DNA of 64,000 nucleotides from Pseudoselenomonas ruminantium (GTDB lineage: Bacteria; Bacillota; Negativicutes; Selenomonadales; Selenomonadaceae), in assembly GCF_900142515.1 (NCBI RefSeq), contig NZ_FRBC01000009.1, positions 1 through 64,000 on the forward strand. Direction: 5' to 3'. The notes under the pieces are model-generated. The model made no database searches and had not been told where the DNA came from. It worked only from the letters and a program-made list of their open reading frames with translations. Positions 1-64,000 of this stretch are shown here, one piece after another (position 1 is the first letter of the stretch; every line of letters starts with the position of its first letter). The position numbers were made by a program, and so were the translations under genes.

Positions 1-348
1 GATTTTGGCAATTGGCACGAACTCGGTTCTCCTGTAACAAGAACATCGATGTGCTTGCACCTTACAGCAAAGGCGTAGTGGTCTTTACGTGCGTATCTTT
101 GGGTGGCGGTGGGGATGCTTTTTCGCCGACGGAACGACTGCCTGAACGAAGTGAAGGCTGGCCCGCAAACAGCATTTGCTGGAAGCTTCGTTGATTGGAG
201 CGCCGTTGGCCTGCCCGGCGCAGGTAGCTGGAAGATGCGTAATTCTGCTGGCGGGTCATTTAGTGGAGCGGCGAAAAAGTATTCCCACCGCCGCCCCACT
301 GAGCTGTAACAAATTTTATTCAGGCTCGCATTGATAAACTGCAATTTA
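1..348. repeat. Partial copy of the large foldback repeat, cut by the window edge
   Basis: This stretch matches 53771-54117 along almost its whole length. The two copies share the GGTGGGGATGC block, the AACGACTG block, the GGCGGGTCATTTAGTGGAGC block and the terminal ACTGCAATTTA. Only the right part of the element is present, because the left arm would lie before position 1. Short reading frames exist on both strands, but they have no ribosome binding site, and the conserved feature is self-complementarity, so I call it non-coding. It fills the region upstream of the mla operon promoters. Confidence 0.8.
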
Positions 349-383
349 TCTGTGTGGATGTTTGAGGGAAATAACTTGAAATT

Positions 384-437
384 TTGACAAAAAAATAGTA
401 CACTTATATTTACTAATTGCCCTTTGCCTGTTACAAT
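384..437 (+). promoter_or_regulatory. Two candidate promoters for the mla operon
   Basis: TTGACA at 384-389 is followed by TATTTA at 407-412 (17-bp spacer). TTTACT at 409-414 is followed by TACAAT at 432-437 (17-bp spacer), and the second -10 has the extended TGT at 429-431. The second would start transcription about 45 bases before the mlaE ATG. The same TGTTACAAT string recurs before several other genes in the window. Confidence 0.55.
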
Positions 438-486
438 CAAAGGGTGGAAAAAATTAGTGTTTTTTGAGTGAGAGGAGGCACGTTGG

Positions 487-1251
487 ATGCGGGTTTTGGA
501 AGCTGTGGGCGCCTGGGTTTTGGCGCGGCTGGCAGAATTTGGCACCATCGTGCTTCTTTATCGTGAGACCATACAGGAGCTTTTCCGGCGGCCCCGTTAC
601 GGGCATATCCTGACGCAGATGAGCCATCTGGGCGTGGATTCCCTGCTGATTGTGAGCCTGACCCTGCTGTTTACCGGTGCGGTCTTTGCCTTGCAGACGG
701 CGGATATATTGATTCAATTTGGAGCCCAGGGCACCGTTGGCGGGATTATTTCCATTGCCATCGGGCGTGAGTTGGGACCGGTACTGGTGGGGGTGGTCTG
801 TGCCGGACGGGTGGGAGCTGCCATTACAGCAGAGATTTCCACCATGAAAGTAACCGAGCAGATCGATGCCTTGCGGGTGATGGCGGTGAATCCCGTCAAT
901 TACCTGATCGTGCCGCGGATGCTGGCCTGCATGATGGTGGTGCCGCTGCTGACCGTCTTTGGCGATGTCATTGGCGTGCTGGGTGGTTATCTGGTGGCGG
1001 TGTTTTATTCCGGCATCAGCTCGTATAGTTACATCAACTCCATCCATATTTTCGCCGAGGCCTTTGATCTTACCGGCGGTATGATCAAGGCAATTTTCTT
1101 TGGCAACGTCATCGCTGTGCTGGGCTGTTATTACGGTCTGCACTGCCCGGCGGGCGCTGAGGGGGTAGGTAAGGCCACCACCCGTACGGTGGTGACCTCC
1201 ATCATCGTGATCTTCATCCTGAATGCCCTGCTGACGTTTATCTTATATTGA
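487..1251 (+). CDS. mlaE: MlaE-type phospholipid ABC transporter permease
   Basis: This is a 254-residue inner-membrane permease of the MlaE/YrbE family. It forms the channel of the MlaFED complex, which moves phospholipids between inner and outer membranes. Several hydrophobic segments are visible, and the family core around IGRELGPVLVGVVCAGRVGA (residues about 91-110) is intact, followed by the EIDALRVM-like stretch that contacts the ATPase. Length is normal for the family. The ATG at 487 follows AGAGGAGG at a good distance. The mlaF gene begins 18 bases after the stop. No mlaA, mlaB or mlaC is nearby, which matches the minimal Mla systems of diderm Firmicutes. Confidence 0.93.
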   Translation: MRVLEAVGAWVLARLAEFGTIVLLYRETIQELFRRPRYGHILTQMSHLGVDSLLIVSLTLLFTGAVFALQTADILIQFGAQGTVGGIISIAIGRELGPVLVGVVCAGRVGAAITAEISTMKVTEQIDALRVMAVNPVNYLIVPRMLACMMVVPLLTVFGDVIGVLGGYLVAVFYSGISSYSYINSIHIFAEAFDLTGGMIKAIFFGNVIAVLGCYYGLHCPAGAEGVGKATTRTVVTSIIVIFILNALLTFILY

Positions 1252-1269
1252 TTTTACTGAGGTGTACCG

Positions 1270-2028
1270 ATGATCCGGCTGTCCCATGTTAGTAAGATTT
1301 ATGATGGCAATTATGCCCTGCATGATATCAATATGGAAATCAAAACCGGGGAAACCCTGGCGATAATCGGCGGTTCCGGTTCCGGCAAGAGCACGCTGCT
1401 GCAGCTCCTGGTGGGGCTGATCCGTCCCGACGAGGGTGAGATCTATATCGGTGAGCGGGAGATCAGCCGGCTTTCGGAAAAAGAGATGGACAAGGTACGG
1501 CTCCATATGGGCATGGTCTTCCAGTATTCGGCGCTCTTTGACTCGATGACTGTGGGTGAGAACGTGGCCTTTGGCCTGCGGGAGCACAGGCATCTGCCGG
1601 AAAAAGAGATCCGGCGGATCGTCCGTGAGAAGCTGGAACTGGTAGGCCTGCCCGGCGTGGAAGCGAAGATGCCTGGAGAGCTCTCTGGCGGCATGAAGAA
1701 GCGCGTGAGCCTGGCCCGGGCCATCGCCATCGAGCCGGAGACCATCTTCTATGATGAGCCGAGTTCCGGGCTGGATCCTTTGACCACGGCGAAGATTGAC
1801 GAACTTATCGTGGACATGCAACGGAAATTAGGAGTGACCTCTGTGGTGGTCACCCATGATATGGCCAGTGCCTGCCGCATTGCCGACAGGATCGCTATGG
1901 TCTATGAAGGCGAGCTTATCGCCGTGGATACGGTGGAGCGCTTCCAACAGATTCAGGATGAACGGGTGCAGGCCTTTTTCAGGACCCTGCATACGCGGAA
2001 GGCAAAAAAGGAGGAACAGCGGGCATGA
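1270..2028 (+). CDS. mlaF: MlaF-type ABC transporter ATPase
   Basis: This 252-residue cytoplasmic ATPase would drive the Mla phospholipid transporter. The Walker A motif GGSGSGKST is at residues 34-42, the Q-loop VFQYS follows, the signature is LSGGMKKRV, and Walker B is TIFYDEPSSGLDP. The switch histidine is in VVVTHDM. The LSGGM form of the signature is typical of the MlaF/Ttg2A branch. The stop overlaps the start of mlaD as ATGA, so the two are translationally coupled. Confidence 0.94.
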   Translation: MIRLSHVSKIYDGNYALHDINMEIKTGETLAIIGGSGSGKSTLLQLLVGLIRPDEGEIYIGEREISRLSEKEMDKVRLHMGMVFQYSALFDSMTVGENVAFGLREHRHLPEKEIRRIVREKLELVGLPGVEAKMPGELSGGMKKRVSLARAIAIEPETIFYDEPSSGLDPLTTAKIDELIVDMQRKLGVTSVVVTHDMASACRIADRIAMVYEGELIAVDTVERFQQIQDERVQAFFRTLHTRKAKKEEQRA

Positions 2029-3308
2029 ATGTAGAAGCGAAGGTAGGAGCCTTTACGTTAGCGGGCCTGGCATTGCTCGCCGGCGTGGTGATCATGCTGA
2101 GCGGTTTCAAGCTGGGCGGGGATAAGGGCTATACGGTCTATGCCGGCTTCAAACAGGTTACCGGCGTGGAACCGCAGTCTCTCGTACGGCTGTCCGGTGT
2201 GCCCATCGGCAAGGTCAAGTCCGTGGAAAATGATGGCAGGGGGGTCACCGTGACCATGCAGATCAACGAGGGGGTACAGATTCCCAAAGGATCGCAGGTG
2301 GGAATCGGTTCTTCTGGCATCATGAGCGACAAATACATCAATATCACGCCTGCCGATAGCGCCAATGGCTATCTGTCCGAAGGAGATTACCTCACCGGCA
2401 CGGATGAGGCCGGCATGGACGAGATGTTCCAGAATGCCAACAAGATCATGATACAGGCGCAGGAACTCCTGACCAGCATGAACAACATCATCGGCAATGG
2501 GGATTTCCAGTCCTCCATCGTCCAGATGGCTGTGAATATGCGGGATGCCACTGCGCACCTGAATGGCATGATGGCAGCCTTTGATGCGATGCTGCAGGCC
2601 AATCAGGGCAATATCAATCAGATCCTGACGAACATGAATGCCATTACGGGCAGCCTGAACCGCACCATGAATTCCGTGGAAGCGATGGTAAGCAATCTGG
2701 CGACGGTGGGCGCTGACCCGCAGACCGCTGAAAATTTGCGGCTGACGCTGGAGAATATCACCCAGACCAGTGAGAAGGTGCGGCTGATTTCGGAAGACAT
2801 CGCCAAGGTGACGCATGACGAAAAGACCGTGGAAGATGTCAAGGCCACGATCCACAATGCCCGGGAGATCACTGAGAAAGCCCAGCGGGCCAAGAAGAAA
2901 CTGGAATCCATCCGGACCTCCGGGGAGATGTCGGTTCTCTACAGTGGTGGAGCCCATGACTGGGATACGAATTTTTCCTTTACGGCCGGCAATGATAACG
3001 GTGCATTCCTGAACGTGGGCCTGGAGGACGCCGGTGAATCCAATCGCGTGGATTTTCAGGTGGGCAAGCGCCGTGGGAATCTGGCCGCGCGGGCCGGGGT
3101 CATCCATGGTGATGCCGGCGTGGGCCTCGATGCGTATGCGGGCCAGAACTTCAAGTTCTCTGCCGATGCCTACAATCTCGATGATGTGGATGTGCGTCTG
3201 GGCGCACAGTGGCGCCTGAAGGACGATACCTGGCTGATGGGGCAGTGGCAGAACGTCAACGACCGTGACCGTCGTGCCGCTTATTTGGGAATCAAGCAGG
3301 CCTTTTGA
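2025..3308 (+). CDS. mlaD: MlaD-like MCE protein with a beta-rich C-terminal domain
   Basis: This is a 427-residue MCE-family lipid-binding protein. Residues 1-26 form a transmembrane anchor, and about 30-110 form the MCE domain with the SGVPIGKVKSV signature. About 130-300 is predicted mostly helical, with heptad-like leucines. Residues about 300-427 alternate polar and hydrophobic residues in strand-like blocks and end in a terminal phenylalanine (KQAF), as outer-membrane barrels do. E. coli MlaD is only about 180 residues and lacks the last two parts. Published work on Veillonella parvula describes such a protein as a bridge across the envelope; here I infer the same from the layout. The start overlaps mlaF by four bases. 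Confidence 0.88.
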   Translation: MNVEAKVGAFTLAGLALLAGVVIMLSGFKLGGDKGYTVYAGFKQVTGVEPQSLVRLSGVPIGKVKSVENDGRGVTVTMQINEGVQIPKGSQVGIGSSGIMSDKYINITPADSANGYLSEGDYLTGTDEAGMDEMFQNANKIMIQAQELLTSMNNIIGNGDFQSSIVQMAVNMRDATAHLNGMMAAFDAMLQANQGNINQILTNMNAITGSLNRTMNSVEAMVSNLATVGADPQTAENLRLTLENITQTSEKVRLISEDIAKVTHDEKTVEDVKATIHNAREITEKAQRAKKKLESIRTSGEMSVLYSGGAHDWDTNFSFTAGNDNGAFLNVGLEDAGESNRVDFQVGKRRGNLAARAGVIHGDAGVGLDAYAGQNFKFSADAYNLDDVDVRLGAQWRLKDDTWLMGQWQNVNDRDRRAAYLGIKQAF

Positions 3309-3348
3309 GGCTGAACGATAGATTAACCTTTGCTGAGGAGGAATTATA

Positions 3349-4980
3349 ATGAATAAATTGCGTTTCTATAAAAAACTGACTGCTCTTGTCTTGGGCGGTC
3401 TCATGACTTTTTCCGTCGGTTCTGCGGACGCGGCCAACCGCGTGCAGCTGAATCTGGATGATGCCGTGCAGATGGCGCTCGAGAACAACCGCAGTGTGAA
3501 ACAGGCACTGGCCGGGGTGGATGCTGCCAAATGGAACCTGTCCAACTATCGCCGCCAGACCGGTGTGACGCTGTCGCTGTCTTCCGGCTACAACCGGGTC
3601 AATGATACGCTGGCGCTTAACCACGGAGGGGATAATTCTTATTTCACCAACAGTGCTTCTGCGTCCATTCCCCTTTACAATTTCTCCCTGCGCAGCGGCA
3701 TTGATTCCGCCGGCTATGGGGTGAATGCGGCTGACGTGACGCTGGAGAACACCAAGCAGGCTGTGCGCTATCAGGCTACGGCAGCTTATTACAACATCCT
3801 GAACTACCAGAATCAGATCAAGGTGCAGGAAGATACCGTCCGGGCTTATCAGGAACACCTCGACAACGTAAATGCCCAGTACCGTGTGGGCACCGTTGCC
3901 AAGTCGGATGTGCTGTCTTCGAGCGTCAACCTGGCCAATGCCCAGCAGTCTCTGGTCAGTGCGCAGAACAACTATGATATCGCCGTGGCGACGCTCAATA
4001 ACCTCATTGGCCTGCCCACGGATACGATGCTGGAGATCAAAGATGAATTGCAGCATCCCAGCTATAAATTCGAACTCAGCGATTGCACGAACTATGCGCT
4101 GCAGAACCGTGCAGATGGGGCTGCCGCTTACTATACGGTGAAACAGGCTGAAGCGGGCATCAACAGCGCCAAGGCCGGCTGGTATCCGACGGTGTCGGCT
4201 TCGGCTTCGAAGGCCATAGAGGGCAAGCGGGAATTCCGCGCGGATCACAGCAATGCCTGGACGATCGGTGCTACCGCCAACTGGAATGTCTTCGACAATG
4301 GCGTGACTTCTGCCAGCGTCCATAGTGCGGAAGCCTCGCTGATCAAGGCACAGGAAGCGCTGAAGGCACAGGATGAGACCATCCAGCTCGATGTGCGCAC
4401 GGCACTGCTCAATCTGGAAGCGGCAGAGAAGAATATCAGCACCGCGGAGAAGGCTGTGGCCCAGGCGCAGGAAGACCTCAAGATCGCCAATGTGCGCTAT
4501 GCTGCCGGTGTGGGCACCAACCTGGACGTCATGGACGCCACGGAGAAGATGACGCTGGCCAGCACGAATTACAATGCGGCGCTCTACAGCTACAACGTCA
4601 ATAAGGCAGCGCTCGATAAGGCAATGGGCGTGCCAGTGGATATTGATGTGGCCAAATACAAGGCCTCCCAGATAGAAGGCAATAAGTATAAGCAGGCTCG
4701 GGAAGATGCCAAGCTCAAGGACAATCCGGTACTGGAACTCACACCGGAAGCCATCCAGGCATCCAAGGCTGAAGTGAAGGCCATGCGGGAAAAGGAACTG
4801 GCAGCCCGCAAGGCGGCTAAGGCAGCCAAAGCCGAGAAGAAGAACCAGAACAAGAAGGCCAATAAGAAGGATAAGCCTGCCGCTGCACCGGAAAGTGCAC
4901 CGGCAGAGAGCAGCACATCTGCGCCGGCACCGGAGAAACCGGCCAGCACGGCAGATGTGGCTGGTGAGATGGCAAACTGA
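3349..4980 (+). CDS. TolC-family outer membrane protein with a Lys/Ala/Pro-rich tail
   Basis: This 543-residue outer-membrane factor has a signal peptide (residues 1-28, ending SADAA) and two tandem outer-membrane efflux domains (about 30-220 and 240-440). The domains show the usual coiled helices, with repeated A, Q and N and the LDDAVQMALENN opening. Its likely job is an exit duct for a tripartite exporter, or envelope stability as in other Negativicutes. Beyond about residue 445 there is a 100-residue extension rich in K, A and E, then P, A, S and T, which ordinary TolC proteins lack. The ATG at 3349 has GAGGAGG upstream. No inner-membrane pump is adjacent, so the partner is unknown. Confidence 0.85.
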   Translation: MNKLRFYKKLTALVLGGLMTFSVGSADAANRVQLNLDDAVQMALENNRSVKQALAGVDAAKWNLSNYRRQTGVTLSLSSGYNRVNDTLALNHGGDNSYFTNSASASIPLYNFSLRSGIDSAGYGVNAADVTLENTKQAVRYQATAAYYNILNYQNQIKVQEDTVRAYQEHLDNVNAQYRVGTVAKSDVLSSSVNLANAQQSLVSAQNNYDIAVATLNNLIGLPTDTMLEIKDELQHPSYKFELSDCTNYALQNRADGAAAYYTVKQAEAGINSAKAGWYPTVSASASKAIEGKREFRADHSNAWTIGATANWNVFDNGVTSASVHSAEASLIKAQEALKAQDETIQLDVRTALLNLEAAEKNISTAEKAVAQAQEDLKIANVRYAAGVGTNLDVMDATEKMTLASTNYNAALYSYNVNKAALDKAMGVPVDIDVAKYKASQIEGNKYKQAREDAKLKDNPVLELTPEAIQASKAEVKAMREKELAARKAAKAAKAEKKNQNKKANKKDKPAAAPESAPAESSTSAPAPEKPASTADVAGEMAN

Positions 4981-5029
4981 CAGCGGATTGAAAAATACAT
5001 GCCTATGAAGGGCTATTGGGGAGAATGAA

Positions 5030-8000
5030 ATGAAGGGGAAAACATGGATGATAGGAGGTGTGTTTACCGCTGTCGTAGCGGTCAGCACTCTCTGGTACTA
5101 TGTGCAGACGAATAACTTCATGCAACAGGCTGGTGAGCAGGTTGCTGCACTGGCTACCCAGGCCCTGGGAACACAGGTGGATATTGGCAGGATTGAAGTG
5201 GACTCGCTTCATGAATTGAAACTGCATGATCTGGCTATTTATGACAAGCAGGCGGAGCTCATAGCCCGTGCCGATTCGGCACGGGTTAGCTATCGCCTGC
5301 TTTCTGCGCTTTCAACGCCTGCTGATGCCATCAGTGAGATTGCCGTCAGCGGCGTGGATGCACAGCTGACCGAGCGCAGTGATGGCACCTGGAATGTGGA
5401 GGATCTGATCTCCCAGGAAAAATCCTCCCAGGAATTCCATGGCCGGATCAAGGTGGACGATGCCAGGATCAATGTGCGCCGCCAAGGACAGGAACTGGCC
5501 CTGACGGATGTGGCCGCCTCGGTGGATTGCGCGGACTTCCCCGTTTACAAGGCTGATTTTGCCGCCAAGAATCAGGGGACGGCTGTAGCGGGCAATGCGG
5601 TTATTTCCGATACCCGCCAGATCCTGAATGCCAAGGTATCCGGACTGGATATCGAGAAGTATCTGCCGCTGGTTCCTGCCGGGCTTATTCCAGAGAATGT
5701 GGAGATTCAGGAAGGCCGGCTGCCGCAGGCAGAGATTCACGCTTATCGGCGGGATGGGGATCTTTTCGTCAGCGGTGAGGGGGATCTGGCAGATGGCAAG
5801 GTGCAGGTGGATGGAACCACGATTGAGGCTATCCAGGCGCATGCCAGCTTCACCAATGAGGAAATCCTCCTGAGCGCGCAGGCCGAAGCTGCCGGGCAGC
5901 AGGCTAAGGTGCATGGCAAGATCAAAAATCTGACCACCCGGCCCTATCTGGACCTGGAAGCGGAATCGGAGTCCTTCGATCCCAGCATGATCTTGACGAA
6001 TATTCCCTACAGCGGTGCGGCCCGCTTCGCGGTCAAGGTGACCGGGGACATCAAAGACCCCAGTGTGGATGGCAGCGTGGAAGTGCCGCAGGGCCAGGCT
6101 GCGGGCATCGCTTTTTCCGGGGCGCGGGCGAATGTACGCTATCAGGACAAGAACGTCTTTGTGCGGAATTTCTCTGCTCAGCTCTGCGGAGGCAAGGCCA
6201 GTGGTGAGGCCGTGCTCTCCACGGAGAACCTGGGGTACACGGTCCATCTGAAGGCCGATGATATCGATGCTGCCCAGGGGGCAGCGTTTGTACCGGAACT
6301 GGCCGGAGTCAGCGGGCGGGTGTCGGTTGACATCGGCGGCAATGGCACGGGCACGGATTTGAGCACCCTGCAGCTTTATGGCACGGCAGCGGTGAAGAAT
6401 GCTGCTTATCAGGGCTTTACCATCGACCGGGCGAGCACGTCCTTCTATCTGGCCGATGACGATCTGATCGTGGACTATTTGAGCGTCAATATGCCCAATC
6501 ACAGCAGTCTGGGATTGGAAGGCTCGATCCGGGACATGCGCGGGCGTGCTCAGCTGGATCTGGCTTTCTATGGCGGTCATGTCGACCTTTCCCTGCTGCA
6601 GAATCTGGACCCGCGGCTGGAGCTTTCGGGCCTCTCGGATTTCAAGGGCACCGTTCATGGTGATAAGGCCAATCCGCAGGTGGAAATCAAGTTCTCCGGG
6701 CTTAAAGGCTCGATCTTCAAGCAGCCCTTTGACAGCCTGAAATTCAAGGCCAGCGGCAGTCTGGACGGCGTGGGCATCGATGATTTCCTCATGGAGAAGG
6801 GCGGCAAAGAGGTATGGCGTGCTGCTGGTTCTGTGGGCTTCACGGGCGAGAAGAAGGTCAATCTCCAGCTCGATACCATGGGGGCCCGCATGGAAGATAT
6901 CGCTGCCCTGATCGCGCCCGACCAGCCCATCACGGGTAATGTGGACAACATCATCAAGGTGACAGGAACGCTGGACAACCCGCAGGCTGTGGGATACATC
7001 CACTTCTATCGGGGCAGTTATCATGGCGTGCTGCTCTCCGGTATGGATGGTGACTATTTCCTGGAGAATGGCCGGCTGCGCCTGCAGGATTTCCATGCCT
7101 ATTCCCCGATGATCGACATGGTGCTCAACGGGACCATAACCACGGATAATCAGGCGCTGGATATGGAAGTGGTGGCCAAGGATATCGACCTCACGCGGGT
7201 GAAGCATAAGCTCCCTTATGATATCAGCGGCCACGGCACTTTCAAGGGCAAGATCAGCGGTACGGCAAATGACCCCGAGTTCCACGGCATCCTGGATTTC
7301 CCGGAAATCCAGGCTAATGGTGAGACCGTCACCAATCTGCGGGGCATGGTCAAGTACCGCGGCAAGAGCTTCGATATTGACCATTTCGGCTTTGAACAGA
7401 ATGGCGGCAGTTACGATATGGAGCTGTCCTATCATACCGATACCGATGCTGTCCTGGGCGATGTGGTGCTGCAGAAGGTGGATATGGCCGGCCTGGCTGC
7501 GCTGCTGGACAAGAAGAATGATGTCCTGAGCGGTACGGCAGACCTTACGGCCCATATCAGCGGCACGGCGCATAATCCCACGGCGCAGGTGTCGGGCAAG
7601 ATCGACAAAGGCATAGCGGGTGGCTATGACATTCATGGCGTGGAACTGGATCTGCGCTTGCTCAACAATGTGGTTTATGTGAAGAAATTGCAGGGCAGCC
7701 AGGGCGACAACGGCAAGTTTGCCGCCGATGGCACGGTGGAGATCGGTGGTCCCATCAATGCGAAGCTCACCGCCAGCCAGCTGGAACTGGGCATGTTCAC
7801 CGGCCTGGCCGGCATCAAGGCCCGGGGCGTGACGGGTACGGCGGACATCGACGCCGTGCTGGGCGGCTATACCCATAATCCGGCCGCGGATGTCAAGGTC
7901 AAGGCGGTCAACGGCGGTTTCCAGGGGGCTTCCTTCGATACCCTGAGCAGTGAAGCTCATCTGAAAAACGGCCTGATCGACCTGACGGAACTGCGGGTGG

Positions 8001-9373
8001 ACAAGAAGGTCGGCGAGAAAGACTGCGCCGCTACAGCCAAGGGCATCGTGCCGCTGAAGGCCTTGACGGCCAAGCCAGATGAATGGCTGGAAGATTTCGA
8101 GCAGATCCAGCTGACCATCGGCCTGCAGAATGCGGACCTGTCCCTGCTGCCCACCATTTCCAAGCAGATCGACTGGGCGGTGGGCGCGACTGAGGGCGAG
8201 CTGAAGATCCATGGCGCCCTGTCGCATCCGCAGTTTGACGGCAACATCACCATTCCGAATGGTGCGGTGAAAATAAAGGATATCAAAGACCCTGTCACCG
8301 ATATGGCAGCGCGTGTGAATTTCCGCGGCCAACAAGTGACAGTTGAGGAATTTTCTGGTAAAATGGGCGGTGGTTCCTATAATCTCAAAGGCAAGCTGAC
8401 CCTGAACGGCCTGGAGCCTGAGCATTATGATTTTTCCCTGCTCGTGGATCAGCTGGGCATCAAGAGCAGCTTCTTTGAAGGGCCATTGAACGGCGAGTTG
8501 TTCCTCACCGATACGGATTTCTACGGACAGCATCTGCCGAAGCTGGCCGGACATATCGATTTTGACCGCTGCAAGGTCAGTGTGCCCACCATTCCCGAAG
8601 GGGAGGGTGAGCTGCCGGAAATGGTTCTTGATGTGCAGGTCAATGTCGGGGACAAGGTGCATTTCTATACCCCGTATCTCTATGACCTCTACCTCACTGG
8701 CGGCTTCCATGCCGGCGGGATCACGAGCCATCCCAAGATGAGCGGTTCCCTGCAGGTGAAGCGGGGCGGAACCATCAACTATCTGAAGACGGAATTCAAG
8801 ATCCGCGAAGGCATTGCCAACTTCAATCAGGTGGCATCCTTCCTGCCCAGTATCGACTTCTTTGCCGATACCAAGCTGAGCCGGACCCGGGTATTCCTGT
8901 CGGTCAAGGGGCCGCTGGGGGCAGCGGAGATGAAGCTTTCCTCCAGTCCGGAAATGAGCCAGACCCAGATCATCCAGCTCCTGACGCTGCGTGATGCCTA
9001 CAAGGAGGGGCAGGCCAATATGGATGCCGGTGACCTGCTGGTCGTGGGCCTGCAGATGGGCTTCCTGTCGGAGATGGAGGCCATGATGCGCCAGTACCTG
9101 CTGCTGGACAAGTTCTCCATTTCCCGCGGCAATGGTTCGGCCTTCGATAATAATCGGGCAGAAAAAGAAAATAGCGAAAACAAATATGATTTTAATGTTT
9201 CTATGGGAAAATATGTTACAGATAAGGTCATGCTCCGTTACATCAAGGGGTTTGGTGGTGACAACATCAACCGCTATGGTGTGCAGTACGATCTGGATGA
9301 TCGCTGGGGCCTGACCGTGGAACGGGAAGCCAATGAGTACATCTTTGGCGTGGAAGCCCGTATCCCGTTCTGA
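5030..9373 (+). CDS. tamB: TamB/AsmA-family intermembrane lipid-transport protein
   Basis: This is a 1447-residue protein. An N-terminal membrane anchor (about residues 7-27) is followed by more than a thousand residues of repeating beta-strand pattern with recurring G-x-L and D-x-x-V-x-G units. The C-terminal TamB domain (about residues 1130-1447) ends in ARIPF. TamB proteins are long hydrophobic-groove bridges that support phospholipid delivery to, and protein assembly in, the outer membrane. The position between the TolC-like gene and bamA fits this role. No tamA is next to it, so BamA may be its outer-membrane partner. The start at 5030 is preceded by GGGGAG. Only one copy is present in the window. 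Confidence 0.9.
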   Translation: MKGKTWMIGGVFTAVVAVSTLWYYVQTNNFMQQAGEQVAALATQALGTQVDIGRIEVDSLHELKLHDLAIYDKQAELIARADSARVSYRLLSALSTPADAISEIAVSGVDAQLTERSDGTWNVEDLISQEKSSQEFHGRIKVDDARINVRRQGQELALTDVAASVDCADFPVYKADFAAKNQGTAVAGNAVISDTRQILNAKVSGLDIEKYLPLVPAGLIPENVEIQEGRLPQAEIHAYRRDGDLFVSGEGDLADGKVQVDGTTIEAIQAHASFTNEEILLSAQAEAAGQQAKVHGKIKNLTTRPYLDLEAESESFDPSMILTNIPYSGAARFAVKVTGDIKDPSVDGSVEVPQGQAAGIAFSGARANVRYQDKNVFVRNFSAQLCGGKASGEAVLSTENLGYTVHLKADDIDAAQGAAFVPELAGVSGRVSVDIGGNGTGTDLSTLQLYGTAAVKNAAYQGFTIDRASTSFYLADDDLIVDYLSVNMPNHSSLGLEGSIRDMRGRAQLDLAFYGGHVDLSLLQNLDPRLELSGLSDFKGTVHGDKANPQVEIKFSGLKGSIFKQPFDSLKFKASGSLDGVGIDDFLMEKGGKEVWRAAGSVGFTGEKKVNLQLDTMGARMEDIAALIAPDQPITGNVDNIIKVTGTLDNPQAVGYIHFYRGSYHGVLLSGMDGDYFLENGRLRLQDFHAYSPMIDMVLNGTITTDNQALDMEVVAKDIDLTRVKHKLPYDISGHGTFKGKISGTANDPEFHGILDFPEIQANGETVTNLRGMVKYRGKSFDIDHFGFEQNGGSYDMELSYHTDTDAVLGDVVLQKVDMAGLAALLDKKNDVLSGTADLTAHISGTAHNPTAQVSGKIDKGIAGGYDIHGVELDLRLLNNVVYVKKLQGSQGDNGKFAADGTVEIGGPINAKLTASQLELGMFTGLAGIKARGVTGTADIDAVLGGYTHNPAADVKVKAVNGGFQGASFDTLSSEAHLKNGLIDLTELRVDKKVGEKDCAATAKGIVPLKALTAKPDEWLEDFEQIQLTIGLQNADLSLLPTISKQIDWAVGATEGELKIHGALSHPQFDGNITIPNGAVKIKDIKDPVTDMAARVNFRGQQVTVEEFSGKMGGGSYNLKGKLTLNGLEPEHYDFSLLVDQLGIKSSFFEGPLNGELFLTDTDFYGQHLPKLAGHIDFDRCKVSVPTIPEGEGELPEMVLDVQVNVGDKVHFYTPYLYDLYLTGGFHAGGITSHPKMSGSLQVKRGGTINYLKTEFKIREGIANFNQVASFLPSIDFFADTKLSRTRVFLSVKGPLGAAEMKLSSSPEMSQTQIIQLLTLRDAYKEGQANMDAGDLLVVGLQMGFLSEMEAMMRQYLLLDKFSISRGNGSAFDNNRAEKENSENKYDFNVSMGKYVTDKVMLRYIKGFGGDNINRYGVQYDLDDRWGLTVEREANEYIFGVEARIPF

Positions 9374-9403
9374 TTGCATGCCGGCTGAAAGGAGGTGGCT
9401 GAT

Positions 9404-10036
9404 TTGCGCTTTGAACAATATGTAGAAGAATTACAACGGGTGAGACCTTTGTCCCGGGACCAGGAGGCTGAACTCTGGCGGGCCTATAAGGAATGCGGTG
9501 ATGAAGATGCCCGCCGCCAGATCATCGAATCGTATCAGCCGCTGGTATTCAAGCAGGCCCTGCCTTTCCGCAGCCTGCAGAATGTCATGGATGTCGTGCA
9601 GGAGGGGACGGTGGGCCTGATCGAGGCCGTGGAACGCTATGACCCGGCACGGGGGGTAGCGTTCAGCCTCTTTGCTGTCCACCGTATCCGCGGACGGATG
9701 CTGGATTTCCTGCAGAGGGAAGGCCGCTCCGACAGTCCCTGCATGGATGTCTGGCTGGAGGATGGCGGCGTGAGCCTGAAGGAAAACCTGATGGATGCGT
9801 CACCTACCGTGGCGGAGCAGGCTGAGACCCATGAGCTGGTGGGACGCCTGCGCACGGCTATGGCGCGCCTGCCGGTCAAGGAAAAGGCGGTGCTGGAGAA
9901 TGTATTCCTGGGCAGCCGGGATGTAGCGGCCGTGGCTGAGGACATGGAACTGAGTCCCGGCCATGTCTACCGCCTGCAGAAAAATGGCATACGCCGCATC
10001 CGGGGAATGCTGGCTAAATTTATGCAAAACTGGTGA
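9404..10036 (+). CDS. Sigma-70-family sigma factor inside the envelope operon
   Basis: This 210-residue protein has sigma region 2 at about residues 40-110 (QEGTVGLIEAVERYDP, then the FSLFAVHRIRG helix). Region 4 is at about 150-205, with a recognition helix near LSPGHVYRLQKNGIRR. There is no region 1.1 and no clear full region 3, so it is an alternative sigma rather than the housekeeping one. I chose the TTG at 9404, which has AAAGGAGG eight bases upstream; a GTG at 9395 overlaps that site. It follows tamB by 30 bases and precedes a single-pass membrane protein and bamA. It may tune envelope genes, but that is inference from position. Confidence 0.85.
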   Translation: MRFEQYVEELQRVRPLSRDQEAELWRAYKECGDEDARRQIIESYQPLVFKQALPFRSLQNVMDVVQEGTVGLIEAVERYDPARGVAFSLFAVHRIRGRMLDFLQREGRSDSPCMDVWLEDGGVSLKENLMDASPTVAEQAETHELVGRLRTAMARLPVKEKAVLENVFLGSRDVAAVAEDMELSPGHVYRLQKNGIRRIRGMLAKFMQNW

Positions 10037-10199
10037 AATTTTATTAAAATCAGTAGAAATAAGCAGAAAAACGCTGAAAAACTGTGCTGAGCACAATTAT
10101 TGCCTGCTGACAGGCGGACAAATCGTGTGAAGGCAGGGCTCCTTTCGTCGATTGTAAATGTAGATTTGGAGATTTTAGGTGAGCGATGGAGGGGCGCAT

Positions 10200-10757
10200 A
10201 TGGACAGGCGTTCACAGCGGAATCATATCCGGGCGGCACGGGACTGGCTCGGCAAGGCAGAGGACTCTCTGGCCCGGGAAAAGGACGTGCAGGGGGATTT
10301 GAAGCTGATGCTGGCCAAGGCGGAGCTGGCACAGATGGATCCAAGCCCGCAATCCCGCCGGTTATCCTCATGGGGAGGCCGGCTGGCGGCTTTGCTGCTG
10401 GCTATGGGCATAGCTGGTGGCTTTTGCTGGTGGAAGGCGGTGACGCTGCCGGTGGCAACGCCGGCCGTCCCGGCTGTGACTGCTGACCGGCAGGGGGATA
10501 TGCCGGAGCCGGCAAAGCTGCCGGAAACAACCCCGCCGGCGGTTCCCGCCAGACCGGATTTTTCGGCACAGCCCGAAGCACAGCCTGCACCGCCGGTAAA
10601 AGTGACGGAACAGGCAAGTCCTGCTCCGCCGGTGGAAAAGACTGCGCCTGTATCGCAAGGCATGGCTGCGCCGCAAGGACAGCCCGTGCCGCCAAAGGTA
10701 CCGGATGTAGATAAACAACAGCTTATGCAGTCCGCAGGCAAGATCCTGCGGCAGTGA
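10200..10757 (+). CDS. Single-pass membrane protein with Pro-rich outer part, unknown function
   Basis: I do not recognise a family. The 185-residue product has a charged N-terminal part of about 55 residues and one hydrophobic segment at about 61-80 (LAALLLAMGIAGGF). The remaining 105 residues are rich in P, A, V and E, a typical disordered periplasmic linker. The layout (cytoplasmic head, one membrane pass, extracytoplasmic tail) is that of many anti-sigma factors and of TonB-like spanners. It lies between the sigma factor and bamA. The ATG at 10200 has GGAGG seven bases upstream; a GTG at 10179 is a weaker alternative. Anti-sigma function is only a hypothesis, since no ZAS or RsgI motif is visible. 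Confidence 0.7.
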   Translation: MDRRSQRNHIRAARDWLGKAEDSLAREKDVQGDLKLMLAKAELAQMDPSPQSRRLSSWGGRLAALLLAMGIAGGFCWWKAVTLPVATPAVPAVTADRQGDMPEPAKLPETTPPAVPARPDFSAQPEAQPAPPVKVTEQASPAPPVEKTAPVSQGMAAPQGQPVPPKVPDVDKQQLMQSAGKILRQ

Positions 10758-10783
10758 AAAAGTGATATTGGGAGGTTTGACCT

Positions 10784-12868
10784 TTGTACAAACGCAACAT
10801 GAAGAACAGGAAATTTTTAGCTTGCGCGGTGGCGCTGGCTACTAGTTTTGCGGCTGTGCCCGGCATGAGCCAGGCAGCAACCGAAGATGAGATGTCAGCA
10901 GCCAATGCGCCGGCAATCACCGAGCCTGCAGACAGCAGCACGGCAGCGGCGCAGACCAGTGCAAGTGCACCCCAGAGCGAACCGGCACCAGCCACTGAAG
11001 CTCAGGATGCGGCAAAGGACAATTCTCCCGCAGCAGAGACCAGCGGGGCAGCAACGCCTGCAGCTGATGCAGCAGCCCCGGCAGAGTCTGCCCAGGCTGC
11101 CCAGACGAACCAGACGGATCAGTCTGCCGGCCAGGAAGAACGGCAGAATGAAGATCCCCGCACCAGCGAGTGGGCCAAGAACCGTCCCAATGAAGACTTC
11201 ATTGAAAAGTACAGCAAGCAATTTGAAGGCCAGACCATCGTGGATACGGTCTTTGATGGCGCTACGGCACTGACGGAAGGCACCGCCAAGGCTGCGACGT
11301 CGATGAAGACCGGTGATATGTTCACGGTGAAAGGCTTGAATGCCGACCGTGAGGCCATTTACAATACGGGTTATTTCTATGACCTCTTCCCCACCTTTGA
11401 GAAGGTGCCGGAAGGTGTGGTCGTGACTTATCATGTGCTGGAAAATCCTGTGATCAAGAGCATCACCATCACGGGCAACACGGTGATCAAGACAGCTACG
11501 CTGATGTCGGCGGTGACGGTCAAAGAAGGCGAGATCCTGAACAGCCGCAACCTGCAGCAGAACGTCCAAGCCATCAAGGAGATGTACCGCAAGGACGGCT
11601 ATATTCTCGCCAAGGTCACGGATATGAACGTGGACAAGGATGGCAACCTGATCCTGCGTGTCAATGAAGGCATCCTGGAGGGCTACAAGGTCAAGGGCAA
11701 TACCAAGACCAAGGATTACGTCATCCTGCGTGAGATGCGCCAAAAGGTCGGGGAGCCGTTCAATTCCAAAATGGCCCGCCGTTCCATGCAGCGCGTTTAC
11801 AACCTGGGCTTCTTTGAAGACGTCAACATCAAGATGAACCCGGGCGTAGAGCCGAATGCCGTCATCATGGAACTGGATGTGAAGGAAAAGCGTACGGGTT
11901 CCTTTGGCATTGGTGCCGGTTACAGTACGGCAGATGGTATCCTGGGTATGGTAAGCATCGGTGATACGAACTTCCGGGGCACGGGTGATGCCGTGAACGT
12001 GACCTATGAAAAGAGCGGCGACGCGGATGATGCACAGGGCTATTCGTTCTCCTGGCGCCATCCCTATCTCGACAAGAAAGAGACGGCAGGAACCCTGCGC
12101 CTCTATAACCGTACCTATGAGTACAGTGATTACAACACGAAGGGTAATCTGAATGAGAGTTATATGCGCAAGTACAGTGGCGGGGAAATCACCCTGAGCC
12201 GTCCGGTCAGCGAATACTCCACGAACTACATCACCTTCCGCAACCGCAAGGACGCTTACAAGCGTCATACGGAAAACGGTCTGGCCGGTGACCGCAGCGG
12301 TGCTGCAGGCAAGGCATGGCGCGACTACAACTTCGGCACGACCCGCAGCATCACGCTCGAACATGTTACCGATACCCGCGATAACATCTATAACCCCACG
12401 GAAGGCGGACGCATCAGCCTGTCCGGTGAAATCGCCGGTTTGGGTGCAGATTTCGATTTCCAGAAGGGCACCATTGAAGACCAGCGTTACTTCAAGGTGG
12501 GACATGCCCAGGTCGTGGCCCTGCGCGGCCAGTACGGCTTAGGCCGCGGCCATATTTCCGAGTTCAACCTGTATAAGGTCGGCGGCCAGAGCAGCCTGCG
12601 CGGTTACCGTGAAGACCAGTTCCGCGGCACGCGCATGGGACTGGCTACGGTGGAATATCGTTTCCCCATCGTCACCAAGGTACAGGGCGCCATCTTCACG
12701 GACTGGGGCGCTGCCTGGAGCAAGGACCTGATGCCGGCCCAGAAGGATATCCACGGCAGCGTAGGTGTGGGCCTGGCCCTCAATACGCCTATCGGTCCGC
12801 TGCGCCTGGACTACGGCCGTGGCAGCCAGGGCGGCCGCGTGCACTTCTCTGTAGGCGGCACCTTCTAA
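10784..12868 (+). CDS. bamA: BamA outer membrane assembly factor (Omp85)
   Basis: This 694-residue Omp85 protein inserts beta-barrels into the outer membrane. A signal peptide (residues 1-31, ending MSQA) is followed by an 88-residue low-complexity A/P/Q/E segment (32-119). Three POTRA-like units then span about 140-370, with the usual I-T-G-N-T and Y-R-K-D-G-Y motifs. The barrel spans about 375-694 with the RGY loop motif (SLRGYRED) and ends in a phenylalanine. E. coli BamA has five POTRA units, so this is a shorter form. Translation starts at TTG 10784 with GGAGG eight bases upstream. The next gene begins directly at the following base. Confidence 0.94.
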   Translation: MYKRNMKNRKFLACAVALATSFAAVPGMSQAATEDEMSAANAPAITEPADSSTAAAQTSASAPQSEPAPATEAQDAAKDNSPAAETSGAATPAADAAAPAESAQAAQTNQTDQSAGQEERQNEDPRTSEWAKNRPNEDFIEKYSKQFEGQTIVDTVFDGATALTEGTAKAATSMKTGDMFTVKGLNADREAIYNTGYFYDLFPTFEKVPEGVVVTYHVLENPVIKSITITGNTVIKTATLMSAVTVKEGEILNSRNLQQNVQAIKEMYRKDGYILAKVTDMNVDKDGNLILRVNEGILEGYKVKGNTKTKDYVILREMRQKVGEPFNSKMARRSMQRVYNLGFFEDVNIKMNPGVEPNAVIMELDVKEKRTGSFGIGAGYSTADGILGMVSIGDTNFRGTGDAVNVTYEKSGDADDAQGYSFSWRHPYLDKKETAGTLRLYNRTYEYSDYNTKGNLNESYMRKYSGGEITLSRPVSEYSTNYITFRNRKDAYKRHTENGLAGDRSGAAGKAWRDYNFGTTRSITLEHVTDTRDNIYNPTEGGRISLSGEIAGLGADFDFQKGTIEDQRYFKVGHAQVVALRGQYGLGRGHISEFNLYKVGGQSSLRGYREDQFRGTRMGLATVEYRFPIVTKVQGAIFTDWGAAWSKDLMPAQKDIHGSVGVGLALNTPIGPLRLDYGRGSQGGRVHFSVGGTF

Positions 12869-14161
12869 ATGCTCAGGCATCTTGCTGTGGTGCTGTTGGC
12901 AGCGCTGGTCTGGCTGCTTCCGTGGCCGGTAGCGGCAGCGGAACGGGTGACTGCGGTGCAGGCTGAGACCTTTGCGCAGAGCAATCTGCCGCCGCTGGTG
13001 GCAGAACGTATGAACCGCAGTGTGGCGGCCATCGCCGGCCAGCTGCTGGAAGGAAAGGACGTCGCGGCGGCAGAAGCGGCCAAGGGCAGTTATGCAGAAG
13101 TGATCCATGAGGTCTTTGACAAGGTGCTGGTCGGTTATACGGTCGGCCATGTCAGCCTGGACATAGCGCCGGTGACCACGGTGCGCGTGGAACTGATGCC
13201 CTGGTCTGAAACCATCCGGTCTGTCCAGGTGGATACTGCGGTGGAGGGGATGCCGCCTCGCATAGAGAGACTGGTGCGCACCGATCTGGCCGGCGTGGAA
13301 GGCGCCTTCCGGGAAACCCTGACGGGCCTGCCTACGGCCGCGGCGGATTGGACGAATGGCATCCTGAAGCAGCATGTGAATGCGTATCTGGCAGAACATC
13401 TGCCGGAGTTCCGGGCGGATTTTGATCTGCTGCCGGAACCAGAGGCGAAGGTAAAACTCACGGTCTATCCGCGGCTGCCAGTGGTGCGTACCGTGGATCT
13501 GTCCATGCGTTCGGATACCCTGCCCAACAGCATCCTGCTGGCGCGGCGTGACCTGATGCAAAATCAGGTCAATGATATCGTCGGGGTGCCGGTGGGCTTT
13601 GTCCGCCGCCATCGGGAGGAACTGGCCGCGCAGTTTGCCAGTTCCCTGGATAGCAGTCCGGAATTTTCCCTGCTGAAGATGCGGACCCGGGTGGAGATCG
13701 AGCCTGCCGAGCGCAGCCATATCATGAGCCGCTCCGATACGTCACGTTACCGCCTGCGGCTCAGTGGCTGGCTCGATGTGGGCCGCCATGGGGACAAGTC
13801 CCATGATAGTGACAAGAACATGCTCCTGCGCCTGCATGCCGGCCAGATGCTGAGCTCGCGGGACGAGTTGTTCCTGCTCATCGGCTTTTGGCCGGAGAAG
13901 GTCTCCTGGGATTACCAGCTGGGTTACCGCTATGACCTGCATGGCGGGCGGCAGCTGGGCCTGCGTTATGACCTGCGGCAGAAGAGCTTCATCTATACGG
14001 CATCACAGCAGCTGTCAGCCCGCTGGCTCCTGCGTTATGAATACCGCCGGGGAGATCATCTGGGCGAAGCGGCGGTCCGGTACCGCCTCCATGATTTCCT
14101 GAGCATGGAATATGTGTTTGATCATGACCAAAATTGGCTGCGGCTGATTGGTAATTTTTAG
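12869..14161 (+). CDS. Unrecognised exported protein with a beta-rich C-terminus
   Basis: I do not recognise the family. The 430-residue product has a clear signal peptide (residues 1-24, ending PVAAA). A mixed helix/strand middle (about 25-285) contains three repeated blocks of strand, T or V, then R-x-V. The C-terminal 140 residues alternate aromatic and polar residues in strand-like runs (LGYRYDL, LGLRYDL, LLRYEYR, AAVRYRL) and end in GNF. This resembles a small outer-membrane barrel behind a periplasmic domain. The ATG at 12869 touches the bamA stop with no gap, so it is co-translated with bamA. A role in barrel assembly or lipid transport is plausible but unproven. Confidence 0.75.
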   Translation: MLRHLAVVLLAALVWLLPWPVAAAERVTAVQAETFAQSNLPPLVAERMNRSVAAIAGQLLEGKDVAAAEAAKGSYAEVIHEVFDKVLVGYTVGHVSLDIAPVTTVRVELMPWSETIRSVQVDTAVEGMPPRIERLVRTDLAGVEGAFRETLTGLPTAAADWTNGILKQHVNAYLAEHLPEFRADFDLLPEPEAKVKLTVYPRLPVVRTVDLSMRSDTLPNSILLARRDLMQNQVNDIVGVPVGFVRRHREELAAQFASSLDSSPEFSLLKMRTRVEIEPAERSHIMSRSDTSRYRLRLSGWLDVGRHGDKSHDSDKNMLLRLHAGQMLSSRDELFLLIGFWPEKVSWDYQLGYRYDLHGGRQLGLRYDLRQKSFIYTASQQLSARWLLRYEYRRGDHLGEAAVRYRLHDFLSMEYVFDHDQNWLRLIGNF

Positions 14162-14170
14162 GCGAATATC

Positions 14171-14199
14171 TTGAATAAAAAATAAGAGTTTGTTATAAT
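14171..14199 (+). promoter_or_regulatory. Strong promoter before the skp gene
   Basis: TTGAAT at 14171-14176 is followed after 17 bases by TATAAT at 14194-14199, with the extended TGT element at 14191-14193. It lies just after the stop of the preceding gene and about 60 bases before the skp start. It would give the chaperone and lipid A genes their own transcript. Confidence 0.75.
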
Positions 14200-14200
14200 G

Positions 14201-14245
14201 TTCCACGTATGTGGAATACTCACTCTTAAACAATCCCATATGGGA
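14201..14245 (+). promoter_or_regulatory. Two palindromes in the skp leader
   Basis: TTCCACGTATGTGGAA (14201-14216) and TCCCATATGGGA (about 14234-14245) lie back to back between the -10 and the ribosome binding site AAAAGGAG. They could be operator sites or small RNA hairpins that protect or gate the messenger. I know of no regulator with this exact pair. Confidence 0.45.
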
Positions 14246-14260
14246 AAAGGAGATTTTGAA

Positions 14261-14725
14261 ATGGTAAAATTGCAGAAAAAACAGGTTAAAATTGTCAGCA
14301 TTCTGATTGCACTGGCATTCGTAGGTTCCGTCGTGGCTATGGCACTCACGCAGTTCGGCCCGAACATGGCCAGCGCAGCCAGCTCTAATGTCGGCGTAGT
14401 GGATTACAGCCAGGTGATGAGCCAGCATCCGAAAGTTCAGGCTGCTTCCAATGAAATGCAGACGGCTGTCCAGGAAGCACAGAAGGAATTCGAGACCAAG
14501 TCTGCTAACATGAACGATAACGAGAAGCGCGATTACTACACGCAGACCCAGCAGCGCCTGCAGCAGAAGAACCAGGAACTGATGGAACCCATCACCAAGA
14601 GCGTGGAAGATTCCGTCAAGAAGGTCGCTGAACAGAAAGGCCTGTCCGTAGTGCTCGACAAAGGTGCTGTGGTTTACGGTGGCGTAGACATCACGCAGGA
14701 TGTCCTGAAGCAGGTCAGCAAATAA
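14261..14725 (+). CDS. skp: Skp/OmpH-family periplasmic chaperone
   Basis: This is a 154-residue protein. An N-terminal membrane-crossing signal (about residues 8-38, ending MASAAS) is followed by the OmpH pattern: a strand (VGVVDYSQVMSQHPKV), a long charged coiled coil with many Q and E, and a closing strand (VVLDKGAVVYGGVDIT). Skp trimers hold unfolded outer-membrane proteins on their way to BamA. I place the start at ATG 14261, behind AAAAGGAG, rather than at the upstream ATG 14198, which overlaps the -10 box. It is the first and most canonical of three related proteins in a row. Confidence 0.88.
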   Translation: MVKLQKKQVKIVSILIALAFVGSVVAMALTQFGPNMASAASSNVGVVDYSQVMSQHPKVQAASNEMQTAVQEAQKEFETKSANMNDNEKRDYYTQTQQRLQQKNQELMEPITKSVEDSVKKVAEQKGLSVVLDKGAVVYGGVDITQDVLKQVSK

Positions 14726-14738
14726 AAGAGATATGATA

Positions 14739-14850
14739 GCCTGCCCCTAGGGGGAAGGTGTCAGCCGCAGGCTGACGGAAGAGGCATTGAGATAGCTAGC
14801 TGAGCATCTTCCACCGCTTGGCGGTTCCCCTCCCCCGTATGGGGGAGGCT
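14739..14850 (-). repeat. Short palindromic intergenic repeat, copy 1
   Basis: Read on the minus strand it begins GCCTCCCCC..GGGGGAGG, then GGAACCGCC..GCGGTGGAAG, a spacer, CAGCCTGCGGCTG and a closing CACCTTCCCCC..GGGGCAGGC. The same order occurs on the plus strand at 37902 and 52027. Both ends form strong hairpins. It lies between two skp-like genes and may also end transcription, since a T-run follows at 14850. Confidence 0.8.
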
Positions 14851-14878
14851 TTTTTGACAATGAGAAGAGGGGGCAGTC

Positions 14879-15967
14879 ATGGAAGAGAACAGGGACGAAG
14901 GTCAGAAAAAGAAGAAACGGGGCCGCAATATCGTTGTCGGCGCCATCGTGGCTCTCGTTTTTGTCCTGTTGGGAGCCTGGCTGGCACGGGAACTGCTGGT
15001 TCCCAAGGCGCCGCCTCCCCAGGAAAGCGTGGCGGCTGATACCGGCCTGATCGACTGGCAGAAGGTGCTGGCGGCGCATCCCGATTATGAGAAATACAAG
15101 GATATGCAGGCTGAGTGCGAGCTTCTGGAGCTGGAGACCAATGATGTGGGGGAACTGCTTTCCCTGCAGCCGCCCAAACTGATGGACGAGCCGTTCCAGG
15201 AATCGGTCTGGCAGAAGAATGCCGTTGATGTCATCGGCAGCCGGGCGGAACTGGAACGCAAGGCCCAGCGCCTGCGGGAGGAATACAAGAAGAACACGCA
15301 GGCTGATTTTGAGGCCCGGCGGCAGGCCATCGATGCGGAGTATCTCAATGCCATCCTGAACCTCAATATCAAACTGGATAACCAGGAATCCATGCACAAT
15401 CCGCTGGATTCCAAGGAAAGCATTGCCCGCGAGCGGGAGGATTGGCTGAATCAGCGCAGCCAGCTGCAGGCTGAGCGCGGACGGCGCCAGTACGAGATGT
15501 GGAAGGCTTATAAGGCCGAGATTGAAGCGTATGTGCAGAAGGTCCTTGGCCCGGAGCTGGAGAAGTGGCGTTCGCAGCTGCCTGAGATGAAGAACCAGCA
15601 GATGGCCGCTGCCCTGCAGAAGCAGAGCGAAGCGGACAGTCGCAATACTGAAGCCTTGCAGAAACAGCAGGAAGCTGCGGTGAAGGTTCAGCAGCGCCTG
15701 GAAAAACGCCAGCTTTTGGCGGAGAAGAAAAGTGAACTGGCTGCCCTGGAAGCCCATATCCTGAATGATGTGGCCGGCAAGGCAGCCAAGGTGGCAATCC
15801 TGCATCATTTCACCATGATCCTGGTGCATCATCCCCAGACCTTGCAGAGTTTCCTGCCCCGGACTTCTGGCGTGGACGACTTTGCCCCGCGGGACAGCAT
15901 CGCCATCGGCATTGCCACGGAAGATGTGACCGATGAAATCGTGCAGGAACTCAAGAATCTGCAATAA
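14879..15967 (+). CDS. Membrane-anchored OmpH/Skp-like coiled-coil protein
   Basis: This 362-residue protein has a short basic cytoplasmic head (KKKKRGR) and one membrane segment at about residues 22-40. A long alpha-helical, Q/E/K/R-rich region (about 70-300) follows. The opening LIDWQKVLAAHPDYEKYKDM mirrors the VVDYSQVMSQHPKVQAA of the upstream skp, and the closing strand and EDVTDEIVQEL mirror its ITQDVLKQV end. I infer an enlarged, permanently anchored Skp relative, twice the usual length, that could span the periplasm or hold a client channel. The start at 14879 follows GAAGAGGGGG. It lies between two skp-family genes. Confidence 0.75.
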   Translation: MEENRDEGQKKKKRGRNIVVGAIVALVFVLLGAWLARELLVPKAPPPQESVAADTGLIDWQKVLAAHPDYEKYKDMQAECELLELETNDVGELLSLQPPKLMDEPFQESVWQKNAVDVIGSRAELERKAQRLREEYKKNTQADFEARRQAIDAEYLNAILNLNIKLDNQESMHNPLDSKESIAREREDWLNQRSQLQAERGRRQYEMWKAYKAEIEAYVQKVLGPELEKWRSQLPEMKNQQMAAALQKQSEADSRNTEALQKQQEAAVKVQQRLEKRQLLAEKKSELAALEAHILNDVAGKAAKVAILHHFTMILVHHPQTLQSFLPRTSGVDDFAPRDSIAIGIATEDVTDEIVQELKNLQ

Positions 15968-16001
15968 CGTTTATTTTTAGAGAGAAAGAAGCGAATTGAT
16001 C

Positions 16002-16451
16002 ATGAAGTTACGTAAAAAAACAGCAGCGGCTGCCATTATGGCACTCCTTTGTGCAACCCTGGCCAGCGGCTGCGGTCAGACGAAGATTGGTTATATAGAT
16101 GGTGAGCGGGTGTCCAAGGAGGCTCCGCAGATCAGCAGCCTCGTGGAAGAGGGCAACCAGAAGATCCAGGAAGCGCAGAGCCAGGCCAGCGCTGACCTGC
16201 AGAAGAAGATGCAGGAAAACCCGAATATGAGCCAGGAAGACCTGCAGAAGGCACAGATGGACAGCCAGCGCAAGATCCAGGGCCTCAACCAGTCCTATTC
16301 CCTGCAGCTGCGCCAGAAGATGGATGTGGCTCTGGCCGCTGTCAGCAAGGAAAAGAAACTGGATGCAGTCGTGAATAACAGCTCGGATCAGCCGGTAGCC
16401 ATTACCGGGGCTGTGGACGTGACCGATGATGTCATTGCCCAGCTGCAGTAA
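16002..16451 (+). CDS. Skp/OmpH-like lipoprotein
   Basis: This 149-residue protein has a lipoprotein signal with lipobox LASGC, the acylated cysteine being residue 24. A strand (KIGYIDGERV), a Q/E/K-rich coiled coil and the closing motif DVTDDVIAQL follow, the OmpH pattern. It is the third family member in a row and the only one with a lipid anchor. A TTG at 15996 is two codons upstream; the ATG at 16002 is the more natural start. The lpxD gene begins 15 bases after the stop. Function as a membrane-tethered periplasmic chaperone is inferred from the family. Confidence 0.8.
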   Translation: MKLRKKTAAAAIMALLCATLASGCGQTKIGYIDGERVSKEAPQISSLVEEGNQKIQEAQSQASADLQKKMQENPNMSQEDLQKAQMDSQRKIQGLNQSYSLQLRQKMDVALAAVSKEKKLDAVVNNSSDQPVAITGAVDVTDDVIAQLQ

Positions 16452-16466
16452 GATGGGAGTACCAAG

Positions 16467-17483
16467 ATGAAAAAAACTTTGCAAGAGATTGCAGAAATTG
16501 TCGGTGGCCGTGTCGCAGGTGAGGCTGGTGTGGAAATCACCGGCCTGGATAATATCGATGGTGCCGGCGCCAATGACCTGACCTTTGCCGTTGAACCCCA
16601 TATTGAAAAGGCCAAGACCTGCAAGGCAGCCGCAGTCATGCTGCCCGAAGGCGTGACGGATTTCCCCAAGACGGCACTCTATGTGGAAGATCCCCGGGCC
16701 GCCTTTGCCAAGCTGCTGGACATCTTCACGCCGAAGCTGGAGCGTCCTGTGGGCGTGAGCGATAAGGCCCATGTAGGCAAGGATGTCAAGCTGGGGCAGA
16801 ATGTCACCATCATGCCTTTTGCCATGGTGGATGACCATGCCGTGATCGGTGATAATGTGGTGATCTATCCGCATACCTACATCGGCCAGTATGCGGAAAT
16901 CGATGACGATACGGTGATCTATTCCAATGCCACCGTGCGGGAATACTGCCGCGTAGGCAAGCGCTGCGTGATCCACAGCTCGGCTGTGATCGGTTCCGAT
17001 GGCTTTGGTTTCACGACCAAAGACGGCGTGCATACCAAGGTGCCGCAGGTAGGCATCGTGGTGCTGGAGGATGATGTGGAGATCGGTGCCCATGATGGCA
17101 TTGACCGCGCCGCTATGGGGGCAACCGTCATTGGCAAGGGCACGAAGATCGACAATCTCGTGCACATCGGCCACAACTGCAAGATCGGTGCGAACTGCTT
17201 GATCGTGGCGCAGACGGGCATCTCCGGCTCGACCACCGTAGGTCATAATGTGACCTTTGGCGGCCAGACCGGTACGGTTGGCCATATCCATATCGGCGCC
17301 AATTCCGTCTATGCGGCTCGGGCAGGCATCATCGGGGATATGCCCGAAGGTGTGTTCTGCGCTGGCTTCCCGGTGCAGCCCCATACCGAGTGGCTGCGCA
17401 TGCAGGCACTGATGAAGCACCTGCCGGAAATGAACAAGAAAATCAAGCAGCTGGAGAAAAAGCTGGCGAAATACGAGGGATAA
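16467..17483 (+). CDS. lpxD: UDP-3-O-acylglucosamine N-acyltransferase LpxD
   Basis: This 338-residue enzyme carries out the third step of lipid A synthesis, adding the second acyl chain from acyl-ACP. An N-terminal uridine-binding domain (about residues 1-100) is followed by a left-handed beta-helix of hexapeptide repeats (about 100-310: [23 protein letters not shown]) and a C-terminal helical tail. The catalytic histidine is likely in NLVHIGHN. Length is normal. GGGAG precedes the ATG. It opens the run of Raetz-pathway genes. Confidence 0.95.
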
Positions 17484-17486
17484 CCT

Positions 17487-18368
17487 TTGTTGTACTATGT
17501 TTTGAAAGCAATCAGCTTTGTGGCTTGCCTTCTGCCACGCGGTGTTTGCGAGCTGCTGGGGCTTGCCCTGGGCAATCTGGCCTGGCTGGTGATTCCCGGA
17601 AAGCGCAAGCAGCTGGCCGTGAACCAGATCAAGAAGTGTCTGGGCGCAGATGAAGCTGAAGCTGTCCGCATTGCCAAGGCCAGTACCGTGCGCTTCGGCC
17701 CCATGCTGTTTGAGGTGCTGCGCTTCCCGGTCATCAAGAAGGACCCGGAACAGTATGTGCACATCGAGGGGCTGGAAAAGATGCAGGCGGCGCTGGCAGA
17801 CGGCCGGGGCGGTGTTATCGCTGCGGCGCACAGCGGCAACTGGGAACTGCTGGGCGGAGCCTTTGCCATGGCCGGTGTCCCGTTGGTGGGCGTCGCCATG
17901 AAACAGAAGGATTCGGCAGCAGACCGGTTCATCAATGAATACCGCACCATGATTGGCATGCATATCACTTACAAGACCGGTGTGCGGGAAATGTTTGCGA
18001 TGCTGAAGAAAGGCTGGTTCATCGGCCTCATCATGGATCAGGATACGACCATCAAGGATGGAGTCATCCTGGACTTCTTTGGTCAGCCGACCAATTGCAC
18101 GCCGGGCGCGGCTTCGATGGCCCGCTTCCAGGATGTGCCCATCTTCCCATCCTTCATGCATCGGGATGAGCATGGCCGGCATACCCTGGTGATACAGGAT
18201 GCCATCTATGTGGAGAAGACCGCAGACAAGCGGGAGGATATCCGGCGCACGACCCAGATCATCAACAAGGCCATTGAGGCCCATGTGCGCAAGTATCCGG
18301 AGGAATGGTTCTGGCTGCATGACCGCTGGAAATCCCTTCGTGAGGAATATGGAACGGAACGCGAATAA
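17487..18368 (+). CDS. lpxL: LpxL/HtrB-family lipid A acyltransferase (first copy)
   Basis: This 293-residue membrane-bound acyltransferase of the LpxL/LpxM/HtrB family would place secondary acyl chains on Kdo-lipid A. An N-terminal hydrophobic segment is followed by the catalytic HX4E motif in AAHSGNWE (about residue 112) and the conserved MDQDTTIKDG block. It starts at TTG 17487 (a second TTG follows at once) behind GAGGGA, three bases after the lpxD stop. A second homolog lies at 30479 with a different sequence, so the two may add different chains. Substrate order cannot be told from sequence. Confidence 0.88.
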   Translation: MLYYVLKAISFVACLLPRGVCELLGLALGNLAWLVIPGKRKQLAVNQIKKCLGADEAEAVRIAKASTVRFGPMLFEVLRFPVIKKDPEQYVHIEGLEKMQAALADGRGGVIAAAHSGNWELLGGAFAMAGVPLVGVAMKQKDSAADRFINEYRTMIGMHITYKTGVREMFAMLKKGWFIGLIMDQDTTIKDGVILDFFGQPTNCTPGAASMARFQDVPIFPSFMHRDEHGRHTLVIQDAIYVEKTADKREDIRRTTQIINKAIEAHVRKYPEEWFWLHDRWKSLREEYGTERE

Positions 18369-18397
18369 GATATAAGGAAAGATCGGGAGGAATCGAT

Positions 18398-19225
18398 TTG
18401 CAACAGACAACTTTGGCGGCCGAAGCCCATTATACCGGTGTAGGCCTGCACTCCGGCCGTGAGGTGCACATGGTTTTGAAGCCGGCACCGGAAAATACCG
18501 GCCTGGTGTTTGTGCGCACGGATCTGGAGGACAGACCGCAGATCCATGCGACCGCGGCTAATGTCACGTCCACCATGCGGGCAACCACCGTGGAGGAAAA
18601 TGGCTGCAAGGTCTTCACCATTGAGCATTTGATGAGTGCTTTCCACGCACTCGCCATTGACAACTGCTATATCGAGATCGATGCAGAAGAACCTCCGGTG
18701 GCGGATGGCAGTTCCCTGGCCTTCTTCCGGACGATGAAGGAAGCAGGGGTGCAGGAGCAGGCAGCTGAGCGCAAGGAAATCGTGATCGACAAGGTCTATC
18801 GCATTGATGATGAGGAACATAATCGCTTTGTGATGGTCCTGCCCTATGATGGCTTCCGGGTGAGCTTCACCTCGGTGAATCCCCATAAGCTGATCGGCAT
18901 ACAGTATGAGAACTTCGAGATCACGCCGGAGCTTTATGAGCAGGAAATCGCGCCGGCCCGCACCATTGCCTATGAGAAGGAGATCGAGGCTCTGCGCAGC
19001 ATGGGATTGGGCCTCGGCGGGACGCTGGAGAGCGTGATCGTCTACAATGACGAAGGTTGGATGAATCCTTTGCACTTTGAGGACGAGCTGGTGCGGCATA
19101 AGATCCTGGATGTGATCGGTGACCTGCGTCTGGCTGGCCCCATCCGCGGTCATGTGATTGCGGTGGCGTCCGGTCATGCACTCAATACCAGTCTGGCCAA
19201 GATGCTGCAGAATAACTTAGGTTAA
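18398..19225 (+). CDS. lpxC: UDP-3-O-acyl-N-acetylglucosamine deacetylase LpxC
   Basis: This 275-residue zinc deacetylase catalyses the committed step of lipid A synthesis. The first zinc ligand lies in TIEHLMSAFHA, the second half of the site in LVRHKILDVIGDL (H-x3-D pattern), and the catalytic histidine region in ASGHALN. It is slightly shorter than the 305 residues of E. coli. Translation starts at TTG 18398 behind CGGGAGG. The gene lies between lpxL and fabZ. In proteobacteria LpxC is degraded by FtsH through a C-terminal tag; the ending here (LQNNLG) is different. Confidence 0.95.
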   Translation: MQQTTLAAEAHYTGVGLHSGREVHMVLKPAPENTGLVFVRTDLEDRPQIHATAANVTSTMRATTVEENGCKVFTIEHLMSAFHALAIDNCYIEIDAEEPPVADGSSLAFFRTMKEAGVQEQAAERKEIVIDKVYRIDDEEHNRFVMVLPYDGFRVSFTSVNPHKLIGIQYENFEITPELYEQEIAPARTIAYEKEIEALRSMGLGLGGTLESVIVYNDEGWMNPLHFEDELVRHKILDVIGDLRLAGPIRGHVIAVASGHALNTSLAKMLQNNLG

Positions 19226-19252
19226 GAGACTTAACAGGAAGAGGGAATAAAA

Positions 19253-19693
19253 ATGGTTTTGGAAATTACTGACATTATGAAGATTTTGCCCCATCGTCCG
19301 CCCATGCTGCTGGTGGACCGGATTATTGAGATTGAACCCTTCCAATCCGCTACGGGCATCAAGAATATCACCATGAATGAGCCGCAGTTTGCCGGCCATT
19401 TCCCGGGGCATCCCATCATGCCCGGTGTGCTGATCCTGGAGGCAATGGCTCAGGTCGGCGGCGTGGCCATGCTTTATCCGGAAGAACACCGCGGCAAGAT
19501 TGCCATGTTCGGCGGCATGGAGAACATCAAGTTCAAGCGCCCGGTAGTCCCTGGCGACCAGCTCGTGACCAAGGCGCATATCGTGAAAGTGCGCGGGGAT
19601 TTCGGCGTGCTGCACTGTGATGGTTACGTGGACGACCAGCTGGTGGCATCGGCTGACTTTAAGTTTGCCATGAAAAAAGAAGAAAATATGTGA
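19253..19693 (+). CDS. fabZ: 3-hydroxyacyl-ACP dehydratase FabZ
   Basis: This 146-residue hot-dog-fold dehydratase acts in fatty acid elongation. The active-site histidine is in GHFPGHPIMPGV, and the glutamate is in LILEAMAQ. It competes with the lipid A enzymes for 3-hydroxyacyl-ACP, which is why it is so often placed beside lpxA and lpxC. Here it lies between lpxC and lpxA in the order found in many Gram-negatives. Length is normal. Confidence 0.95.
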   Translation: MVLEITDIMKILPHRPPMLLVDRIIEIEPFQSATGIKNITMNEPQFAGHFPGHPIMPGVLILEAMAQVGGVAMLYPEEHRGKIAMFGGMENIKFKRPVVPGDQLVTKAHIVKVRGDFGVLHCDGYVDDQLVASADFKFAMKKEENM

Positions 19694-19814
19694 TGTTAGC
19701 TTGAAATATAACGATAATCTTTGTTCAACTCAGATAACGCCTGGATTTGCTGTCAGAGAATGTGAGAGAATTAGAGGTCAATTTGGGAGTATTTAGAAAG
19801 ACAGAGCAAAGAAG

Positions 19815-19844
19815 CTGTCAGAGGTTGAAGCTGACAGAGTTTTT
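19815..19844 (+). terminator. Terminator-like hairpin before lpxA
   Basis: CTGTCAG (19815-19821) and CTGACAG (19831-19837) pair perfectly across a nine-base loop and are followed by AGTTTTT. The T-run touches the lpxA ribosome binding site AAGGAG. It lies in a 165-base gap, long for this operon. It could weaken or regulate transcription between fabZ and lpxA. Confidence 0.55.
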
Positions 19845-19860
19845 ATAAGGAGTTGTAGAG

Positions 19861-20679
19861 ATGAGCATGGAAACCATTAGTGCGCAAGCACAGATACACC
19901 CCACGGCAATCGTTGAAGATGGTGCCAGGATTGCTGCCGGCGTCAAGATCGGTCCCTATAGCGTGATTGGCCCCAACGTGGAGATTGATGAGGGCACGGT
20001 CATTGGCCCGCATGTAGTCGTTACCGGCTGGACGAAGATCGGCAAGGAGTGCCATATATTCCAGGGCGCTTCCATCGGTGAAGAACCGCAGGATCTGAAG
20101 TTCAAAGGTGAGAAGAGCTATACTTCCATCGGTGACCGCACGGTCATCCGCGAGGGTGCTACGGTGCATCGGGCTACCGGTGAAGGCGAAGAGACTCGTA
20201 TCGGCAACGATTGCCTGCTGATGGCGCTGACGCATGTGGCACATAACTGCGTGATCGGCAACCGGGTCATCATGTCCAACCTGGCCAGCCTGGCTGGCCA
20301 TGCCGTGGTGGAAGACCGGGCTGTGATCGGCGGCATGACGGGCGTCCATCAGTTCGTCAAGATTGGCCGCAATGCCATGATCGGTGGCATGAGCCGCCTC
20401 GTGCAGGACGTTGTGCCCTTCACCATTGTGGCTGGCCAGCCGGCCAAGGTGGCAGGTCTCAACAGCGTGGGCATCTCCCGCGCTGGCATTGAAGTGGCTT
20501 CCCGCCGCAGCCTGAAACAGGCTTATCGGATTCTCTACCGCTCGGGCCTGAGCCTGCAGAAAGCGGTGGAAATCATCGAACAGGAAGTTCCTTCCTGTGA
20601 GGAAGTGGATCACCTGCTGCGTTTCCTGCGCAATGCGGATCGCGGCATCTGCCGGGAACGCCGGGACGACAGAGATTGA
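19861..20679 (+). CDS. lpxA: UDP-N-acetylglucosamine acyltransferase LpxA
   Basis: This 272-residue enzyme catalyses the first step of lipid A synthesis, transferring a 3-hydroxyacyl chain to UDP-GlcNAc. Hexapeptide repeats run from about residue 12 to 190 (IGPYSVIGPNVEIDEGTVIG). The catalytic histidine lies in MALTHVAHNCVIG, and a helical C-terminal domain follows. Length is close to the 262 residues of E. coli. The ribosome binding site is AAGGAG. The acyl-chain ruler residues cannot be assigned by eye. Confidence 0.95.
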   Translation: MSMETISAQAQIHPTAIVEDGARIAAGVKIGPYSVIGPNVEIDEGTVIGPHVVVTGWTKIGKECHIFQGASIGEEPQDLKFKGEKSYTSIGDRTVIREGATVHRATGEGEETRIGNDCLLMALTHVAHNCVIGNRVIMSNLASLAGHAVVEDRAVIGGMTGVHQFVKIGRNAMIGGMSRLVQDVVPFTIVAGQPAKVAGLNSVGISRAGIEVASRRSLKQAYRILYRSGLSLQKAVEIIEQEVPSCEEVDHLLRFLRNADRGICRERRDDRD

Positions 20680-20715
20680 TTTTTTAGCAAGAAATAGGAG
20701 CTGTGGAGGTTTGTA

Positions 20716-21519
20716 ATGGAGCGGATTGGACTTTTGGCAGGGATTGGAGCCCTGCCGGTGGAGATTGCCCGGGCGGCCAAGGAACTGGGTTATGAGGTTT
20801 ATGCCGTGGCGCTCCTGCCGGACACAGACCAGCGCCTGAGAGATTTTGCCGATGATTATCAGGAAATCCATGTGATGAAAGTGGGCAAGATCCTCAAGCA
20901 TCTGAAGAAGAACGATATCCATAAAGTCACCATGATTGGCAAGGTCACCAAGGAGGTGCTCTTTGCCAAGAAGACGCTGCCGGATCTCAAGGCCATGCAG
21001 ATCCTCATGCGGGTGCCGGATCGGAAAGACGATACGATCATGCTGGCCATCATTGATGAGCTCAGGAAGATCGATGTGGAGGTTTTCGATCAGACGGAAC
21101 TCATCCGGAAACTGATGCCGGGCAAGGGCGTGCTCACGAAGCGTCAGCCGACGGAGGCTGAGCGCAAGGACATGGAGTTCGGCTTCCGGATGGCCAAGGA
21201 GATTGGCCGCATGGATGTCGGGCAGACGGTAGTGGTCAAGGATATGGCTGTCATGGCCCTCGAGGCTATCGAGGGAACGGATGCCTGCATCCTGCGGGGC
21301 GGCAAGCTGGCGGGCGGCGGCGCTGTGGTGGCCAAGGTGGCCAAGCCTGAGCAGGACAGCCGCTTTGATGTACCTACGGTGGGGCTGAAAACCATGCAGA
21401 TGATGGTGGAAGTCAAGGCCAAAGCCCTGGTCATGGAGGCGGATGCCACGCTTTTTGTCGAGCGGGACGAGGTCATCGCCCTGGCCGAGGCCAACGATAT
21501 TACGATTGTGGCAATGTAG
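20716..21519 (+). CDS. lpxI: UDP-2,3-diacylglucosamine pyrophosphatase LpxI
   Basis: This 267-residue protein of the DUF1009/LpxI family cleaves UDP-2,3-diacylglucosamine to lipid X. It replaces the unrelated LpxH of gamma-proteobacteria. The N-terminal half begins with a Rossmann-like IGLLAGIGALPVEIARAAK. The C-terminal half holds the conserved VVKDMAVMALEAIEGTDACI, GGGAVVAKVAKP and DVPTVG blocks. No lpxH is visible in the window, so this fills the step between LpxD and LpxB. It is followed by a hairpin at 21527. Confidence 0.92.
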   Translation: MERIGLLAGIGALPVEIARAAKELGYEVYAVALLPDTDQRLRDFADDYQEIHVMKVGKILKHLKKNDIHKVTMIGKVTKEVLFAKKTLPDLKAMQILMRVPDRKDDTIMLAIIDELRKIDVEVFDQTELIRKLMPGKGVLTKRQPTEAERKDMEFGFRMAKEIGRMDVGQTVVVKDMAVMALEAIEGTDACILRGGKLAGGGAVVAKVAKPEQDSRFDVPTVGLKTMQMMVEVKAKALVMEADATLFVERDEVIALAEANDITIVAM

Positions 21520-21526
21520 TGAGAAG

Positions 21527-21570
21527 AACACGTCGGGGATGCAAAAAAATGTGTGCTCGGCGTGTTTTTA
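21527..21570 (+). terminator. Terminator hairpin after lpxI
   Basis: AACACGTCG (21527-21535) pairs with CGGCGTGTT (21558-21566), nine base pairs with one G-T, followed by a short T-run. The next promoter element starts at once, so transcription may be partly reset between lpxI and lpxB. Confidence 0.55.
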
Positions 21571-21579
21571 TGTTACAAT
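21571..21579 (+). promoter_or_regulatory. Extended -10 promoter element before lpxB
   Basis: TGTTACAAT matches the extended -10 string seen elsewhere in the window. No good -35 lies 16-18 bases upstream, so it would depend on the TGT element. The start codon of lpxB is about 40 bases downstream. Confidence 0.45.
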
Positions 21580-21617
21580 ATAGATTGGCTTAGTGTTGAA
21601 TGTAGGGAGGATCACCC

Positions 21618-22763
21618 ATGAAGATAATGCTTTCCGCTGGCGAAGTGTCGGGGGATGTGCACGGGGAAAATATTGCCAAAGCAATCCTGGCCATGGCACC
21701 GGCAACGGAACTCATCGGTTTTGGCGGCAGCCGGATGGAAGAAGCTGGCGTACGCCTGCGGCAGAACTTTGCCGATTACAACGTGATGGGAGTTTGGGAG
21801 GTACTGATCAACATCCGCCGCCTGTATAGGCTGCTGGAGGATCTGACGGCCTTCATGCGGGAAGAAAGACCGGATATGCTGGTCCTTATCGACTATCCGG
21901 ATTTCAACTGGCGGCTGGCCAGGAAGGCCAAGGCCCTGGGAATCCCCGTCTTTTCTTATATCCCGCCGTCGGCCTGGGCCTGGCGCAAGGGGCGGGCGAA
22001 GGACTGTGCGAAGATCGCCGATGAGTTCATCGCGATTTTCCCCCACGAACTGCCTGTCTATGAAGCAGCGGGAGCGAAGATATCCTTCGTGGGCAATCCG
22101 CTGGTGGATGCGGTGAAACCGGAACTGCCCCGCCAGCGGGCCCGGAAGTTCTTCCAGATGCCGGAGGACAAGACCGTGATCCTGCTCCTGCCGGGCAGCC
22201 GCAAGCAGGAAATCGAGCTGTTGCTGCCTTCGATGCTGGAAGGTGCGAAGAAATTGCTGGCGGAAAGGCCGGATACGGTCTTTTATCTGCCCGTGGCGGA
22301 GTCGGTGAGCCGGGAGCGGATCGAGGAACTGATCGCTGCCGCCGGTGTGGAGGTCTTGCTGACAGATGAGAAGCGCTACAGCCTGATGGCGGCAGCCGAT
22401 GCGGCCATGGCGACTTCGGGGACGGTGGTCATGGAGGCAGCGCTTCTAGGCCTGCCCTGCGTGGTGCTCTACCGCCTGTCTGCCTTGTCGGCGTTCATCG
22501 GCCGGCTCGTGGTCCATGTGGAGAATTTCAGCCTGCCCAATATCCTGCTGAACGAAGGGTTCCAGACGGAACTCCTGCAGGAGGAAGTCACGCCGGACAA
22601 CATCGTCCGCGAAATGCTGAAACTCTATCCTGGCGAAGAGCATCGCCGGGAAGTCACAGAAAAACTGAAACTGGCCTGCCAGAAGCTGGGCGCCCCTGGG
22701 GCTTCCGGCCGGGTGGCACAGAGGATTTTGAATGCTGCCCGGGAATTTGCGGCGGCGAAGTAA
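21618..22763 (+). CDS. lpxB: Lipid A disaccharide synthase LpxB
   Basis: This 381-residue GT19-family glycosyltransferase joins UDP-2,3-diacylglucosamine and lipid X to form the lipid A disaccharide. The opening SAGEVSGDVHGENIAKA, the PPSAWAWRKGRAK block and the nucleotide-binding LLLPGSRKQEIE block are intact, as is SGTVVMEAALLGLPCVVLYR. Length is the same as in E. coli. GGGAGG precedes the ATG. The msbA gene begins 17 bases after the stop. Confidence 0.95.
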   Translation: MKIMLSAGEVSGDVHGENIAKAILAMAPATELIGFGGSRMEEAGVRLRQNFADYNVMGVWEVLINIRRLYRLLEDLTAFMREERPDMLVLIDYPDFNWRLARKAKALGIPVFSYIPPSAWAWRKGRAKDCAKIADEFIAIFPHELPVYEAAGAKISFVGNPLVDAVKPELPRQRARKFFQMPEDKTVILLLPGSRKQEIELLLPSMLEGAKKLLAERPDTVFYLPVAESVSRERIEELIAAAGVEVLLTDEKRYSLMAAADAAMATSGTVVMEAALLGLPCVVLYRLSALSAFIGRLVVHVENFSLPNILLNEGFQTELLQEEVTPDNIVREMLKLYPGEEHRREVTEKLKLACQKLGAPGASGRVAQRILNAAREFAAAK

Positions 22764-22780
22764 TATAGAGAGGGAAATAT

Positions 22781-24520
22781 ATGAAGAATTATAAGCGGCT
22801 ATTGCAATATATCAGGCCCTATCTGAAGCGCCTGGGGCTGGCCATTGTCTGCATTGTGGTGGCAGCAGCCTGCAATCTCTACCTGCCCTGGATCATCAAG
22901 GACATGGTGGATAAGGTTCTGGCTGACCGGGATATGGTGATGCTCTACATCATCTGTGTCAGCATCGTGGTGGTATTCCTGATCCGCGGGATCTTCTATT
23001 ATGGGCAGTCCTATCTGGTTTCGTATATCGGCCAGAAGGTCGTCATTGACGTGCGGGAAGTGATGTTCCGCAAGTTCCAGCGCATGCCCATGTCGTATTT
23101 CGACAAGCATCAGACGGGTGAGACCATGAGCTACATCACCAATGATGTGGCGGCCATCCAGTCGGCGCTGGTCGATCAGCTCATCGAGATGGTGACCGAA
23201 GGTTCCATCCTCATCGGTTCCATTGTCATGATGCTTTATCTGGACTGGAAGCTTTCCCTGCTGACGCTGGTCGTTATCCCGCTGGTGGGGCAGGCCATGA
23301 AGATCTTCGGGCGGAAGCTCAAGCGCAATGGTACGGTCATTCAGGAACGCATGGCGGATATCACTTCCCTGCTGCAGGAAAGCATTTCCTCCATTCGCGT
23401 GGTGAAGTCCTTTGTGCGGGAAGAATATGAGATCAAGCGGTTCATCGACCAGAACATCCTGAACTTCCAGGCGGCTATGAAGAACGTGCAGCTCACCAGC
23501 CTGCTGACCCCGACGGTGGAATTCCTGGCGGCTGTGTCGGTTACGTTCATCGTGGGCTTCGGCGGCTATGAGGTCGTCAATGGTGAGATGACTGCCGGTG
23601 CATTGGTGGCCTTCCTGACTTATGCGGTGAACCTGGCCAATCCGGTCAAGCGTCTGGCCCGTGTCTATGGCAACCTGCAGCGGGCTATGGCTGCGGTAGA
23701 CCGTGTCTTTGAGGTCATTGATCTGCCGGAAACCATCCGCGACAAGGCAGGTGCCAAGCCGCTGCCGGAAATCACCGGTCATGTGGTGGTCAAGGATGTT
23801 ACCTTCGGCTATAAGGAAGGCATCAATGCCCTGGAGCATGTCTCGCTGGAGGTAAAACCCGGCCAGATGATTGCCTTCGTTGGCCCCAGCGGGGCGGGCA
23901 AATCCACGATGGCCAACCTGATTCCCCGTTTTTATGAGATCGGCAGCGGTTCCATTTCCATTGACGGTCAGGACATCCGTGATGTGACCGTGGCATCCCT
24001 GCGTGAACAGATCGGTATCGTGCCGCAGGAGACGATGCTGTTCTCCACCACTGTGATGGAAAACATCCGTTACGGCCGGCTGGATGCTACGGACGAAGAG
24101 GTCATCGAAGCGGCAAAGGCCGCCAATGCGGACATCTTTATCCGGGAACTGCCGCAGGGTTACGATACACCCATCGGGGAACGCGGCATGAACCTGTCCG
24201 GCGGACAGCGCCAGCGCATGGCCATTGCCCGGGCCATCCTCAAGAATCCACGCATCCTGATTCTGGACGAAGCTACGTCTGCTTTGGATACGGAAAGCGA
24301 GAAGATCGTGCAGGCTGCTCTGGATGACCTGATGGTGGGCCGCACCTCCTTTGTCATCGCGCATCGCCTGTCGACGATTTTCAACGCCGACCAGATCTAT
24401 GTCATCGATGGTGGCAAGATAAAAGAACATGGTACTCATGAGGAACTGTTGGCGAAGAATGGCCTCTACAGCCATCTCTACAACATTCAGTTCAACAAGA
24501 GTGCTTTAGAAGGGGCATAA
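22781..24520 (+). CDS. msbA: MsbA-type lipid A flippase (ABC exporter)
   Basis: This 579-residue half-transporter has six membrane segments (about residues 15-300) and a C-terminal ATPase. Walker A is GPSGAGKST, the signature is LSGGQRQRM, Walker B is ILILDEATSAL, and the switch histidine is in VIAHRLS. MsbA flips core-lipid A to the outer face of the inner membrane before Lpt extraction. Placement between lpxB and waaA supports the assignment over a drug exporter. The following gene starts four bases after the stop. Confidence 0.93.
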   Translation: MKNYKRLLQYIRPYLKRLGLAIVCIVVAAACNLYLPWIIKDMVDKVLADRDMVMLYIICVSIVVVFLIRGIFYYGQSYLVSYIGQKVVIDVREVMFRKFQRMPMSYFDKHQTGETMSYITNDVAAIQSALVDQLIEMVTEGSILIGSIVMMLYLDWKLSLLTLVVIPLVGQAMKIFGRKLKRNGTVIQERMADITSLLQESISSIRVVKSFVREEYEIKRFIDQNILNFQAAMKNVQLTSLLTPTVEFLAAVSVTFIVGFGGYEVVNGEMTAGALVAFLTYAVNLANPVKRLARVYGNLQRAMAAVDRVFEVIDLPETIRDKAGAKPLPEITGHVVVKDVTFGYKEGINALEHVSLEVKPGQMIAFVGPSGAGKSTMANLIPRFYEIGSGSISIDGQDIRDVTVASLREQIGIVPQETMLFSTTVMENIRYGRLDATDEEVIEAAKAANADIFIRELPQGYDTPIGERGMNLSGGQRQRMAIARAILKNPRILILDEATSALDTESEKIVQAALDDLMVGRTSFVIAHRLSTIFNADQIYVIDGGKIKEHGTHEELLAKNGLYSHLYNIQFNKSALEGA

Positions 24521-24524
24521 GATC

Positions 24525-27023
24525 ATGCAAATCCTGTACAATTTAGCGGCGATACTGGCCGTCATCCTGATCATACCGGTGTTTATGATCCGCTCCGTTC
24601 GGGAAAAAGGCTTTGTGGAGCGCATCCGGCAGAGTCTGGGCTTCTTTCCGGAACATACGCTCGACAAGGTGGCGAAGAAACACTGTATCTGGGTGCATGC
24701 GGCATCGGTAGGAGAGATCGTCGCTACGAGCCCGCTGATAAAGGAATTCCATAAGGAATTCCCCCAGACGCCCATTCTCGTCTCGGTGGTCACGACCAGC
24801 GGCTATGAGATGGCCAACCGCATCATCAAGGATGCGGATGCCATCATCTACTTCCCGCTGGATCTGCCTGTATTGGCAGGGCGGGTACTCCGCCGCATCC
24901 ATCCCCGGGTTTTCCTGCCCGTGGAGACGGAACTGTGGCCGAACTTCCTGAAGACGGCTCGCAAGCTGCACATCCCGGTCATGATGGTCAATGGCCGTAT
25001 CAGCGACCGCAGCGTGAAGCAGTACAAATACCTCAACAGCCTGTTGACGGATATGATCGGCACGGTGACCAAGTTCGCCATGCAGTCGGACATCGATGCG
25101 GATTACATCATGCGTCTGGGCGCACCGCCAGAACTGGTTACCGTGACTGGCAATACGAAATTCGACCAGACCTATACGGATGTCAGCCCTGCTGAAAAGG
25201 CAGAGATCATCCATCAGATGGGACTTTCCGGCGCTGAGGGCATCTTGTTGGCCGGCTCCACCCATCGGGGAGAAGAGGACTTCGTGCTGAAGGCTTTCAA
25301 GGCCATCCGTGAGAAGCATGCCAAGGCCAAGCTGGTCATTGCTCCCCGGGAGCTTCTGCGCACGCAGGAAGTCATCCATCTCTGCAAACGGGCTGGCTTC
25401 ACCGTGACCACGCGCACGAAACAGCAGGAAGAAGGTCCTCAGGATGCCGATATCGTGATTCTCGATACGATCGGTGAACTGGGCAAGGTATACAGCGTCG
25501 GTGATGTGGTCTATGTAGGGGGAAGCCTGATCCCGCATGGCGGGCATAACATCCTGGAGCCTGCCGCTCATGGCAAGGCCATCATCGTGGGCCATTACAT
25601 GTTCAACTTCAAGGACACCCACGCCCTCTTCAAGAAGCGGGACGCCTGCATCACGGTCAACAATGAACAGGAACTCTGCCAGGAAGCCGTGAAGCTCTTT
25701 GATGATGCGGAACACCGCCATCGTCTGGAGTCTGAGACGCTGGCCATTGTCGGGGAGAACAAAGGGGCATCCCGCAAATCGGCCATCATCCTGCGGAATC
25801 TGCTCGAAGAGTATGAGAGCAATCCGGAGAACCGGCAGCGTGCCCGTTCCACTCAGAAAATCGACAACTTCCAGACCTATTTCATCGATCTGGTGCATCA
25901 GAAAGAAGTGGATGGCCCGCTGATGCATATCCTGACGGCCATTCTCTATGTGTTCTCCAGGATCTACGCCCTGTTGGTGGATATCAAGCTCTGGGGCTAC
26001 CGTCATGGTATCTTCAGCCGCAGGCAGCTGGACTGTTTCGTCATCAGCCTGGGCAACGTGACCGTAGGCGGCACGGGCAAGACCCCGACAGCACAGCGGC
26101 TGGCCAGCGATATCCGGGACATGGGCTATAAGGTCGTCATCCTCAATCGCGGCTATCGTGCCAAATGGCATGGCAAGATCGGCATTGTCTCCGATGGTGA
26201 GCGTCTCCATATGACTGCAGCTGATGCGGGGGACGAAGCTTTCATGCTGGCCAAGCATCTGCCCGAGGTACCGGTGCTGATTGGTGCGGATCGTTCCGTG
26301 ACCGGCCAATATGCCATCGAGAACTTCGGGGCTGAGGTCGCAATCCTGGATGATGGGTTCCAGCATTGGCAGCTGGAACGTGATATGGACATCCTGCTGG
26401 TGGACGCGGTCAATGTCTTTGGCAATGGTTATATGCTGCCCCGCGGAACCCTGCGCGAACCGATTTCCCATATCAGCCGCGCGAGCGTGTGCCTGATGAC
26501 CAAGGTGGATCAGGCGGCGGAAGGCTCCCGGGAATACATCCGCGAGACTGTGCACCGCTTCAATGAATCCGTGCAGATCGTGGAAAGCATCCATAAGCCG
26601 CGGCGGTTTATCCCCCTGGCTGACTGGTATGTGGATATTGCTGGTGATGGCATCGACGTGAACCAGATGCGGGGCCGGAAGATCATGGCGGTCTCCGCTA
26701 TCGGTAATCCCGCTTCCTTCGAGCAGACCTTGTCGGATCTGGGCGTCGTCATCCTGGAAAGCCTGCGCTATCCGGACCATCACGACTACAGCATGCAGGA
26801 GATGGCAGACATCCTCCATCAGGCTGAGCGCATGGGCGCAGAGGCCATCGTCATTACAGAAAAGGATGCCGTGAAGATACCCATGGAAGTCATCCATTCC
26901 GGTATCAATATCCCGGTCTATGTCATCTGTGTGGAAGTCAGCTTCCAGCAGGGCAAAGAGGAATTCAGTGAACTGTTGGCGCAGCGCCTGGAAAAGAAGC
27001 TGGGCTCGCGTCCTGCAAAATAA
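24525..27023 (+). CDS. waaA-lpxK: Fused Kdo transferase (WaaA) and lipid A 4'-kinase (LpxK)
   Basis: One 832-residue frame joins two enzymes. Residues about 1-425 are WaaA/KdtA: an N-terminal membrane anchor, the catalytic-base motif WVHAASVGE, FLPVETELWPN, and the late GGSLIPHGGHNILEPAA block. Residues about 460-832 are LpxK: a membrane-associated helix, the P-loop GNVTVGGTGKTP (about 510-521), and DDGFQHWQLERD. LpxK phosphorylates the disaccharide at 4' and WaaA then adds Kdo, so the fusion couples consecutive steps, although the domains are in reverse order. No stop or frameshift lies between them. The junction (about 425-460) is charged and linker-like. Confidence 0.93.
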   Translation: MQILYNLAAILAVILIIPVFMIRSVREKGFVERIRQSLGFFPEHTLDKVAKKHCIWVHAASVGEIVATSPLIKEFHKEFPQTPILVSVVTTSGYEMANRIIKDADAIIYFPLDLPVLAGRVLRRIHPRVFLPVETELWPNFLKTARKLHIPVMMVNGRISDRSVKQYKYLNSLLTDMIGTVTKFAMQSDIDADYIMRLGAPPELVTVTGNTKFDQTYTDVSPAEKAEIIHQMGLSGAEGILLAGSTHRGEEDFVLKAFKAIREKHAKAKLVIAPRELLRTQEVIHLCKRAGFTVTTRTKQQEEGPQDADIVILDTIGELGKVYSVGDVVYVGGSLIPHGGHNILEPAAHGKAIIVGHYMFNFKDTHALFKKRDACITVNNEQELCQEAVKLFDDAEHRHRLESETLAIVGENKGASRKSAIILRNLLEEYESNPENRQRARSTQKIDNFQTYFIDLVHQKEVDGPLMHILTAILYVFSRIYALLVDIKLWGYRHGIFSRRQLDCFVISLGNVTVGGTGKTPTAQRLASDIRDMGYKVVILNRGYRAKWHGKIGIVSDGERLHMTAADAGDEAFMLAKHLPEVPVLIGADRSVTGQYAIENFGAEVAILDDGFQHWQLERDMDILLVDAVNVFGNGYMLPRGTLREPISHISRASVCLMTKVDQAAEGSREYIRETVHRFNESVQIVESIHKPRRFIPLADWYVDIAGDGIDVNQMRGRKIMAVSAIGNPASFEQTLSDLGVVILESLRYPDHHDYSMQEMADILHQAERMGAEAIVITEKDAVKIPMEVIHSGINIPVYVICVEVSFQQGKEEFSELLAQRLEKKLGSRPAK

Positions 27024-27088
27024 ACTTCGTGTGAAACCGTGTTTGGCATTATGCCCTTGCACGAAGGCTTGGATAGGAAGGAATAACA

Positions 27089-27817
27089 ATGAAGGTACTA
27101 TGTGTGATACCCGCCCGCTACGCATCGACCCGTCTGCCGGGCAAACCGCTTAAAGACATCGCCGGCAAACCGATGGTGTGCCGGGTCTATGACCGGGCCA
27201 GCCAGGCAAAGCTGGTGTCCGATACCATTGTGGCTACGGATGATTCGCGCATCCTGGAGGCCGTGGAAGCAAATGGCGGCAAGGCCATGATGACGCGAGC
27301 CGACCATCCCACGGGAACGGACCGGCTGGCCGAAGTGGCCGCGGCTTTCCCGGATGTGGATCTGATTGTCAATGTGCAGGGGGATGAACCCCTGATCGAG
27401 CCGGCGCTGATTGACGAACTGGCGGCTGTCTTTGAGACGGACTGTGAGCTCATGATGGCTACGGTCAAGACACAGATGACGGACCGCGCAGAAATCGAAA
27501 ATCCCAACAATGTGAAGGTGGTAACCGATAAGAACGGGTATGCTTTGTATTTTTCCCGTTCGGTACTGCCCTATCCGCGCAATGAAGGGTGCCCGGTGTA
27601 TAAGCATATCGGGATCTACGCCTATAAGCGGGATTTCCTGCTGAGTTATGCCAAGATGGAGTCCACGCCGCTGGAGCAGTCCGAGTCGCTGGAGCAGCTT
27701 AGGGCGCTGGAAAACGGGTATCGCATCAAGGTGGTAGAGACTGCTGCTAAGTTCGTGGGCGTTGATACGGCTGAAGACCTTGCGAAGGTCAACGAGATAT
27801 ATAGAAGTATGAAGTAA
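27089..27817 (+). CDS. kdsB: CMP-Kdo synthetase KdsB
   Basis: This 242-residue cytidylyltransferase activates Kdo with CTP. The family motif VIPARYASTRLPGKPL is at the N-terminus, followed by NVQGDEPLI, the metal-binding region, and HIGIYAYKRDFLL. Length is normal (E. coli 248). GGAAGG precedes the ATG. It follows the waaA-lpxK fusion, which consumes its product. Confidence 0.95.
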   Translation: MKVLCVIPARYASTRLPGKPLKDIAGKPMVCRVYDRASQAKLVSDTIVATDDSRILEAVEANGGKAMMTRADHPTGTDRLAEVAAAFPDVDLIVNVQGDEPLIEPALIDELAAVFETDCELMMATVKTQMTDRAEIENPNNVKVVTDKNGYALYFSRSVLPYPRNEGCPVYKHIGIYAYKRDFLLSYAKMESTPLEQSESLEQLRALENGYRIKVVETAAKFVGVDTAEDLAKVNEIYRSMK

Positions 27818-27828
27818 CGTCTTTCTGT

Positions 27829-27922
27829 CCTTTTCTTTGGCGCAAAGAAAAGGAACCAAAAGAAAACGTGGCTCAAGATCCCATCATGGGATTTAAAGCC
27901 ACCTGCGTCCCTCCTTGGGCGC
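27829..27922 (+). repeat. Three-hairpin intergenic element, copy 1
   Basis: The first hairpin has CCTTTTCTTT pairing with AAAGAAAAGG (27829-27853). In the second, GTGGCT (27868-27873) pairs with AGCCAC (27897-27902) around the inner palindrome ATCCCATCATGGGAT. In the third, GCGTCCC pairs with GGGCGC (27905-27922). A second copy at 48591-48688 keeps all three stems with different paired bases. Further hairpins follow to about 27980 (CGGGC..GCCCG, AGAGG..CCTCT). It may be a transcribed structured RNA or a mobile repeat. Confidence 0.75.
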
Positions 27923-28032
27923 CGGGCAACGATATAGCGGTTCCTATGCCCGCCTCTTAGAGGAGAGGCTTTGTCCTCTGGCCCGCATTTATGGATTTGT
28001 GATATTAGATGGGTATGAAAGGAGACTTGAAT

Positions 28033-28860
28033 ATGAATCAGGTTAAGGTTGGTAATTATGTGATTGGTGGCGGGGAAAAGCTGACGCTTTTGGCCGGTCC
28101 TTGTGTGCTTGAGGGGCTGGATCGTTGTCTGCTGATTGGCCGCACCATCAAGGAAATCTGTGAGCGGCTGGATATCAACTATGTATTCAAGGCTTCTTTT
28201 GACAAGGCCAACCGTTCTTCTTATCATAGCTTCCGCGGCCCGGGCCTCAAAAAGGGTCTGGAGATGCTCAAGACCATCAAAGAGGAATTGGGCGTGCCCG
28301 TCGTGACGGATATCCATGAGACTTCCCAGGCAAAGCCGGCATCTGAAGTGGCGGATATCCTGCAGATCCCGGCTTTCCTCTGCCGGCAGACGGACCTGCT
28401 CCATGCCGCAGCCCAGACGGGCCGGGTGATCAATGTCAAGAAGGGACAGTTCCTGGCACCGGAGGATATGCGCAATGTGGTGGACAAGCTCCATGAAAGC
28501 GGCTGTGACCAGATCATGCTGACTGAGCGCGGTGCGTCTTTTGGCTATCACAACCTCGTGGTGGACATGCGTTCCCTGCCGATCATGCGTTCCTTTGGTT
28601 ATCCGGTGGTCATGGATGGCACGCATAGCGTGCAGCTTCCCGGCGGCAATGGCACGACCTCTGCCGGCAACCGCGAGTACGTGGAATACCTCGTGCGGGC
28701 GGCTGTAGGCGCAGGTATTGATGCCCTGTTCCTGGAAGTCCATGACAATCCGGAAGAAGCACTGTCGGATGGTGCGAATATGGTCTATCTCGACAAGCTG
28801 GAAGATCTCCTGCGAGATGCTGTGGCCATTCATGAGATCGTGCGCCACAAGCAGAAATAA
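28033..28860 (+). CDS. kdsA: Kdo-8-phosphate synthase KdsA
   Basis: This 275-residue enzyme of the DAHP-synthase superfamily condenses PEP with arabinose-5-phosphate. The [11 protein letters not shown] opening, the [12 protein letters not shown] block and PVVTDIHE are conserved, as is [18 protein letters not shown]. The ATG at 28033 lies eight bases after AAAGGAG; an upstream ATG at 28009 lies before that site. The residue after FDKANRSS and the LAGPCV cysteine suggest the metal-dependent class, but that needs an alignment. The upstream gap holds the three-hairpin repeat. Confidence 0.94.
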
Positions 28861-28892
28861 TAGGGCAGGCTTTTTGTAATGAGGGGATAAGA

Positions 28893-29870
28893 TTGGTAGA
28901 ACAGATTAAACAGGCCGCGCTGGAAACGCTCTCGATAGAGGCGGCGGCTGTAGAAAAATTAAAAGCCCGTATCGACGGGGAGTTTGTAGCGGCCGTGCAG
29001 TGCATCTTGGACTGCAAGGCCCGCGTCGTGGTGACAGGCATGGGCAAGTCCGGGCATATCGGCCGCAAGATGGCGGCAACTTTTGCCAGCACGGGCACGC
29101 CTGCGTTCTTTATGCACCCTGCGGAAGCGTTTCATGGTGATTTGGGCATGGTCACGGAAAATGATGTGGTCATTGCCATCTCCAACAGCGGTGAGTCTAC
29201 GGAAGTGGTGAACATCCTGCCCGTCATCCACCGCATCGGCGCCAAGATCATTGCCATGTGCGGCCGCCGGGATTCCCAGCTGGGGCAGAACAGCGATTAC
29301 TTCGTCAATATCGGCGTGGAAAAGGAAGCCTGCCCGCTGGGGCTGGCTCCCACGGCCAGCACGACGGCAACGCTGGCGATGGGGGATGCCATGGCCATTG
29401 CCCTCATGAGTGTAAGGGATTTCACGAGCCAGGATTTTGCGCTGTTCCATCCGGGCGGGGCTTTGGGACGGAAGCTCCTGCTTACCGTCAAGAATGTCAT
29501 GCATACCGGGGACGAGAACCCCATTGTGCATAAGGACAAGACGGCCAAAGATGCGCTGTTCATCATGACGGACAAGGGGCTGGGTGCAGCCTCGGTCATC
29601 GACGACAGCGGCAAGCTCGTGGGTATCATCACCGATGGTATCATCCGCCGGGCGCTGGCCAAGGATTACAAATTCCTCGATGAAGCAGTGGGGAATATCA
29701 TGTTCGGCACGCCGCTGACCATCAAGCAGGAGGCCATGGCTTCTTCGGCGCTTTCCGTCATGGAGAAGCACAAACCGCGTCCGGTTACGGTATTGCCGGT
29801 CATTGATGGAAACAATGTTCCGGTGGGAATTATTCATTTGACTGACCTTTTACGGCAAGGAGTGGTATAA
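28893..29870 (+). CDS. kdsD: Arabinose-5-phosphate isomerase (KdsD/KpsF)
   Basis: This 325-residue protein has a SIS sugar-isomerase domain (about residues 30-190: TGMGKSGHIGRKMAATFAS, ISNSGESTEVV, the GLAPTASTTA block) and two C-terminal CBS domains (about 205-325). It makes arabinose-5-phosphate for KdsA. It starts at TTG 28893 behind GAGGGG. Its stop overlaps the kdsC start as TAATG, so the two are coupled. Confidence 0.94.
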   Translation: MVEQIKQAALETLSIEAAAVEKLKARIDGEFVAAVQCILDCKARVVVTGMGKSGHIGRKMAATFASTGTPAFFMHPAEAFHGDLGMVTENDVVIAISNSGESTEVVNILPVIHRIGAKIIAMCGRRDSQLGQNSDYFVNIGVEKEACPLGLAPTASTTATLAMGDAMAIALMSVRDFTSQDFALFHPGGALGRKLLLTVKNVMHTGDENPIVHKDKTAKDALFIMTDKGLGAASVIDDSGKLVGIITDGIIRRALAKDYKFLDEAVGNIMFGTPLTIKQEAMASSALSVMEKHKPRPVTVLPVIDGNNVPVGIIHLTDLLRQGVV

Positions 29871-30439
29871 TGGAGATTCACAGCTGTGCATTAAGTGCCG
29901 CGAAGAAGATCAAGCTGGTCATCCTGGATGTGGATGGCGTGCTGACTGATGGCGGCATCTATATCGGTGAGAACGGCGAACTCTACAAGCCTTTCAATTG
30001 CCGGGATGGCTTAGGCATCACTCTGGCGCATAAGCTGGGACTCAAGACCGCGATCATCACGGGCCGCACCTCCAAGCAGGTGGCTTTCCGGGCCAAGGAG
30101 CTGCATATCAGTGAAGTGTTTCAGGGCAATAGCGATAAGCGTGCAGCCTATAACGAACTGAAACGGCGTACCGGTCTCCGGGACGAGGAAATTGCCTATA
30201 TCGGCGATGACCTGATCGACCTGCCTGTCATGCTGCAGGTGGGCCTGCCCATGGCGGTAGCCGATGCCGTGCCGGATGTACGGATGCATTCGCTGGTGAT
30301 TTCGGATTGCAAGGGCGGTCATGGTGCCGTCCGCGATCTCCTGGAATTCATCTTCAAGGCACAGGGAAGATGGGAAGATATGGTTGCCAGCTTCCTGGTG
30401 CCGGTAAAACTGGAAGAAAATGCAGGCCTGATGCAGTAA
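29870..30439 (+). CDS. kdsC: Kdo-8-phosphate phosphatase KdsC
   Basis: This 189-residue HAD-family phosphatase releases Kdo from Kdo-8-phosphate. The nucleophile motif is VILDVDGVLTDGG, the second motif is TGRTSKQV, and the acidic motif is YIGDDLIDLPVM. It belongs to the capless tetrameric C0 group, like E. coli KdsC (188 residues). It is translationally coupled to kdsD. Confidence 0.94.
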   Translation: MEIHSCALSAAKKIKLVILDVDGVLTDGGIYIGENGELYKPFNCRDGLGITLAHKLGLKTAIITGRTSKQVAFRAKELHISEVFQGNSDKRAAYNELKRRTGLRDEEIAYIGDDLIDLPVMLQVGLPMAVADAVPDVRMHSLVISDCKGGHGAVRDLLEFIFKAQGRWEDMVASFLVPVKLEENAGLMQ

Positions 30440-30478
30440 GGCCTGCACGGATAAAATTATGTTGGGGGAAAAAGATTC

Positions 30479-31390
30479 ATGCAGTATAAATTCGTGATGT
30501 TCATGAGCTGGGTGGTGTGTCATACGCCCTATAAAATCGTCATGGCTGCTGGCTGGCTTTTGGGCCAGCTCTATTACCTGCTCATCAGGAAACAGCGGGA
30601 ACTGGCAGTGGCACAGATGATGCCGGCTTTGGGACTTAGCGAAGCGGAGGCCCGGAAGACCGTGCGCGCTTCCTTCGTGAATCTGGCCCGCAATGTGCTG
30701 GAAATCCTCTATATGCCCAATCTCACACCCCAGACCTTCCAGAAATACATCGAAATCGACCATCTGGAACGTCTGACCGAAGCGCTGGCCGAAGGTCACG
30801 GTGTCGTCGTCCTCACGGGGCATATCGGCACCTGGGAATGGCTGTCTGCAGCTTTCACCATGAACGGCCTGCCCGTTACCGCCATTGCCAAACCGCAGCC
30901 CAATATGCAGTATACCAATGCGCTCAATGATCTCAGGAAAACCATCAATGTGGAGATCTTCTCCCGGGGGACCAGCGAGCTGCTGGCGGCGGCCAAGGCC
31001 TTGAAGAAGGGCAAGATCCTGGGCTTCCTGGCCGATCAGGATGGCGGCCCGAATGGAGCCTTCCTGCCGTTCCTCGGGAAATTGGCGGCGACCCCTATGG
31101 GCCCCGCTGTCTTTTCCTGCAAGTTCAATGCGCCGGTCGTACCCGCCTTTATCCTGCGCCAGCCGGATGGCAGGCATAAGGTGGTGATCGGTGAGGTCAT
31201 GCGTTATGAAGACACTGGCGACACGGATAAGGACCTCTTTGACTTCACCGTCAGGATGACCCGCATCATTGAAAACATCATCCGGGAAAATCCCACGCAG
31301 TGGATCTGGTTCCAGAAGCGCTGGAATACCCCGGTGGAGCAGCAGAATGTAGGCAAGCATCACATTGTAAAAGCACAGGAGGAAGGTTGA
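30479..31390 (+). CDS. LpxL/HtrB-family lipid A acyltransferase (second copy)
   Basis: This 303-residue late acyltransferase has an N-terminal membrane segment, the HX4E motif in LTGHIGTWEWL and the FLADQDGG block. It shares the fold with the copy at 17487 but differs clearly in sequence. It lies at the junction between Kdo synthesis and the Lpt genes, so it may act after Kdo transfer, in an LpxM-like role. GGGGAAAAAG precedes the ATG. The stop overlaps the lptC start as TGATG. Confidence 0.88.
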   Translation: MQYKFVMFMSWVVCHTPYKIVMAAGWLLGQLYYLLIRKQRELAVAQMMPALGLSEAEARKTVRASFVNLARNVLEILYMPNLTPQTFQKYIEIDHLERLTEALAEGHGVVVLTGHIGTWEWLSAAFTMNGLPVTAIAKPQPNMQYTNALNDLRKTINVEIFSRGTSELLAAAKALKKGKILGFLADQDGGPNGAFLPFLGKLAATPMGPAVFSCKFNAPVVPAFILRQPDGRHKVVIGEVMRYEDTGDTDKDLFDFTVRMTRIIENIIRENPTQWIWFQKRWNTPVEQQNVGKHHIVKAQEEG

Positions 31391-31953
31391 TGGATACAAA
31401 GCGCAAGTTCTTGCTTGGCGCAGGGCTGATCGTGTTTATCGCGCTGGTGGTCTGGGCGGTAACCACTGTTCCGGAAGCCCCTCAGAAGACCGAGGATCCG
31501 CAGGAGAATGCGAAGGTCATGAGCTATGACGGCAATGAGATCAGCGAGGAGAAGAATGGCCGGAAGATCTGGGATCTGACGGCTGAGCATATCGAAGTCA
31601 ATATCGATACCAAGGATGCGCAGCTGGTGAATCTGTCCGGGCATTTCTATGCCGAGGACGGACGCGTGGTGGAACTGAAAGCCGACAAGGGCAGCTATGA
31701 AGCCGCGTCGAAAAACGTCGTCGTCAGCGGCAATGTGAGCGTGAAAAACAGTGATGGTGCCGTACTGACCAGTGAGGAACTGCGTTGGGATGCGGTCAAG
31801 GAGATCCTGGCGGCTATCGGCAGTGCCAAGGTCACGAAAGAGGACATGCTGGCTACTGGTGACCGCATCGAGAGCAGTGATGGGTTCAACAAGATCAGGA
31901 TTTTAGGCCATGCCCATTTGAGCAAAGGTGCTAAGGGAGGAGAAACGAAATGA
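31390..31953 (+). CDS. lptC: LPS transport protein LptC
   Basis: This 187-residue bitopic protein has a membrane segment (about residues 7-27) and one periplasmic beta-jellyroll (about 45-187) with the pattern KIWDLTAEHIEVN, VELKADKGSYE and EELRWD. LptC takes LPS from the LptB2FG extractor and hands it to LptA. The ATG at 31390 has AGGAGGAAGG upstream and overlaps the preceding stop. The end overlaps lptA by four bases. Confidence 0.9.
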   Translation: MDTKRKFLLGAGLIVFIALVVWAVTTVPEAPQKTEDPQENAKVMSYDGNEISEEKNGRKIWDLTAEHIEVNIDTKDAQLVNLSGHFYAEDGRVVELKADKGSYEAASKNVVVSGNVSVKNSDGAVLTSEELRWDAVKEILAAIGSAKVTKEDMLATGDRIESSDGFNKIRILGHAHLSKGAKGGETK

Positions 31954-32639
31954 CAAGCCGTATGAAAAGAATAGCCCTGACTATGGCCCTGACAGCCGTT
32001 CTGCCCTGGGGGCAGCTTTCGGCAGCTGGTGAGCCATCCGAAGTCAATGCCGACAATCTCGAATACGATATGAGCACAGGACTGGCTGTGGCTACAGGGG
32101 ATGTCCTGCTGAAGCAGGGCACGAGCAAGATGACTGGTGCCAAGGCCACTTATAATACCAAGACCCAGGAGGGCACGATCGAAGGCAATGTCATTGTCGT
32201 GCGGGATACCCTGCGGATGACCTGTGAACGCCTCGTGACCAATGGTCAGGAAAAACTGGTTGCCTCCGGTGGCGTGCAGGGCGTTGATGGCGTGAAATCC
32301 TTCACGGCCTCGCAGGTGGAATACTACCCGACGAAGAATAAATATATAAAGATTCCCGGCGGCGGCACGGTGGTGGATCAGGATGGAACCCTCACCGCCA
32401 GCTACATGGAAGGCTGGCTCGATGATGAGCATTACATCGGTGAAGGCAATGTCCATGTGCTGAGCGGCAGCCGCAACCTGGAAGCCGGCGGCGACCATGC
32501 TGATTTTGTCGGCAAGAAGGAAGGCCGCGTGGTGCTTACGGGCAATGCCTGGGCTATTCAGGACAACAACACCATGAAGAGCAACAAGATGACTCTTTAT
32601 CTGGACCAAAATGGCAAAGCCAAAGTGAAGCAGAAGTAA
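31950..32639 (+). CDS. lptA: LPS bridge protein LptA (OstA-like)
   Basis: This 229-residue periplasmic protein has a signal peptide (residues 1-26, ending LSAAG) and an OstA/LptA jellyroll: VNADNLEYDMSTGLAVATGDV, GAKATYNTKTQEGTIEGNV and matching later turns. LptA proteins polymerise into the bridge that carries LPS to LptD. It is longer than E. coli LptA (185), so it may hold extra strands. It overlaps lptC by four bases and is followed by lptB. LptD is not in the window. Confidence 0.9.
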   Translation: MTSRMKRIALTMALTAVLPWGQLSAAGEPSEVNADNLEYDMSTGLAVATGDVLLKQGTSKMTGAKATYNTKTQEGTIEGNVIVVRDTLRMTCERLVTNGQEKLVASGGVQGVDGVKSFTASQVEYYPTKNKYIKIPGGGTVVDQDGTLTASYMEGWLDDEHYIGEGNVHVLSGSRNLEAGGDHADFVGKKEGRVVLTGNAWAIQDNNTMKSNKMTLYLDQNGKAKVKQK

Positions 32640-32663
32640 GGAAAAATATTGGAGGGCAAGACC

Positions 32664-33383
32664 TTGCATATCGAGGCAAAAAATCTGGTAAAGAGATTCA
32701 AAGAACATACGGCGGTGGACCGGGTTTCCCTGCGTGTGGAAAAGGGGGAGATAGTAGGTCTTTTGGGCCCTAATGGTGCAGGAAAGACAACGTCCTTCTA
32801 CATGATTGTCGGTCTGGAAAAACCGACGTCCGGAGATGTCTTTCTCTCGGATGTGAACATCACCAAAATGCCCATGTACCGCCGAGCGGCACTGGGGATC
32901 AGCTATCTCACCCAGGAGTCCTCCATTTTCCGGAAACTCACGGTGGAAGAGAACATCATGGCCATCCTGGAGACCACGGAGCTTTCCCGGGCGGAACAGC
33001 GCGTGAAGTTTGAGGAATTGCTGGAAGAATTCCATATCACCCATGTGCGGAACCGCAAGGGCACGGAGCTTTCCGGTGGTGAGCGCCGCCGGGTGGAGAT
33101 CGCCCGCTGTCTGGCTTTGGAACCCCAGTTCATCCTGCTGGATGAGCCTTTTGCCGGCGTCGACCCTCTGGCCGTGGCGGATATCCAGGAGATCATCCAG
33201 TATCTGCGGCAGCGGGGGATGGGCATCCTGATCACGGACCATAATGTGCGGGAAACCCTGCAGATCGTGGACCGGGCCTATATCCTGAGCGAGGGCAAGA
33301 TCCTGCTCGAAGGCAGCAGCCAGACCATCGCTGAAAGTCCCATAGCCAGGAAGTTCTACTTAGGCGAAAACTTCACGTTATAA
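32664..33383 (+). CDS. lptB: LPS export ATPase LptB
   Basis: This 239-residue ABC ATPase powers LPS extraction. Walker A is GPNGAGKTT, the signature is [13 protein letters not shown], Walker B is [13 protein letters not shown], and the switch region is [12 protein letters not shown], all typical of LptB. I chose TTG 32664, seven bases after GGAGGG. The longer frame from TTG 32649 would begin inside that site. Length then matches E. coli LptB (241). Confidence 0.95.
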
Positions 33384-33394
33384 GGAGATTGACT

Positions 33395-34495
33395 ATGCGT
33401 TTGCGAATTTTAGACAAGTATATATTCCGTGAAGTTACCCTGGCGTTTGTCTTTGGTATCTGTGCCTTTTCGGCTGTCTTCATCGGCTCAGGCACGCTGT
33501 TCAAGATTGCGAAATACATCACCGATTATGGTGCCTCCCTGCAGGCGGTGGTGAAGATCTTCATCTTTGGCCTGCCCAGCGTCATCATCTGGACCTTTCC
33601 CATGTCGATGCTGCTGGCCACGCTGCTGACCTTTGGGCGTCTCTCCAGCAACAGTGAGATCACGGCTATGAAGTCCTGCGGCATCAGTTTCAGCCGCATC
33701 GCCATGCCGGCCATCATCATGGGCTTCGTGGTGAGCATCGCGGCCATTGCCTTCAATGAGTATGTGGTGCCCTGGGCGAACAGCGCCTACAAGAACGTGG
33801 TCTATTATGAAATCGAAGGCAACAGCGGCATGAAATCCCAGGAACATATCATCCTGAAGGAAATCAAGGGCGATAAGATCCAGCGTCTGGCCTATGCCCG
33901 CCTCTATGATGCGGAGACCCAGCAGCTGCAGGGCATCACCCTGCAGGAGTTCGGTGAGAATGGCAAGATCAGCCATGTGGAAAACGCCGATTACGCCGAA
34001 TGGAACGGCAACGTCTGGACCATGCATAATGGCATGATCTATGACATCAGTGATGAGGAGGGCAAGAGTGAGCATACCGTGCGCTTCAAGACCCAGGTGA
34101 TGCCGCTCAATGCCAATCCCAAGCAGATCGTGCGGGAGCAGAAGGACGCCTCGGAGCTGACCATGAAGGAACTGCGTGCCCAGATCGACATCATGAAGAC
34201 CCAGTACGTCAATACGAACAAGCTGGAAGCCGAGCTTTACCAGCGCGTATCGGTTCCTATGGCCAGCCTCATCTTTGCCTTGATCGGCGTGCCGCTGGGC
34301 CTGCAGCCTACGCGTAATTCCTCGTCGGCAGGTTTTGCCATCAGTGTGATCATCATCTTCATTTACTATGCGCTGATGACTATGGGGAATGCCCTGGCTC
34401 GCAGCGGTGCACTGGCTCCGCTGCTGGCTGTCTGGATCCCCAATATCGTTGGTCTTATCGCCGGGGCTTATTTCGTAAGGCGTGCTTCCCGGTAA
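33395..34495 (+). CDS. LptF/LptG-family LPS export permease
   Basis: This 366-residue YjgP/YjgQ-family permease has membrane segments near residues 12-32, 55-75, 95-120, then a periplasmic jellyroll (about 130-250) and three more segments at 270-360. LptF and LptG normally form a heterodimer with LptB2. Only one such gene is here, directly after lptB. It either works as a homodimer or its partner lies elsewhere. I chose ATG 33395, seven bases after AAGGAG. Confidence 0.9.
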   Translation: MRLRILDKYIFREVTLAFVFGICAFSAVFIGSGTLFKIAKYITDYGASLQAVVKIFIFGLPSVIIWTFPMSMLLATLLTFGRLSSNSEITAMKSCGISFSRIAMPAIIMGFVVSIAAIAFNEYVVPWANSAYKNVVYYEIEGNSGMKSQEHIILKEIKGDKIQRLAYARLYDAETQQLQGITLQEFGENGKISHVENADYAEWNGNVWTMHNGMIYDISDEEGKSEHTVRFKTQVMPLNANPKQIVREQKDASELTMKELRAQIDIMKTQYVNTNKLEAELYQRVSVPMASLIFALIGVPLGLQPTRNSSSAGFAISVIIIFIYYALMTMGNALARSGALAPLLAVWIPNIVGLIAGAYFVRRASR

Positions 34496-34530
34496 TGTTT
34501 TCTAGTTTTTGAAAGAAAGGCGGATGCAGG

Positions 34531-35769
34531 ATGGATGGAATCCTCTTGATCGTCGTGCTGGTGATTGCCGGTGGGGCAATTGCTTTTATCGGTGACCGCC
34601 TGGGTACGAAAATCGGCAAGAAACGCTTGTCGATTTTTGGTTTGCGGCCCCGGCATACTTCCATTGTGATTACGATTTTTACTGGTGTGGTGATCACCGC
34701 CCTGACCTTCGGGGTCATGGCGGCGGCATCCCAAAACGTGCGCACGGCGTTGTTTGGCATGGAGCAGCTCAACAGAGCCATGCGGGAGACCAAGGAAAGC
34801 CTGCAGAGTACAGAAGAGGCACTGCTGATGGCCAAGAATGAGCAGGCGAAAACGGATGCCGATCTGCAGCAGTCCCAAGAAGACATCAAGAAGCTCAATC
34901 AGCAGCAACAGGAACTGCTGGAGGAGTCAGCCCGCTTGCAGGCCGGCAATGAAGCACTGCAGGCTGGCAACGCAGCCCTGATGGCGGATAACAACCAGCT
35001 GGCCGCCCAGAATGCGGAGCTGAATGACCGCAATACCGAATTGGGCAGCCGCAATACGGAACTCACGGCGAAAAATGAAGGCCTGGCGGCCGATAATAAG
35101 GTTCTCGAGGAGCGCACCAATATGTTGCGTGATGGTCTCATCACCATGCGGGAAGGCGACATTGCCTTCCGGGCCGGAGAAATCATTGCCAGCGGCGTGA
35201 TCCGCGGCAATCGTCCGGCAGCGGAAGTGGAGGCCGATATTGAGTCCCTGGCGGCTTTGGCCAACCGCAATGTATCGGCCCGTTTCGGCAGTGACCGTTC
35301 GGATCAGGAAATCTGGATCTACCGGCCGGAGCATGATGCTGCTGTGGAGAGCATCGCCAAAAGTCCGCAGGACATGGTGGTACGGATCGTGGCTGCTGGC
35401 AACCTGGTGCGGGGCGAGGACGTACGCACCAATCTGGAACTGTATCCCAACAGCGTGATCTTTGAGGATCAGGAGTTCATCATCGCCCGTCCTTATGACA
35501 TCCTGACCGGTGACGGCAGTGAGGCTGAGCAGACCGTGATGAACTTCCTGAAGGACGTCAACTTCGCCGCTACGGCCAAGGGAATCCTGCCTGACCCGCT
35601 CCGCGGCACGGTGGGCGTGATGGATGGTTCCCAGTTCTATGATGTCGTAGCCAGATTGAAGGGGCAGCGTGGCCCGGTCATCCTCTCGGCCTATGCCAAT
35701 GGCAATACCGATGCTTCCGGCCCCCTGCGCCTGAAGATAAAAGTAGAACGAAGTACCAATGTGCAATAA
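34531..35769 (+). CDS. DUF3084 membrane protein with a long coiled coil
   Basis: This 412-residue protein has two membrane segments (about residues 3-23 and 45-65) and a coiled coil (about 80-200). The coil contains near-perfect seven-residue units of the form N-x-E-L/A with flanking L, such as NEALQAG, NAALMAD, NTELGSR and NTELTAK. A globular C-terminal DUF3084 domain follows. The family is known from cyanobacteria and Negativicutes, without an established role. It lies between the Lpt genes and a RuvC-like gene, 35 bases from each, which suggests an envelope link. Confidence 0.82.
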   Translation: MDGILLIVVLVIAGGAIAFIGDRLGTKIGKKRLSIFGLRPRHTSIVITIFTGVVITALTFGVMAAASQNVRTALFGMEQLNRAMRETKESLQSTEEALLMAKNEQAKTDADLQQSQEDIKKLNQQQQELLEESARLQAGNEALQAGNAALMADNNQLAAQNAELNDRNTELGSRNTELTAKNEGLAADNKVLEERTNMLRDGLITMREGDIAFRAGEIIASGVIRGNRPAAEVEADIESLAALANRNVSARFGSDRSDQEIWIYRPEHDAAVESIAKSPQDMVVRIVAAGNLVRGEDVRTNLELYPNSVIFEDQEFIIARPYDILTGDGSEAEQTVMNFLKDVNFAATAKGILPDPLRGTVGVMDGSQFYDVVARLKGQRGPVILSAYANGNTDASGPLRLKIKVERSTNVQ

Positions 35770-35803
35770 GGCCATCCCTTCCCGGGAAGGCCAGGGAGTG
35801 AAG

Positions 35804-36214
35804 ATGAACATTGCAGCCTTGGATCCGGGCAGGGATAAATGCGGCTTCGCTGTGCTCAGTGAAGCCGGCACGATTCTCTGCCAGCGGGTCATTGAAACCA
35901 ATAACTTGATTCACGAAATCGATGCGGCTAAAGCTGATTACGGCTTTAGCCGTCTCATTATGGGCAATGGCACGACCAGCAAGATTGCCCAGCAAAGACT
36001 GGCCTCCGTAGCCGGTCTGGAAATCCTGGTCCGGGATGAATACCGCACGACGGAAATGGCCCGGGGCGAGTATTGGAAAGCCCATCCGCCGACGGGCTGG
36101 AGAAGGCTCCTGCCTGTGACGATGCAGGTGCCGCCCGTGCCCGTCGACGATTTCGTAGCGGTGATTCTCGCCCGGCGATTTTTAGAGGAACAACAGGAGC
36201 GCAAAGGAGAGTAA
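35804..36214 (+). CDS. RuvC/YqgF-like RNase H-fold protein
   Basis: This 136-residue protein begins with the RuvC-like strand IAALDPGRDKCGFAV and contains LIMGNGTTS, a late acidic motif and PVPVDDFVAVILARR. This is the RNase H fold with D, E and D positions that could bind metal. It is smaller than RuvC (about 170) and close to YqgF in length. The ATG at 35804 lies behind AGGGAG. The deaminase gene starts three bases after the stop. The exact substrate cannot be told. Confidence 0.72.
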   Translation: MNIAALDPGRDKCGFAVLSEAGTILCQRVIETNNLIHEIDAAKADYGFSRLIMGNGTTSKIAQQRLASVAGLEILVRDEYRTTEMARGEYWKAHPPTGWRRLLPVTMQVPPVPVDDFVAVILARRFLEEQQERKGE

Positions 36215-36217
36215 TTT

Positions 36218-36688
36218 ATGGAGCAGAACAAGAAAACGCAGCAGCGTCCCGAATGGACGGAGTATTTCCTGGATATTGCCAGAGCCGTAGGCCGCCGGGC
36301 AACCTGTCTGCGCCGCCGCTACGGAGCAATCATCGTCAAGGACCATATCATCATCAGTACGGGCTACAACGGTGCCCCCAGAGGCGAGGCCAACTGCATC
36401 GACACGGGCATCTGCGAGCGTGAGCGGCTCCATGTGCCCAAGGGACAGAATTACGAGCTTTGCGTGGCTGTCCATGCCGAGCAGAACGCCATCATCAACG
36501 CTGACCCCGCGGTCATGGAGGGCGCGACCATCTATATCGTGGGCATCAATGCTGACGGCACGCTGGCTTCCGGCAAGCCCTGCCTGCTGTGCCGCCGCAT
36601 GCTGCGCAATGCGAAACTGGCGCAGGTGGTCTACTACGAAACCGATGGCAGCATCGTGACCTGCCGCCCGGATGAAATCCGCGATTGA
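36218..36688 (+). CDS. dCMP deaminase / ComEB-like cytidine deaminase
   Basis: This 156-residue zinc deaminase has the ligand and catalytic motif VHAEQNAI and the second half PCLLCRRML. The extra cysteine/histidine cluster in the early half (NCIDTGICERERLHVPKG) is typical of dCMP deaminases and ComEB. It supplies dUMP for thymidylate. Its place beside envelope genes seems incidental, although this neighbour order may be conserved in related genomes. Confidence 0.9.
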   Translation: MEQNKKTQQRPEWTEYFLDIARAVGRRATCLRRRYGAIIVKDHIIISTGYNGAPRGEANCIDTGICERERLHVPKGQNYELCVAVHAEQNAIINADPAVMEGATIYIVGINADGTLASGKPCLLCRRMLRNAKLAQVVYYETDGSIVTCRPDEIRD

Positions 36689-36754
36689 GCGCCCGACATT
36701 CACTTTTCAGGGGCCGTTTCAGGCAAATAAACGCGGGCTTTCAGCTTATTTTCA

Positions 36755-36783
36755 TTGACACTAAAGGTTCACTGCGCTAAAAT
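36755..36783 (+). promoter_or_regulatory. Strong promoter before the WecA-like gene
   Basis: TTGACA (36755-36760) and TAAAAT (36778-36783) are separated by exactly 17 bases. The start codon lies about 48 bases downstream. It begins a separate transcript for the sugar-lipid genes. Confidence 0.8.
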
Positions 36784-36830
36784 AGGCTTGTTATGAAATT
36801 ACGATTTTGAGAAAAAGAGGTGCGACTTGT

Positions 36831-37883
36831 ATGCCGGAGTATATGTTGGCGTTCGTCATTGCCGCTGGTGTGGCCTTGGCTATCACGCCTGGTGTGATTT
36901 TCCTGGCGGCCAAGACGGGAGCCATGGATGCTCCTGATGCGAGAAAAGTACATAAAAGACCGATTCCCCGTATTGGCGGTCTCGGAATTTATGCGGCCTT
37001 TATGGTGGCAATCTTAGGGATCATGCAGTTCGTCGAAGTGGAACCGGAGGTCCTTTTTGAAGTGACGGGCCTGCTGTTGGGCGGTTCGCTTATCGTGCTG
37101 GTGGGCATCATTGACGATTACAAGAACCTGCCGGCCAAGGTGAAACTGGTGGGGCAGATCATAGCGGCTGCCGTGCTGGTCATTGCCTTTGATGTGCGGA
37201 TCGACTTCATCACCGATCCGTTTGGTGACTTCATCTATACGGAATGGCTGGCCATTCCCGTGACGATCTTCTGGATTGTGGGGATCACCAATACGGTGAA
37301 CCTTATCGACGGCCTGGATGGCCTGGCCGCAGGTGTTTCTACGATTGCAGCTACGACCATCTTCCTGGTGGCCCTGCAGCAGAACATCCTGCTGGTAGCT
37401 GTGCTCACCGCTGCGCTGGCCGGTGCCGCCTTTGGCTTCCTGTATTACAATTTCAATCCGGCCCGTATCTTCATGGGTGACTCCGGAAGTCTCTTCCTGG
37501 GGTATATGCTGGCCGGTATCTCGGTGATCGGTGCCGTGAAATGTGCCGCTACCATCGCCCTGATCGTGCCGATCCTGGCTTTGGGCCTGCCGATCCTCGA
37601 CACGACATTTGCCATCGTACGCCGTTATCGCGGTGGCGTGCCCATCTTCAAGCCGGATAAAGGTCATCTGCATCATCGGCTGATGGATTTGGGATTCAGC
37701 CAGCGGCAGGCTGTCCTGTTGATGTATGTGATCAGTGCACTGCTCGGACTCAGTGCCGTGGCTCTGACGGAAGTCAGCTATCAGTTTGCCATTGTCATCG
37801 TGTGCATGGTCGTGGCGCTGGTGCTCTTCGGAGCCAAGAAGATTGGCATCTTCCGCATGAATGATTCGGCACAGCAACATTAA
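36831..37883 (+). CDS. WecA/TagO-family undecaprenyl-phosphate GlcNAc-1-P transferase
   Basis: This 350-residue polytopic enzyme has about eleven hydrophobic segments and the cytoplasmic motifs of the MraY/WecA superfamily: DAPDARKVHKRPIPRIGG, VGIIDDYKNLP, NLIDGLDGLAAG, FMGDSGSLFLG and the KGHLHHRL metal/uracil motif. The HHR motif favours WecA/TagO over MraY. It would start a lipid-linked glycan such as O-antigen or a wall polymer. The ATG at 36831 was chosen for its AGAGG; a TTG lies upstream at 36807. Confidence 0.9.
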   Translation: MPEYMLAFVIAAGVALAITPGVIFLAAKTGAMDAPDARKVHKRPIPRIGGLGIYAAFMVAILGIMQFVEVEPEVLFEVTGLLLGGSLIVLVGIIDDYKNLPAKVKLVGQIIAAAVLVIAFDVRIDFITDPFGDFIYTEWLAIPVTIFWIVGITNTVNLIDGLDGLAAGVSTIAATTIFLVALQQNILLVAVLTAALAGAAFGFLYYNFNPARIFMGDSGSLFLGYMLAGISVIGAVKCAATIALIVPILALGLPILDTTFAIVRRYRGGVPIFKPDKGHLHHRLMDLGFSQRQAVLLMYVISALLGLSAVALTEVSYQFAIVIVCMVVALVLFGAKKIGIFRMNDSAQQH

Positions 37884-37901
37884 ATAAATCAGCAATGAGT
37901 T

Positions 37902-38005
37902 GCCTTCCCCTTGGGGGAAGGGGGACCGCAAGGCGGTGGAAGGGAAAACTGCAAACAGGATTCCTTCATCAGCCTGCGGCTGCCGCCTTCCCCGGAGGGG
38001 AAGGT
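37902..38005 (+). repeat. Short palindromic intergenic repeat, copy 2
   Basis: It starts GCCTTCCCC..GGGGGAAGG, then GGGACCGC..GCGGTGGAAGG, a spacer of about 40 bases, CAGCCTGCGGCTG and a closing CGCCTTCCCC..GGGGAAGG. Copies are at 52027 (same strand) and 14739 (opposite strand). It separates the WecA-like gene from wecB. Confidence 0.82.
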
Positions 38006-38027
38006 TTATATAGAGAGGGGACTATTA

Positions 38028-39194
38028 ATGGAACAAAAGAAAATCAAGGTTATGACGGTGTTTGGTACTCGTCCTGAGGCCATCAAGATGGCACCAATCG
38101 TGCTGGAGCTGCAGAAGCATCCGGATAAGATCACGCCGGTGGTAGCTGTGACTGCCCAGCACCGCGAGATGCTGGATCAGGTGCTGGGACTCTTTGAGAT
38201 CACCCCGGATCATGATCTTGACATCATGGCGCAGGGACAGACCCTCTTTGATATCACATCCAAGGCCATGATGGGGCTGGACAAAGTGCTGGCTGAGGAA
38301 AAGCCTGATATCGTGCTGGTACATGGCGATACGACGACCACCTTTGCCGGTGCTTTGGCGGCTTACTACCATCAGACCACGGTCGGCCATGTGGAAGCAG
38401 GCCTCAGGACCCATGATAAATACAGCCCCTTCCCGGAGGAAATGAACCGCAAGCTGACCGGCTGCATCGCTGACCTGAATTTTGCGCCCACGGAGACCTC
38501 TGAGCGCAATCTGCTGGCTGAAAACGTCAAGCCGGAAAGCATCTTTGTTACGGGTAACACCGTTATCGACGCCCTGCATCATACGGTAAAGGATGATTTT
38601 GCGTTCGAGGATGAACTGCTGCAGAACATCGATTTCAAAAACAAGCGCATCATTCTCGTGACCACGCATCGCCGGGAAAACCTCGGTGAGCCCATGCGCC
38701 ATGTCTACAAGGCCCTGCGCCAGCTCACCGAAGAATTTGAGGATGTGGAAGTGGTATTCCCCGTACACAAGAACCCGAAGGTCCGCGAAGTCGTGCGCGA
38801 GGAGCTCGGCGGCCTTTCCAAGGTCCATCTGATCGATCCGCTGGATTATGAGCCGTTTGCCAACCTCATGCACAAAGCGCATCTGATCCTCACCGATTCC
38901 GGCGGAGTGCAGGAAGAAGCACCGGCACTCGGCAAGCCGGTACTCGTGCTGCGCGATACCACGGAGCGTCCTGAAGCAGTAGCCGCTGGTACGGTGAAAT
39001 TGATCGGTACGGATCGAGATGTCGTATACAACGAGGCCAAGAAACTGCTGACCGATGACAAGGCTTATAGCTGCATGGCGGAATCCGTCAACCCCTATGG
39101 TGATGGCAAGGCTTCGCAGCGCATCATCCAGGCGATCCTCTATCATTACGGGCTGGCTGAGGAGCGTCCGGACGTTTTTGACGGCAGCAGATGA
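38028..39194 (+). CDS. wecB: UDP-N-acetylglucosamine 2-epimerase (non-hydrolysing)
   Basis: This 388-residue enzyme interconverts UDP-GlcNAc and UDP-ManNAc. The conserved opening VFGTRPEAIKMAP, the loop GDTTTTFAGALAA, EAGLRTHDKYSPFPEE, THRRENLGEPM and the LTDSGGVQEEAP block are all present. The ATG at 38028 lies behind GAGAGGGG; upstream in-frame codons fall inside the repeat. Together with the WecA-like enzyme it supplies surface-polymer precursors. Its end overlaps the AtpI-like gene by four bases. Confidence 0.94.
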   Translation: MEQKKIKVMTVFGTRPEAIKMAPIVLELQKHPDKITPVVAVTAQHREMLDQVLGLFEITPDHDLDIMAQGQTLFDITSKAMMGLDKVLAEEKPDIVLVHGDTTTTFAGALAAYYHQTTVGHVEAGLRTHDKYSPFPEEMNRKLTGCIADLNFAPTETSERNLLAENVKPESIFVTGNTVIDALHHTVKDDFAFEDELLQNIDFKNKRIILVTTHRRENLGEPMRHVYKALRQLTEEFEDVEVVFPVHKNPKVREVVREELGGLSKVHLIDPLDYEPFANLMHKAHLILTDSGGVQEEAPALGKPVLVLRDTTERPEAVAAGTVKLIGTDRDVVYNEAKKLLTDDKAYSCMAESVNPYGDGKASQRIIQAILYHYGLAEERPDVFDGSR

Positions 39195-39421
39195 GCAGGC
39201 AGGAAGAAAGCGCTCTGAAACAGGCGCTCAGGGCGTTTTCCATTTTAGGCGGGGTTGGCATTTACCTGGTGGTATTCGTCGCGATCTGCGGCTTTTTAGG
39301 CGCATGGATCGGCGATCATCTGGAGATCGGCAATGCCGGCAGGATCATTGGCATCATTGCAGGTTTTCCAGCCGCCTTTTATACGCTTTACCGGCAGTTG
39401 AAGAATAACGGATTGCTATAG
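39191..39421 (+). CDS. AtpZ/AtpI-family small membrane protein
   Basis: This 76-residue protein has two membrane segments (about residues 16-40 and 46-66) and the GxWIGDHLEIGNAGRIIGIIAG pattern of the AtpI/AtpZ family. Members usually precede ATP synthase operons and help c-ring assembly or magnesium and calcium uptake. Here no atp gene follows in the window; the gene is coupled to wecB and ends at a terminator. A separate role, or a distant atp operon, is possible. Confidence 0.75.
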   Translation: MSRQEESALKQALRAFSILGGVGIYLVVFVAICGFLGAWIGDHLEIGNAGRIIGIIAGFPAAFYTLYRQLKNNGLL

Positions 39422-39452
39422 AAAAAAGCTGAGCGCATGGCTCAGCTTTTTT
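39422..39452. terminator. Bidirectional terminator
   Basis: AAAAAAGCTGAGC pairs with GCTCAGCTTTTTT across a short loop. It has A-runs on one side and T-runs on the other, so it can end both the envelope operon on the plus strand and the small gene on the minus strand. Confidence 0.9.
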
Positions 39453-39460
39453 CTATAGGG

Positions 39461-39772
39461 CTATTCATTTACCTCAACGTCATTTTTCCGGCATTCGTTG
39501 AAGAAGAATACGGCATTGGTGTCTTTGGGATTTTCGGACCAGAATTTGATGAGCTTCACAGCCATCTGGTACTTTTCCTGCATGAAGGGCAGGAGATTCT
39601 CGGCGGTGACGGGGCCGCCGACGGTCATGAATACATCGATATTATGGCCCAGCGTATCCAGCATCTCCTCGGTGCATTCATTGTCAGCCAGCGCCTGGGC
39701 AAAGCGCACGCCCTGTTCCACATCGTCAGCGTAACCTCGCTTCAGGAGCCAAACGGCAATCAGTTTATCCAT
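39461..39772 (-). CDS. Small protein of unknown function
   Basis: This 103-residue product is soluble and mostly helical, with two cysteines (ADNECTEE and FNECRKN) and a central VFMTVGGPVTAENLLPFMQEK stretch. I do not recognise the family. It is supported by a good ribosome binding site (GAGGAGGG reading on the minus strand) and by its own terminator shared with the plus strand. It is the first minus-strand gene in the window and stands alone. Confidence 0.68.
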   Translation of the reverse strand: MDKLIAVWLLKRGYADDVEQGVRFAQALADNECTEEMLDTLGHNIDVFMTVGGPVTAENLLPFMQEKYQMAVKLIKFWSENPKDTNAVFFFNECRKNDVEVNE

Positions 39773-39924
39773 GGAATTCCCTCCTCGTAATCGCTGTGTG
39801 CTACATTTATTCGCTATGGCAGAGAAATATTCCTGCTTGTGGGCGAAGAAATAAAATTTGCTTTTCTTTACATGGAGACGGATTAAGTGATAAAATTACT
39901 TCATATTCAAAGGATGGTGGCAAT

Positions 39925-40461
39925 ATGGCAGAAATTTTGATTGCCGGTCCGCGGTTGAGGCTGCGGCGGGCAGAGGCAGCAGATATTGACTATATCATTG
40001 ACCTGGAATACGCAGAGGACAACCTTCCCTTCATCGTACCCTTTGACCGGGATTTCCATGAGCGGGTCATAACGGAAGGCGAAGCTTCCTTGGATGTGAT
40101 CGTGGAGGAAATCAGCACCGGGGAAAGGGTCGGATATTTTTTGGTAGCAGGGCTCAAGACCGATGCCAAAGAGATGGAATGGACGCATGTGATCATTGGC
40201 CGGAAGGGCCAGGGATATGGACATGAGGCCATGAAGCTCATCAAGAAGTGGTGCTTTGCGGTGAAGAAATTCCATCGGGCCTGGCTGGATTGCAAGGATT
40301 ACAACGAGCGGGCGTTGCATCTCTATGAAGCGGAAGGCATGGTGCGGGAAGGCCTTATCCGGGAGACCATCCTCACCAACGGCCGTTATGAGAATCTGGT
40401 GATACTGGGGATCCTGGACAGGGAATACGCGGCGCGGCAAGAGGCCGGGCTGGAATTATAG
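39925..40461 (+). CDS. GNAT-family N-acetyltransferase
   Basis: This 178-residue acetyltransferase resembles RimJ/RimL-type enzymes. The opening RLRLRRAEAADIDYIIDLE, the middle strand, the acetyl-CoA loop (GRKGQGYGHEAMKLI) and YNERALHLYEAEGM are in order. I chose ATG 39925, with AAGGA upstream; the longer frame from 39796 has no such site. The 150-base gap upstream holds no feature I can name. Substrate unknown. Confidence 0.85.
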   Translation: MAEILIAGPRLRLRRAEAADIDYIIDLEYAEDNLPFIVPFDRDFHERVITEGEASLDVIVEEISTGERVGYFLVAGLKTDAKEMEWTHVIIGRKGQGYGHEAMKLIKKWCFAVKKFHRAWLDCKDYNERALHLYEAEGMVREGLIRETILTNGRYENLVILGILDREYAARQEAGLEL

Positions 40462-40483
40462 GCAATGAGAACGGGGGATTTTT

Positions 40484-41794
40484 ATGTACGATCTGACAGC
40501 GGGATTGGTTATCTATCGTAATTTTCCGAAAGACTCGATTCTGTGGCGGATGGCAGAGATCTGTCAGCGCTTTCAGGCAGAGGCTTATGAAACAGCAGAA
40601 TTGCGGGGCGCGATACTCACCGAGGTGAACCGCCTGCTGGATGTGGCGACGCGCTATGGCTTCGACGGCAATCTGTGGCATGGATATCTGGCTTTTTTGC
40701 TGGCGAATACCGAAGCGCCGTTCACGCTGGTCTGTGAGAAGCGAGGCGCCGTGAATGGCAGTGTTCAGGTCTTTGCAGAAAATGATCTGGCCATCTTCAA
40801 ATATCTTTGGGATTATGATTTTACGGAGATGGAAAGCTCGCTGGGGCTGAATTGCTTTAGCGTCATCACGCATTATCAGGCGGTGGCAAAGCCGGCACAG
40901 ATCTATAATAAAAGCGTCAGCGATAAGGTGCGGGAGCTGGCTGCGGCCATTGATGGCGCCCCTGATGCGGCGGCCATGTATCAGGTGGTGACCGATTTTT
41001 ATGCGAAATACGGCGTAGGCGTGCTGGGGCTCAACAAAGCCTTTCGCGTATCGCCGGAAATCGAGGTGACAGGCCAGCTTTTGGAGCCCATCACCACCAC
41101 CGGTGATATCTGTTTGGCGGATATCGTGGGCTATGAGAGCCAGAAGCAGCGGCTGGCAGCCAATACCCAGGCGTTCGTGGAGGGGCGCAAGGCGAACAAC
41201 GTGCTGCTCTATGGAGATGCCGGTACAGGAAAATCTACCAGCATCAAGGCAATCCTCAACGAATATTATGACCAGGGCCTGCGCATGATCGAGGTCTATA
41301 AGCATGAGTTCAAGTACCTGCAGCGGATCATCGCCCAGATCAAGAACCGCAATTACAAATTCATCATTTACATGGACGATCTGTCCTTTGAGGAATTCGA
41401 AATCGAGTATAAGTATCTCAAAGCGGTCATTGAAGGCGGCCTGGAGGTGAAGCCGGACAATATCCTGATCTATGCCACGAGCAACCGGCGGCACCTCATC
41501 CGGGAGCGTGTGGATGACCGGCCTGACTTTATCGACCCGGACCTGCATCAGAATGATACGGTGCAGGAAAAGCTTTCGCTGGCGGACCGTTTCGGTCTGT
41601 CCATTGGCTACTTCAAGCCCAATCAGAAGGAATATTTCAAGATCGTGGAAGAACTGGCTGCCCGTCATCCGGAGATCACGTTGTCTGCAGAGGAACTGCG
41701 GGCGGGCGCGGTCAAGTGGGAGATGAGCCACTCGGGGTTATCCGGACGGACGGCGCAGCAGTATATCAATTCCCTGTTGAGTACATGTGTATAG
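40484..41794 (+). CDS. DUF815-type AAA ATPase
   Basis: This is a 436-residue protein. After an N-terminal helical region (1-200) comes [19 protein letters not shown], Walker [10 protein letters not shown] (about residue 246), the [14 protein letters not shown] Walker B region, [12 protein letters not shown], and a lid domain. This is the DUF815 branch of AAA proteins. Members are widespread but of unknown function. It is followed ten bases later by the DUF218 gene. GGGGG precedes the ATG. Confidence 0.88.
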
Positions 41795-41803
41795 GTGTGA
41801 TCT

Positions 41804-42559
41804 ATGGTTTATTTGTTGAAATTCGGTGCCAGCTGGATACTGCCGCCGGGAATCTTTTTCCTGGCGTTGTGGTATGTGGCCTGGCGGTTGTATAAGAAAC
41901 GGGAAAAGGGGCTGGCTGGCATGCTTGCTGCTTTGGTGTTTGTATTCTATCTGCTGTGTACGAGTCTGGTGTCCGAGCGGGTCATGGGGGCTTTGGAGGC
42001 CACCTATACGCCGCCGGAGAATCCCCAGGGGGATGTGATCATCATGCTGGGAGGCGGTGCCTTCCCGGATACGCCGGATGTGAGCGGGCAGGGCACATTG
42101 TGCTCCAGCCCGGCGAACCGCCTGCTGACGGCGGCACGCTTGCAGCGTAAGCTGGATCTGCCCATCATCCTTTCCGGGGGACAGGTCTACAGCGATTCCG
42201 GCCCAGAGGCGGTGATTGCCAAGCGCATCCTGATGGATCTGGGCGTGCCGGAGGAGAAGATTTTCGTGGAGGGCCGCAGCATCAATACCACACAGAATGC
42301 GCGCTTCTCAAAAGAGATCATGCAGGAGCAGGGGTTCACAAAGCCGATCCTGGTGACCTCGGCTTTCCATATGCGCCGCTCGGTGCTGAACTTCGAGAAA
42401 TGCGGTGTAGAGGTTACGGCTTATCCTGCCGATTACCGGGTGAATACCCGCCATGATTTCCATTACAATAAGTTAAAGCCCAGCACCAGTGCTTTGGAGG
42501 ATAATGTATTGGTGATGCAGGAAGTCCTGCGGGCTTTGGTTACGAGGTATCTTGAATGA
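41804..42559 (+). CDS. YdcF/ElyC-like DUF218 membrane protein
   Basis: This 251-residue protein has two N-terminal membrane segments (about residues 8-30 and 38-58) and a DUF218 domain (about 75-230): IIMLGGGAFPD, LSGGQVYSDSGPEA, VEGRSINTTQNARFS and VTSAFHMRRS. ElyC and SanA of this family affect peptidoglycan and barrier function in E. coli. It overlaps the MATE gene by four bases, so the two are coupled. Specific activity unknown. Confidence 0.85.
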   Translation: MVYLLKFGASWILPPGIFFLALWYVAWRLYKKREKGLAGMLAALVFVFYLLCTSLVSERVMGALEATYTPPENPQGDVIIMLGGGAFPDTPDVSGQGTLCSSPANRLLTAARLQRKLDLPIILSGGQVYSDSGPEAVIAKRILMDLGVPEEKIFVEGRSINTTQNARFSKEIMQEQGFTKPILVTSAFHMRRSVLNFEKCGVEVTAYPADYRVNTRHDFHYNKLKPSTSALEDNVLVMQEVLRALVTRYLE

Positions 42560-43893
42560 CAAAAAATCTTACGGAGGGTGAGCCGGCCCGGCTCATTCTC
42601 TTTTTTACCTTGCCCCTGATTGCAGGGAATATCTTTCAGCAGCTGTATGCCTTTGTGGACACGTTGATCGTCGGGCGTTTCCTGGGCGTAGAGGCGCTGG
42701 CTGCAGTAGGCTGTACCGGCAGCCTGATGTTTCTGATGCTGGGCTTTGTGATCGGCTTTTCCACCGGTATCACCATCTATACAGGCCAGCGTTACGGAGC
42801 CAAGGATTTTGCCGGCGTGCGCAAGAGTGCCGCTACCTGTGCGGTGCTGTCCCTGCTGGAGGCGGCAGCGCTGACAGCCTTTGGCGTGCCGATGTGCCGT
42901 TACCTGCTGATCTGGATGCAGACGCCGCCAGAAATCATTGAGGGGGCCTATGCCTTCATCAGTATTGTCTTTGGCGGCATCGTGATGTTCGTCTGCCTGC
43001 AGACCCAGACCAATCTTCTGCGGGCGCTGGGGGACAGCCGGATGCCTACGGTGATCCTGGCCACGGCGCTCATCATCAACATCATCCTGGAGCCGGTGGC
43101 AATCCTTGTGTTGGGCTGGGGCATTCCCGGTGCGGCTCTGGCTACCATCGTGGCACAGTTCCTGGGCAACGTCATCTGCTATATCTACATCTGCAAGAAG
43201 GTGCCGGTATTGCGCACGCATCGGGCCGACTGGCAGATTACTCGGCAGGACCTGAAGGCCCATCTGCGGCTGGGACTGCCCATGGGCTTCCAGTCTTCGA
43301 TCATCGCCATCGGCGCGGTCATCCTGCAGGTGGCACTCAATAATCTTGGGCCTACGGCTGTGGCCGCCTATGCGGCAGCCCAGAAGGTGGATTCCATCGC
43401 GCTGATGCCCATGATGTCCTTCGGTCTGGCCATGGCAGCCTATACCGCCCAGAACTACGGCGCCCAGAAATACGAGCGCATTGCTGAGGGCGTGAAGAAA
43501 TGCAGCTATATGTCTGTGGGTTTCAGCATTTTGGCAGGCGTCCTGCTGATTCTTTCCGGCCCCTTTATCATGGAACTCTTCGTAGGGCAGGGGCAGGAAG
43601 AAGTCGTGTCCATGGGCCATGAGTATCTGATTGTCAACGGTTCGACTTATTGGATCCTCTCGCTGCTATTCATCTTCCGCTATACCTTGCAGGGACTGGG
43701 CCAAAGCGTCGTGCCCACCATTGCGGGCATCATGGAACTTCTGATGCGTGCCGGGGCGGCGATCTTCCTCTGCGAGATCTGGGGCTACTTCGGCGCCTGC
43801 GTAGCCAACCCCATGGCCTGGGCCGGCTCCTGCATTCCGCTGGCCATTGCCTTCTTCTGGACGCGGCGGACGTTTCGGAAAAAATATAGCTAA
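42556..43893 (+). CDS. MATE-family efflux transporter
   Basis: This 445-residue protein has twelve hydrophobic segments in two related halves, opening with the MATE pattern LTEGEPARLILFFTLPLIAGN and the FVDTLIVGRFLG block. It probably exports cations or drugs with sodium or protons. The substrate cannot be told. It ends at a strong terminator (43913-43960). Confidence 0.9.
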   Translation: MTKNLTEGEPARLILFFTLPLIAGNIFQQLYAFVDTLIVGRFLGVEALAAVGCTGSLMFLMLGFVIGFSTGITIYTGQRYGAKDFAGVRKSAATCAVLSLLEAAALTAFGVPMCRYLLIWMQTPPEIIEGAYAFISIVFGGIVMFVCLQTQTNLLRALGDSRMPTVILATALIINIILEPVAILVLGWGIPGAALATIVAQFLGNVICYIYICKKVPVLRTHRADWQITRQDLKAHLRLGLPMGFQSSIIAIGAVILQVALNNLGPTAVAAYAAAQKVDSIALMPMMSFGLAMAAYTAQNYGAQKYERIAEGVKKCSYMSVGFSILAGVLLILSGPFIMELFVGQGQEEVVSMGHEYLIVNGSTYWILSLLFIFRYTLQGLGQSVVPTIAGIMELLMRAGAAIFLCEIWGYFGACVANPMAWAGSCIPLAIAFFWTRRTFRKKYS

Positions 43894-43912
43894 AAATATG
43901 ACAGCACAAGCA

Positions 43913-43960
43913 AAAATCCCCGGTCTGCATATCAAATCTTGCAGGCAGGGGATTTCTTTT
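43913..43960 (+). terminator. Terminator after the MATE gene
   Basis: AAAATCCCC pairs with GGGGATTT across a loop that itself contains CTGCA..TGCAG, followed by CTTTT. Confidence 0.85.
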
Positions 43961-44111
43961 GACTTTGCTATTATGCAGTTTTAGGGATTTAGTCAAGATT
44001 GCAGCCGGTGAAGGCAGCTTAAATTTCTCCTTAAGTTCCCTCGTTCCTGCATCGATATACAATATGGAGTTGTATGTGTTTTTGGCAGTGGGCAAGGGAG
44101 TGACGCAAAAA

Positions 44112-45605
44112 ATGATGATCGGCAGGACAGAAGGACAGGAGAGTTCCTACATAAGTCAGGCGGTTCGGGGAAGAGCGCTGGCAGAACGCAGGATAGAGCA
44201 GGCTGCGCTGAAAGATGATGCTTTTGGTGCGCCTTATCGGGTAGAACTTAGTGACAGGTTGAAAAATATCGCAACCTATCAAAACGGGTCCTTGGTCGAG
44301 ATCGGACAGCGTGACAGTCATGGCAGGCTGCTCAGCCGGGAAGAGGAGCTGGCTGTTTTGCATGATAAAGTGGCTGTGTATCAGGAAATGAATGAGACTT
44401 ATAGGCGCACCGGTTCACCTGTTGATAGCGAAGCCCTGAATCGCAAGCTGCAGGAAGAGATGTTGGATCGTGTGGAAAAAATGGCAACGGGCGGCAGGCA
44501 GGAGGTTCAGTCTGTAAGTGGTGATAGCGGGCTTCCTGGCATAGAGCAGGATTTTTCGCAGATTCGCAAGACGCCTACAGGCTTTGAGGATAAGCCTGTA
44601 CCCAAAATTGAGTACACGCCCGTAACGGAAATCCGCAGCCGTCATTATCGCTGGACCGAGGAGGACGGCATAGAGGAAACGCTTACGCAAGAGGCAGAAT
44701 GGGCACAAAGCCGCGCTTACCTGCGTGAACGGATTGAGCATGCTGCCACCGACGCCATAAAGGACATTTTGGAACCATGCGAAACTTATGAGGAAGCGAT
44801 GAAAAAACTCTATACGGGCGGTGGGCAGGCGCCCATCCAATCCTACGACAGGGAAAATATGACCTACACCATAACCTTGAGGCCGGTTGATGGTGCTTAT
44901 GCCGTATTGGGCACGGTGTTGAATAATTTTCAGGAAGAATTTGGCAGCGAGGATTCCTTCTATGATACCTTATTGACGGCCTTGAACGATCTGGACCCGC
45001 AGGGCGATAATGAACTGGTTAAGCAGATCCGCCGCATGGTGAAAACCGTACAGGGGGGGCAACAGATTGATGTGGACAGCGACGAATTTAAGAAAGACAT
45101 AGAAGATGCCGTGGCTAGGACGTATGGTATCGCTGTCGGAGCGAAAAAAGAGGAAAAGCCCCAAAATGTAAACACAAAACAACAGGAAACTACAGGGCGT
45201 TCCTATCTTGATATGCAGCTGCAGCGAGCGAAAGAGGAGAGCCGTCTGCTCGATGAACTTTTAGGCACAGCAGACAAGGAAACGGAACATGACGAAAAGA
45301 AAATAGAGTCAGCAGGGGATATACTGAAGCACCGCCAGCCAGAGGGCAAGGATGCAGGCTTTATCGATAAGCTGCGCCGGGTAGATGAACGCAAAGAACC
45401 TGCTAAGCCCTATGTCTTTTCTACAGGAGAGCAGAAAGCGGGAACACCGATAGCACAGGAACAACGCGAAGCACAGCAGGCTGCTTACGATAAATGGCTG
45501 GCCATTGGTGAACGCCTTACAGAGGTATTTGCTGCAGATAGATCCACATATTATGAAAAAGCCTTCCTCAGCGCTGTAACAAACAACGTAGATATTTCAG
45601 GGTGA
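44112..45605 (+). CDS. Unrecognised 497-residue soluble protein
   Basis: I do not recognise any domain. The product is hydrophilic and mostly helical, with no signal peptide or membrane segment. Charged E/K/R-rich stretches alternate with one more ordered part (about residues 255-340: ENMTYTITLRPVDGAYAVLGTVLNN region). It also has Q-rich turns. AAGGGAG lies 11 bases before ATG 44112; the frame is open further upstream (ATG 44064) without a better site. Its sequence looks richer in A and T than its neighbours. It stands alone between two terminators. A weak sigma-28-like pair (TTAAGTTC, ATCGATAT) lies upstream, so a flagellar or surface link is possible. Confidence 0.72.
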   Translation: MMIGRTEGQESSYISQAVRGRALAERRIEQAALKDDAFGAPYRVELSDRLKNIATYQNGSLVEIGQRDSHGRLLSREEELAVLHDKVAVYQEMNETYRRTGSPVDSEALNRKLQEEMLDRVEKMATGGRQEVQSVSGDSGLPGIEQDFSQIRKTPTGFEDKPVPKIEYTPVTEIRSRHYRWTEEDGIEETLTQEAEWAQSRAYLRERIEHAATDAIKDILEPCETYEEAMKKLYTGGGQAPIQSYDRENMTYTITLRPVDGAYAVLGTVLNNFQEEFGSEDSFYDTLLTALNDLDPQGDNELVKQIRRMVKTVQGGQQIDVDSDEFKKDIEDAVARTYGIAVGAKKEEKPQNVNTKQQETTGRSYLDMQLQRAKEESRLLDELLGTADKETEHDEKKIESAGDILKHRQPEGKDAGFIDKLRRVDERKEPAKPYVFSTGEQKAGTPIAQEQREAQQAAYDKWLAIGERLTEVFAADRSTYYEKAFLSAVTNNVDISG

Positions 45606-45710
45606 CATTTGTAATTTTTTATAATGATTTACATTTTTAGCAGGAATTTTTAAATGTTGCGTTGTATATATACATATATTGATTCAAACTAAATGAAGGG
45701 TGGATTTATT

Positions 45711-47393
45711 ATGTATCAAGATGAATACAAGCGTTGGTTGGAGGCTGACCTCATTGACTGCGATCTGGGGAAAGAGCTGCGGGACATTGAAGGTGATGAC
45801 GAAGCCATCAAGGAGCGTTTTGCTGCATCTTTGCAGTTCGGTACGGCAGGCCTGCGTGGCACTTTGGGTGCCGGCACCAACCGCATGAACATCTGGGTGG
45901 TGCGTCAGGCTACCCAGGGCGTGGCTGACTGGGTGAAGGGCGAAGGCGGCAGCCAGACCGTAGCCATCAGCTATGATACGCGCCTCAAGGGCTGGACTTT
46001 TGCCAAGGAAGCTGCGGGAGTTCTTGCCGCCAATGGCATCCATGTCCGCATCTACGACGAACCCATGCCGGTACCGGCGCTTTCCTTTGCCACCCGTTTC
46101 TATAAAGCAAATGCCGGCATCATGGTGACAGCCAGCCACAACCCAGCCAAGTACAACGGTTACAAGGCTTATGGCCCCGACGGCTGCCAGATGACCGATG
46201 ATGCTGCTGATGTGGTCTACAATGCCATCCAGAAGACCGATGTGCTGACCGGTGCAAAGTACATGTCCTTTGCTGAAGGTGTGGAAAAAGGCCTGATCAA
46301 GTTTGTCGGGGAAGACTGCAAGGATGGCCTTTATGAAAATATCGAGGCCTGCCAGGTGCGTCCGGGCCTCTGCAAGACGGCTGGTCTGAAGCTGGTCTAC
46401 AGCCCGCTCAACGGTACGGGTCTGGTGCCCGTTACCCGCGTGCTGCGTGATATAGGCATTGATGATGTGACGATCGTGCCGGAGCAGGAATACCCCAACG
46501 GCTATTTCACGACCTGCTCCTATCCGAACCCGGAAATCCTCGCTGCGATGGAAAAGGGTGTGGAACTGGCCAAGAAAGAGGATGCAGATCTGATGCTGGC
46601 CACTGACCCGGATGCTGACCGTGTGGGCATCGCCATGAAGTGCCCGGATGGCTCCTATGAGCTGGTGTCCGGCAACGAGATGGGCGTACTGCTCCTCGAT
46701 TATATCTGCGCCGGCCGTCAGGAAAAGGGCACCATGCCCCAGAATCCTGTGGCTGTGAAATCCATCGTATCCACGCCGCTGGCTGATGCTGTGGCCAAGC
46801 ACTATGGCGTAGAGCTGCGCCATACGCTGACGGGCTTCAAGTGGATTGGCGACCAGATCCTCGGCCTGGAGAAGGCCGGTGAAGTGGAACGCTTCATCTT
46901 CGGCTTCGAGGAAAGCTATGGCTATCTGGCTGGCCCTTATGTGCGCGATAAGGATGCTGTCGTGGCTTCCATGCTGATCTGCGAGATGGCTGCCTATTAC
47001 CGCAGCCAGGGTTCTTCCATCAAACAGCGCCTGGAAGAGATCTATCAGCAGTATGGCCGCTACCTCAACAAGGTGGACAGCTTCGAGTTCCCGGGCCTGT
47101 CCGGCATGGACAAGATGAAGGGCATGATGGAGAACCTGCGCAAGGACCCCATCAAGGAACTGGCTGGCAAGAAGGTAGCGAAGGTCATCGACTATCTTGA
47201 TACGGCTGCTACGGGCCTGCCCAAGGCCAATGTGCTGACCTATGAGATGGAAGATGGTTCTTCCGTCATCATCCGTCCGTCCGGTACGGAGCCGAAAATC
47301 AAGGCTTACTATACGACCAAGGGCAAGGATCTGGCAGAAGCACAGGCCGCTAAAGATGCAATGGCTGCTGCGGTCAAACCGTATCTTTCCTAA
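45711..47393 (+). CDS. Phosphohexomutase (PGM2/ManB-like)
   Basis: This 560-residue alpha-D-phosphohexomutase interconverts 1- and 6-phosphates of glucose or mannose. The phosphoserine is residue 142 in TASHNPAKYNGYK, the metal loop is ATDPDADRVG, the sugar loop is GFEESYGYL, and the phosphate loop is RPSGTEPKIK. The length is that of the PGM2/ManB group. The ATG at 45711 lies ten bases after AAGGG. The product feeds surface sugars and central metabolism. A clear terminator follows. Confidence 0.93.
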   Translation: MYQDEYKRWLEADLIDCDLGKELRDIEGDDEAIKERFAASLQFGTAGLRGTLGAGTNRMNIWVVRQATQGVADWVKGEGGSQTVAISYDTRLKGWTFAKEAAGVLAANGIHVRIYDEPMPVPALSFATRFYKANAGIMVTASHNPAKYNGYKAYGPDGCQMTDDAADVVYNAIQKTDVLTGAKYMSFAEGVEKGLIKFVGEDCKDGLYENIEACQVRPGLCKTAGLKLVYSPLNGTGLVPVTRVLRDIGIDDVTIVPEQEYPNGYFTTCSYPNPEILAAMEKGVELAKKEDADLMLATDPDADRVGIAMKCPDGSYELVSGNEMGVLLLDYICAGRQEKGTMPQNPVAVKSIVSTPLADAVAKHYGVELRHTLTGFKWIGDQILGLEKAGEVERFIFGFEESYGYLAGPYVRDKDAVVASMLICEMAAYYRSQGSSIKQRLEEIYQQYGRYLNKVDSFEFPGLSGMDKMKGMMENLRKDPIKELAGKKVAKVIDYLDTAATGLPKANVLTYEMEDGSSVIIRPSGTEPKIKAYYTTKGKDLAEAQAAKDAMAAAVKPYLS

Positions 47394-47414
47394 ACGTTTA
47401 TAAAGGTGGAATAT

Positions 47415-47449
47415 CCCGGTGAGGCGGTTCGTGCTTCACCGGGTTTTTT
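47415..47449 (+). terminator. Terminator after the phosphohexomutase gene
   Basis: CCCGGTGA pairs with TCACCGGG around a loop with an extra GC pair, followed by TTTTTT. Confidence 0.88.
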
Positions 47450-47483
47450 ATGGGAAACGTCATGAATTTGCGAAGAAAAAAGC

Positions 47484-47513
47484 TTGCGCAGCGGGTTGTA
47501 ATTGTGTTACTAT
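47484..47513 (+). promoter_or_regulatory. Promoter for the secG operon
   Basis: TTGCGC (47484-47489) and TACTAT (47508-47513) are 18 bases apart, with an extended TGT before the -10. The secG start is 36 bases downstream. Confidence 0.6.
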
Positions 47514-47548
47514 GAATTGAAGACTGTAATAAAAGGGAGGCTTATCTA

Positions 47549-47776
47549 ATGCTTACCGTTTTGATGATAATTGATGCGCTGGTGGCAATCGCCCTCATCG
47601 CAGCAGTACTGGGACAGGAAGCAAAATCTGCCGGCATGGGCGGCATGGGTGGCGGTGCGGACACCGTTTTCTCCGGCAAGGCCCGTGGTATGGATGCACT
47701 GCTCGCGCGTGTGACAGTGGTGCTGGCTATCTTGTTCGCAGCGATCACCATCGTGATTGCCAAAATGACAAGCTAA
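47549..47776 (+). CDS. secG: Preprotein translocase subunit SecG
   Basis: This 75-residue protein has two membrane segments (about residues 2-22 and 52-72). Between them is a Gly-rich turn with GMGGGADTVFSGKARG, which matches the SecG loop pattern. SecG supports SecYEG in export. The position before esterase, rnr and smpB is the usual Firmicute order and supports the call. AAAGGGAGG precedes the ATG. Confidence 0.88.
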   Translation: MLTVLMIIDALVAIALIAAVLGQEAKSAGMGGMGGGADTVFSGKARGMDALLARVTVVLAILFAAITIVIAKMTS

Positions 47777-47784
47777 TAAAGAGC

Positions 47785-47815
47785 ATCCCTGTTCACTAGA
47801 GCAGGGATATTTTAG
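47785..47815 (+). terminator. Weak hairpin after secG
   Basis: ATCCCTG and CAGGGAT pair perfectly across ten bases and are followed by ATTTTAG. It may lower transcription into the esterase gene. Confidence 0.5.
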
Positions 47816-47851
47816 ATTTTGGAATATTTGGAAATAATTGGGGGTACGAAG

Positions 47852-48586
47852 ATGATTTTACCGGGAGCAGAGCCTTTCTTTATGCCGGGCGGCAAAAAAG
47901 GGGTGCTCCTTATCCATGGCTTTACGGGACTGCCTGCAGAATTGCTGCTTTTAGGAGAGCATCTGAATAAGGCCGGCTTTACGGTACTCGGCGTGCGGCT
48001 GGCTGGACATGGCACGACGGTGGAGGATATGCGCCATATGACCTGGGAGGACTGGATGGACTCCGTGCGGGATGGCTATGCTCTGCTCTCGGGCTTCTGT
48101 GAGGAGATTTCGGTGATCGGGCACTCCATGGGCGGGCTCTTTGCCCTGCTGTTGTCCACGGAAGAGGTCATCTCCCATGTCGTGACGCTGGCTGCGCCGA
48201 TCTTCATCCCCGAGGAACGGGGGCTGGCGGCATTGCCGCCGCGGGAAGCCTGCTATGACGGCTATGTGACCAAGCCCAGGCGGAAGCTCAGGGACGTACC
48301 CCCTGCTGCCAATCGTACCTATCGCAAGATGCCGCTGATTTCCATCCATGAGCTGGTGGAGGTCATCGAAAAGACCAAGGGTGCTATCGAGGAAGTGAAG
48401 GCACCGACGCTCATCATGCACAGCCGGGATGACCATACGGCGGCACCGGTGAGCGCAGACTATATCCTGTCCCATGTGCAGGGACAGGCGCGAATCGTCT
48501 GGCTGGAGGAATCCGGGCATCTGTTGCCCCTGGCCAGCGAAAGAGAGAGAGTATTTGAAGAGGCTGCGGCCTTCCTGCAAGGGTAG
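47852..48586 (+). CDS. Carboxylesterase (alpha/beta hydrolase)
   Basis: This 244-residue alpha/beta hydrolase has the HGFTGLPAELLLLGEHL oxyanion region, the nucleophile serine 92 in GHSMGG, the acid in MHSRDDHTAP-like context, and the histidine in EESGHLLPL. It is the Est30-type esterase that habitually accompanies secG and rnr in Firmicutes. The ATG at 47852 follows GGGGG. Natural substrate unknown. Confidence 0.9.
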   Translation: MILPGAEPFFMPGGKKGVLLIHGFTGLPAELLLLGEHLNKAGFTVLGVRLAGHGTTVEDMRHMTWEDWMDSVRDGYALLSGFCEEISVIGHSMGGLFALLLSTEEVISHVVTLAAPIFIPEERGLAALPPREACYDGYVTKPRRKLRDVPPAANRTYRKMPLISIHELVEVIEKTKGAIEEVKAPTLIMHSRDDHTAAPVSADYILSHVQGQARIVWLEESGHLLPLASERERVFEEAAAFLQG

Positions 48587-48590
48587 TGGT

Positions 48591-48688
48591 GTGACTTTTC
48601 TTTGGTGCAAAGAAAAGTCACCAAAAGAAACAGCGGGCTGAAATCCCATCACGGGATTTACGCCCGACGGCTCCCGTCCTTGGGAGCC
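48591..48688 (+). repeat. Three-hairpin intergenic element, copy 2
   Basis: GTGACTTTTCTTT pairs with AAAGAAAAGTCAC (48591-48621). CGGGC pairs with GCCCG around AAATCCC..GGGATTT (48634-48666). GGCTCCC pairs with GGGAGCC (48669-48688). The order and loops match the element at 27829, while several paired bases differ on both sides of the stem. It lies between the esterase and rnr. Confidence 0.78.
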
Positions 48689-48743
48689 GATTACGCTTGC
48701 CTTATGTTTGCAGGTAAATCGTAAATTTATGTAAGGAGAAAAA

Positions 48744-51485
48744 ATGGACTTAAAAGAAAGAATCCTCGCTTATATGCGAGAAGCTGCCTATAAGCCACTG
48801 GCCGCCGAAGATTTAGGCGAAGAGATGGGACTGACGGACGAAGAACTGGTGGATTTTGAAGCAGCCTTGGATGAATTGGAGGCAGAAGGGGCCATCATCA
48901 GGAATCGCAGTGACCTTTACGGTGTGCCCAGCCGCATGCATCTGGCCGTGGGGCGTCTTTCCATGACGGCGAAGGGCTTTGGCTTTTTGATTCCGGACGT
49001 CCGGGAAACGGAAGAGGAGACGGATGTATTCATTCCGGCCAATGCCGTGGGCTCCGCCATGCATGGCGACCGTGTTGTGGCGCGGGTTGCGCCGGCGCAG
49101 GAGGAAGGCCGTTCCCGCGAAGGCGAGATCATCCGCATCCTTGAGCATGCCAATGAGAAGATCGTGGGCACTTTTGAGCGCAGCAAGACCTTTGGTTTTG
49201 TGACGCCGGACAATACGAAGCTCACGCAGGATATCTTCGTGGCCAAGAAATTCTTCAAGGGTGCCAAGACGGGCAGCAAGGTGGTCGTGAAAATCACCAA
49301 ATGGCCCAGCGGCCGCCGCAGTGCGGAAGGTGAGGTCATTGAAGTGCTGGGCAAGGTGGGCGATCCCGGCGTGGATGTGCTCTCGGTGATGCGCCAGTAT
49401 GAGCTGTCCGAAAGCTTCCCCGAGGATGTGCAGGCGGAAGCCGATGTCGTTGAGCAGGAGCCTGCACCGGAGGAATACCGGGGCCGTGCTGACCGCCGTG
49501 ACCTGCCCATCGTCACGGTGGACGGTGAGGACTCCAAGGATCTCGATGATGGTGTCTTTGCCCGCAAGAACCCTGATGGTTCTTACTTCCTGGGTGTCTA
49601 TATCGCCGATGTCAGCCATTATGTGCGGGAAAATGCGCCCCTTGACCGGGAAGCCTATGCCCGCGGCACGAGTGTTTATCTGGTTGACCGCGTGATTCCC
49701 ATGCTGCCCAGGGAGCTTTCCAATGGCATCTGCAGCCTGAATGCAGGTGTTGACCGCCTGGCTATGGCCTGCGAGATGCAGATTTCCCCGGAAGGCGAGG
49801 TCGTAAGTTACGAGATCCTGCCGACGGTGATCCATGTCTACCGCCGTCTGACTTACAATATCGTCAACAAGGTATTGGTGGGCAAGGAAGAACCCTTCCT
49901 GTCCGATAATCACGATATCCTCTCGATGCTCGAGACGCTGGCCGAGCTGCGCGGTGTCCTGAAGGCCAAGCGCCATCGCCGCGGCTCTATCGACTTCGAC
50001 TTGCCAGAAGTCAAGGTCAAGCTGGATGAACACGGTCATCCGGTGGCACTCATCAAGCGGGAAGGCAGCCTGGCGGAATCCATCATCGAGGAATGCATGC
50101 TGGCAGCCAATGAGACCGTGGCCCGTCATATGGACACGAAGAACCTGCCCTTCATGTACCGCGTCCATGAGCAGCCTTCCGAGGAAAAAATCGAACGGCT
50201 CAACAACCTGTTGGCAACGTTCGGTCTTTATGTGAAGCGGGATGAAGCCGGGCAGATCCAGCCCATGGATGTGCAGAAGGTACTCGAAAAAGTCGAGGGT
50301 CGTCCGGAGGAACGCATCATCAGCACGGTGTCCCTGCGCTCCATGCAGCAGGCGCGCTACAGTGAGCTGAGTCTGGGCCATTTTGGCCTGGCCGCCCGCT
50401 ATTATACGCACTTCACGTCACCCATCCGCCGCTATCCGGATCTGATTGTCCACCGCCTCCTGCGGGAGACCTTTGCGACAGGCAGTATCCCCGCAGAACG
50501 GCAGGCCAAGCTGAAGACCATGCTGCCTGAGATTGCCGACCATACCTCCCAGCGGGAGCGGGTGGCCATCGAGGCAGAACGCGAGACCACGGACATGAAG
50601 AAAATCGAGTATATGGCGCAGTTCGTGGGCGAGGAGTTCACAGGTGTCATCAGCGGCGTGACCGCGTTCGGTATCTTTGTGGAACTCGATAACGGTGTGG
50701 AAGGTCTGGTTCATGTTTCCACCATGACCAATGACTATTATGAATATGTGGAAGAACAATATGCAATGATTGGCGAGCGCACCCGGATGAAATACCGTTT
50801 GGGCGATGAGGTGGAGGTAATCCTCGCGCGGGCCAATGTGGAGGAACGGAATTTGGATTTTGTGTTGAAAGATAACGGCCAGTATGTGCCGGAACAGCCA
50901 GCCGCTAAGAAAAATGACGGCCGGAAGAGCAACAAGAAAACGAAGGCGCCCCGCCCCAAGAAGGCGAACAAGCCGCTGCTTGAAGATGAACTGATTGCCG
51001 AGCCCATGCTGACGGAGGAAGAAAGCCAGCAGAAGGAGCAGCAGGGACACAGCCAGCATAAGAAGCGCCGCAACCATAAGAAGCGCGGTGCTTCCGGCGA
51101 AAAACTGCCGCAGGAGGAAAATCAGGAAAAGCGTCAGCCCAAAGAGCGCAAGAACCGCAATGATAAGAGCCGCCGTCCGGGCAAGGCCGAACGCGCGGAC
51201 AAGGAAAGCCGTGTCGGTTCCGGCTCCTTCCGTGGAGGCTCGGGCGACCGCAGCCGCAATCGCGAGGAACGCCGCGGCGACAAGGAAGCCGGTTACCATC
51301 GCGTCTATGTGACGGGGCTCAACAGCGCCATCTGGCCGGACCCTCCCGGATACCATGAGAAGAAGGAACGGGAAATGGCCGCCGCAGCCGCCAGGGCTGA
51401 AAAAGAAAAGGCGCAGAAGTCCAAGGGCAAGCGCCGTCCGCGTCCGCACCGCAAGACGGAAGGCGGTACGGGGAATAGCAAATAA
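48744..51485 (+). CDS. rnr: Ribonuclease R
   Basis: This 913-residue exoribonuclease has an N-terminal helical domain (1-65), two cold-shock-like domains (about 70-220) and the catalytic RNB domain (about 250-580, with VDGEDSKDLDDGVFA). An S1 domain (about 630-705) is followed by a tail of about 200 residues rich in K, R, N, Q and E. RNase R degrades structured RNA and takes part in trans-translation with SmpB, whose gene follows in 15 bases. The tail is longer and more basic than in E. coli. Confidence 0.95.
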   Translation: MDLKERILAYMREAAYKPLAAEDLGEEMGLTDEELVDFEAALDELEAEGAIIRNRSDLYGVPSRMHLAVGRLSMTAKGFGFLIPDVRETEEETDVFIPANAVGSAMHGDRVVARVAPAQEEGRSREGEIIRILEHANEKIVGTFERSKTFGFVTPDNTKLTQDIFVAKKFFKGAKTGSKVVVKITKWPSGRRSAEGEVIEVLGKVGDPGVDVLSVMRQYELSESFPEDVQAEADVVEQEPAPEEYRGRADRRDLPIVTVDGEDSKDLDDGVFARKNPDGSYFLGVYIADVSHYVRENAPLDREAYARGTSVYLVDRVIPMLPRELSNGICSLNAGVDRLAMACEMQISPEGEVVSYEILPTVIHVYRRLTYNIVNKVLVGKEEPFLSDNHDILSMLETLAELRGVLKAKRHRRGSIDFDLPEVKVKLDEHGHPVALIKREGSLAESIIEECMLAANETVARHMDTKNLPFMYRVHEQPSEEKIERLNNLLATFGLYVKRDEAGQIQPMDVQKVLEKVEGRPEERIISTVSLRSMQQARYSELSLGHFGLAARYYTHFTSPIRRYPDLIVHRLLRETFATGSIPAERQAKLKTMLPEIADHTSQRERVAIEAERETTDMKKIEYMAQFVGEEFTGVISGVTAFGIFVELDNGVEGLVHVSTMTNDYYEYVEEQYAMIGERTRMKYRLGDEVEVILARANVEERNLDFVLKDNGQYVPEQPAAKKNDGRKSNKKTKAPRPKKANKPLLEDELIAEPMLTEEESQQKEQQGHSQHKKRRNHKKRGASGEKLPQEENQEKRQPKERKNRNDKSRRPGKAERADKESRVGSGSFRGGSGDRSRNREERRGDKEAGYHRVYVTGLNSAIWPDPPGYHEKKEREMAAAAARAEKEKAQKSKGKRRPRPHRKTEGGTGNSK

Positions 51486-51500
51486 GTTCGAGGTGAGAGA

Positions 51501-51974
51501 ATGGGCAAGAAAAATATCGGTATGAAGGTAGTCTGCGAAAACCGCAAGGCACGCCATGACTACTTTATCCATGAGACATACGAAACAGGTCTTGCCCTCG
51601 TGGGCACGGAGGTCAAATCCCTGCGTGCCGGCAAGGCCAACCTCAAGGACAGTTATGCCATGATCAAGAACGGGGAAATCTTCGTGGAGAACATGCACGT
51701 TTCCCCCTATGACCAGGGCAATATCTTCAACCACGACCCGCTGCGGGCGCGGAAGCTCCTGATGCACAAGAGCGAGATCGTCAAGCTCTTTGCCAAGACG
51801 CGCGAGAAAGGCTTTACGCTGGTGCCGCTCAAGATTTACTTCAAGAACGGCAAGGCGAAGCTGGAACTGGCCCTGGCTTCCGGCAAGCACAACTACGACA
51901 AGCGGCAGGATCTCCATGAGAAAGCCGCCAAGCGGGAAGTGGAACGGGCGCTCAAAGACAGGCAGCGTTATTGA
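51501..51974 (+). CDS. smpB: tmRNA-binding protein SmpB
   Basis: This 157-residue protein carries the SmpB core ([26 protein letters not shown]), the [17 protein letters not shown] block, and the C-terminal [18 protein letters not shown] tail that enters the ribosome. It delivers tmRNA to stalled ribosomes. AGGTGAG precedes the ATG. The tmRNA gene itself is not in the gap that follows. Confidence 0.96.
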
Positions 51975-51981
51975 TGTAATG

Positions 51982-52011
51982 TTGTAAAGTGTTCCTGATT
52001 TATGTTACAAT
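51982..52011 (+). promoter_or_regulatory. Promoter before the repeat and permease
   Basis: TTGTAA (51982-51987) and TACAAT (52006-52011) are 18 bases apart with the extended TGT at 52003-52005. The transcript would begin with the palindromic repeat at 52027 and then the permease. Confidence 0.6.
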
Positions 52012-52026
52012 AGGCAAGGAACTTTA

Positions 52027-52131
52027 GCCTTCCCTGTCGGGGAAGGGGGACCGCGTCAGCGGTGGAAGGGGCTTTTATCCTGGAACCCTTTTCGCCAGCC
52101 TGCGGCTGCCACCTTCCTCAGAGGGGAAGGC
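52027..52131 (+). repeat. Short palindromic intergenic repeat, copy 3
   Basis: Same order as at 37902: GCCTTCCC..GGGGAAGG, GGGACCGC..GCGGTGGAAGG, spacer, CAGCCTGCGGCTG, CACCTTCCTC..GAGGGGAAGGC. It would lie in the leader of the permease messenger. Confidence 0.82.
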
Positions 52132-52159
52132 TTTATTATATTTAGAAGGGGAATATCTT

Positions 52160-53497
52160 ATGAGTGAAAACGGAAAATTGAAGCGGGGGCTGAAGAACCG
52201 CCATCTGCAGATGATTGCCTTGGGCGGGGCTATCGGCACCGGGCTGTTCTATGGGTCAGCCTCGACGATTGCGCTGGCGGGGCCGGCGGTCATGCTGGCT
52301 TATCTGATCGGCGGCATCATGATTTTCTTCATCATGCGGATGCTCGGGGAGATGGCGGTGGATGAGCCGGTGTCCGGTTCTTTCAGCCATTATGCCACGA
52401 AATATTGGGGCAGGTTTCCGGGCTTCATGTCCGGCTGGAATTATTGGTTCAATTATGTGCTGGTGTCCATGGCCGAGCTTACCGCCGTGGGTATCTATAT
52501 GCAGTTCTGGTTCCCGGACCTGCCGCAGTGGATTGCGGCTTTGATCTGTCTGGTGGCCATTACCGCCTTGAACCTCATCAATGTGCGGCTTTATGGGGAA
52601 ACGGAATTCTGGATGGCGCTGATCAAGATTACGGCCATCGTGCTGATGATTGTACTGGGGTTGTATATTTTGCTGGGCAATCCCCAGCCCTTTCCGCAGA
52701 ACTTCAGCAACCTCTGGAATAACGGCGGCTTCCTGCCCCATGGGATCTGGGGGCTGGCGCTGTCCATCGCCGTGGTCATGTTCTCCTTTGGCGGCATTGA
52801 GCTGATCGGCATTACCGCAGGCGAGGCGGAAAATCCGGACAAGACCATCCCGCAGGCCATCAATCAGGTCATCTGGCGTATCCTCATCTTCTATGTGGGC
52901 ACGATGGCGGTACTCATGGCGCTTTGGCCCTGGAACGAGGTGGGGATGGAGGCCAGTCCCTTCGTGCAGATCTTCATGAGCGTGGGGATTCCTGCCGCGG
53001 CTCATATCCTGAACTTCGTGGTGCTGACGGCGGCGGTGTCGGTCTATAATTCCGCCATCTACAGCAACAGCCGCATGCTCTATGGGTTGGCGGCCAAAGG
53101 TGAGGCCCCTGTGTTTCTGAGCAAGCTTTCCGGGCGCGGCGTGCCGGTGCGGGGCATCCTCCTTTCCTCGGGCATCACGCTGATCTGTGTGGCGCTCAAC
53201 TACTTCTTCCCGGGGAAAATCTTCATGTTCCTGATGTCCATTGCTACCATTGCCGCGACCATCAGCTGGCTGACCATCGTCATCACCCATCTGAAATTCC
53301 GTGCCCATTGCAAGGCGGCAGGCAAGGAGACGAAATTCAAATCGCCGCTCTACCCGTTCGTCAACTACCTCTGCATCGCCTTCCTGCTGGCCATCTGGGG
53401 CCTTATGACGCAGATCGAAGGCATGGATCTGGCGGTCTATATCCTGCCGGTATGGCTCTTGTGCCTCTGGATAGGCTACAAGTATCAAAATAAATAA
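52160..53497 (+). CDS. AAT-family amino acid permease
   Basis: This 445-residue APC-superfamily permease has twelve membrane segments. The N-terminal GLKNRHLQMIALGGAIGTGLF motif is the AAT signature, and EMAVDEPVSGSF is the next family block. The subgroup includes permeases for aromatic amino acids, proline, GABA and D-alanine; the substrate cannot be told from sequence alone. GAAGGGG precedes the ATG. The foldback repeat begins 16 bases after its stop. Confidence 0.9.
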   Translation: MSENGKLKRGLKNRHLQMIALGGAIGTGLFYGSASTIALAGPAVMLAYLIGGIMIFFIMRMLGEMAVDEPVSGSFSHYATKYWGRFPGFMSGWNYWFNYVLVSMAELTAVGIYMQFWFPDLPQWIAALICLVAITALNLINVRLYGETEFWMALIKITAIVLMIVLGLYILLGNPQPFPQNFSNLWNNGGFLPHGIWGLALSIAVVMFSFGGIELIGITAGEAENPDKTIPQAINQVIWRILIFYVGTMAVLMALWPWNEVGMEASPFVQIFMSVGIPAAAHILNFVVLTAAVSVYNSAIYSNSRMLYGLAAKGEAPVFLSKLSGRGVPVRGILLSSGITLICVALNYFFPGKIFMFLMSIATIAATISWLTIVITHLKFRAHCKAAGKETKFKSPLYPFVNYLCIAFLLAIWGLMTQIEGMDLAVYILPVWLLCLWIGYKYQNK

Positions 53498-53512
53498 AAG
53501 CATTTGTGAAGA

Positions 53513-54117
53513 TATTGCAGTTTGTTGGTGCGTTAGTGCCAAAGGCAATCCGTTCATGCGCCGTCAGGGGTTCACGGGGGAGTACTTTTTCTGTTTCCGC
53601 TAAACGACCCTCCCTGCAAGGTTAGAGTTACTTAGCTGAATGCGCCGGGCAGGCCAGCGGCGCGTTTTTCAGCGTGCTCTTTAGCTATTGCCTACGTCGG
53701 GCCGGTCTTCGCTGTCGCTCAGACAGTCGTTCCCACAGAAAAAGCACTCTCCCGTTCGCCCCAAGGCACGATTTTGGGCATTGGCACGAATCGCTTCTCC
53801 CGGAACAAGCACATCGATGTGCTTGCAGCTTACAGCCGGAACATAGCAGTGTACACCAACGTAACTTTGGGTGGAGGTGGGGATGCTTTTTCGCCGACGG
53901 AACGACTGTCCGAACGAAGTGAGGACTGGCCCGCAAACAGCATGTGCTGGAAGTTGCGTTGATAGACGCGCCGCCGGCCTGCCCGGCGCCAAGTTGCTGG
54001 AAGTTACGTACTTTTGCTGGCGGGTCATTTAGTGGAGCGGCGAAAAAGTATTCCCACCGCCGCCCCATTGCTTTGTAACGAATTGTGTTCCAGCTCGCAT
54101 CAGCAAACTGCAATTTA
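53513..54117. repeat. Large foldback (giant hairpin) repeat, full copy
   Basis: A 605-base element whose left half pairs with its right half in nested order. The ends pair (53513-53532 with 54096-54117; ATTGCAGTTTG against CAAACTGCAAT), then 53567-53610 with 54022-54066. Next, 53642-53664 pairs with 53967-53989 (22 of 23), 53699-53733 with 53899-53932, and 53736-53765 with 53865-53893. The tip holds AAGCACATCGATGTGCTT, a perfect palindrome. A partial copy is at 1-348. The inner arm 53869-53895 can also pair with 54039-54066, giving a second fold. Reading frames inside have no support. It fills the gap between the permease and the oxidoreductase. Confidence 0.85.
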
Positions 54118-54120
54118 GAG

Positions 54121-54156
54121 AAAACATCCGTTGACATTTTGGTCAACGGACGTTTT
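54121..54156. terminator. Bidirectional terminator beside the foldback repeat
   Basis: CCGTTGAC pairs with GTCAACGG across a short loop, with AAAAC on the left and GTTTT on the right. It can end the minus-strand oxidoreductase operon. Confidence 0.75.
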
Positions 54157-54186
54157 GGTCTATGAAGGGGATTTTCCGATCTACTT

Positions 54187-56184
54187 TTATTTGGGGGCGA
54201 TGTTGACGAAGACGTCGTAGAAGGCTACGCCGGAGGCGGAGGTGGTCAGCAGGCCAAGGTCGGTGGGGACGCCGGAGTTCAGGACGTTGAGTCCGCCTTT
54301 CTGGCTGGCGCCCTGCATGCTCAGGATGATGTCCGGGGCGAGGTCTGTGCGGAATCTGACGCTGACGGTGATCTGCCCCTGTTCGTTCCAGACGACGGCG
54401 GGATGCAGGTCCTGAAGCTGGTGTTTTCGGGCTGCATCCGGATGGATGTAGACTAGCGGATACTCTGACATGAGATGGTGCTGGTGATAACTTTGGCCGT
54501 TGATATGTTCCTGGGCATGGGGCGTCAGGAAATGGAACGGATATTCTTTGGTGGGCAGCATTTGGGGGAAATCCTTCGGCAGGGTGCAGCAGTGGAATCT
54601 GCCATCCGCGGTGGCAAAGCGGCCGTCCTGCCACGGATATGCCTGATGCCGGAAGCGGGCAGGGCCTTGATAGAGGTCCTGCCATTTTTTTATGTGCAAA
54701 GCCTGACAGACTGCGGGCGTGAATTCGGCAGCGAGGAATTCCTCATCACGGCGATGGGCAGGGAATGTGCTGGTGCCGGGGGCCAGCTCATTGAGGCGGC
54801 GCGTCAGCAGGCGGGCAATCTCCAGATCGCTTTTGGCTTCCCCTTGTGGAGGGATGGCGGGTTCGTTCAGGCCCACCCAATGGCGGAAGTAGCTGCCGTA
54901 TACATCGAGTTCCTCAAATTCGGTGGTGACCGGCAGGACAATATCCGCCATCTGCGCGGAGTGCGTCAGGAACTTATCGGCCACCACCACCAGTTCCAGT
55001 TGAGACCAGAATTGCAGCAGGTCTTTCAGTCCCACATCCTGCCGCAGCAGATCACGGCAGGCTATCCAGAGGAATTTTATCGGAGGATCGGTGAGGTCCT
55101 GCAGGCTTTGGGCGAAGTTGTTGATATTGACGAAGCGGGTGTCCTGGCGCTTTTGCATGATATGGAAGGGGAAAATATCCATGCCCTTGTCGGCAAAGTT
55201 CACACCGCCGCCGGGAATGCCGATATTGCCGGTGAGCAGGGAAAGCGCATCGATCAGGCGGATGGTCAGTCCGCCTTGAATGTGGCGTTGCAGGCCAAAG
55301 CCGCACCAGATATGGGTAGGATGGTTTTCGGCAAGCAGGCCAGCCAGGAAAGAGATGGCTTCATCGGTTTGTCCGACAGCCTTCAGCAGGGGCGCGGCAG
55401 GCATTTGCAAAGCGGCATCGATAAGTTCTGCGGCACCTGTTGTTTGGTCGGGATTGTAGGAAAGCTTTTGTGTCTTAGCCAGTTTTTGCAGCAGCAGGAC
55501 AGTCAGCGCAGCATCCCCGCCAGGGCGCAGTTCGATATAGTAATCGGCCTTGCGGGCGGTTTCCGTGTATACCGGGTCGATTACCACGACTTTTGCGCCG
55601 CGTTCCTGAGCGGCGTAGATGATGGGCATGGTATGGACGGAGGTCCAGGCGGGGTTGATGCCCCAGAGGATGATCAGTCTTGCTTCCAGCATCTGGCGGA
55701 TATCAGCCGTCACATTGGCGCCAAAATCCAGCCGCTGCGCATCCAGACCAGAGGAGAAACAGGGCGTGCCGGTGGTCTGGGTGGTAGGGCCGAGGCTGTT
55801 GAACATTCCCTCGGCGGCGTAATGGAGCAGGCTGAAATTGCCCGAATACTTGTTGAGGCAAAGGGGGAGGGTGGAATGGTAGCGTTCTTTCAGCTCCAGG
55901 ATCTTCCGGGCAATGATATCGATGGCCTCGTTCCAGGAAATCTGCTGCCATTGGCCGGACCCGCGCCTCAACTGGCGCTGGGGATAGAGCAGGCGCTGGG
56001 GATGATAGACTGTGGCGAGGATTTCTTCCCGCTTGCTGCAAAGCCGGCCGGAGGCACCTTCTTTTTTATCACCGGTGATGTATTCGAGTTTTCCACCGCG
56101 GGTATAGGCCAGTATGGGACAGGAGTCGTAGCAGTTGCGGGGACATATATGGCGGGTGACTTGACAATTGCCGTGAAAAAACAT
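54187..56184 (-). CDS. Molybdopterin-dependent oxidoreductase (YyaE-like)
   Basis: This 665-residue member of the DMSO-reductase superfamily has an N-terminal Fe-S site from cysteines 14, 18, 22 and 49 (HICPRNCYDSC, GRLCSK). The cofactor-binding core spans about 60-540 (WNEAIDIIARKI, ILWGINPAW, IWCGFG), and the C-terminal dinucleotide-binding domain about 545-660. No Tat signal is seen, so it is probably cytoplasmic. Length and layout resemble Bacillus YyaE; the substrate is unknown. The start lies behind AAAGGAGG on the minus strand, 20 bases after the polyferredoxin gene, its likely electron partner. Confidence 0.88.
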   Translation of the reverse strand: MFFHGNCQVTRHICPRNCYDSCPILAYTRGGKLEYITGDKKEGASGRLCSKREEILATVYHPQRLLYPQRQLRRGSGQWQQISWNEAIDIIARKILELKERYHSTLPLCLNKYSGNFSLLHYAAEGMFNSLGPTTQTTGTPCFSSGLDAQRLDFGANVTADIRQMLEARLIILWGINPAWTSVHTMPIIYAAQERGAKVVVIDPVYTETARKADYYIELRPGGDAALTVLLLQKLAKTQKLSYNPDQTTGAAELIDAALQMPAAPLLKAVGQTDEAISFLAGLLAENHPTHIWCGFGLQRHIQGGLTIRLIDALSLLTGNIGIPGGGVNFADKGMDIFPFHIMQKRQDTRFVNINNFAQSLQDLTDPPIKFLWIACRDLLRQDVGLKDLLQFWSQLELVVVADKFLTHSAQMADIVLPVTTEFEELDVYGSYFRHWVGLNEPAIPPQGEAKSDLEIARLLTRRLNELAPGTSTFPAHRRDEEFLAAEFTPAVCQALHIKKWQDLYQGPARFRHQAYPWQDGRFATADGRFHCCTLPKDFPQMLPTKEYPFHFLTPHAQEHINGQSYHQHHLMSEYPLVYIHPDAARKHQLQDLHPAVVWNEQGQITVSVRFRTDLAPDIILSMQGASQKGGLNVLNSGVPTDLGLLTTSASGVAFYDVFVNIAPK

Positions 56185-56204
56185 GGGAACCTCCTTTCGC
56201 GGGG

Positions 56205-57092
56205 TCAGCCTCTTTGCAAGGTGGATCCATCCTGGACAGTTGGTGGGGACGGAGCGTCTGTGCGCAGAGGAAAGGCTGTCTGGCCGTTGAAACTGGGGAG
56301 CAGTTTCAGGCTGCTTTGGGGGCAGTTATTGTGGCAGAGACCGCAGGCGGTGCATCTCACCGGATTGAAGGCCAGCTCCCGGCCATCGCGGATGGTCAGG
56401 GCTTTTTCCGGGCAGAGCATGGTGCAGAGCCCGCAGGCCGTACAGGAAGCCTGCATGGTCAGGCCGGGAAAGAGGCTACAAGGAGAAGCGCCCTGTTTTT
56501 CCAGCCAGATCACCGGGTCAAAAGCGTATTGCTGCTGCGTCTGTGCGGCGGCAATCTCGGTGGCGGTATCAGCAGCGGCATGGAACAGGGAACGGAAAAA
56601 GGAGCGGCGGGCCACAGGTTTAGCGGCAGGGGCAGCGTCCTTTACATGGACGAGCTTCAGTGGAGCCTTGCCTGCTGCTTGCAGGGCGTCATTGCAGGCG
56701 GCGATTTCGGTCTCCAGCCATTGGAAGACCGCGGGATTGCAGGCCGCGCAGCGGCTGGTGTCGATGGCCAGCGGCTGTTTTTCGGCCAGAGCCCAGAGCA
56801 GGCGGCGATTGAGTGCACCCAGGCAGGGCATGCCGGCAGGCGATACCTTCCGGCACATCAATACCTGCGGGGTGAAGTTCTGCGTGACGGTAAGGACGGC
56901 ATCATAATCGGCATCGCTTTGGATAGCTCCCGTGGGACAGACAGCCGTGCAGAGTCCGCAGTTATCGCATTTTTCCGCATCAATATCGCGATTCTGGATG
57001 GCCGACTGCGGGCAGATGGCTTGGCAGCGGTTGCAGCTGACATTGGTGTAATGGAACAGACAGCGATTTAGGTCGATATTGCGCTTGGGCAT
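56205..57092 (-). CDS. Polyferredoxin, probable partner of the oxidoreductase
   Basis: This 295-residue iron-sulfur protein has an N-terminal pair of 4Fe-4S motifs (C20-x2-C23-x3-C27 with C11; CDNCGLCTAVCP). A middle domain with further cysteines follows, then a linker, then a second ferredoxin pair (CTACGLCTMLCP, CTACGLCHNNCP). It would carry electrons in the cytoplasm to or from the molybdenum enzyme encoded next. A good promoter (57125-57154) lies upstream. The middle region (about 75-150) is not a ferredoxin repeat and is of unknown fold. Confidence 0.85.
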   Translation of the reverse strand: MPKRNIDLNRCLFHYTNVSCNRCQAICPQSAIQNRDIDAEKCDNCGLCTAVCPTGAIQSDADYDAVLTVTQNFTPQVLMCRKVSPAGMPCLGALNRRLLWALAEKQPLAIDTSRCAACNPAVFQWLETEIAACNDALQAAGKAPLKLVHVKDAAPAAKPVARRSFFRSLFHAAADTATEIAAAQTQQQYAFDPVIWLEKQGASPCSLFPGLTMQASCTACGLCTMLCPEKALTIRDGRELAFNPVRCTACGLCHNNCPQSSLKLLPSFNGQTAFPLRTDAPSPPTVQDGSTLQRG

Positions 57093-57124
57093 GGAACAGT
57101 CACCTTTCTCGGATCGTTTTTTCC

Positions 57125-57154
57125 ATTATACTGCCAGCAGGGAGGTTTTGACAA
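57125..57154 (-). promoter_or_regulatory. Promoter for the polyferredoxin-oxidoreductase operon
   Basis: On the minus strand TTGTCA (57149-57154) and TATAAT (57125-57130) are 18 bases apart, about 35 bases from the start codon. Confidence 0.7.
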
Positions 57155-57251
57155 ATTATCCGTTCCGAGCAGGATGGAAATCTTTTGCTGGAGGACAAAT
57201 AGCGCAAATATAGTGGCGTGGAATGTATAATGGGGTAAATTATGCCTAGTA

Positions 57252-57280
57252 TTGCAATGGGTAATGTAAAGTGTTACAAT
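57252..57280 (+). promoter_or_regulatory. Promoter for the ECF transporter gene
   Basis: TTGCAA (57252-57257) and TACAAT (57275-57280) are 17 bases apart with the extended TGT at 57272-57274. The start codon lies about 30 bases downstream. Confidence 0.72.
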
Positions 57281-57310
57281 AGGCTCATATTTTATGAAGG
57301 GGGAATGATT

Positions 57311-57829
57311 ATGTATTTATCCGATATGGAAAAAAGCCGCTGGACCGCGCGTGATATCAGTCTTACGGCGGTCATGACGGCGATTGTGTTCTTATTGACT
57401 TTTGTGCCGAAGATCCCGATTCCTCTGGGCTATGCTCATTTGGGGGATGCGGCGATATTCGTGCTCCTGTGCCTGGGTGGGCGGCGGGAGGCTTTGGCTG
57501 CCGCCTGCTTAGGCTCCATGTTGGCAGATCTTATGGGCGGTTTTCCCCTCTGGATAGGGCCGACGCTTATAATCAAATGGGCTATGGCAGAAACATTCCT
57601 GCACATGGCAAAACTGTCGGACAGGGATTTCCTTACATCACCGCGTACCTTGCTGGCTCTGGTATTGGCCTGTCTGGTGATGGCCACAGGTTACACGGCC
57701 TTTGGCGCGGTGCTCTATGACAGCCTGACGGCCGGACTGGCCTCGGCACCGGGACTGCTGGCAGAAGGGGCTGTGAATATCCTGGCTTTCTACGCCGCTG
57801 TCAAGCCGCTGCAGAAGTTCGTCAGATAA
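57311..57829 (+). CDS. ECF transporter S component
   Basis: This 172-residue protein has about six membrane segments. It opens with the S-component pattern: a short cytoplasmic helix, SLTAVMTAIVFLLTFVPKIPIP, then LGYAHLGDAAIFVL and a GGRREALAA turn. S components bind vitamins or metals and work with shared ECF ATPases, which are not in this window. The ligand is unknown. The ATG at 57311 lies seven bases after AAGGGGG; ATG 57305 is too close. It overlaps the convergent phosphatase gene by eight bases. Confidence 0.83.
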   Translation: MYLSDMEKSRWTARDISLTAVMTAIVFLLTFVPKIPIPLGYAHLGDAAIFVLLCLGGRREALAAACLGSMLADLMGGFPLWIGPTLIIKWAMAETFLHMAKLSDRDFLTSPRTLLALVLACLVMATGYTAFGAVLYDSLTAGLASAPGLLAEGAVNILAFYAAVKPLQKFVR

Positions 57830-58271
57830 GCTGTTCAAGGAATGCCCGGCAGCCCTTGCTCACATCCTGATAGGTCACTTCGAAATTGCCTGTATACCAG
57901 GGATCGGCGACTTCCCGATCCTCGCCGGCAAAGCTTAACAGCAAATGGCATTTGTGCTGGGGATCATGGCCGGTCAGGCGCATCAGGTCGCGCATATTTT
58001 CCTCGTCCATGGCGACGAGATAGTCATAGGCATCATAATCAGCCCGCTGGATCTGGCGGGCTTTTCGCTTGGTGAAGGGGATGTTATGGGCGGTGAGGGC
58101 GGCTTTAGTGCCCGGATGGGTGTCGCTGCCGATCTCATCAGTGCGGCAGGCTTTGGAATCCACAAGGATTTCCGCCTCCTTGCCCGCCTGGCGTACCAGT
58201 TCCTTCATCACAAACTCAGCCATTGTCGAACGGCAGATATTGCCGTGGCACAGGAAAAGAATCTTTTTCAT
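57822..58271 (-). CDS. Low-molecular-weight protein tyrosine phosphatase
   Basis: This 149-residue phosphatase has its P-loop at the N-terminus: cysteine 8 and arginine 14 in FLCHGNICRS. The general acid is in DPWYTGNFEVT. Such enzymes often control tyrosine kinases of polysaccharide synthesis or stress signalling. No kinase is nearby. The start lies behind AAAGGAG on the minus strand. Confidence 0.93.
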   Translation of the reverse strand: MKKILFLCHGNICRSTMAEFVMKELVRQAGKEAEILVDSKACRTDEIGSDTHPGTKAALTAHNIPFTKRKARQIQRADYDAYDYLVAMDEENMRDLMRLTGHDPQHKCHLLLSFAGEDREVADPWYTGNFEVTYQDVSKGCRAFLEQLI

Positions 58272-58428
58272 CAGGATTCTCCTTTCAGATGGAAATGTTC
58301 TGACCTTATCATAACATGGAAAGCGTCATGGGGAAAAGCTTTCATTGATTCTGTTGAAATTTGCAGGTGAAAAGTTCTCACTTGTGGTATCATATACATA
58401 AGAGTATGTGTGCAAAGGGGGATTTTTT

Positions 58429-58983
58429 ATGGAGCCGCAACAGTTGGGCTTTCAAGTGGATCTGTCGCGGTGTGTGGGCTGCCGGGCTTGTGAGAGGGCT
58501 TGCCGGCACAAGCATCCGGATATGCCGCGAGCCTTCCGTCACGTGGACAGGTGGTCGGGAGACCGGCGGGAACAGGGGTTCTTGACCATGTCCTGCAATC
58601 ACTGTGCTTCGCCGGAGTGCATGCGGGTGTGTCCGGCTGGCTGTTATGAAAAGCGCCGCGATGGCATTGTCATGCACAACAGTGCCAGATGCATCGGCTG
58701 CGGACGTTGTGTGGGAGCCTGTCCTTTCCATGCACCGCGCATTCTCCCGCATACGGGGAAGGCGGCCAAATGTGATATGTGTCAGGAACGTCTGGCGGAG
58801 GGCAGGCAGCCTCAGTGCGTAGAGGCCTGTCCTGTGGAGGCGTTGCGTATCTGCAATCTGGAAGAGGCGGAGATCGGCTGGAAGGATTATCCGCTGGTGC
58901 GTTATACGCAGCCGTCACTGAAATTTATCCGGGCGCGGCAGCCCCTTTGTTTTTGGCGGGAGGATAGAGATGGAGAAAGATAA
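58429..58983 (+). CDS. DmsB/NrfC-like four-cluster ferredoxin
   Basis: This 184-residue protein holds four 4Fe-4S motifs: CVGCRACERAC, CNHCASPECMRVC, CIGCGRCVGAC and CDMCQERL..CVEAC. This is the pattern of the beta subunits of DMSO, nitrite and thiosulfate reductases. No catalytic or membrane subunit is adjacent, so it may serve the molybdenum enzyme 2 kb away or another reductase. The ATG at 58429 lies behind AAAGGGGG. Its end overlaps the regulator gene by 14 bases, so the two are co-translated. Confidence 0.85.
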   Translation: MEPQQLGFQVDLSRCVGCRACERACRHKHPDMPRAFRHVDRWSGDRREQGFLTMSCNHCASPECMRVCPAGCYEKRRDGIVMHNSARCIGCGRCVGACPFHAPRILPHTGKAAKCDMCQERLAEGRQPQCVEACPVEALRICNLEEAEIGWKDYPLVRYTQPSLKFIRARQPLCFWREDRDGER

Positions 58984-60145
58984 GGAAGATCTGTGGCAAG
59001 CAGAGGACATCACGGGCAAGCTTATGGTCGTGCACCGTTACACAGGCATGGAAATGGTATTGCTTGACCGCCTGGGGGATTTGCGCGGGACAACGCCTGA
59101 TTTCCGTGAAGAAAGCCTTTCTCTGCTGCGCCGCAAGCGGCAGGCGTTGCAGCAGGAGGATTGGACGCCTTTTGCCGGCCTGACCGTCATACCTTTGGTG
59201 CAGAACAAGCAGCTTTGGGGATGGCTGGCAGCAGACTGTCCGCAGGCGGAAATGGCGGAAAATGTGTACTGCCTGTTTTTGGAACTGAGCTTGCAGCTTA
59301 CCTTCCTGCTTTGGCATGAAGGCGAGATGAACGCCATGGTGCGCAGGCATCGGGAGCAGTTCCTGTATGATATTCTCTATCATAATTTTGCGTCCTCGGA
59401 TGAGGTCATCGAGATGGGGAAAAACTGGAATATGCGGCTGGACCGGCCGCATCATGTGGTGGTCGTGGAGTTTGACCGGCCGTTGCAGGGGGACAGACAG
59501 GAAATCCTGCTGGCAGAGCTGGACAAGGAATGGATGAGCGTGCTCTCTGCCCGCTTCGTGCAACCCATCCTGATGCTCCTGCGGATGCAGCTGGTCATCC
59601 TCTTTGAAGATTCGCATAAACCGCCCCGCAGCCAGGGAGATCTGGCCCAGATCATGGCGGATGCCATGGCGAAGGTCAGACAGGACTTTCCCACGATCCC
59701 GCCGTTTTCTGTGGGCATCGGCAGGTTGCATTACTCGGTGGCGGAAATCTGCCGCAGTTTTCAGGAGGCGCGGCAGGCCTTGAGCCTGGGACGTTTCCGC
59801 CAGCCGGAAAACGGTATTACCTGCTACGAGGACCTGGGGGTATTGAAACTCCTTTCGCATATCCGGACGGAGGAACTGGACGATTTTGCCCAGGAGATAT
59901 TAGGCCCGCTTATGGAATATGACAGCCAGAATGATACGGAACTGCTGCATACCTTGGAAATTTATTTTCAGGAAAATGAGTCCTTGCCGCAGGCGGCGGA
60001 AAAACTTTTTATCCATGCCAATACCCTGCGCAACCGGCTGAAGAAAATCGAGAAGGTACTAGGCGTGAAAATGAGCCGGGCCGATGTATTGTGCCGGGTC
60101 AGCATAGCCTGCCAGGCGTTGCGGATCGTCCGGCATACGCTCTGA
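58970..60145 (+). CDS. PucR/CdaR-type transcriptional regulator
   Basis: This 391-residue protein has an N-terminal sensor-like region (about 10-110, PAS- or GAF-like length), a GGDEF-related middle domain (about 130-270) and a C-terminal HTH_30 domain (about 325-391). The last contains ETFLQAAEKLFIHANTLRNRLKKIE-type features, here NESLPQAAEKLFIHANTLRNR. Such proteins activate catabolic operons in response to small molecules. Overlap with the ferredoxin gene suggests control of that gene or of a reductase. Signal unknown. Confidence 0.85.
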   Translation: MEKDKEDLWQAEDITGKLMVVHRYTGMEMVLLDRLGDLRGTTPDFREESLSLLRRKRQALQQEDWTPFAGLTVIPLVQNKQLWGWLAADCPQAEMAENVYCLFLELSLQLTFLLWHEGEMNAMVRRHREQFLYDILYHNFASSDEVIEMGKNWNMRLDRPHHVVVVEFDRPLQGDRQEILLAELDKEWMSVLSARFVQPILMLLRMQLVILFEDSHKPPRSQGDLAQIMADAMAKVRQDFPTIPPFSVGIGRLHYSVAEICRSFQEARQALSLGRFRQPENGITCYEDLGVLKLLSHIRTEELDDFAQEILGPLMEYDSQNDTELLHTLEIYFQENESLPQAAEKLFIHANTLRNRLKKIEKVLGVKMSRADVLCRVSIACQALRIVRHTL

Positions 60146-60222
60146 GAGAACGGGGCATGTCCACGGCTGATGGGATATACTCACATAAATAAAAAAAGTC
60201 GCGCAACTCGCAAAATAATGCT

Positions 60223-60249
60223 TGATTTTTCCCTGCGCTTAGCCGATAA
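60223..60249 (+). promoter_or_regulatory. Sigma-28 (flagellar) type promoter
   Basis: GCCGATAA at 60242-60249 is a perfect match to the sigma-28/sigma-D -10. TGATTTTT at 60223-60230, 11 bases upstream, matches five of eight positions of the -35 TAAAGTTT. The downstream gene starts at 60306. This is the clearest alternative-sigma site in the window. Confidence 0.72.
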
Positions 60250-60305
60250 TGTAAATAGGAACCTTGTCTGTATTTTTGGTTCATAGATAAAGGAGGAAGA
60301 TGAAC

Positions 60306-60965
60306 ATGGATGTCAACATGATTTCTTCTTTGTCGCAACAGACCGCAGCGGTGAAGGCTAACTATACGAAGACCACCACCACCACGACAAATGATGCGAC
60401 AAAGGAAACCACAACCACGACCAGCGAGGCTTTTTCGGTGGATATTTCCGCTGAAGCAAAGAAAGCTTCAACGGCTATGGACAAGCTTACCAGTGAGCAG
60501 GTTGACGCTTTGCAGGATGGCATCAACAAGAGCTATCAGCTGATGATCAAGACACTCACGGAGCAGAACGCCAAATTGCAAGGTTATCTCGATGAAGGCA
60601 TCGGCAAGCTGAATTTTGACGGTATCCTGTTCGGCACGGATAAGTTTGCCCTGCCGCCTGTAGGCACGACTCCGGAAGAGGCCGCAGAGGCCATTGGCGA
60701 GGGCGGTGCGTATTCGGTTGATAGTGTGGCCAGCCGCATCATGGACATGGCGACAGCTATTGCCGGCAATGATCCGGAGAAACTGAAGATGATGCAGGAC
60801 GCTGTGGAAGAAGGGTTCAAGCAGGCTGGTATCACTTGGAAGGACGCGATGGGGCAGGACGAGATGCCACAGATCACCAAGGATACGCATGCTGAGATCA
60901 CCAATCGCTTTGATAAGCTCTATGAGCAGATGGGCGTGAAGCAGTCGGCGAAAATGGAAGAATGA
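60306..60965 (+). CDS. Unrecognised protein under a flagellar-type promoter
   Basis: I do not recognise the family. The 219-residue soluble product starts with a Thr-rich low-complexity stretch (about residues 18-42) and the phrase FSVDISAEAKKAS (about 43-55), seen in many flagella-associated and exported proteins. The remainder is helical, with a hydrophobic middle (about 75-150). There is no signal peptide. Of two in-frame ATGs, 60306 has the better distance to AGGAGG. The sigma-28 site upstream and a strong terminator after make it a single-gene unit, perhaps part of motility. Confidence 0.78.
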   Translation: MDVNMISSLSQQTAAVKANYTKTTTTTTNDATKETTTTTSEAFSVDISAEAKKASTAMDKLTSEQVDALQDGINKSYQLMIKTLTEQNAKLQGYLDEGIGKLNFDGILFGTDKFALPPVGTTPEEAAEAIGEGGAYSVDSVASRIMDMATAIAGNDPEKLKMMQDAVEEGFKQAGITWKDAMGQDEMPQITKDTHAEITNRFDKLYEQMGVKQSAKMEE

Positions 60966-60975
60966 TTACAGGCTT

Positions 60976-61010
60976 AGCGGTCGCTATGTGGAAATGGCGG
61001 CCGCTTTTTT
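60976..61010 (+). terminator. Terminator after the 60306 gene
   Basis: AGCGGTCGC pairs with GCGGCCGCT (one G-T) and is followed by TTTTTT. Confidence 0.9.
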
Positions 61011-61047
61011 AGTTTTTGGACAGGATGTATCAGCGTGGGTTGCTTGA

Positions 61048-61412
61048 TGTGAGACAGAGGCATTTAAGCGATTCTTTGCTGGCACATCTGGATTCCCTGA
61101 TTTCAAGAAAAAAGCGCGTCATGATGTTAAACTGTATTTTCCTCGTAACAATAAGGGTGATTGGAAAATATGGCGGTAACCGTCAGCGATGGCAGAGTTT
61201 TCAAGAATATCAATAAGGGGTTGAAGGTCAAACGATTGGAGAAGCGACTTCGGAGAGAGCAGAGGCACCTTAGTCGTAAATATGAGTTCAGGAAAAAGAA
61301 AGGTGGTAAAACTGCTACTGCCTCTGCAAACATAGATAAGCAAAAGTTAAAGGTGCATCGGGAAGTTGAAAGATTCTATCCAAGCGCTAAAACTTGCTAG
61401 GTTTGCGGGCAT
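61048..61412 (+). pseudogene. Decayed tnpB (IS200/IS605 family) remnant
   Basis: One frame from about 61048 reads EAFKRFFAGTSGFPDFKKK and LYFPRNNKGDWKIW, which are typical TnpB phrases. A second frame from about 61161 reads ENMAVTVSDGRVFKNI, then a K/R-rich helix (LEKRLRREQRHLSRKY). It then jumps to the zinc-finger phrase FYPSAKTC, a stop, and VCGHIH. The stretch with the first catalytic aspartate and most of the RuvC core is missing, and there is a frameshift plus the in-frame stop TAG at 61398. No tnpA or guide RNA end is visible. It is dead. Confidence 0.8.
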
Positions 61413-61453
61413 ATACACTTTTGTTTATGTTTTTAGTAGCAGAATGGAAACGA

Positions 61454-62023
61454 ATGCCCCAGACAAATCCCCGCAAGGGTGTGTTGAAACGACTGGCTGA
61501 ATTGGAGAAGCTTTGTGAAGGGTTGACGGTTCAGGTGGAGGAACTGACGGCAGAACGTAATCGGTATCGGGAAAACTACGAAGATACGCTGGTGGAAAAT
61601 ATCCGTTTGCAAGAAAAGCTGACGGAAATCCGGGAACGGCTGCGGCAATATGAGCCTTTGGAGGTGAAGGAGACCGTGCCGATGGAGGTGGCTTCAGCTG
61701 ACACGCTGGTGGCCGTGGAGGAGAGCCTGGCCGTTGACTGTTTCGCTGACCTGCCGCTGAAGGTGGCGGTGATTGGCGGCACGGATGCCTGGCAGGCGAA
61801 GGTCATGGAGCGCCATCCGGGGTTCAAGGTCATTGGCAGCAGCAAGAATTTTGACCGGGATAAGCTCAGCGGCACGGATATCCTGGTCATCAACACCAAT
61901 GCTGTATCCCATGCCTGCACGCAAAAGGCGAAAGGCGAAGTGGACAGAGGAACCGAGGTGCTCACCATCTCGACCAACAATCTGGATATCCTGGACAAGA
62001 AGATCATGGCGATACTGGCGTGA
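61454..62023 (+). CDS. DUF2325 protein with coiled coil
   Basis: This 189-residue protein has a coiled-coil N-terminus (about residues 8-75, heptads of L, E and K) and a C-terminal DUF2325 domain (about 98-189: LKVAVIGGTDAWQAKV, GTDILVINTNAVSHACTQKAKGE). The domain has a Rossmann-like shape and unknown function. The start is uncertain: the ATG at 61454 has no good ribosome binding site, and the tnpB relic lies directly upstream, so the original leader may have been lost. A strong terminator follows. Confidence 0.75.
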   Translation: MPQTNPRKGVLKRLAELEKLCEGLTVQVEELTAERNRYRENYEDTLVENIRLQEKLTEIRERLRQYEPLEVKETVPMEVASADTLVAVEESLAVDCFADLPLKVAVIGGTDAWQAKVMERHPGFKVIGSSKNFDRDKLSGTDILVINTNAVSHACTQKAKGEVDRGTEVLTISTNNLDILDKKIMAILA

Positions 62024-62040
62024 TGGCCGCCATACAGCCA

Positions 62041-62076
62041 AGCCCCTTTCGCACTGCGCAGGCGAAGGGGGCTTTG
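62041..62076 (+). terminator. Terminator after the DUF2325 gene
   Basis: AGCCCCTTTCGC pairs with GCGAAGGGGGCT (one mismatch) and is followed by TTG and T-rich bases. Confidence 0.82.
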
Positions 62077-62143
62077 TATCTGCCTTTATGGATTTTGCCT
62101 GCTGAATATGATAAGATTAAGTGACACAGAGGAGGGAAAATCC

Positions 62144-62512
62144 ATGAAAAGAATCCTGATGTTCCTGAAATTGTTCCGTTATGACCTGCTGGTGATGCTG
62201 GTGGCCTTGAAGCACCGGGATACGCCGAAGAATGTGAAGGGGCTGTTGCTGGCGGCAATCTTATATCTGGTAAGTCCTATCGATCTGCTTCCGGATGCCA
62301 TTCCTTTGGCTGGCATCATTGATGATGCGGTGATCGTACCCACGGCCATCATGGGGCTGACGAATATGCTGCCTGGTCATGTGCGTCATTATGCTGAGGA
62401 CCAGGCGGGGAAGATGCTGCGCTATATGCCGGCCATTCTGGCGGCGACTACCCTGTTTGTCGTCTGCTGGCTGGGACTTATCGTGTACGGACTTTATAAG
62501 TTGATTTTTTGA
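62144..62512 (+). CDS. YkvA-like DUF1232 membrane protein
   Basis: This 122-residue protein holds the DUF1232 core ALKHRDTPKNVKGLLLAAI, LYLVSPIDLLPDAIP and GIIDDAVIVPTA, plus a C-terminal membrane segment (about 97-120). The function of the family is unknown. The ATG at 62144 lies seven bases after AGGAGGG; the longer frame from 62108 does not. The topB gene begins eight bases after the stop. Confidence 0.85.
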   Translation: MKRILMFLKLFRYDLLVMLVALKHRDTPKNVKGLLLAAILYLVSPIDLLPDAIPLAGIIDDAVIVPTAIMGLTNMLPGHVRHYAEDQAGKMLRYMPAILAATTLFVVCWLGLIVYGLYKLIF

Positions 62513-62519
62513 GGTGTAA

Positions 62520-64000
62520 GTGAAATTGCGTTTATATATTGCCGAGAAGCCCAGCATGGGCAGGGAAATTGCCAAGTGCCTGAAGGGGCCGGTGCGCCGC
62601 TGTGATGGGTATCTGGAAACCGGGGAAGGCGTGGTGACCTGGCTCTTTGGCCATATCCTGCGGCAGGCGGAGCCGGATGAGTATGATCCGAAGTACAAAA
62701 GATGGCGGGCGGAGGATCTGCCGATCATCCCGCAGCAGTGGAAGCTTTTCGTGGATAAATCCTGCGAAAAGCAGTTTGCCATCGTCAAGGGGCTGATCGA
62801 CCGCTGTGATGAAATCGTGCATGGCGGTGACCCTGACCGTGAGGGGCAGTTGTTGGTCGATGAGGTGCTGGATTATCTGGGCAATAAGAAGCCGGTCAAG
62901 CGCATCCTGCTCAATGCCTTGGATGAAGCCAGCATCAAGAAGGCCAATGCCAATCTGCGGGAGAACAGCGAGTTCTTCAATCTCAAGCAGTCGGCACTGG
63001 CTCGGGCGCGGGCGGACTGGCTTATCGGCATGAATCTGTCACGGGCCTATACGCTGGCGGCCCGCCGGGCCGGCCATGACAAGCTGGTGCTGCCCATCGG
63101 CCGGGTGAAGACGCCGACGCTGTCGCTCGTGGTGCGGCGGGAGCGGGAAATCGAGAATTTCAAGCCCGTGGATTACTATACCATCAAGGCGGAATTTGCC
63201 CATGCAAACGGCATTTTTGCCGCGCAGTGGAAGCCCAAGGATACCATGGCGGGACTGGATAGCGAGAACCGCCTGATCGACAAGAAGATTGCCGAGGCCA
63301 AGCTGGCTGAGTTCCAGCAGGAGCCGCGGGAAGGTGTCATCTCTGCCTATCAGAAGACAAAGAAGCAGGAGCCGCAGCCCCTGCCCTTTTCCCTGTCCTC
63401 CTTGCAGGTGCTGGCAGGCAAGATGTTTGGCTATGCTCCGCAGGTGGTTCTCGATACGGCCCAGAAGCTCTACGAGAAGAAGCTTACGACGTATCCCCGT
63501 TCGGACTGTGAATATCTGCCGACCAACCAGTTCGGCGATGCCACGAAAATCATCACGAATCTGGCGCAGGCCGGGGATGAACGCCTGGCGGGCTGGACAA
63601 GCGGCGTGGATACGAAAAGCAAGAGCCGGGCTTGGAACGACAAGAAGATTTCGGCCCATCATGCCATTATCCCGACCACGGTCAAAGCCGATATGCTGAT
63701 GATGACCACGGAGGAACGCAATCTCTATTTCCTGATCGCCCGCGGCTATATGGCCCAGTTCTATCCGGTGCATCTCTATGACCAGACCAAGGTGGAGGTC
63801 ACCTATAAGGATGAACTCTTCACGGCCAGCGGCCGCACGGAACGGGATTTGGGCTGGAAGGTCATGTATCAGGCGGCGAAGAAAAAAGCCGCCGCTGATG
63901 ATAATGACAGTGACAATGAGAATGAGGAAAGTGACGGCACTCTGCCGGTCATGAAGAAAAAGGACAGCGTCACCTATGAGAAGGGCGCGATGACCCAGCG
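62520..64000 (+). CDS. topB: DNA topoisomerase III (TopB), truncated by the window edge
   Basis: A type IA topoisomerase of which about 493 codons are visible. The frame starts with GTG 62520, six bases after GAGG. The TOPRIM domain opens with YIAEKPSMGREIAK and holds the GGDPDREGQLLVDEVL acidic motif. The catalytic tyrosine is residue 325 in TTYPRSDCEYLP, close to position 328 in E. coli TopB. An acidic low-complexity stretch (about residues 459-475, D/N/E-rich) follows before the edge. It relaxes negative supercoils and separates linked chromosomes. The gene continues past the window. Confidence 0.94.
   Translation, partial: MKLRLYIAEKPSMGREIAKCLKGPVRRCDGYLETGEGVVTWLFGHILRQAEPDEYDPKYKRWRAEDLPIIPQQWKLFVDKSCEKQFAIVKGLIDRCDEIVHGGDPDREGQLLVDEVLDYLGNKKPVKRILLNALDEASIKKANANLRENSEFFNLKQSALARARADWLIGMNLSRAYTLAARRAGHDKLVLPIGRVKTPTLSLVVRREREIENFKPVDYYTIKAEFAHANGIFAAQWKPKDTMAGLDSENRLIDKKIAEAKLAEFQQEPREGVISAYQKTKKQEPQPLPFSLSSLQVLAGKMFGYAPQVVLDTAQKLYEKKLTTYPRSDCEYLPTNQFGDATKIITNLAQAGDERLAGWTSGVDTKSKSRAWNDKKISAHHAIIPTTVKADMLMMTTEERNLYFLIARGYMAQFYPVHLYDQTKVEVTYKDELFTASGRTERDLGWKVMYQAAKKKAAADDNDSDNENEESDGTLPVMKKKDSVTYEKGAMTQ

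Follow-up and report, generated by a model that had tools for sequence, protein, structure and literature searches.

Structured intergenic repeats have been known for decades, and gene conversion was already raised as a possible mode of REP evolution in the title of a 1988 review. Units of REP size offer little length for telling selection, transposition and conversion apart. Large structured bacterial RNAs, such as OLE, GOLLD, ROOL and HEARO, extend over hundreds of nucleotides and are formed by multiple covarying helices. A survey of stem-loop repeats describes Efa-1 and Pae-1 as predicted double hairpins and Ppu-1 as a 617-bp model with 39 sequences; the name Selenomonas does not occur in its main text (PMC2267715). 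The bcr repeats of the Bacillus cereus group are reported to be group-restricted and 100-400 bp in length, with bcr1 averaging 39 copies per strain (PMC6542083). REP units are given as 20-40 bp (PMC3733652), whereas the element studied here consists of units of ~190 nt with a branched interior. Nothing on this element was found in open-access papers.

The element was found in a 64,000-nt stretch of DNA, below referred to as the window. The initial annotation described nested pairing blocks at positions 53513-54117, a perfect 18-base palindrome at their tip and a second copy at the start of the window. All the blocks were found, as was the palindrome, and the second copy proved to be a partial one. 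The predicted RNA folding energy of positions 53514-54114 is -315.1 kcal/mol, compared to -220.0 +/- 5.4 for 20 dinucleotide shuffles (z -17.65). The features are as follows:

53514-54114, no strand: whole element, ~601 bp, an end-to-end imperfect palindrome (read directly and from own-genome copies)
53514-53532, plus strand: left terminal inverted repeat ATTGCAGTTTG..., pairs with 54096-54114 (block I4)
54096-54114, minus strand: right terminal inverted repeat CAAACTGCAAT, partner of 53514-53532 (block I4)
53642-53674 with 53957-53989: inverted-repeat pairing, block I1
53715-53733 with 53899-53917: inverted-repeat pairing, block I5
53567-53594, plus strand: left unit, arm A of the outer stem P1, partner at 53735-53762 (block I3)
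53735-53762, plus strand: left unit, arm A' of the outer stem P1, partner of arm A
53869-53896, plus strand: right unit, arm B of the outer stem P1, partner at 54038-54065 (block I2, alternative fold)
54038-54065, plus strand: right unit, arm B' of the outer stem P1, partner of arm B
53594-53734, minus strand: interior of the left folded unit (covariance model R1, 130.6 bits)
53898-54038, plus strand: interior of the right folded unit (covariance model R1, 134.3 bits)
53908-53926, plus strand: H1 hairpin with a GAA loop and tandem GA mismatches (alignment A2, columns 13-32)
53927-54027, plus strand: P2, TGGCCCGC (53927-53934) with GCGGGTCA (54020-54027)
53968-53990, plus strand: H2 hairpin, GCGCCG/CGGCGC
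53807-53824, no strand: central 18-bp palindrome AAGCACATCGATGTGCTT (read directly)
1-345, plus strand: partial second copy, 84% identical, cut by the contig end, with a unit at 130-269
54127-54150, plus strand: intrinsic-terminator-like hairpin just beyond the element (block I7)

The element lies between an ORF at 52160-53497, which we take from its translation to be amino-acid-permease-like, and a minus-strand ORF at 54187-56184, presumably, again from the translation, molybdopterin-oxidoreductase-like. The view of the initial annotation that no reading frame is supported held up: few copies (3, 19 and 4 of 109, respectively) leave at least 80% of the length of the three ORFs seen in the window copy (153, 115 and 82 aa) free of stops. 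The longest stop-free runs of the copies span 63-168 codons (median 108, as against 89 in mononucleotide shuffles of 60 copies), and in 46 of 103 copies the longest one is on the plus strand near position 200. A coding role was rejected since the ORFs are not kept across copies, with stop-free runs somewhat above those of the shuffles. Searches against Rfam gave no match at gathering score in the window and none at E<=5 for positions 53480-54160. The terminator-like hairpin is not significant alone (one found, 1.1 +/- 1.2 in shuffles).

A BLAST search of the own genome returned 73 matches, many of which are cut by contig ends, with 13 near-full-length places of 78-100% identity. The window itself and contigs C10, C11, C18, C35, C46, C49, C52 and C58 (the last from its base 10) start inside copies, from which it follows that the repeat breaks assemblies. 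Seventeen of 60 relatives searched (the own genome included) carry a match. These comprise 15 of 22 same-genus genomes, each with multiple copies, and two genomes with one short match each, one more of the genus (G019) and one of another genus (G035). The initial annotation had called the sequence repeated, structured, non-coding and unrecognised, and on all four counts it was borne out. A sequence search of 189 family genomes gave 17 with a match, as among the 60 relatives. The genome G011 has 31 near-full places, all on a single contig and clustered near its start (KS p 0.012). G017 has 25 loci (17 near-full, 5 IS-interrupted and 3 tip-deleted); all those listed are on its 3.0-Mb replicon, with no such clustering (p 0.47). 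A pattern scan of named genomes retrieved at least 119 loci; among the matches listed, 99 are from Selenomonas ruminantium and 20 from scattered unrelated taxa, the latter in line with the chance matches expected there.

In total, 122 copies were extracted. Both ends lie within 4 mismatches of 12 in 109 of them and form 11-bp inverted repeats; the other 13 failed this end test. Six of the 109 fell outside 580-615 nt, and the remaining 103 thus have this length by selection. The core of the central palindrome, ACATCGATGT, is present in 95 of the 103. The 103-row set holds no copy from G002 or G013, whose elements (L044, L045, L163, L164 and L165) have an extra block inserted in the left arm; it reads CCTTCCCC...GGAAGG...GCGCGAAGCGC in four of the five, with a longer variant in L164. 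Five copies from these two genomes were used in another comparison, and some of their units are in alignments A1 and A2.

A phage origin was rejected, as no phage record matched the element. Five viral contigs matched a 20-base GC-rich pattern; in four of them the score of model R1 was confined to 22-25 nt of H2 (L172 9621-9642, L173 12030-12051, L175 2166-2190 and L171 1391-1413, probably by chance), and L174 received none. A plasmid element was likewise rejected, as one plasmid record only, S. ruminantium pSR1 (L061, NC_002139.1, 4.7 kb), has a copy, and a partial one. It is left-truncated, spans the record start (4368-4692 and 1-157) and adjoins radical SAM and HAMP-domain genes; our guess is that pSR1 may be a circularised chromosomal piece.

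The conserved ends with their 11-bp inverted repeats and the high copy number would suit an actively transposing MITE or foldback element that is moved in trans by a transposase recognising the terminal repeats. The junctions argue against this. Direct repeats of at least 5 nt (offset 0-3) were found at none of 107 copies, in line with what the initial annotation had seen at the window copy (no obvious target duplication), and the frequency of shorter ones is close to that in shuffled flank pairs. A non-exhaustive look for an autonomous relative turned up a single kind of gene within copies, that of an IS1182-family IS. In G017, five of the six copies of this IS (L359-L364) are inside elements (L118-L122) and flanked by 9-bp duplications. 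Four of them share one insertion point in the P1 of the right unit, and the fifth sits at the mirror-image position of the left unit. The element is thus a preferred IS target in one genome. The idea that it is an IS-carried passenger was dropped, since the gene arrived by secondary insertion of an IS with its own ends and its own 9-bp duplications. REPs, too, have been reported as IS targets (PMC1525189).

One transposase family, Y1 (PF01797), was examined for an association with the element. It is absent from 7 of 17 same-genus carriers (G001, G002, G006, G011, G012, G014 and G017), present in the other 10, and also present in three of five non-carriers (G008, G019 and G021; a fragment in G019). 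Genes of Y1 transposases do not track the element, and a RAYT-driven REPIN is therefore not supported.

According to the initial annotation, two folds compete in this sequence. The consensus fold of the 103 copies consists of two separate hairpins, A-A' (53567-53594/53735-53762) and B-B' (53869-53896/54038-54065). In this local fold, 27 of 69 pairs have changed on both sides, as compared to 6-8 when the partners are slid by 1-3 columns. When the observed substitutions were replayed on the tree as a null, 8 of the 69 local pairs were found to covary at E<0.05, and none of the 202 long-range, end-to-end pairs. The annotation had held that independent drift of the two arms would argue against a structured RNA; in the 103 copies the end-to-end arms do drift, and the local hairpins are held by compensatory change. 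Covarying pairs are seen at 53585/53741 and 53594/53732 in the left P1 (positions approximate where alignment columns were dropped), and two more in the right P1 (alignment columns 370/540 and 385/525). Without any proposed structure, covariation was significant at one pair only.

Variation within single genomes was used as a second source of evidence, with local pairs scorable only in G011, G003 (1 pair) and G004 (4 pairs). In G011, the mean association of 8 variable local partner pairs is 0.52, versus 0.10 in controls (other pairs 100-480 nt apart), and that of 16 long-range partner pairs is 0.10. Long-range partners exceed controls, over few pairs, in G000 (0.47 vs 0.20, 4 pairs), G005 (0.48 vs 0.27, 3 pairs) and G004 (0.58 vs 0.35, 6 pairs), and do not in G003, G009, G011 and G012. 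In some species, then, the giant fold may retain a role. In folding calculations, the giant hairpin is preferred by all 12 copies used from the own genome and by all 16 of G017; the numbers elsewhere are 9/24 in G011, 0/3 in G016, 1/5 in G001, 6/8 in G005 and 5/6 in G004. In six other genomes, 72-93% of the cells of the own-genome giant fold stay paired. Thus, the proposed competition stands as a matter of thermodynamics in the own genome, but only the local fold has cross-species covariation support. The giant single hairpin was rejected as the conserved form, given the absence of significant covariation at its pairs and the many copies elsewhere that do not prefer it. The element is composed of two inverted copies of a smaller folded unit.

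As can be seen from the comparison of the two hairpins, the right one is homologous to the reverse complement of the left. Each unit begins with the long outer stem P1, followed by hairpin H1, helix P2 (TGGCCCG/CGGGTCA) and hairpin H2 (GCGCCG/CGGCGC), and includes a TTTAG(C/T)G stretch that is conserved. The H1 loop is mostly a GNA triloop (it has four bases in some left units, including that of the window), and tandem GA mismatches are present in most units. Alignment A1 contains 33 units, with P1 misaligned between left and right ones, and for this reason neither A2 (26 aligned units from 13 genomes and two genera) nor model R1 includes P1. In A2, 8 of 20 interior pairs change on both sides (3 of 6 in H1, 3 of 8 in P2 and 2 of 6 in H2, where one change is seen only in G205, from another genus), and no standard pair changes on one side only. 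None of 500 shuffles reached the covariation score of the interior. P1 varies in sequence from locus to locus; nonetheless, in 19 of 21 units the best score is obtained when an arm is matched with its own partner.

Model R1 found the unit interior in 25 of 189 family genomes, i.e., in six of 30 genera, at E<=0.01, the match being weak in two of the six (via G081 and G197). Class-wide, 24 of 380 genomes matched at E<=0.001, all within this family. Both searches used stricter filters, at the cost of weak matches. In the S. ruminantium group, two units form an inverted pair between short terminal inverted repeats. In the fetched stretches of other genomes, the unit is single in G035, G207, G210 and G014, in tandem in G031 and G095, and an inverted pair, as in Selenomonas, at one of three G205 loci. 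A relative of ~720 nt, found at seven of eight G014 loci (L336-L341 and L343) and one of two G015 loci (L355), combines one unit with a different large hairpin built around a long GC-rich stem. About 110 nt downstream of the single unit of G035 (L047 1702-1871) there is a T-box-like match, which at 68.7 bits falls short of the gathering score (93).

Substitutions in the helices were counted on the tree. With narrower helices, Watson-Crick pairs changed to G-U 34 times, to A-C 36 times and to another Watson-Crick pair 41 times. These numbers replace an earlier count (53 G-U vs 96 A-C) that had included edge columns and misassigned left-unit P2 pairs. One reading attributes the complementarity of the arms solely to template switching within a quasi-palindrome, in which one arm is rewritten from the other, with no selected structure. 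The excess of double Watson-Crick changes over each single class is what such copying predicts, and so is P1, often perfect or nearly so over 20-25 bp in a locus-specific sequence. Fixed mismatches nonetheless persist in most copies, though correction would erase them, and the interior matches the covariance model in six genera; we consider this reading very unlikely.

Helices that are kept as RNA are expected to tolerate G-U over A-C on the functional strand. The totals above show no such preference, nor does P1 of the other genera (11 G-U vs 8 A-C). H1 alone (4 vs 0) would suit RNA, as would three fixed P1 columns that are G-U in unit orientation in 84-93 of 103 copies; a fourth fixed wobble column, at the stem edge, is A-C in 54 copies. 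Both single-stranded DNA and RNA can form stable GNA loops and tandem GA mismatches. The substitution patterns lean to constraint at the DNA level, which is short of proof.

Neighbouring genes bear on the same question. Among the 105 of 109 copies with an ORF of at least 90 codons on each flank, 39 lie between convergent, 51 between co-directional and 15 between divergent ORFs, at median distances of 60 and 61 nt (simple ORF caller, flanks only), and 129 of the 210 neighbouring ORF ends are 3' ends. A hairpin of the CCGYTGRC...GYCARCGG type lies within 120 nt of an end in 30 of 109 copies (54121-54156 in the window); being near-constant, it may be a repeated terminator of the genus.

The element could be a large two-domain non-coding RNA or mRNA 3'-end element, transcribed from each copy and acting in stability or attenuation or as a sponge or scaffold. 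Compensatory change in H1, P2, H2 and P1, the loop and tandem GA mismatches kept in most units, the three fixed wobble columns and the predominance of gene 3' ends all agree with it. We nevertheless judge an RNA unlikely, because G-U is not favoured over A-C, the two units are on opposite strands, the region has a single promoter-like site (0.5 +/- 0.7 in shuffles), no Rfam family matches and the relation to genes is not fixed. The initial annotation had left the choice between a foldback mobile element and a large RNA; the substitutions incline to DNA, and mobility is visible only as differing site occupancy, with no transposase link found.

Comparison of flanks identified 39 cases in which two species have a copy at a shared site. 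The identity of the element at these orthologous sites is 82.8%, as compared to 82.6% with the other copies of the partner genome, and 89.5% in the flanks; the ortholog is the best match in only 4 of the 39 pairs. Linkage (r2) between variable sites decays with distance in all six genomes tested, and in each of them none of 200 permutations gave so low a value. Unlike orthologs combined with decaying linkage are the pattern that concerted evolution by short-tract gene conversion would give; unlike orthologous copies could alternatively come from repeated invasion of the sites already used. For some of the tip-deleted forms (four site pairs), the ortholog in a relative is full-length, so these deletions arose in place.

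Some sites differ between species, as would suit a MITE. Of ten G011 sites, nine are occupied by two units in G012, and at the tenth, which lies at a contig end there, only part of a unit is present. In G009, two of the ten are without a unit (at one of these, a plain terminator-like hairpin stands where G011 has the element), a third has one unit, and a fourth has a stretch resembling a decayed P1 by eye that the model does not match. No clean empty site with a duplication was found: the sites without the element also differ in the remaining intergenic sequence. At L427 (G012 contig C3 36200-39100, orthologous to L100), ~2.5 kb between the same flanks comprise an element and ~1.9 kb of other sequence. 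Together with the unduplicated junctions and the lack of a Y1 link, the nine G011 sites of ten that are also filled in G012 and the sites that keep their copies while the sequence turns over make an actively transposing element improbable.

The observations above establish that the element is repeated, structured, spread over several genera and turned over in sequence. We find it somewhat better than an even bet that it is a non-autonomous repeat without coding function, interspersed in the genome and built from a conserved folded unit of ~190 nt, and that it is DNA-level, gene-converted and REPIN/ERIC/BIME-like. Copies would have arisen by rare insertion, would sit more often at gene 3' ends and would now be homogenised by short-tract ectopic gene conversion. 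The form that matters would be folded DNA, a hairpin or cruciform, either on a displaced or lagging strand or protein-bound; we infer this from helix substitutions without G-U tolerance and from the inverted pair, which gives one unit per strand. By analogy, the element is most likely a giant counterpart of REPIN, ERIC and BIME repeats and not a gene; its folded DNA would be copied in trans or would bind a chromosomal protein. On a broader proposition, large modular sites of folded DNA would form a class extending across the family, with inherited positions and a sequence that circulates among copies by ectopic gene conversion; we would stop just short of calling this probable. If it is true, dozens of copies of a 600-bp non-coding structure are kept in concert, as with rRNA genes, and the old idea that REP-type repeats evolve by gene conversion becomes directly measurable. 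Since the element is long enough for a covariation signal and has comparable sites across species and exchange between copies, the maintenance of a repeated folded site can be measured in it.

The large structured RNAs OLE, GOLLD, ROOL and HEARO differ from the element, which has no Rfam match, occurs in tens of copies per genome and forms inverted pairs. With the bcr repeats the likeness is one of description: judging by the account in PMC6542083, they are similarly group-restricted, but the element is larger, has two units and covarying helices and is without junction duplication. That account links bcr mobility to a TTTAT motif. In about 31 of 107 copies, the right end of the element is ...GCAATTTAT; this belongs to a terminal repeat that the left end mirrors in 23. 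Like ERIC, bcr1, YPAL, Efa-1, Pae-1 and Ppu-1, the element is interspersed, often intergenic and of a shared predicted structure; compared to these families as presented in PMC2267715, it has cross-species covariation support and a resident copy that turns over at a fixed site. With REPINs, as described in PMC3116915, it shares an extragenic location, many copies and an inverted two-unit layout able to form a hairpin in single-stranded DNA or mRNA. Of the features that define REPINs and REP-BIMEs, the inverted doublet is present in the element, and the short unit size and the association with RAYT are absent; unlike in REPINs, there is no link to a Y1 (RAYT-type) transposase, and the units also occur in tandem and singly. 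On unit size and transposase link the element thus falls outside the REPINs, and we therefore place it as a new variety of structured interspersed repeat.
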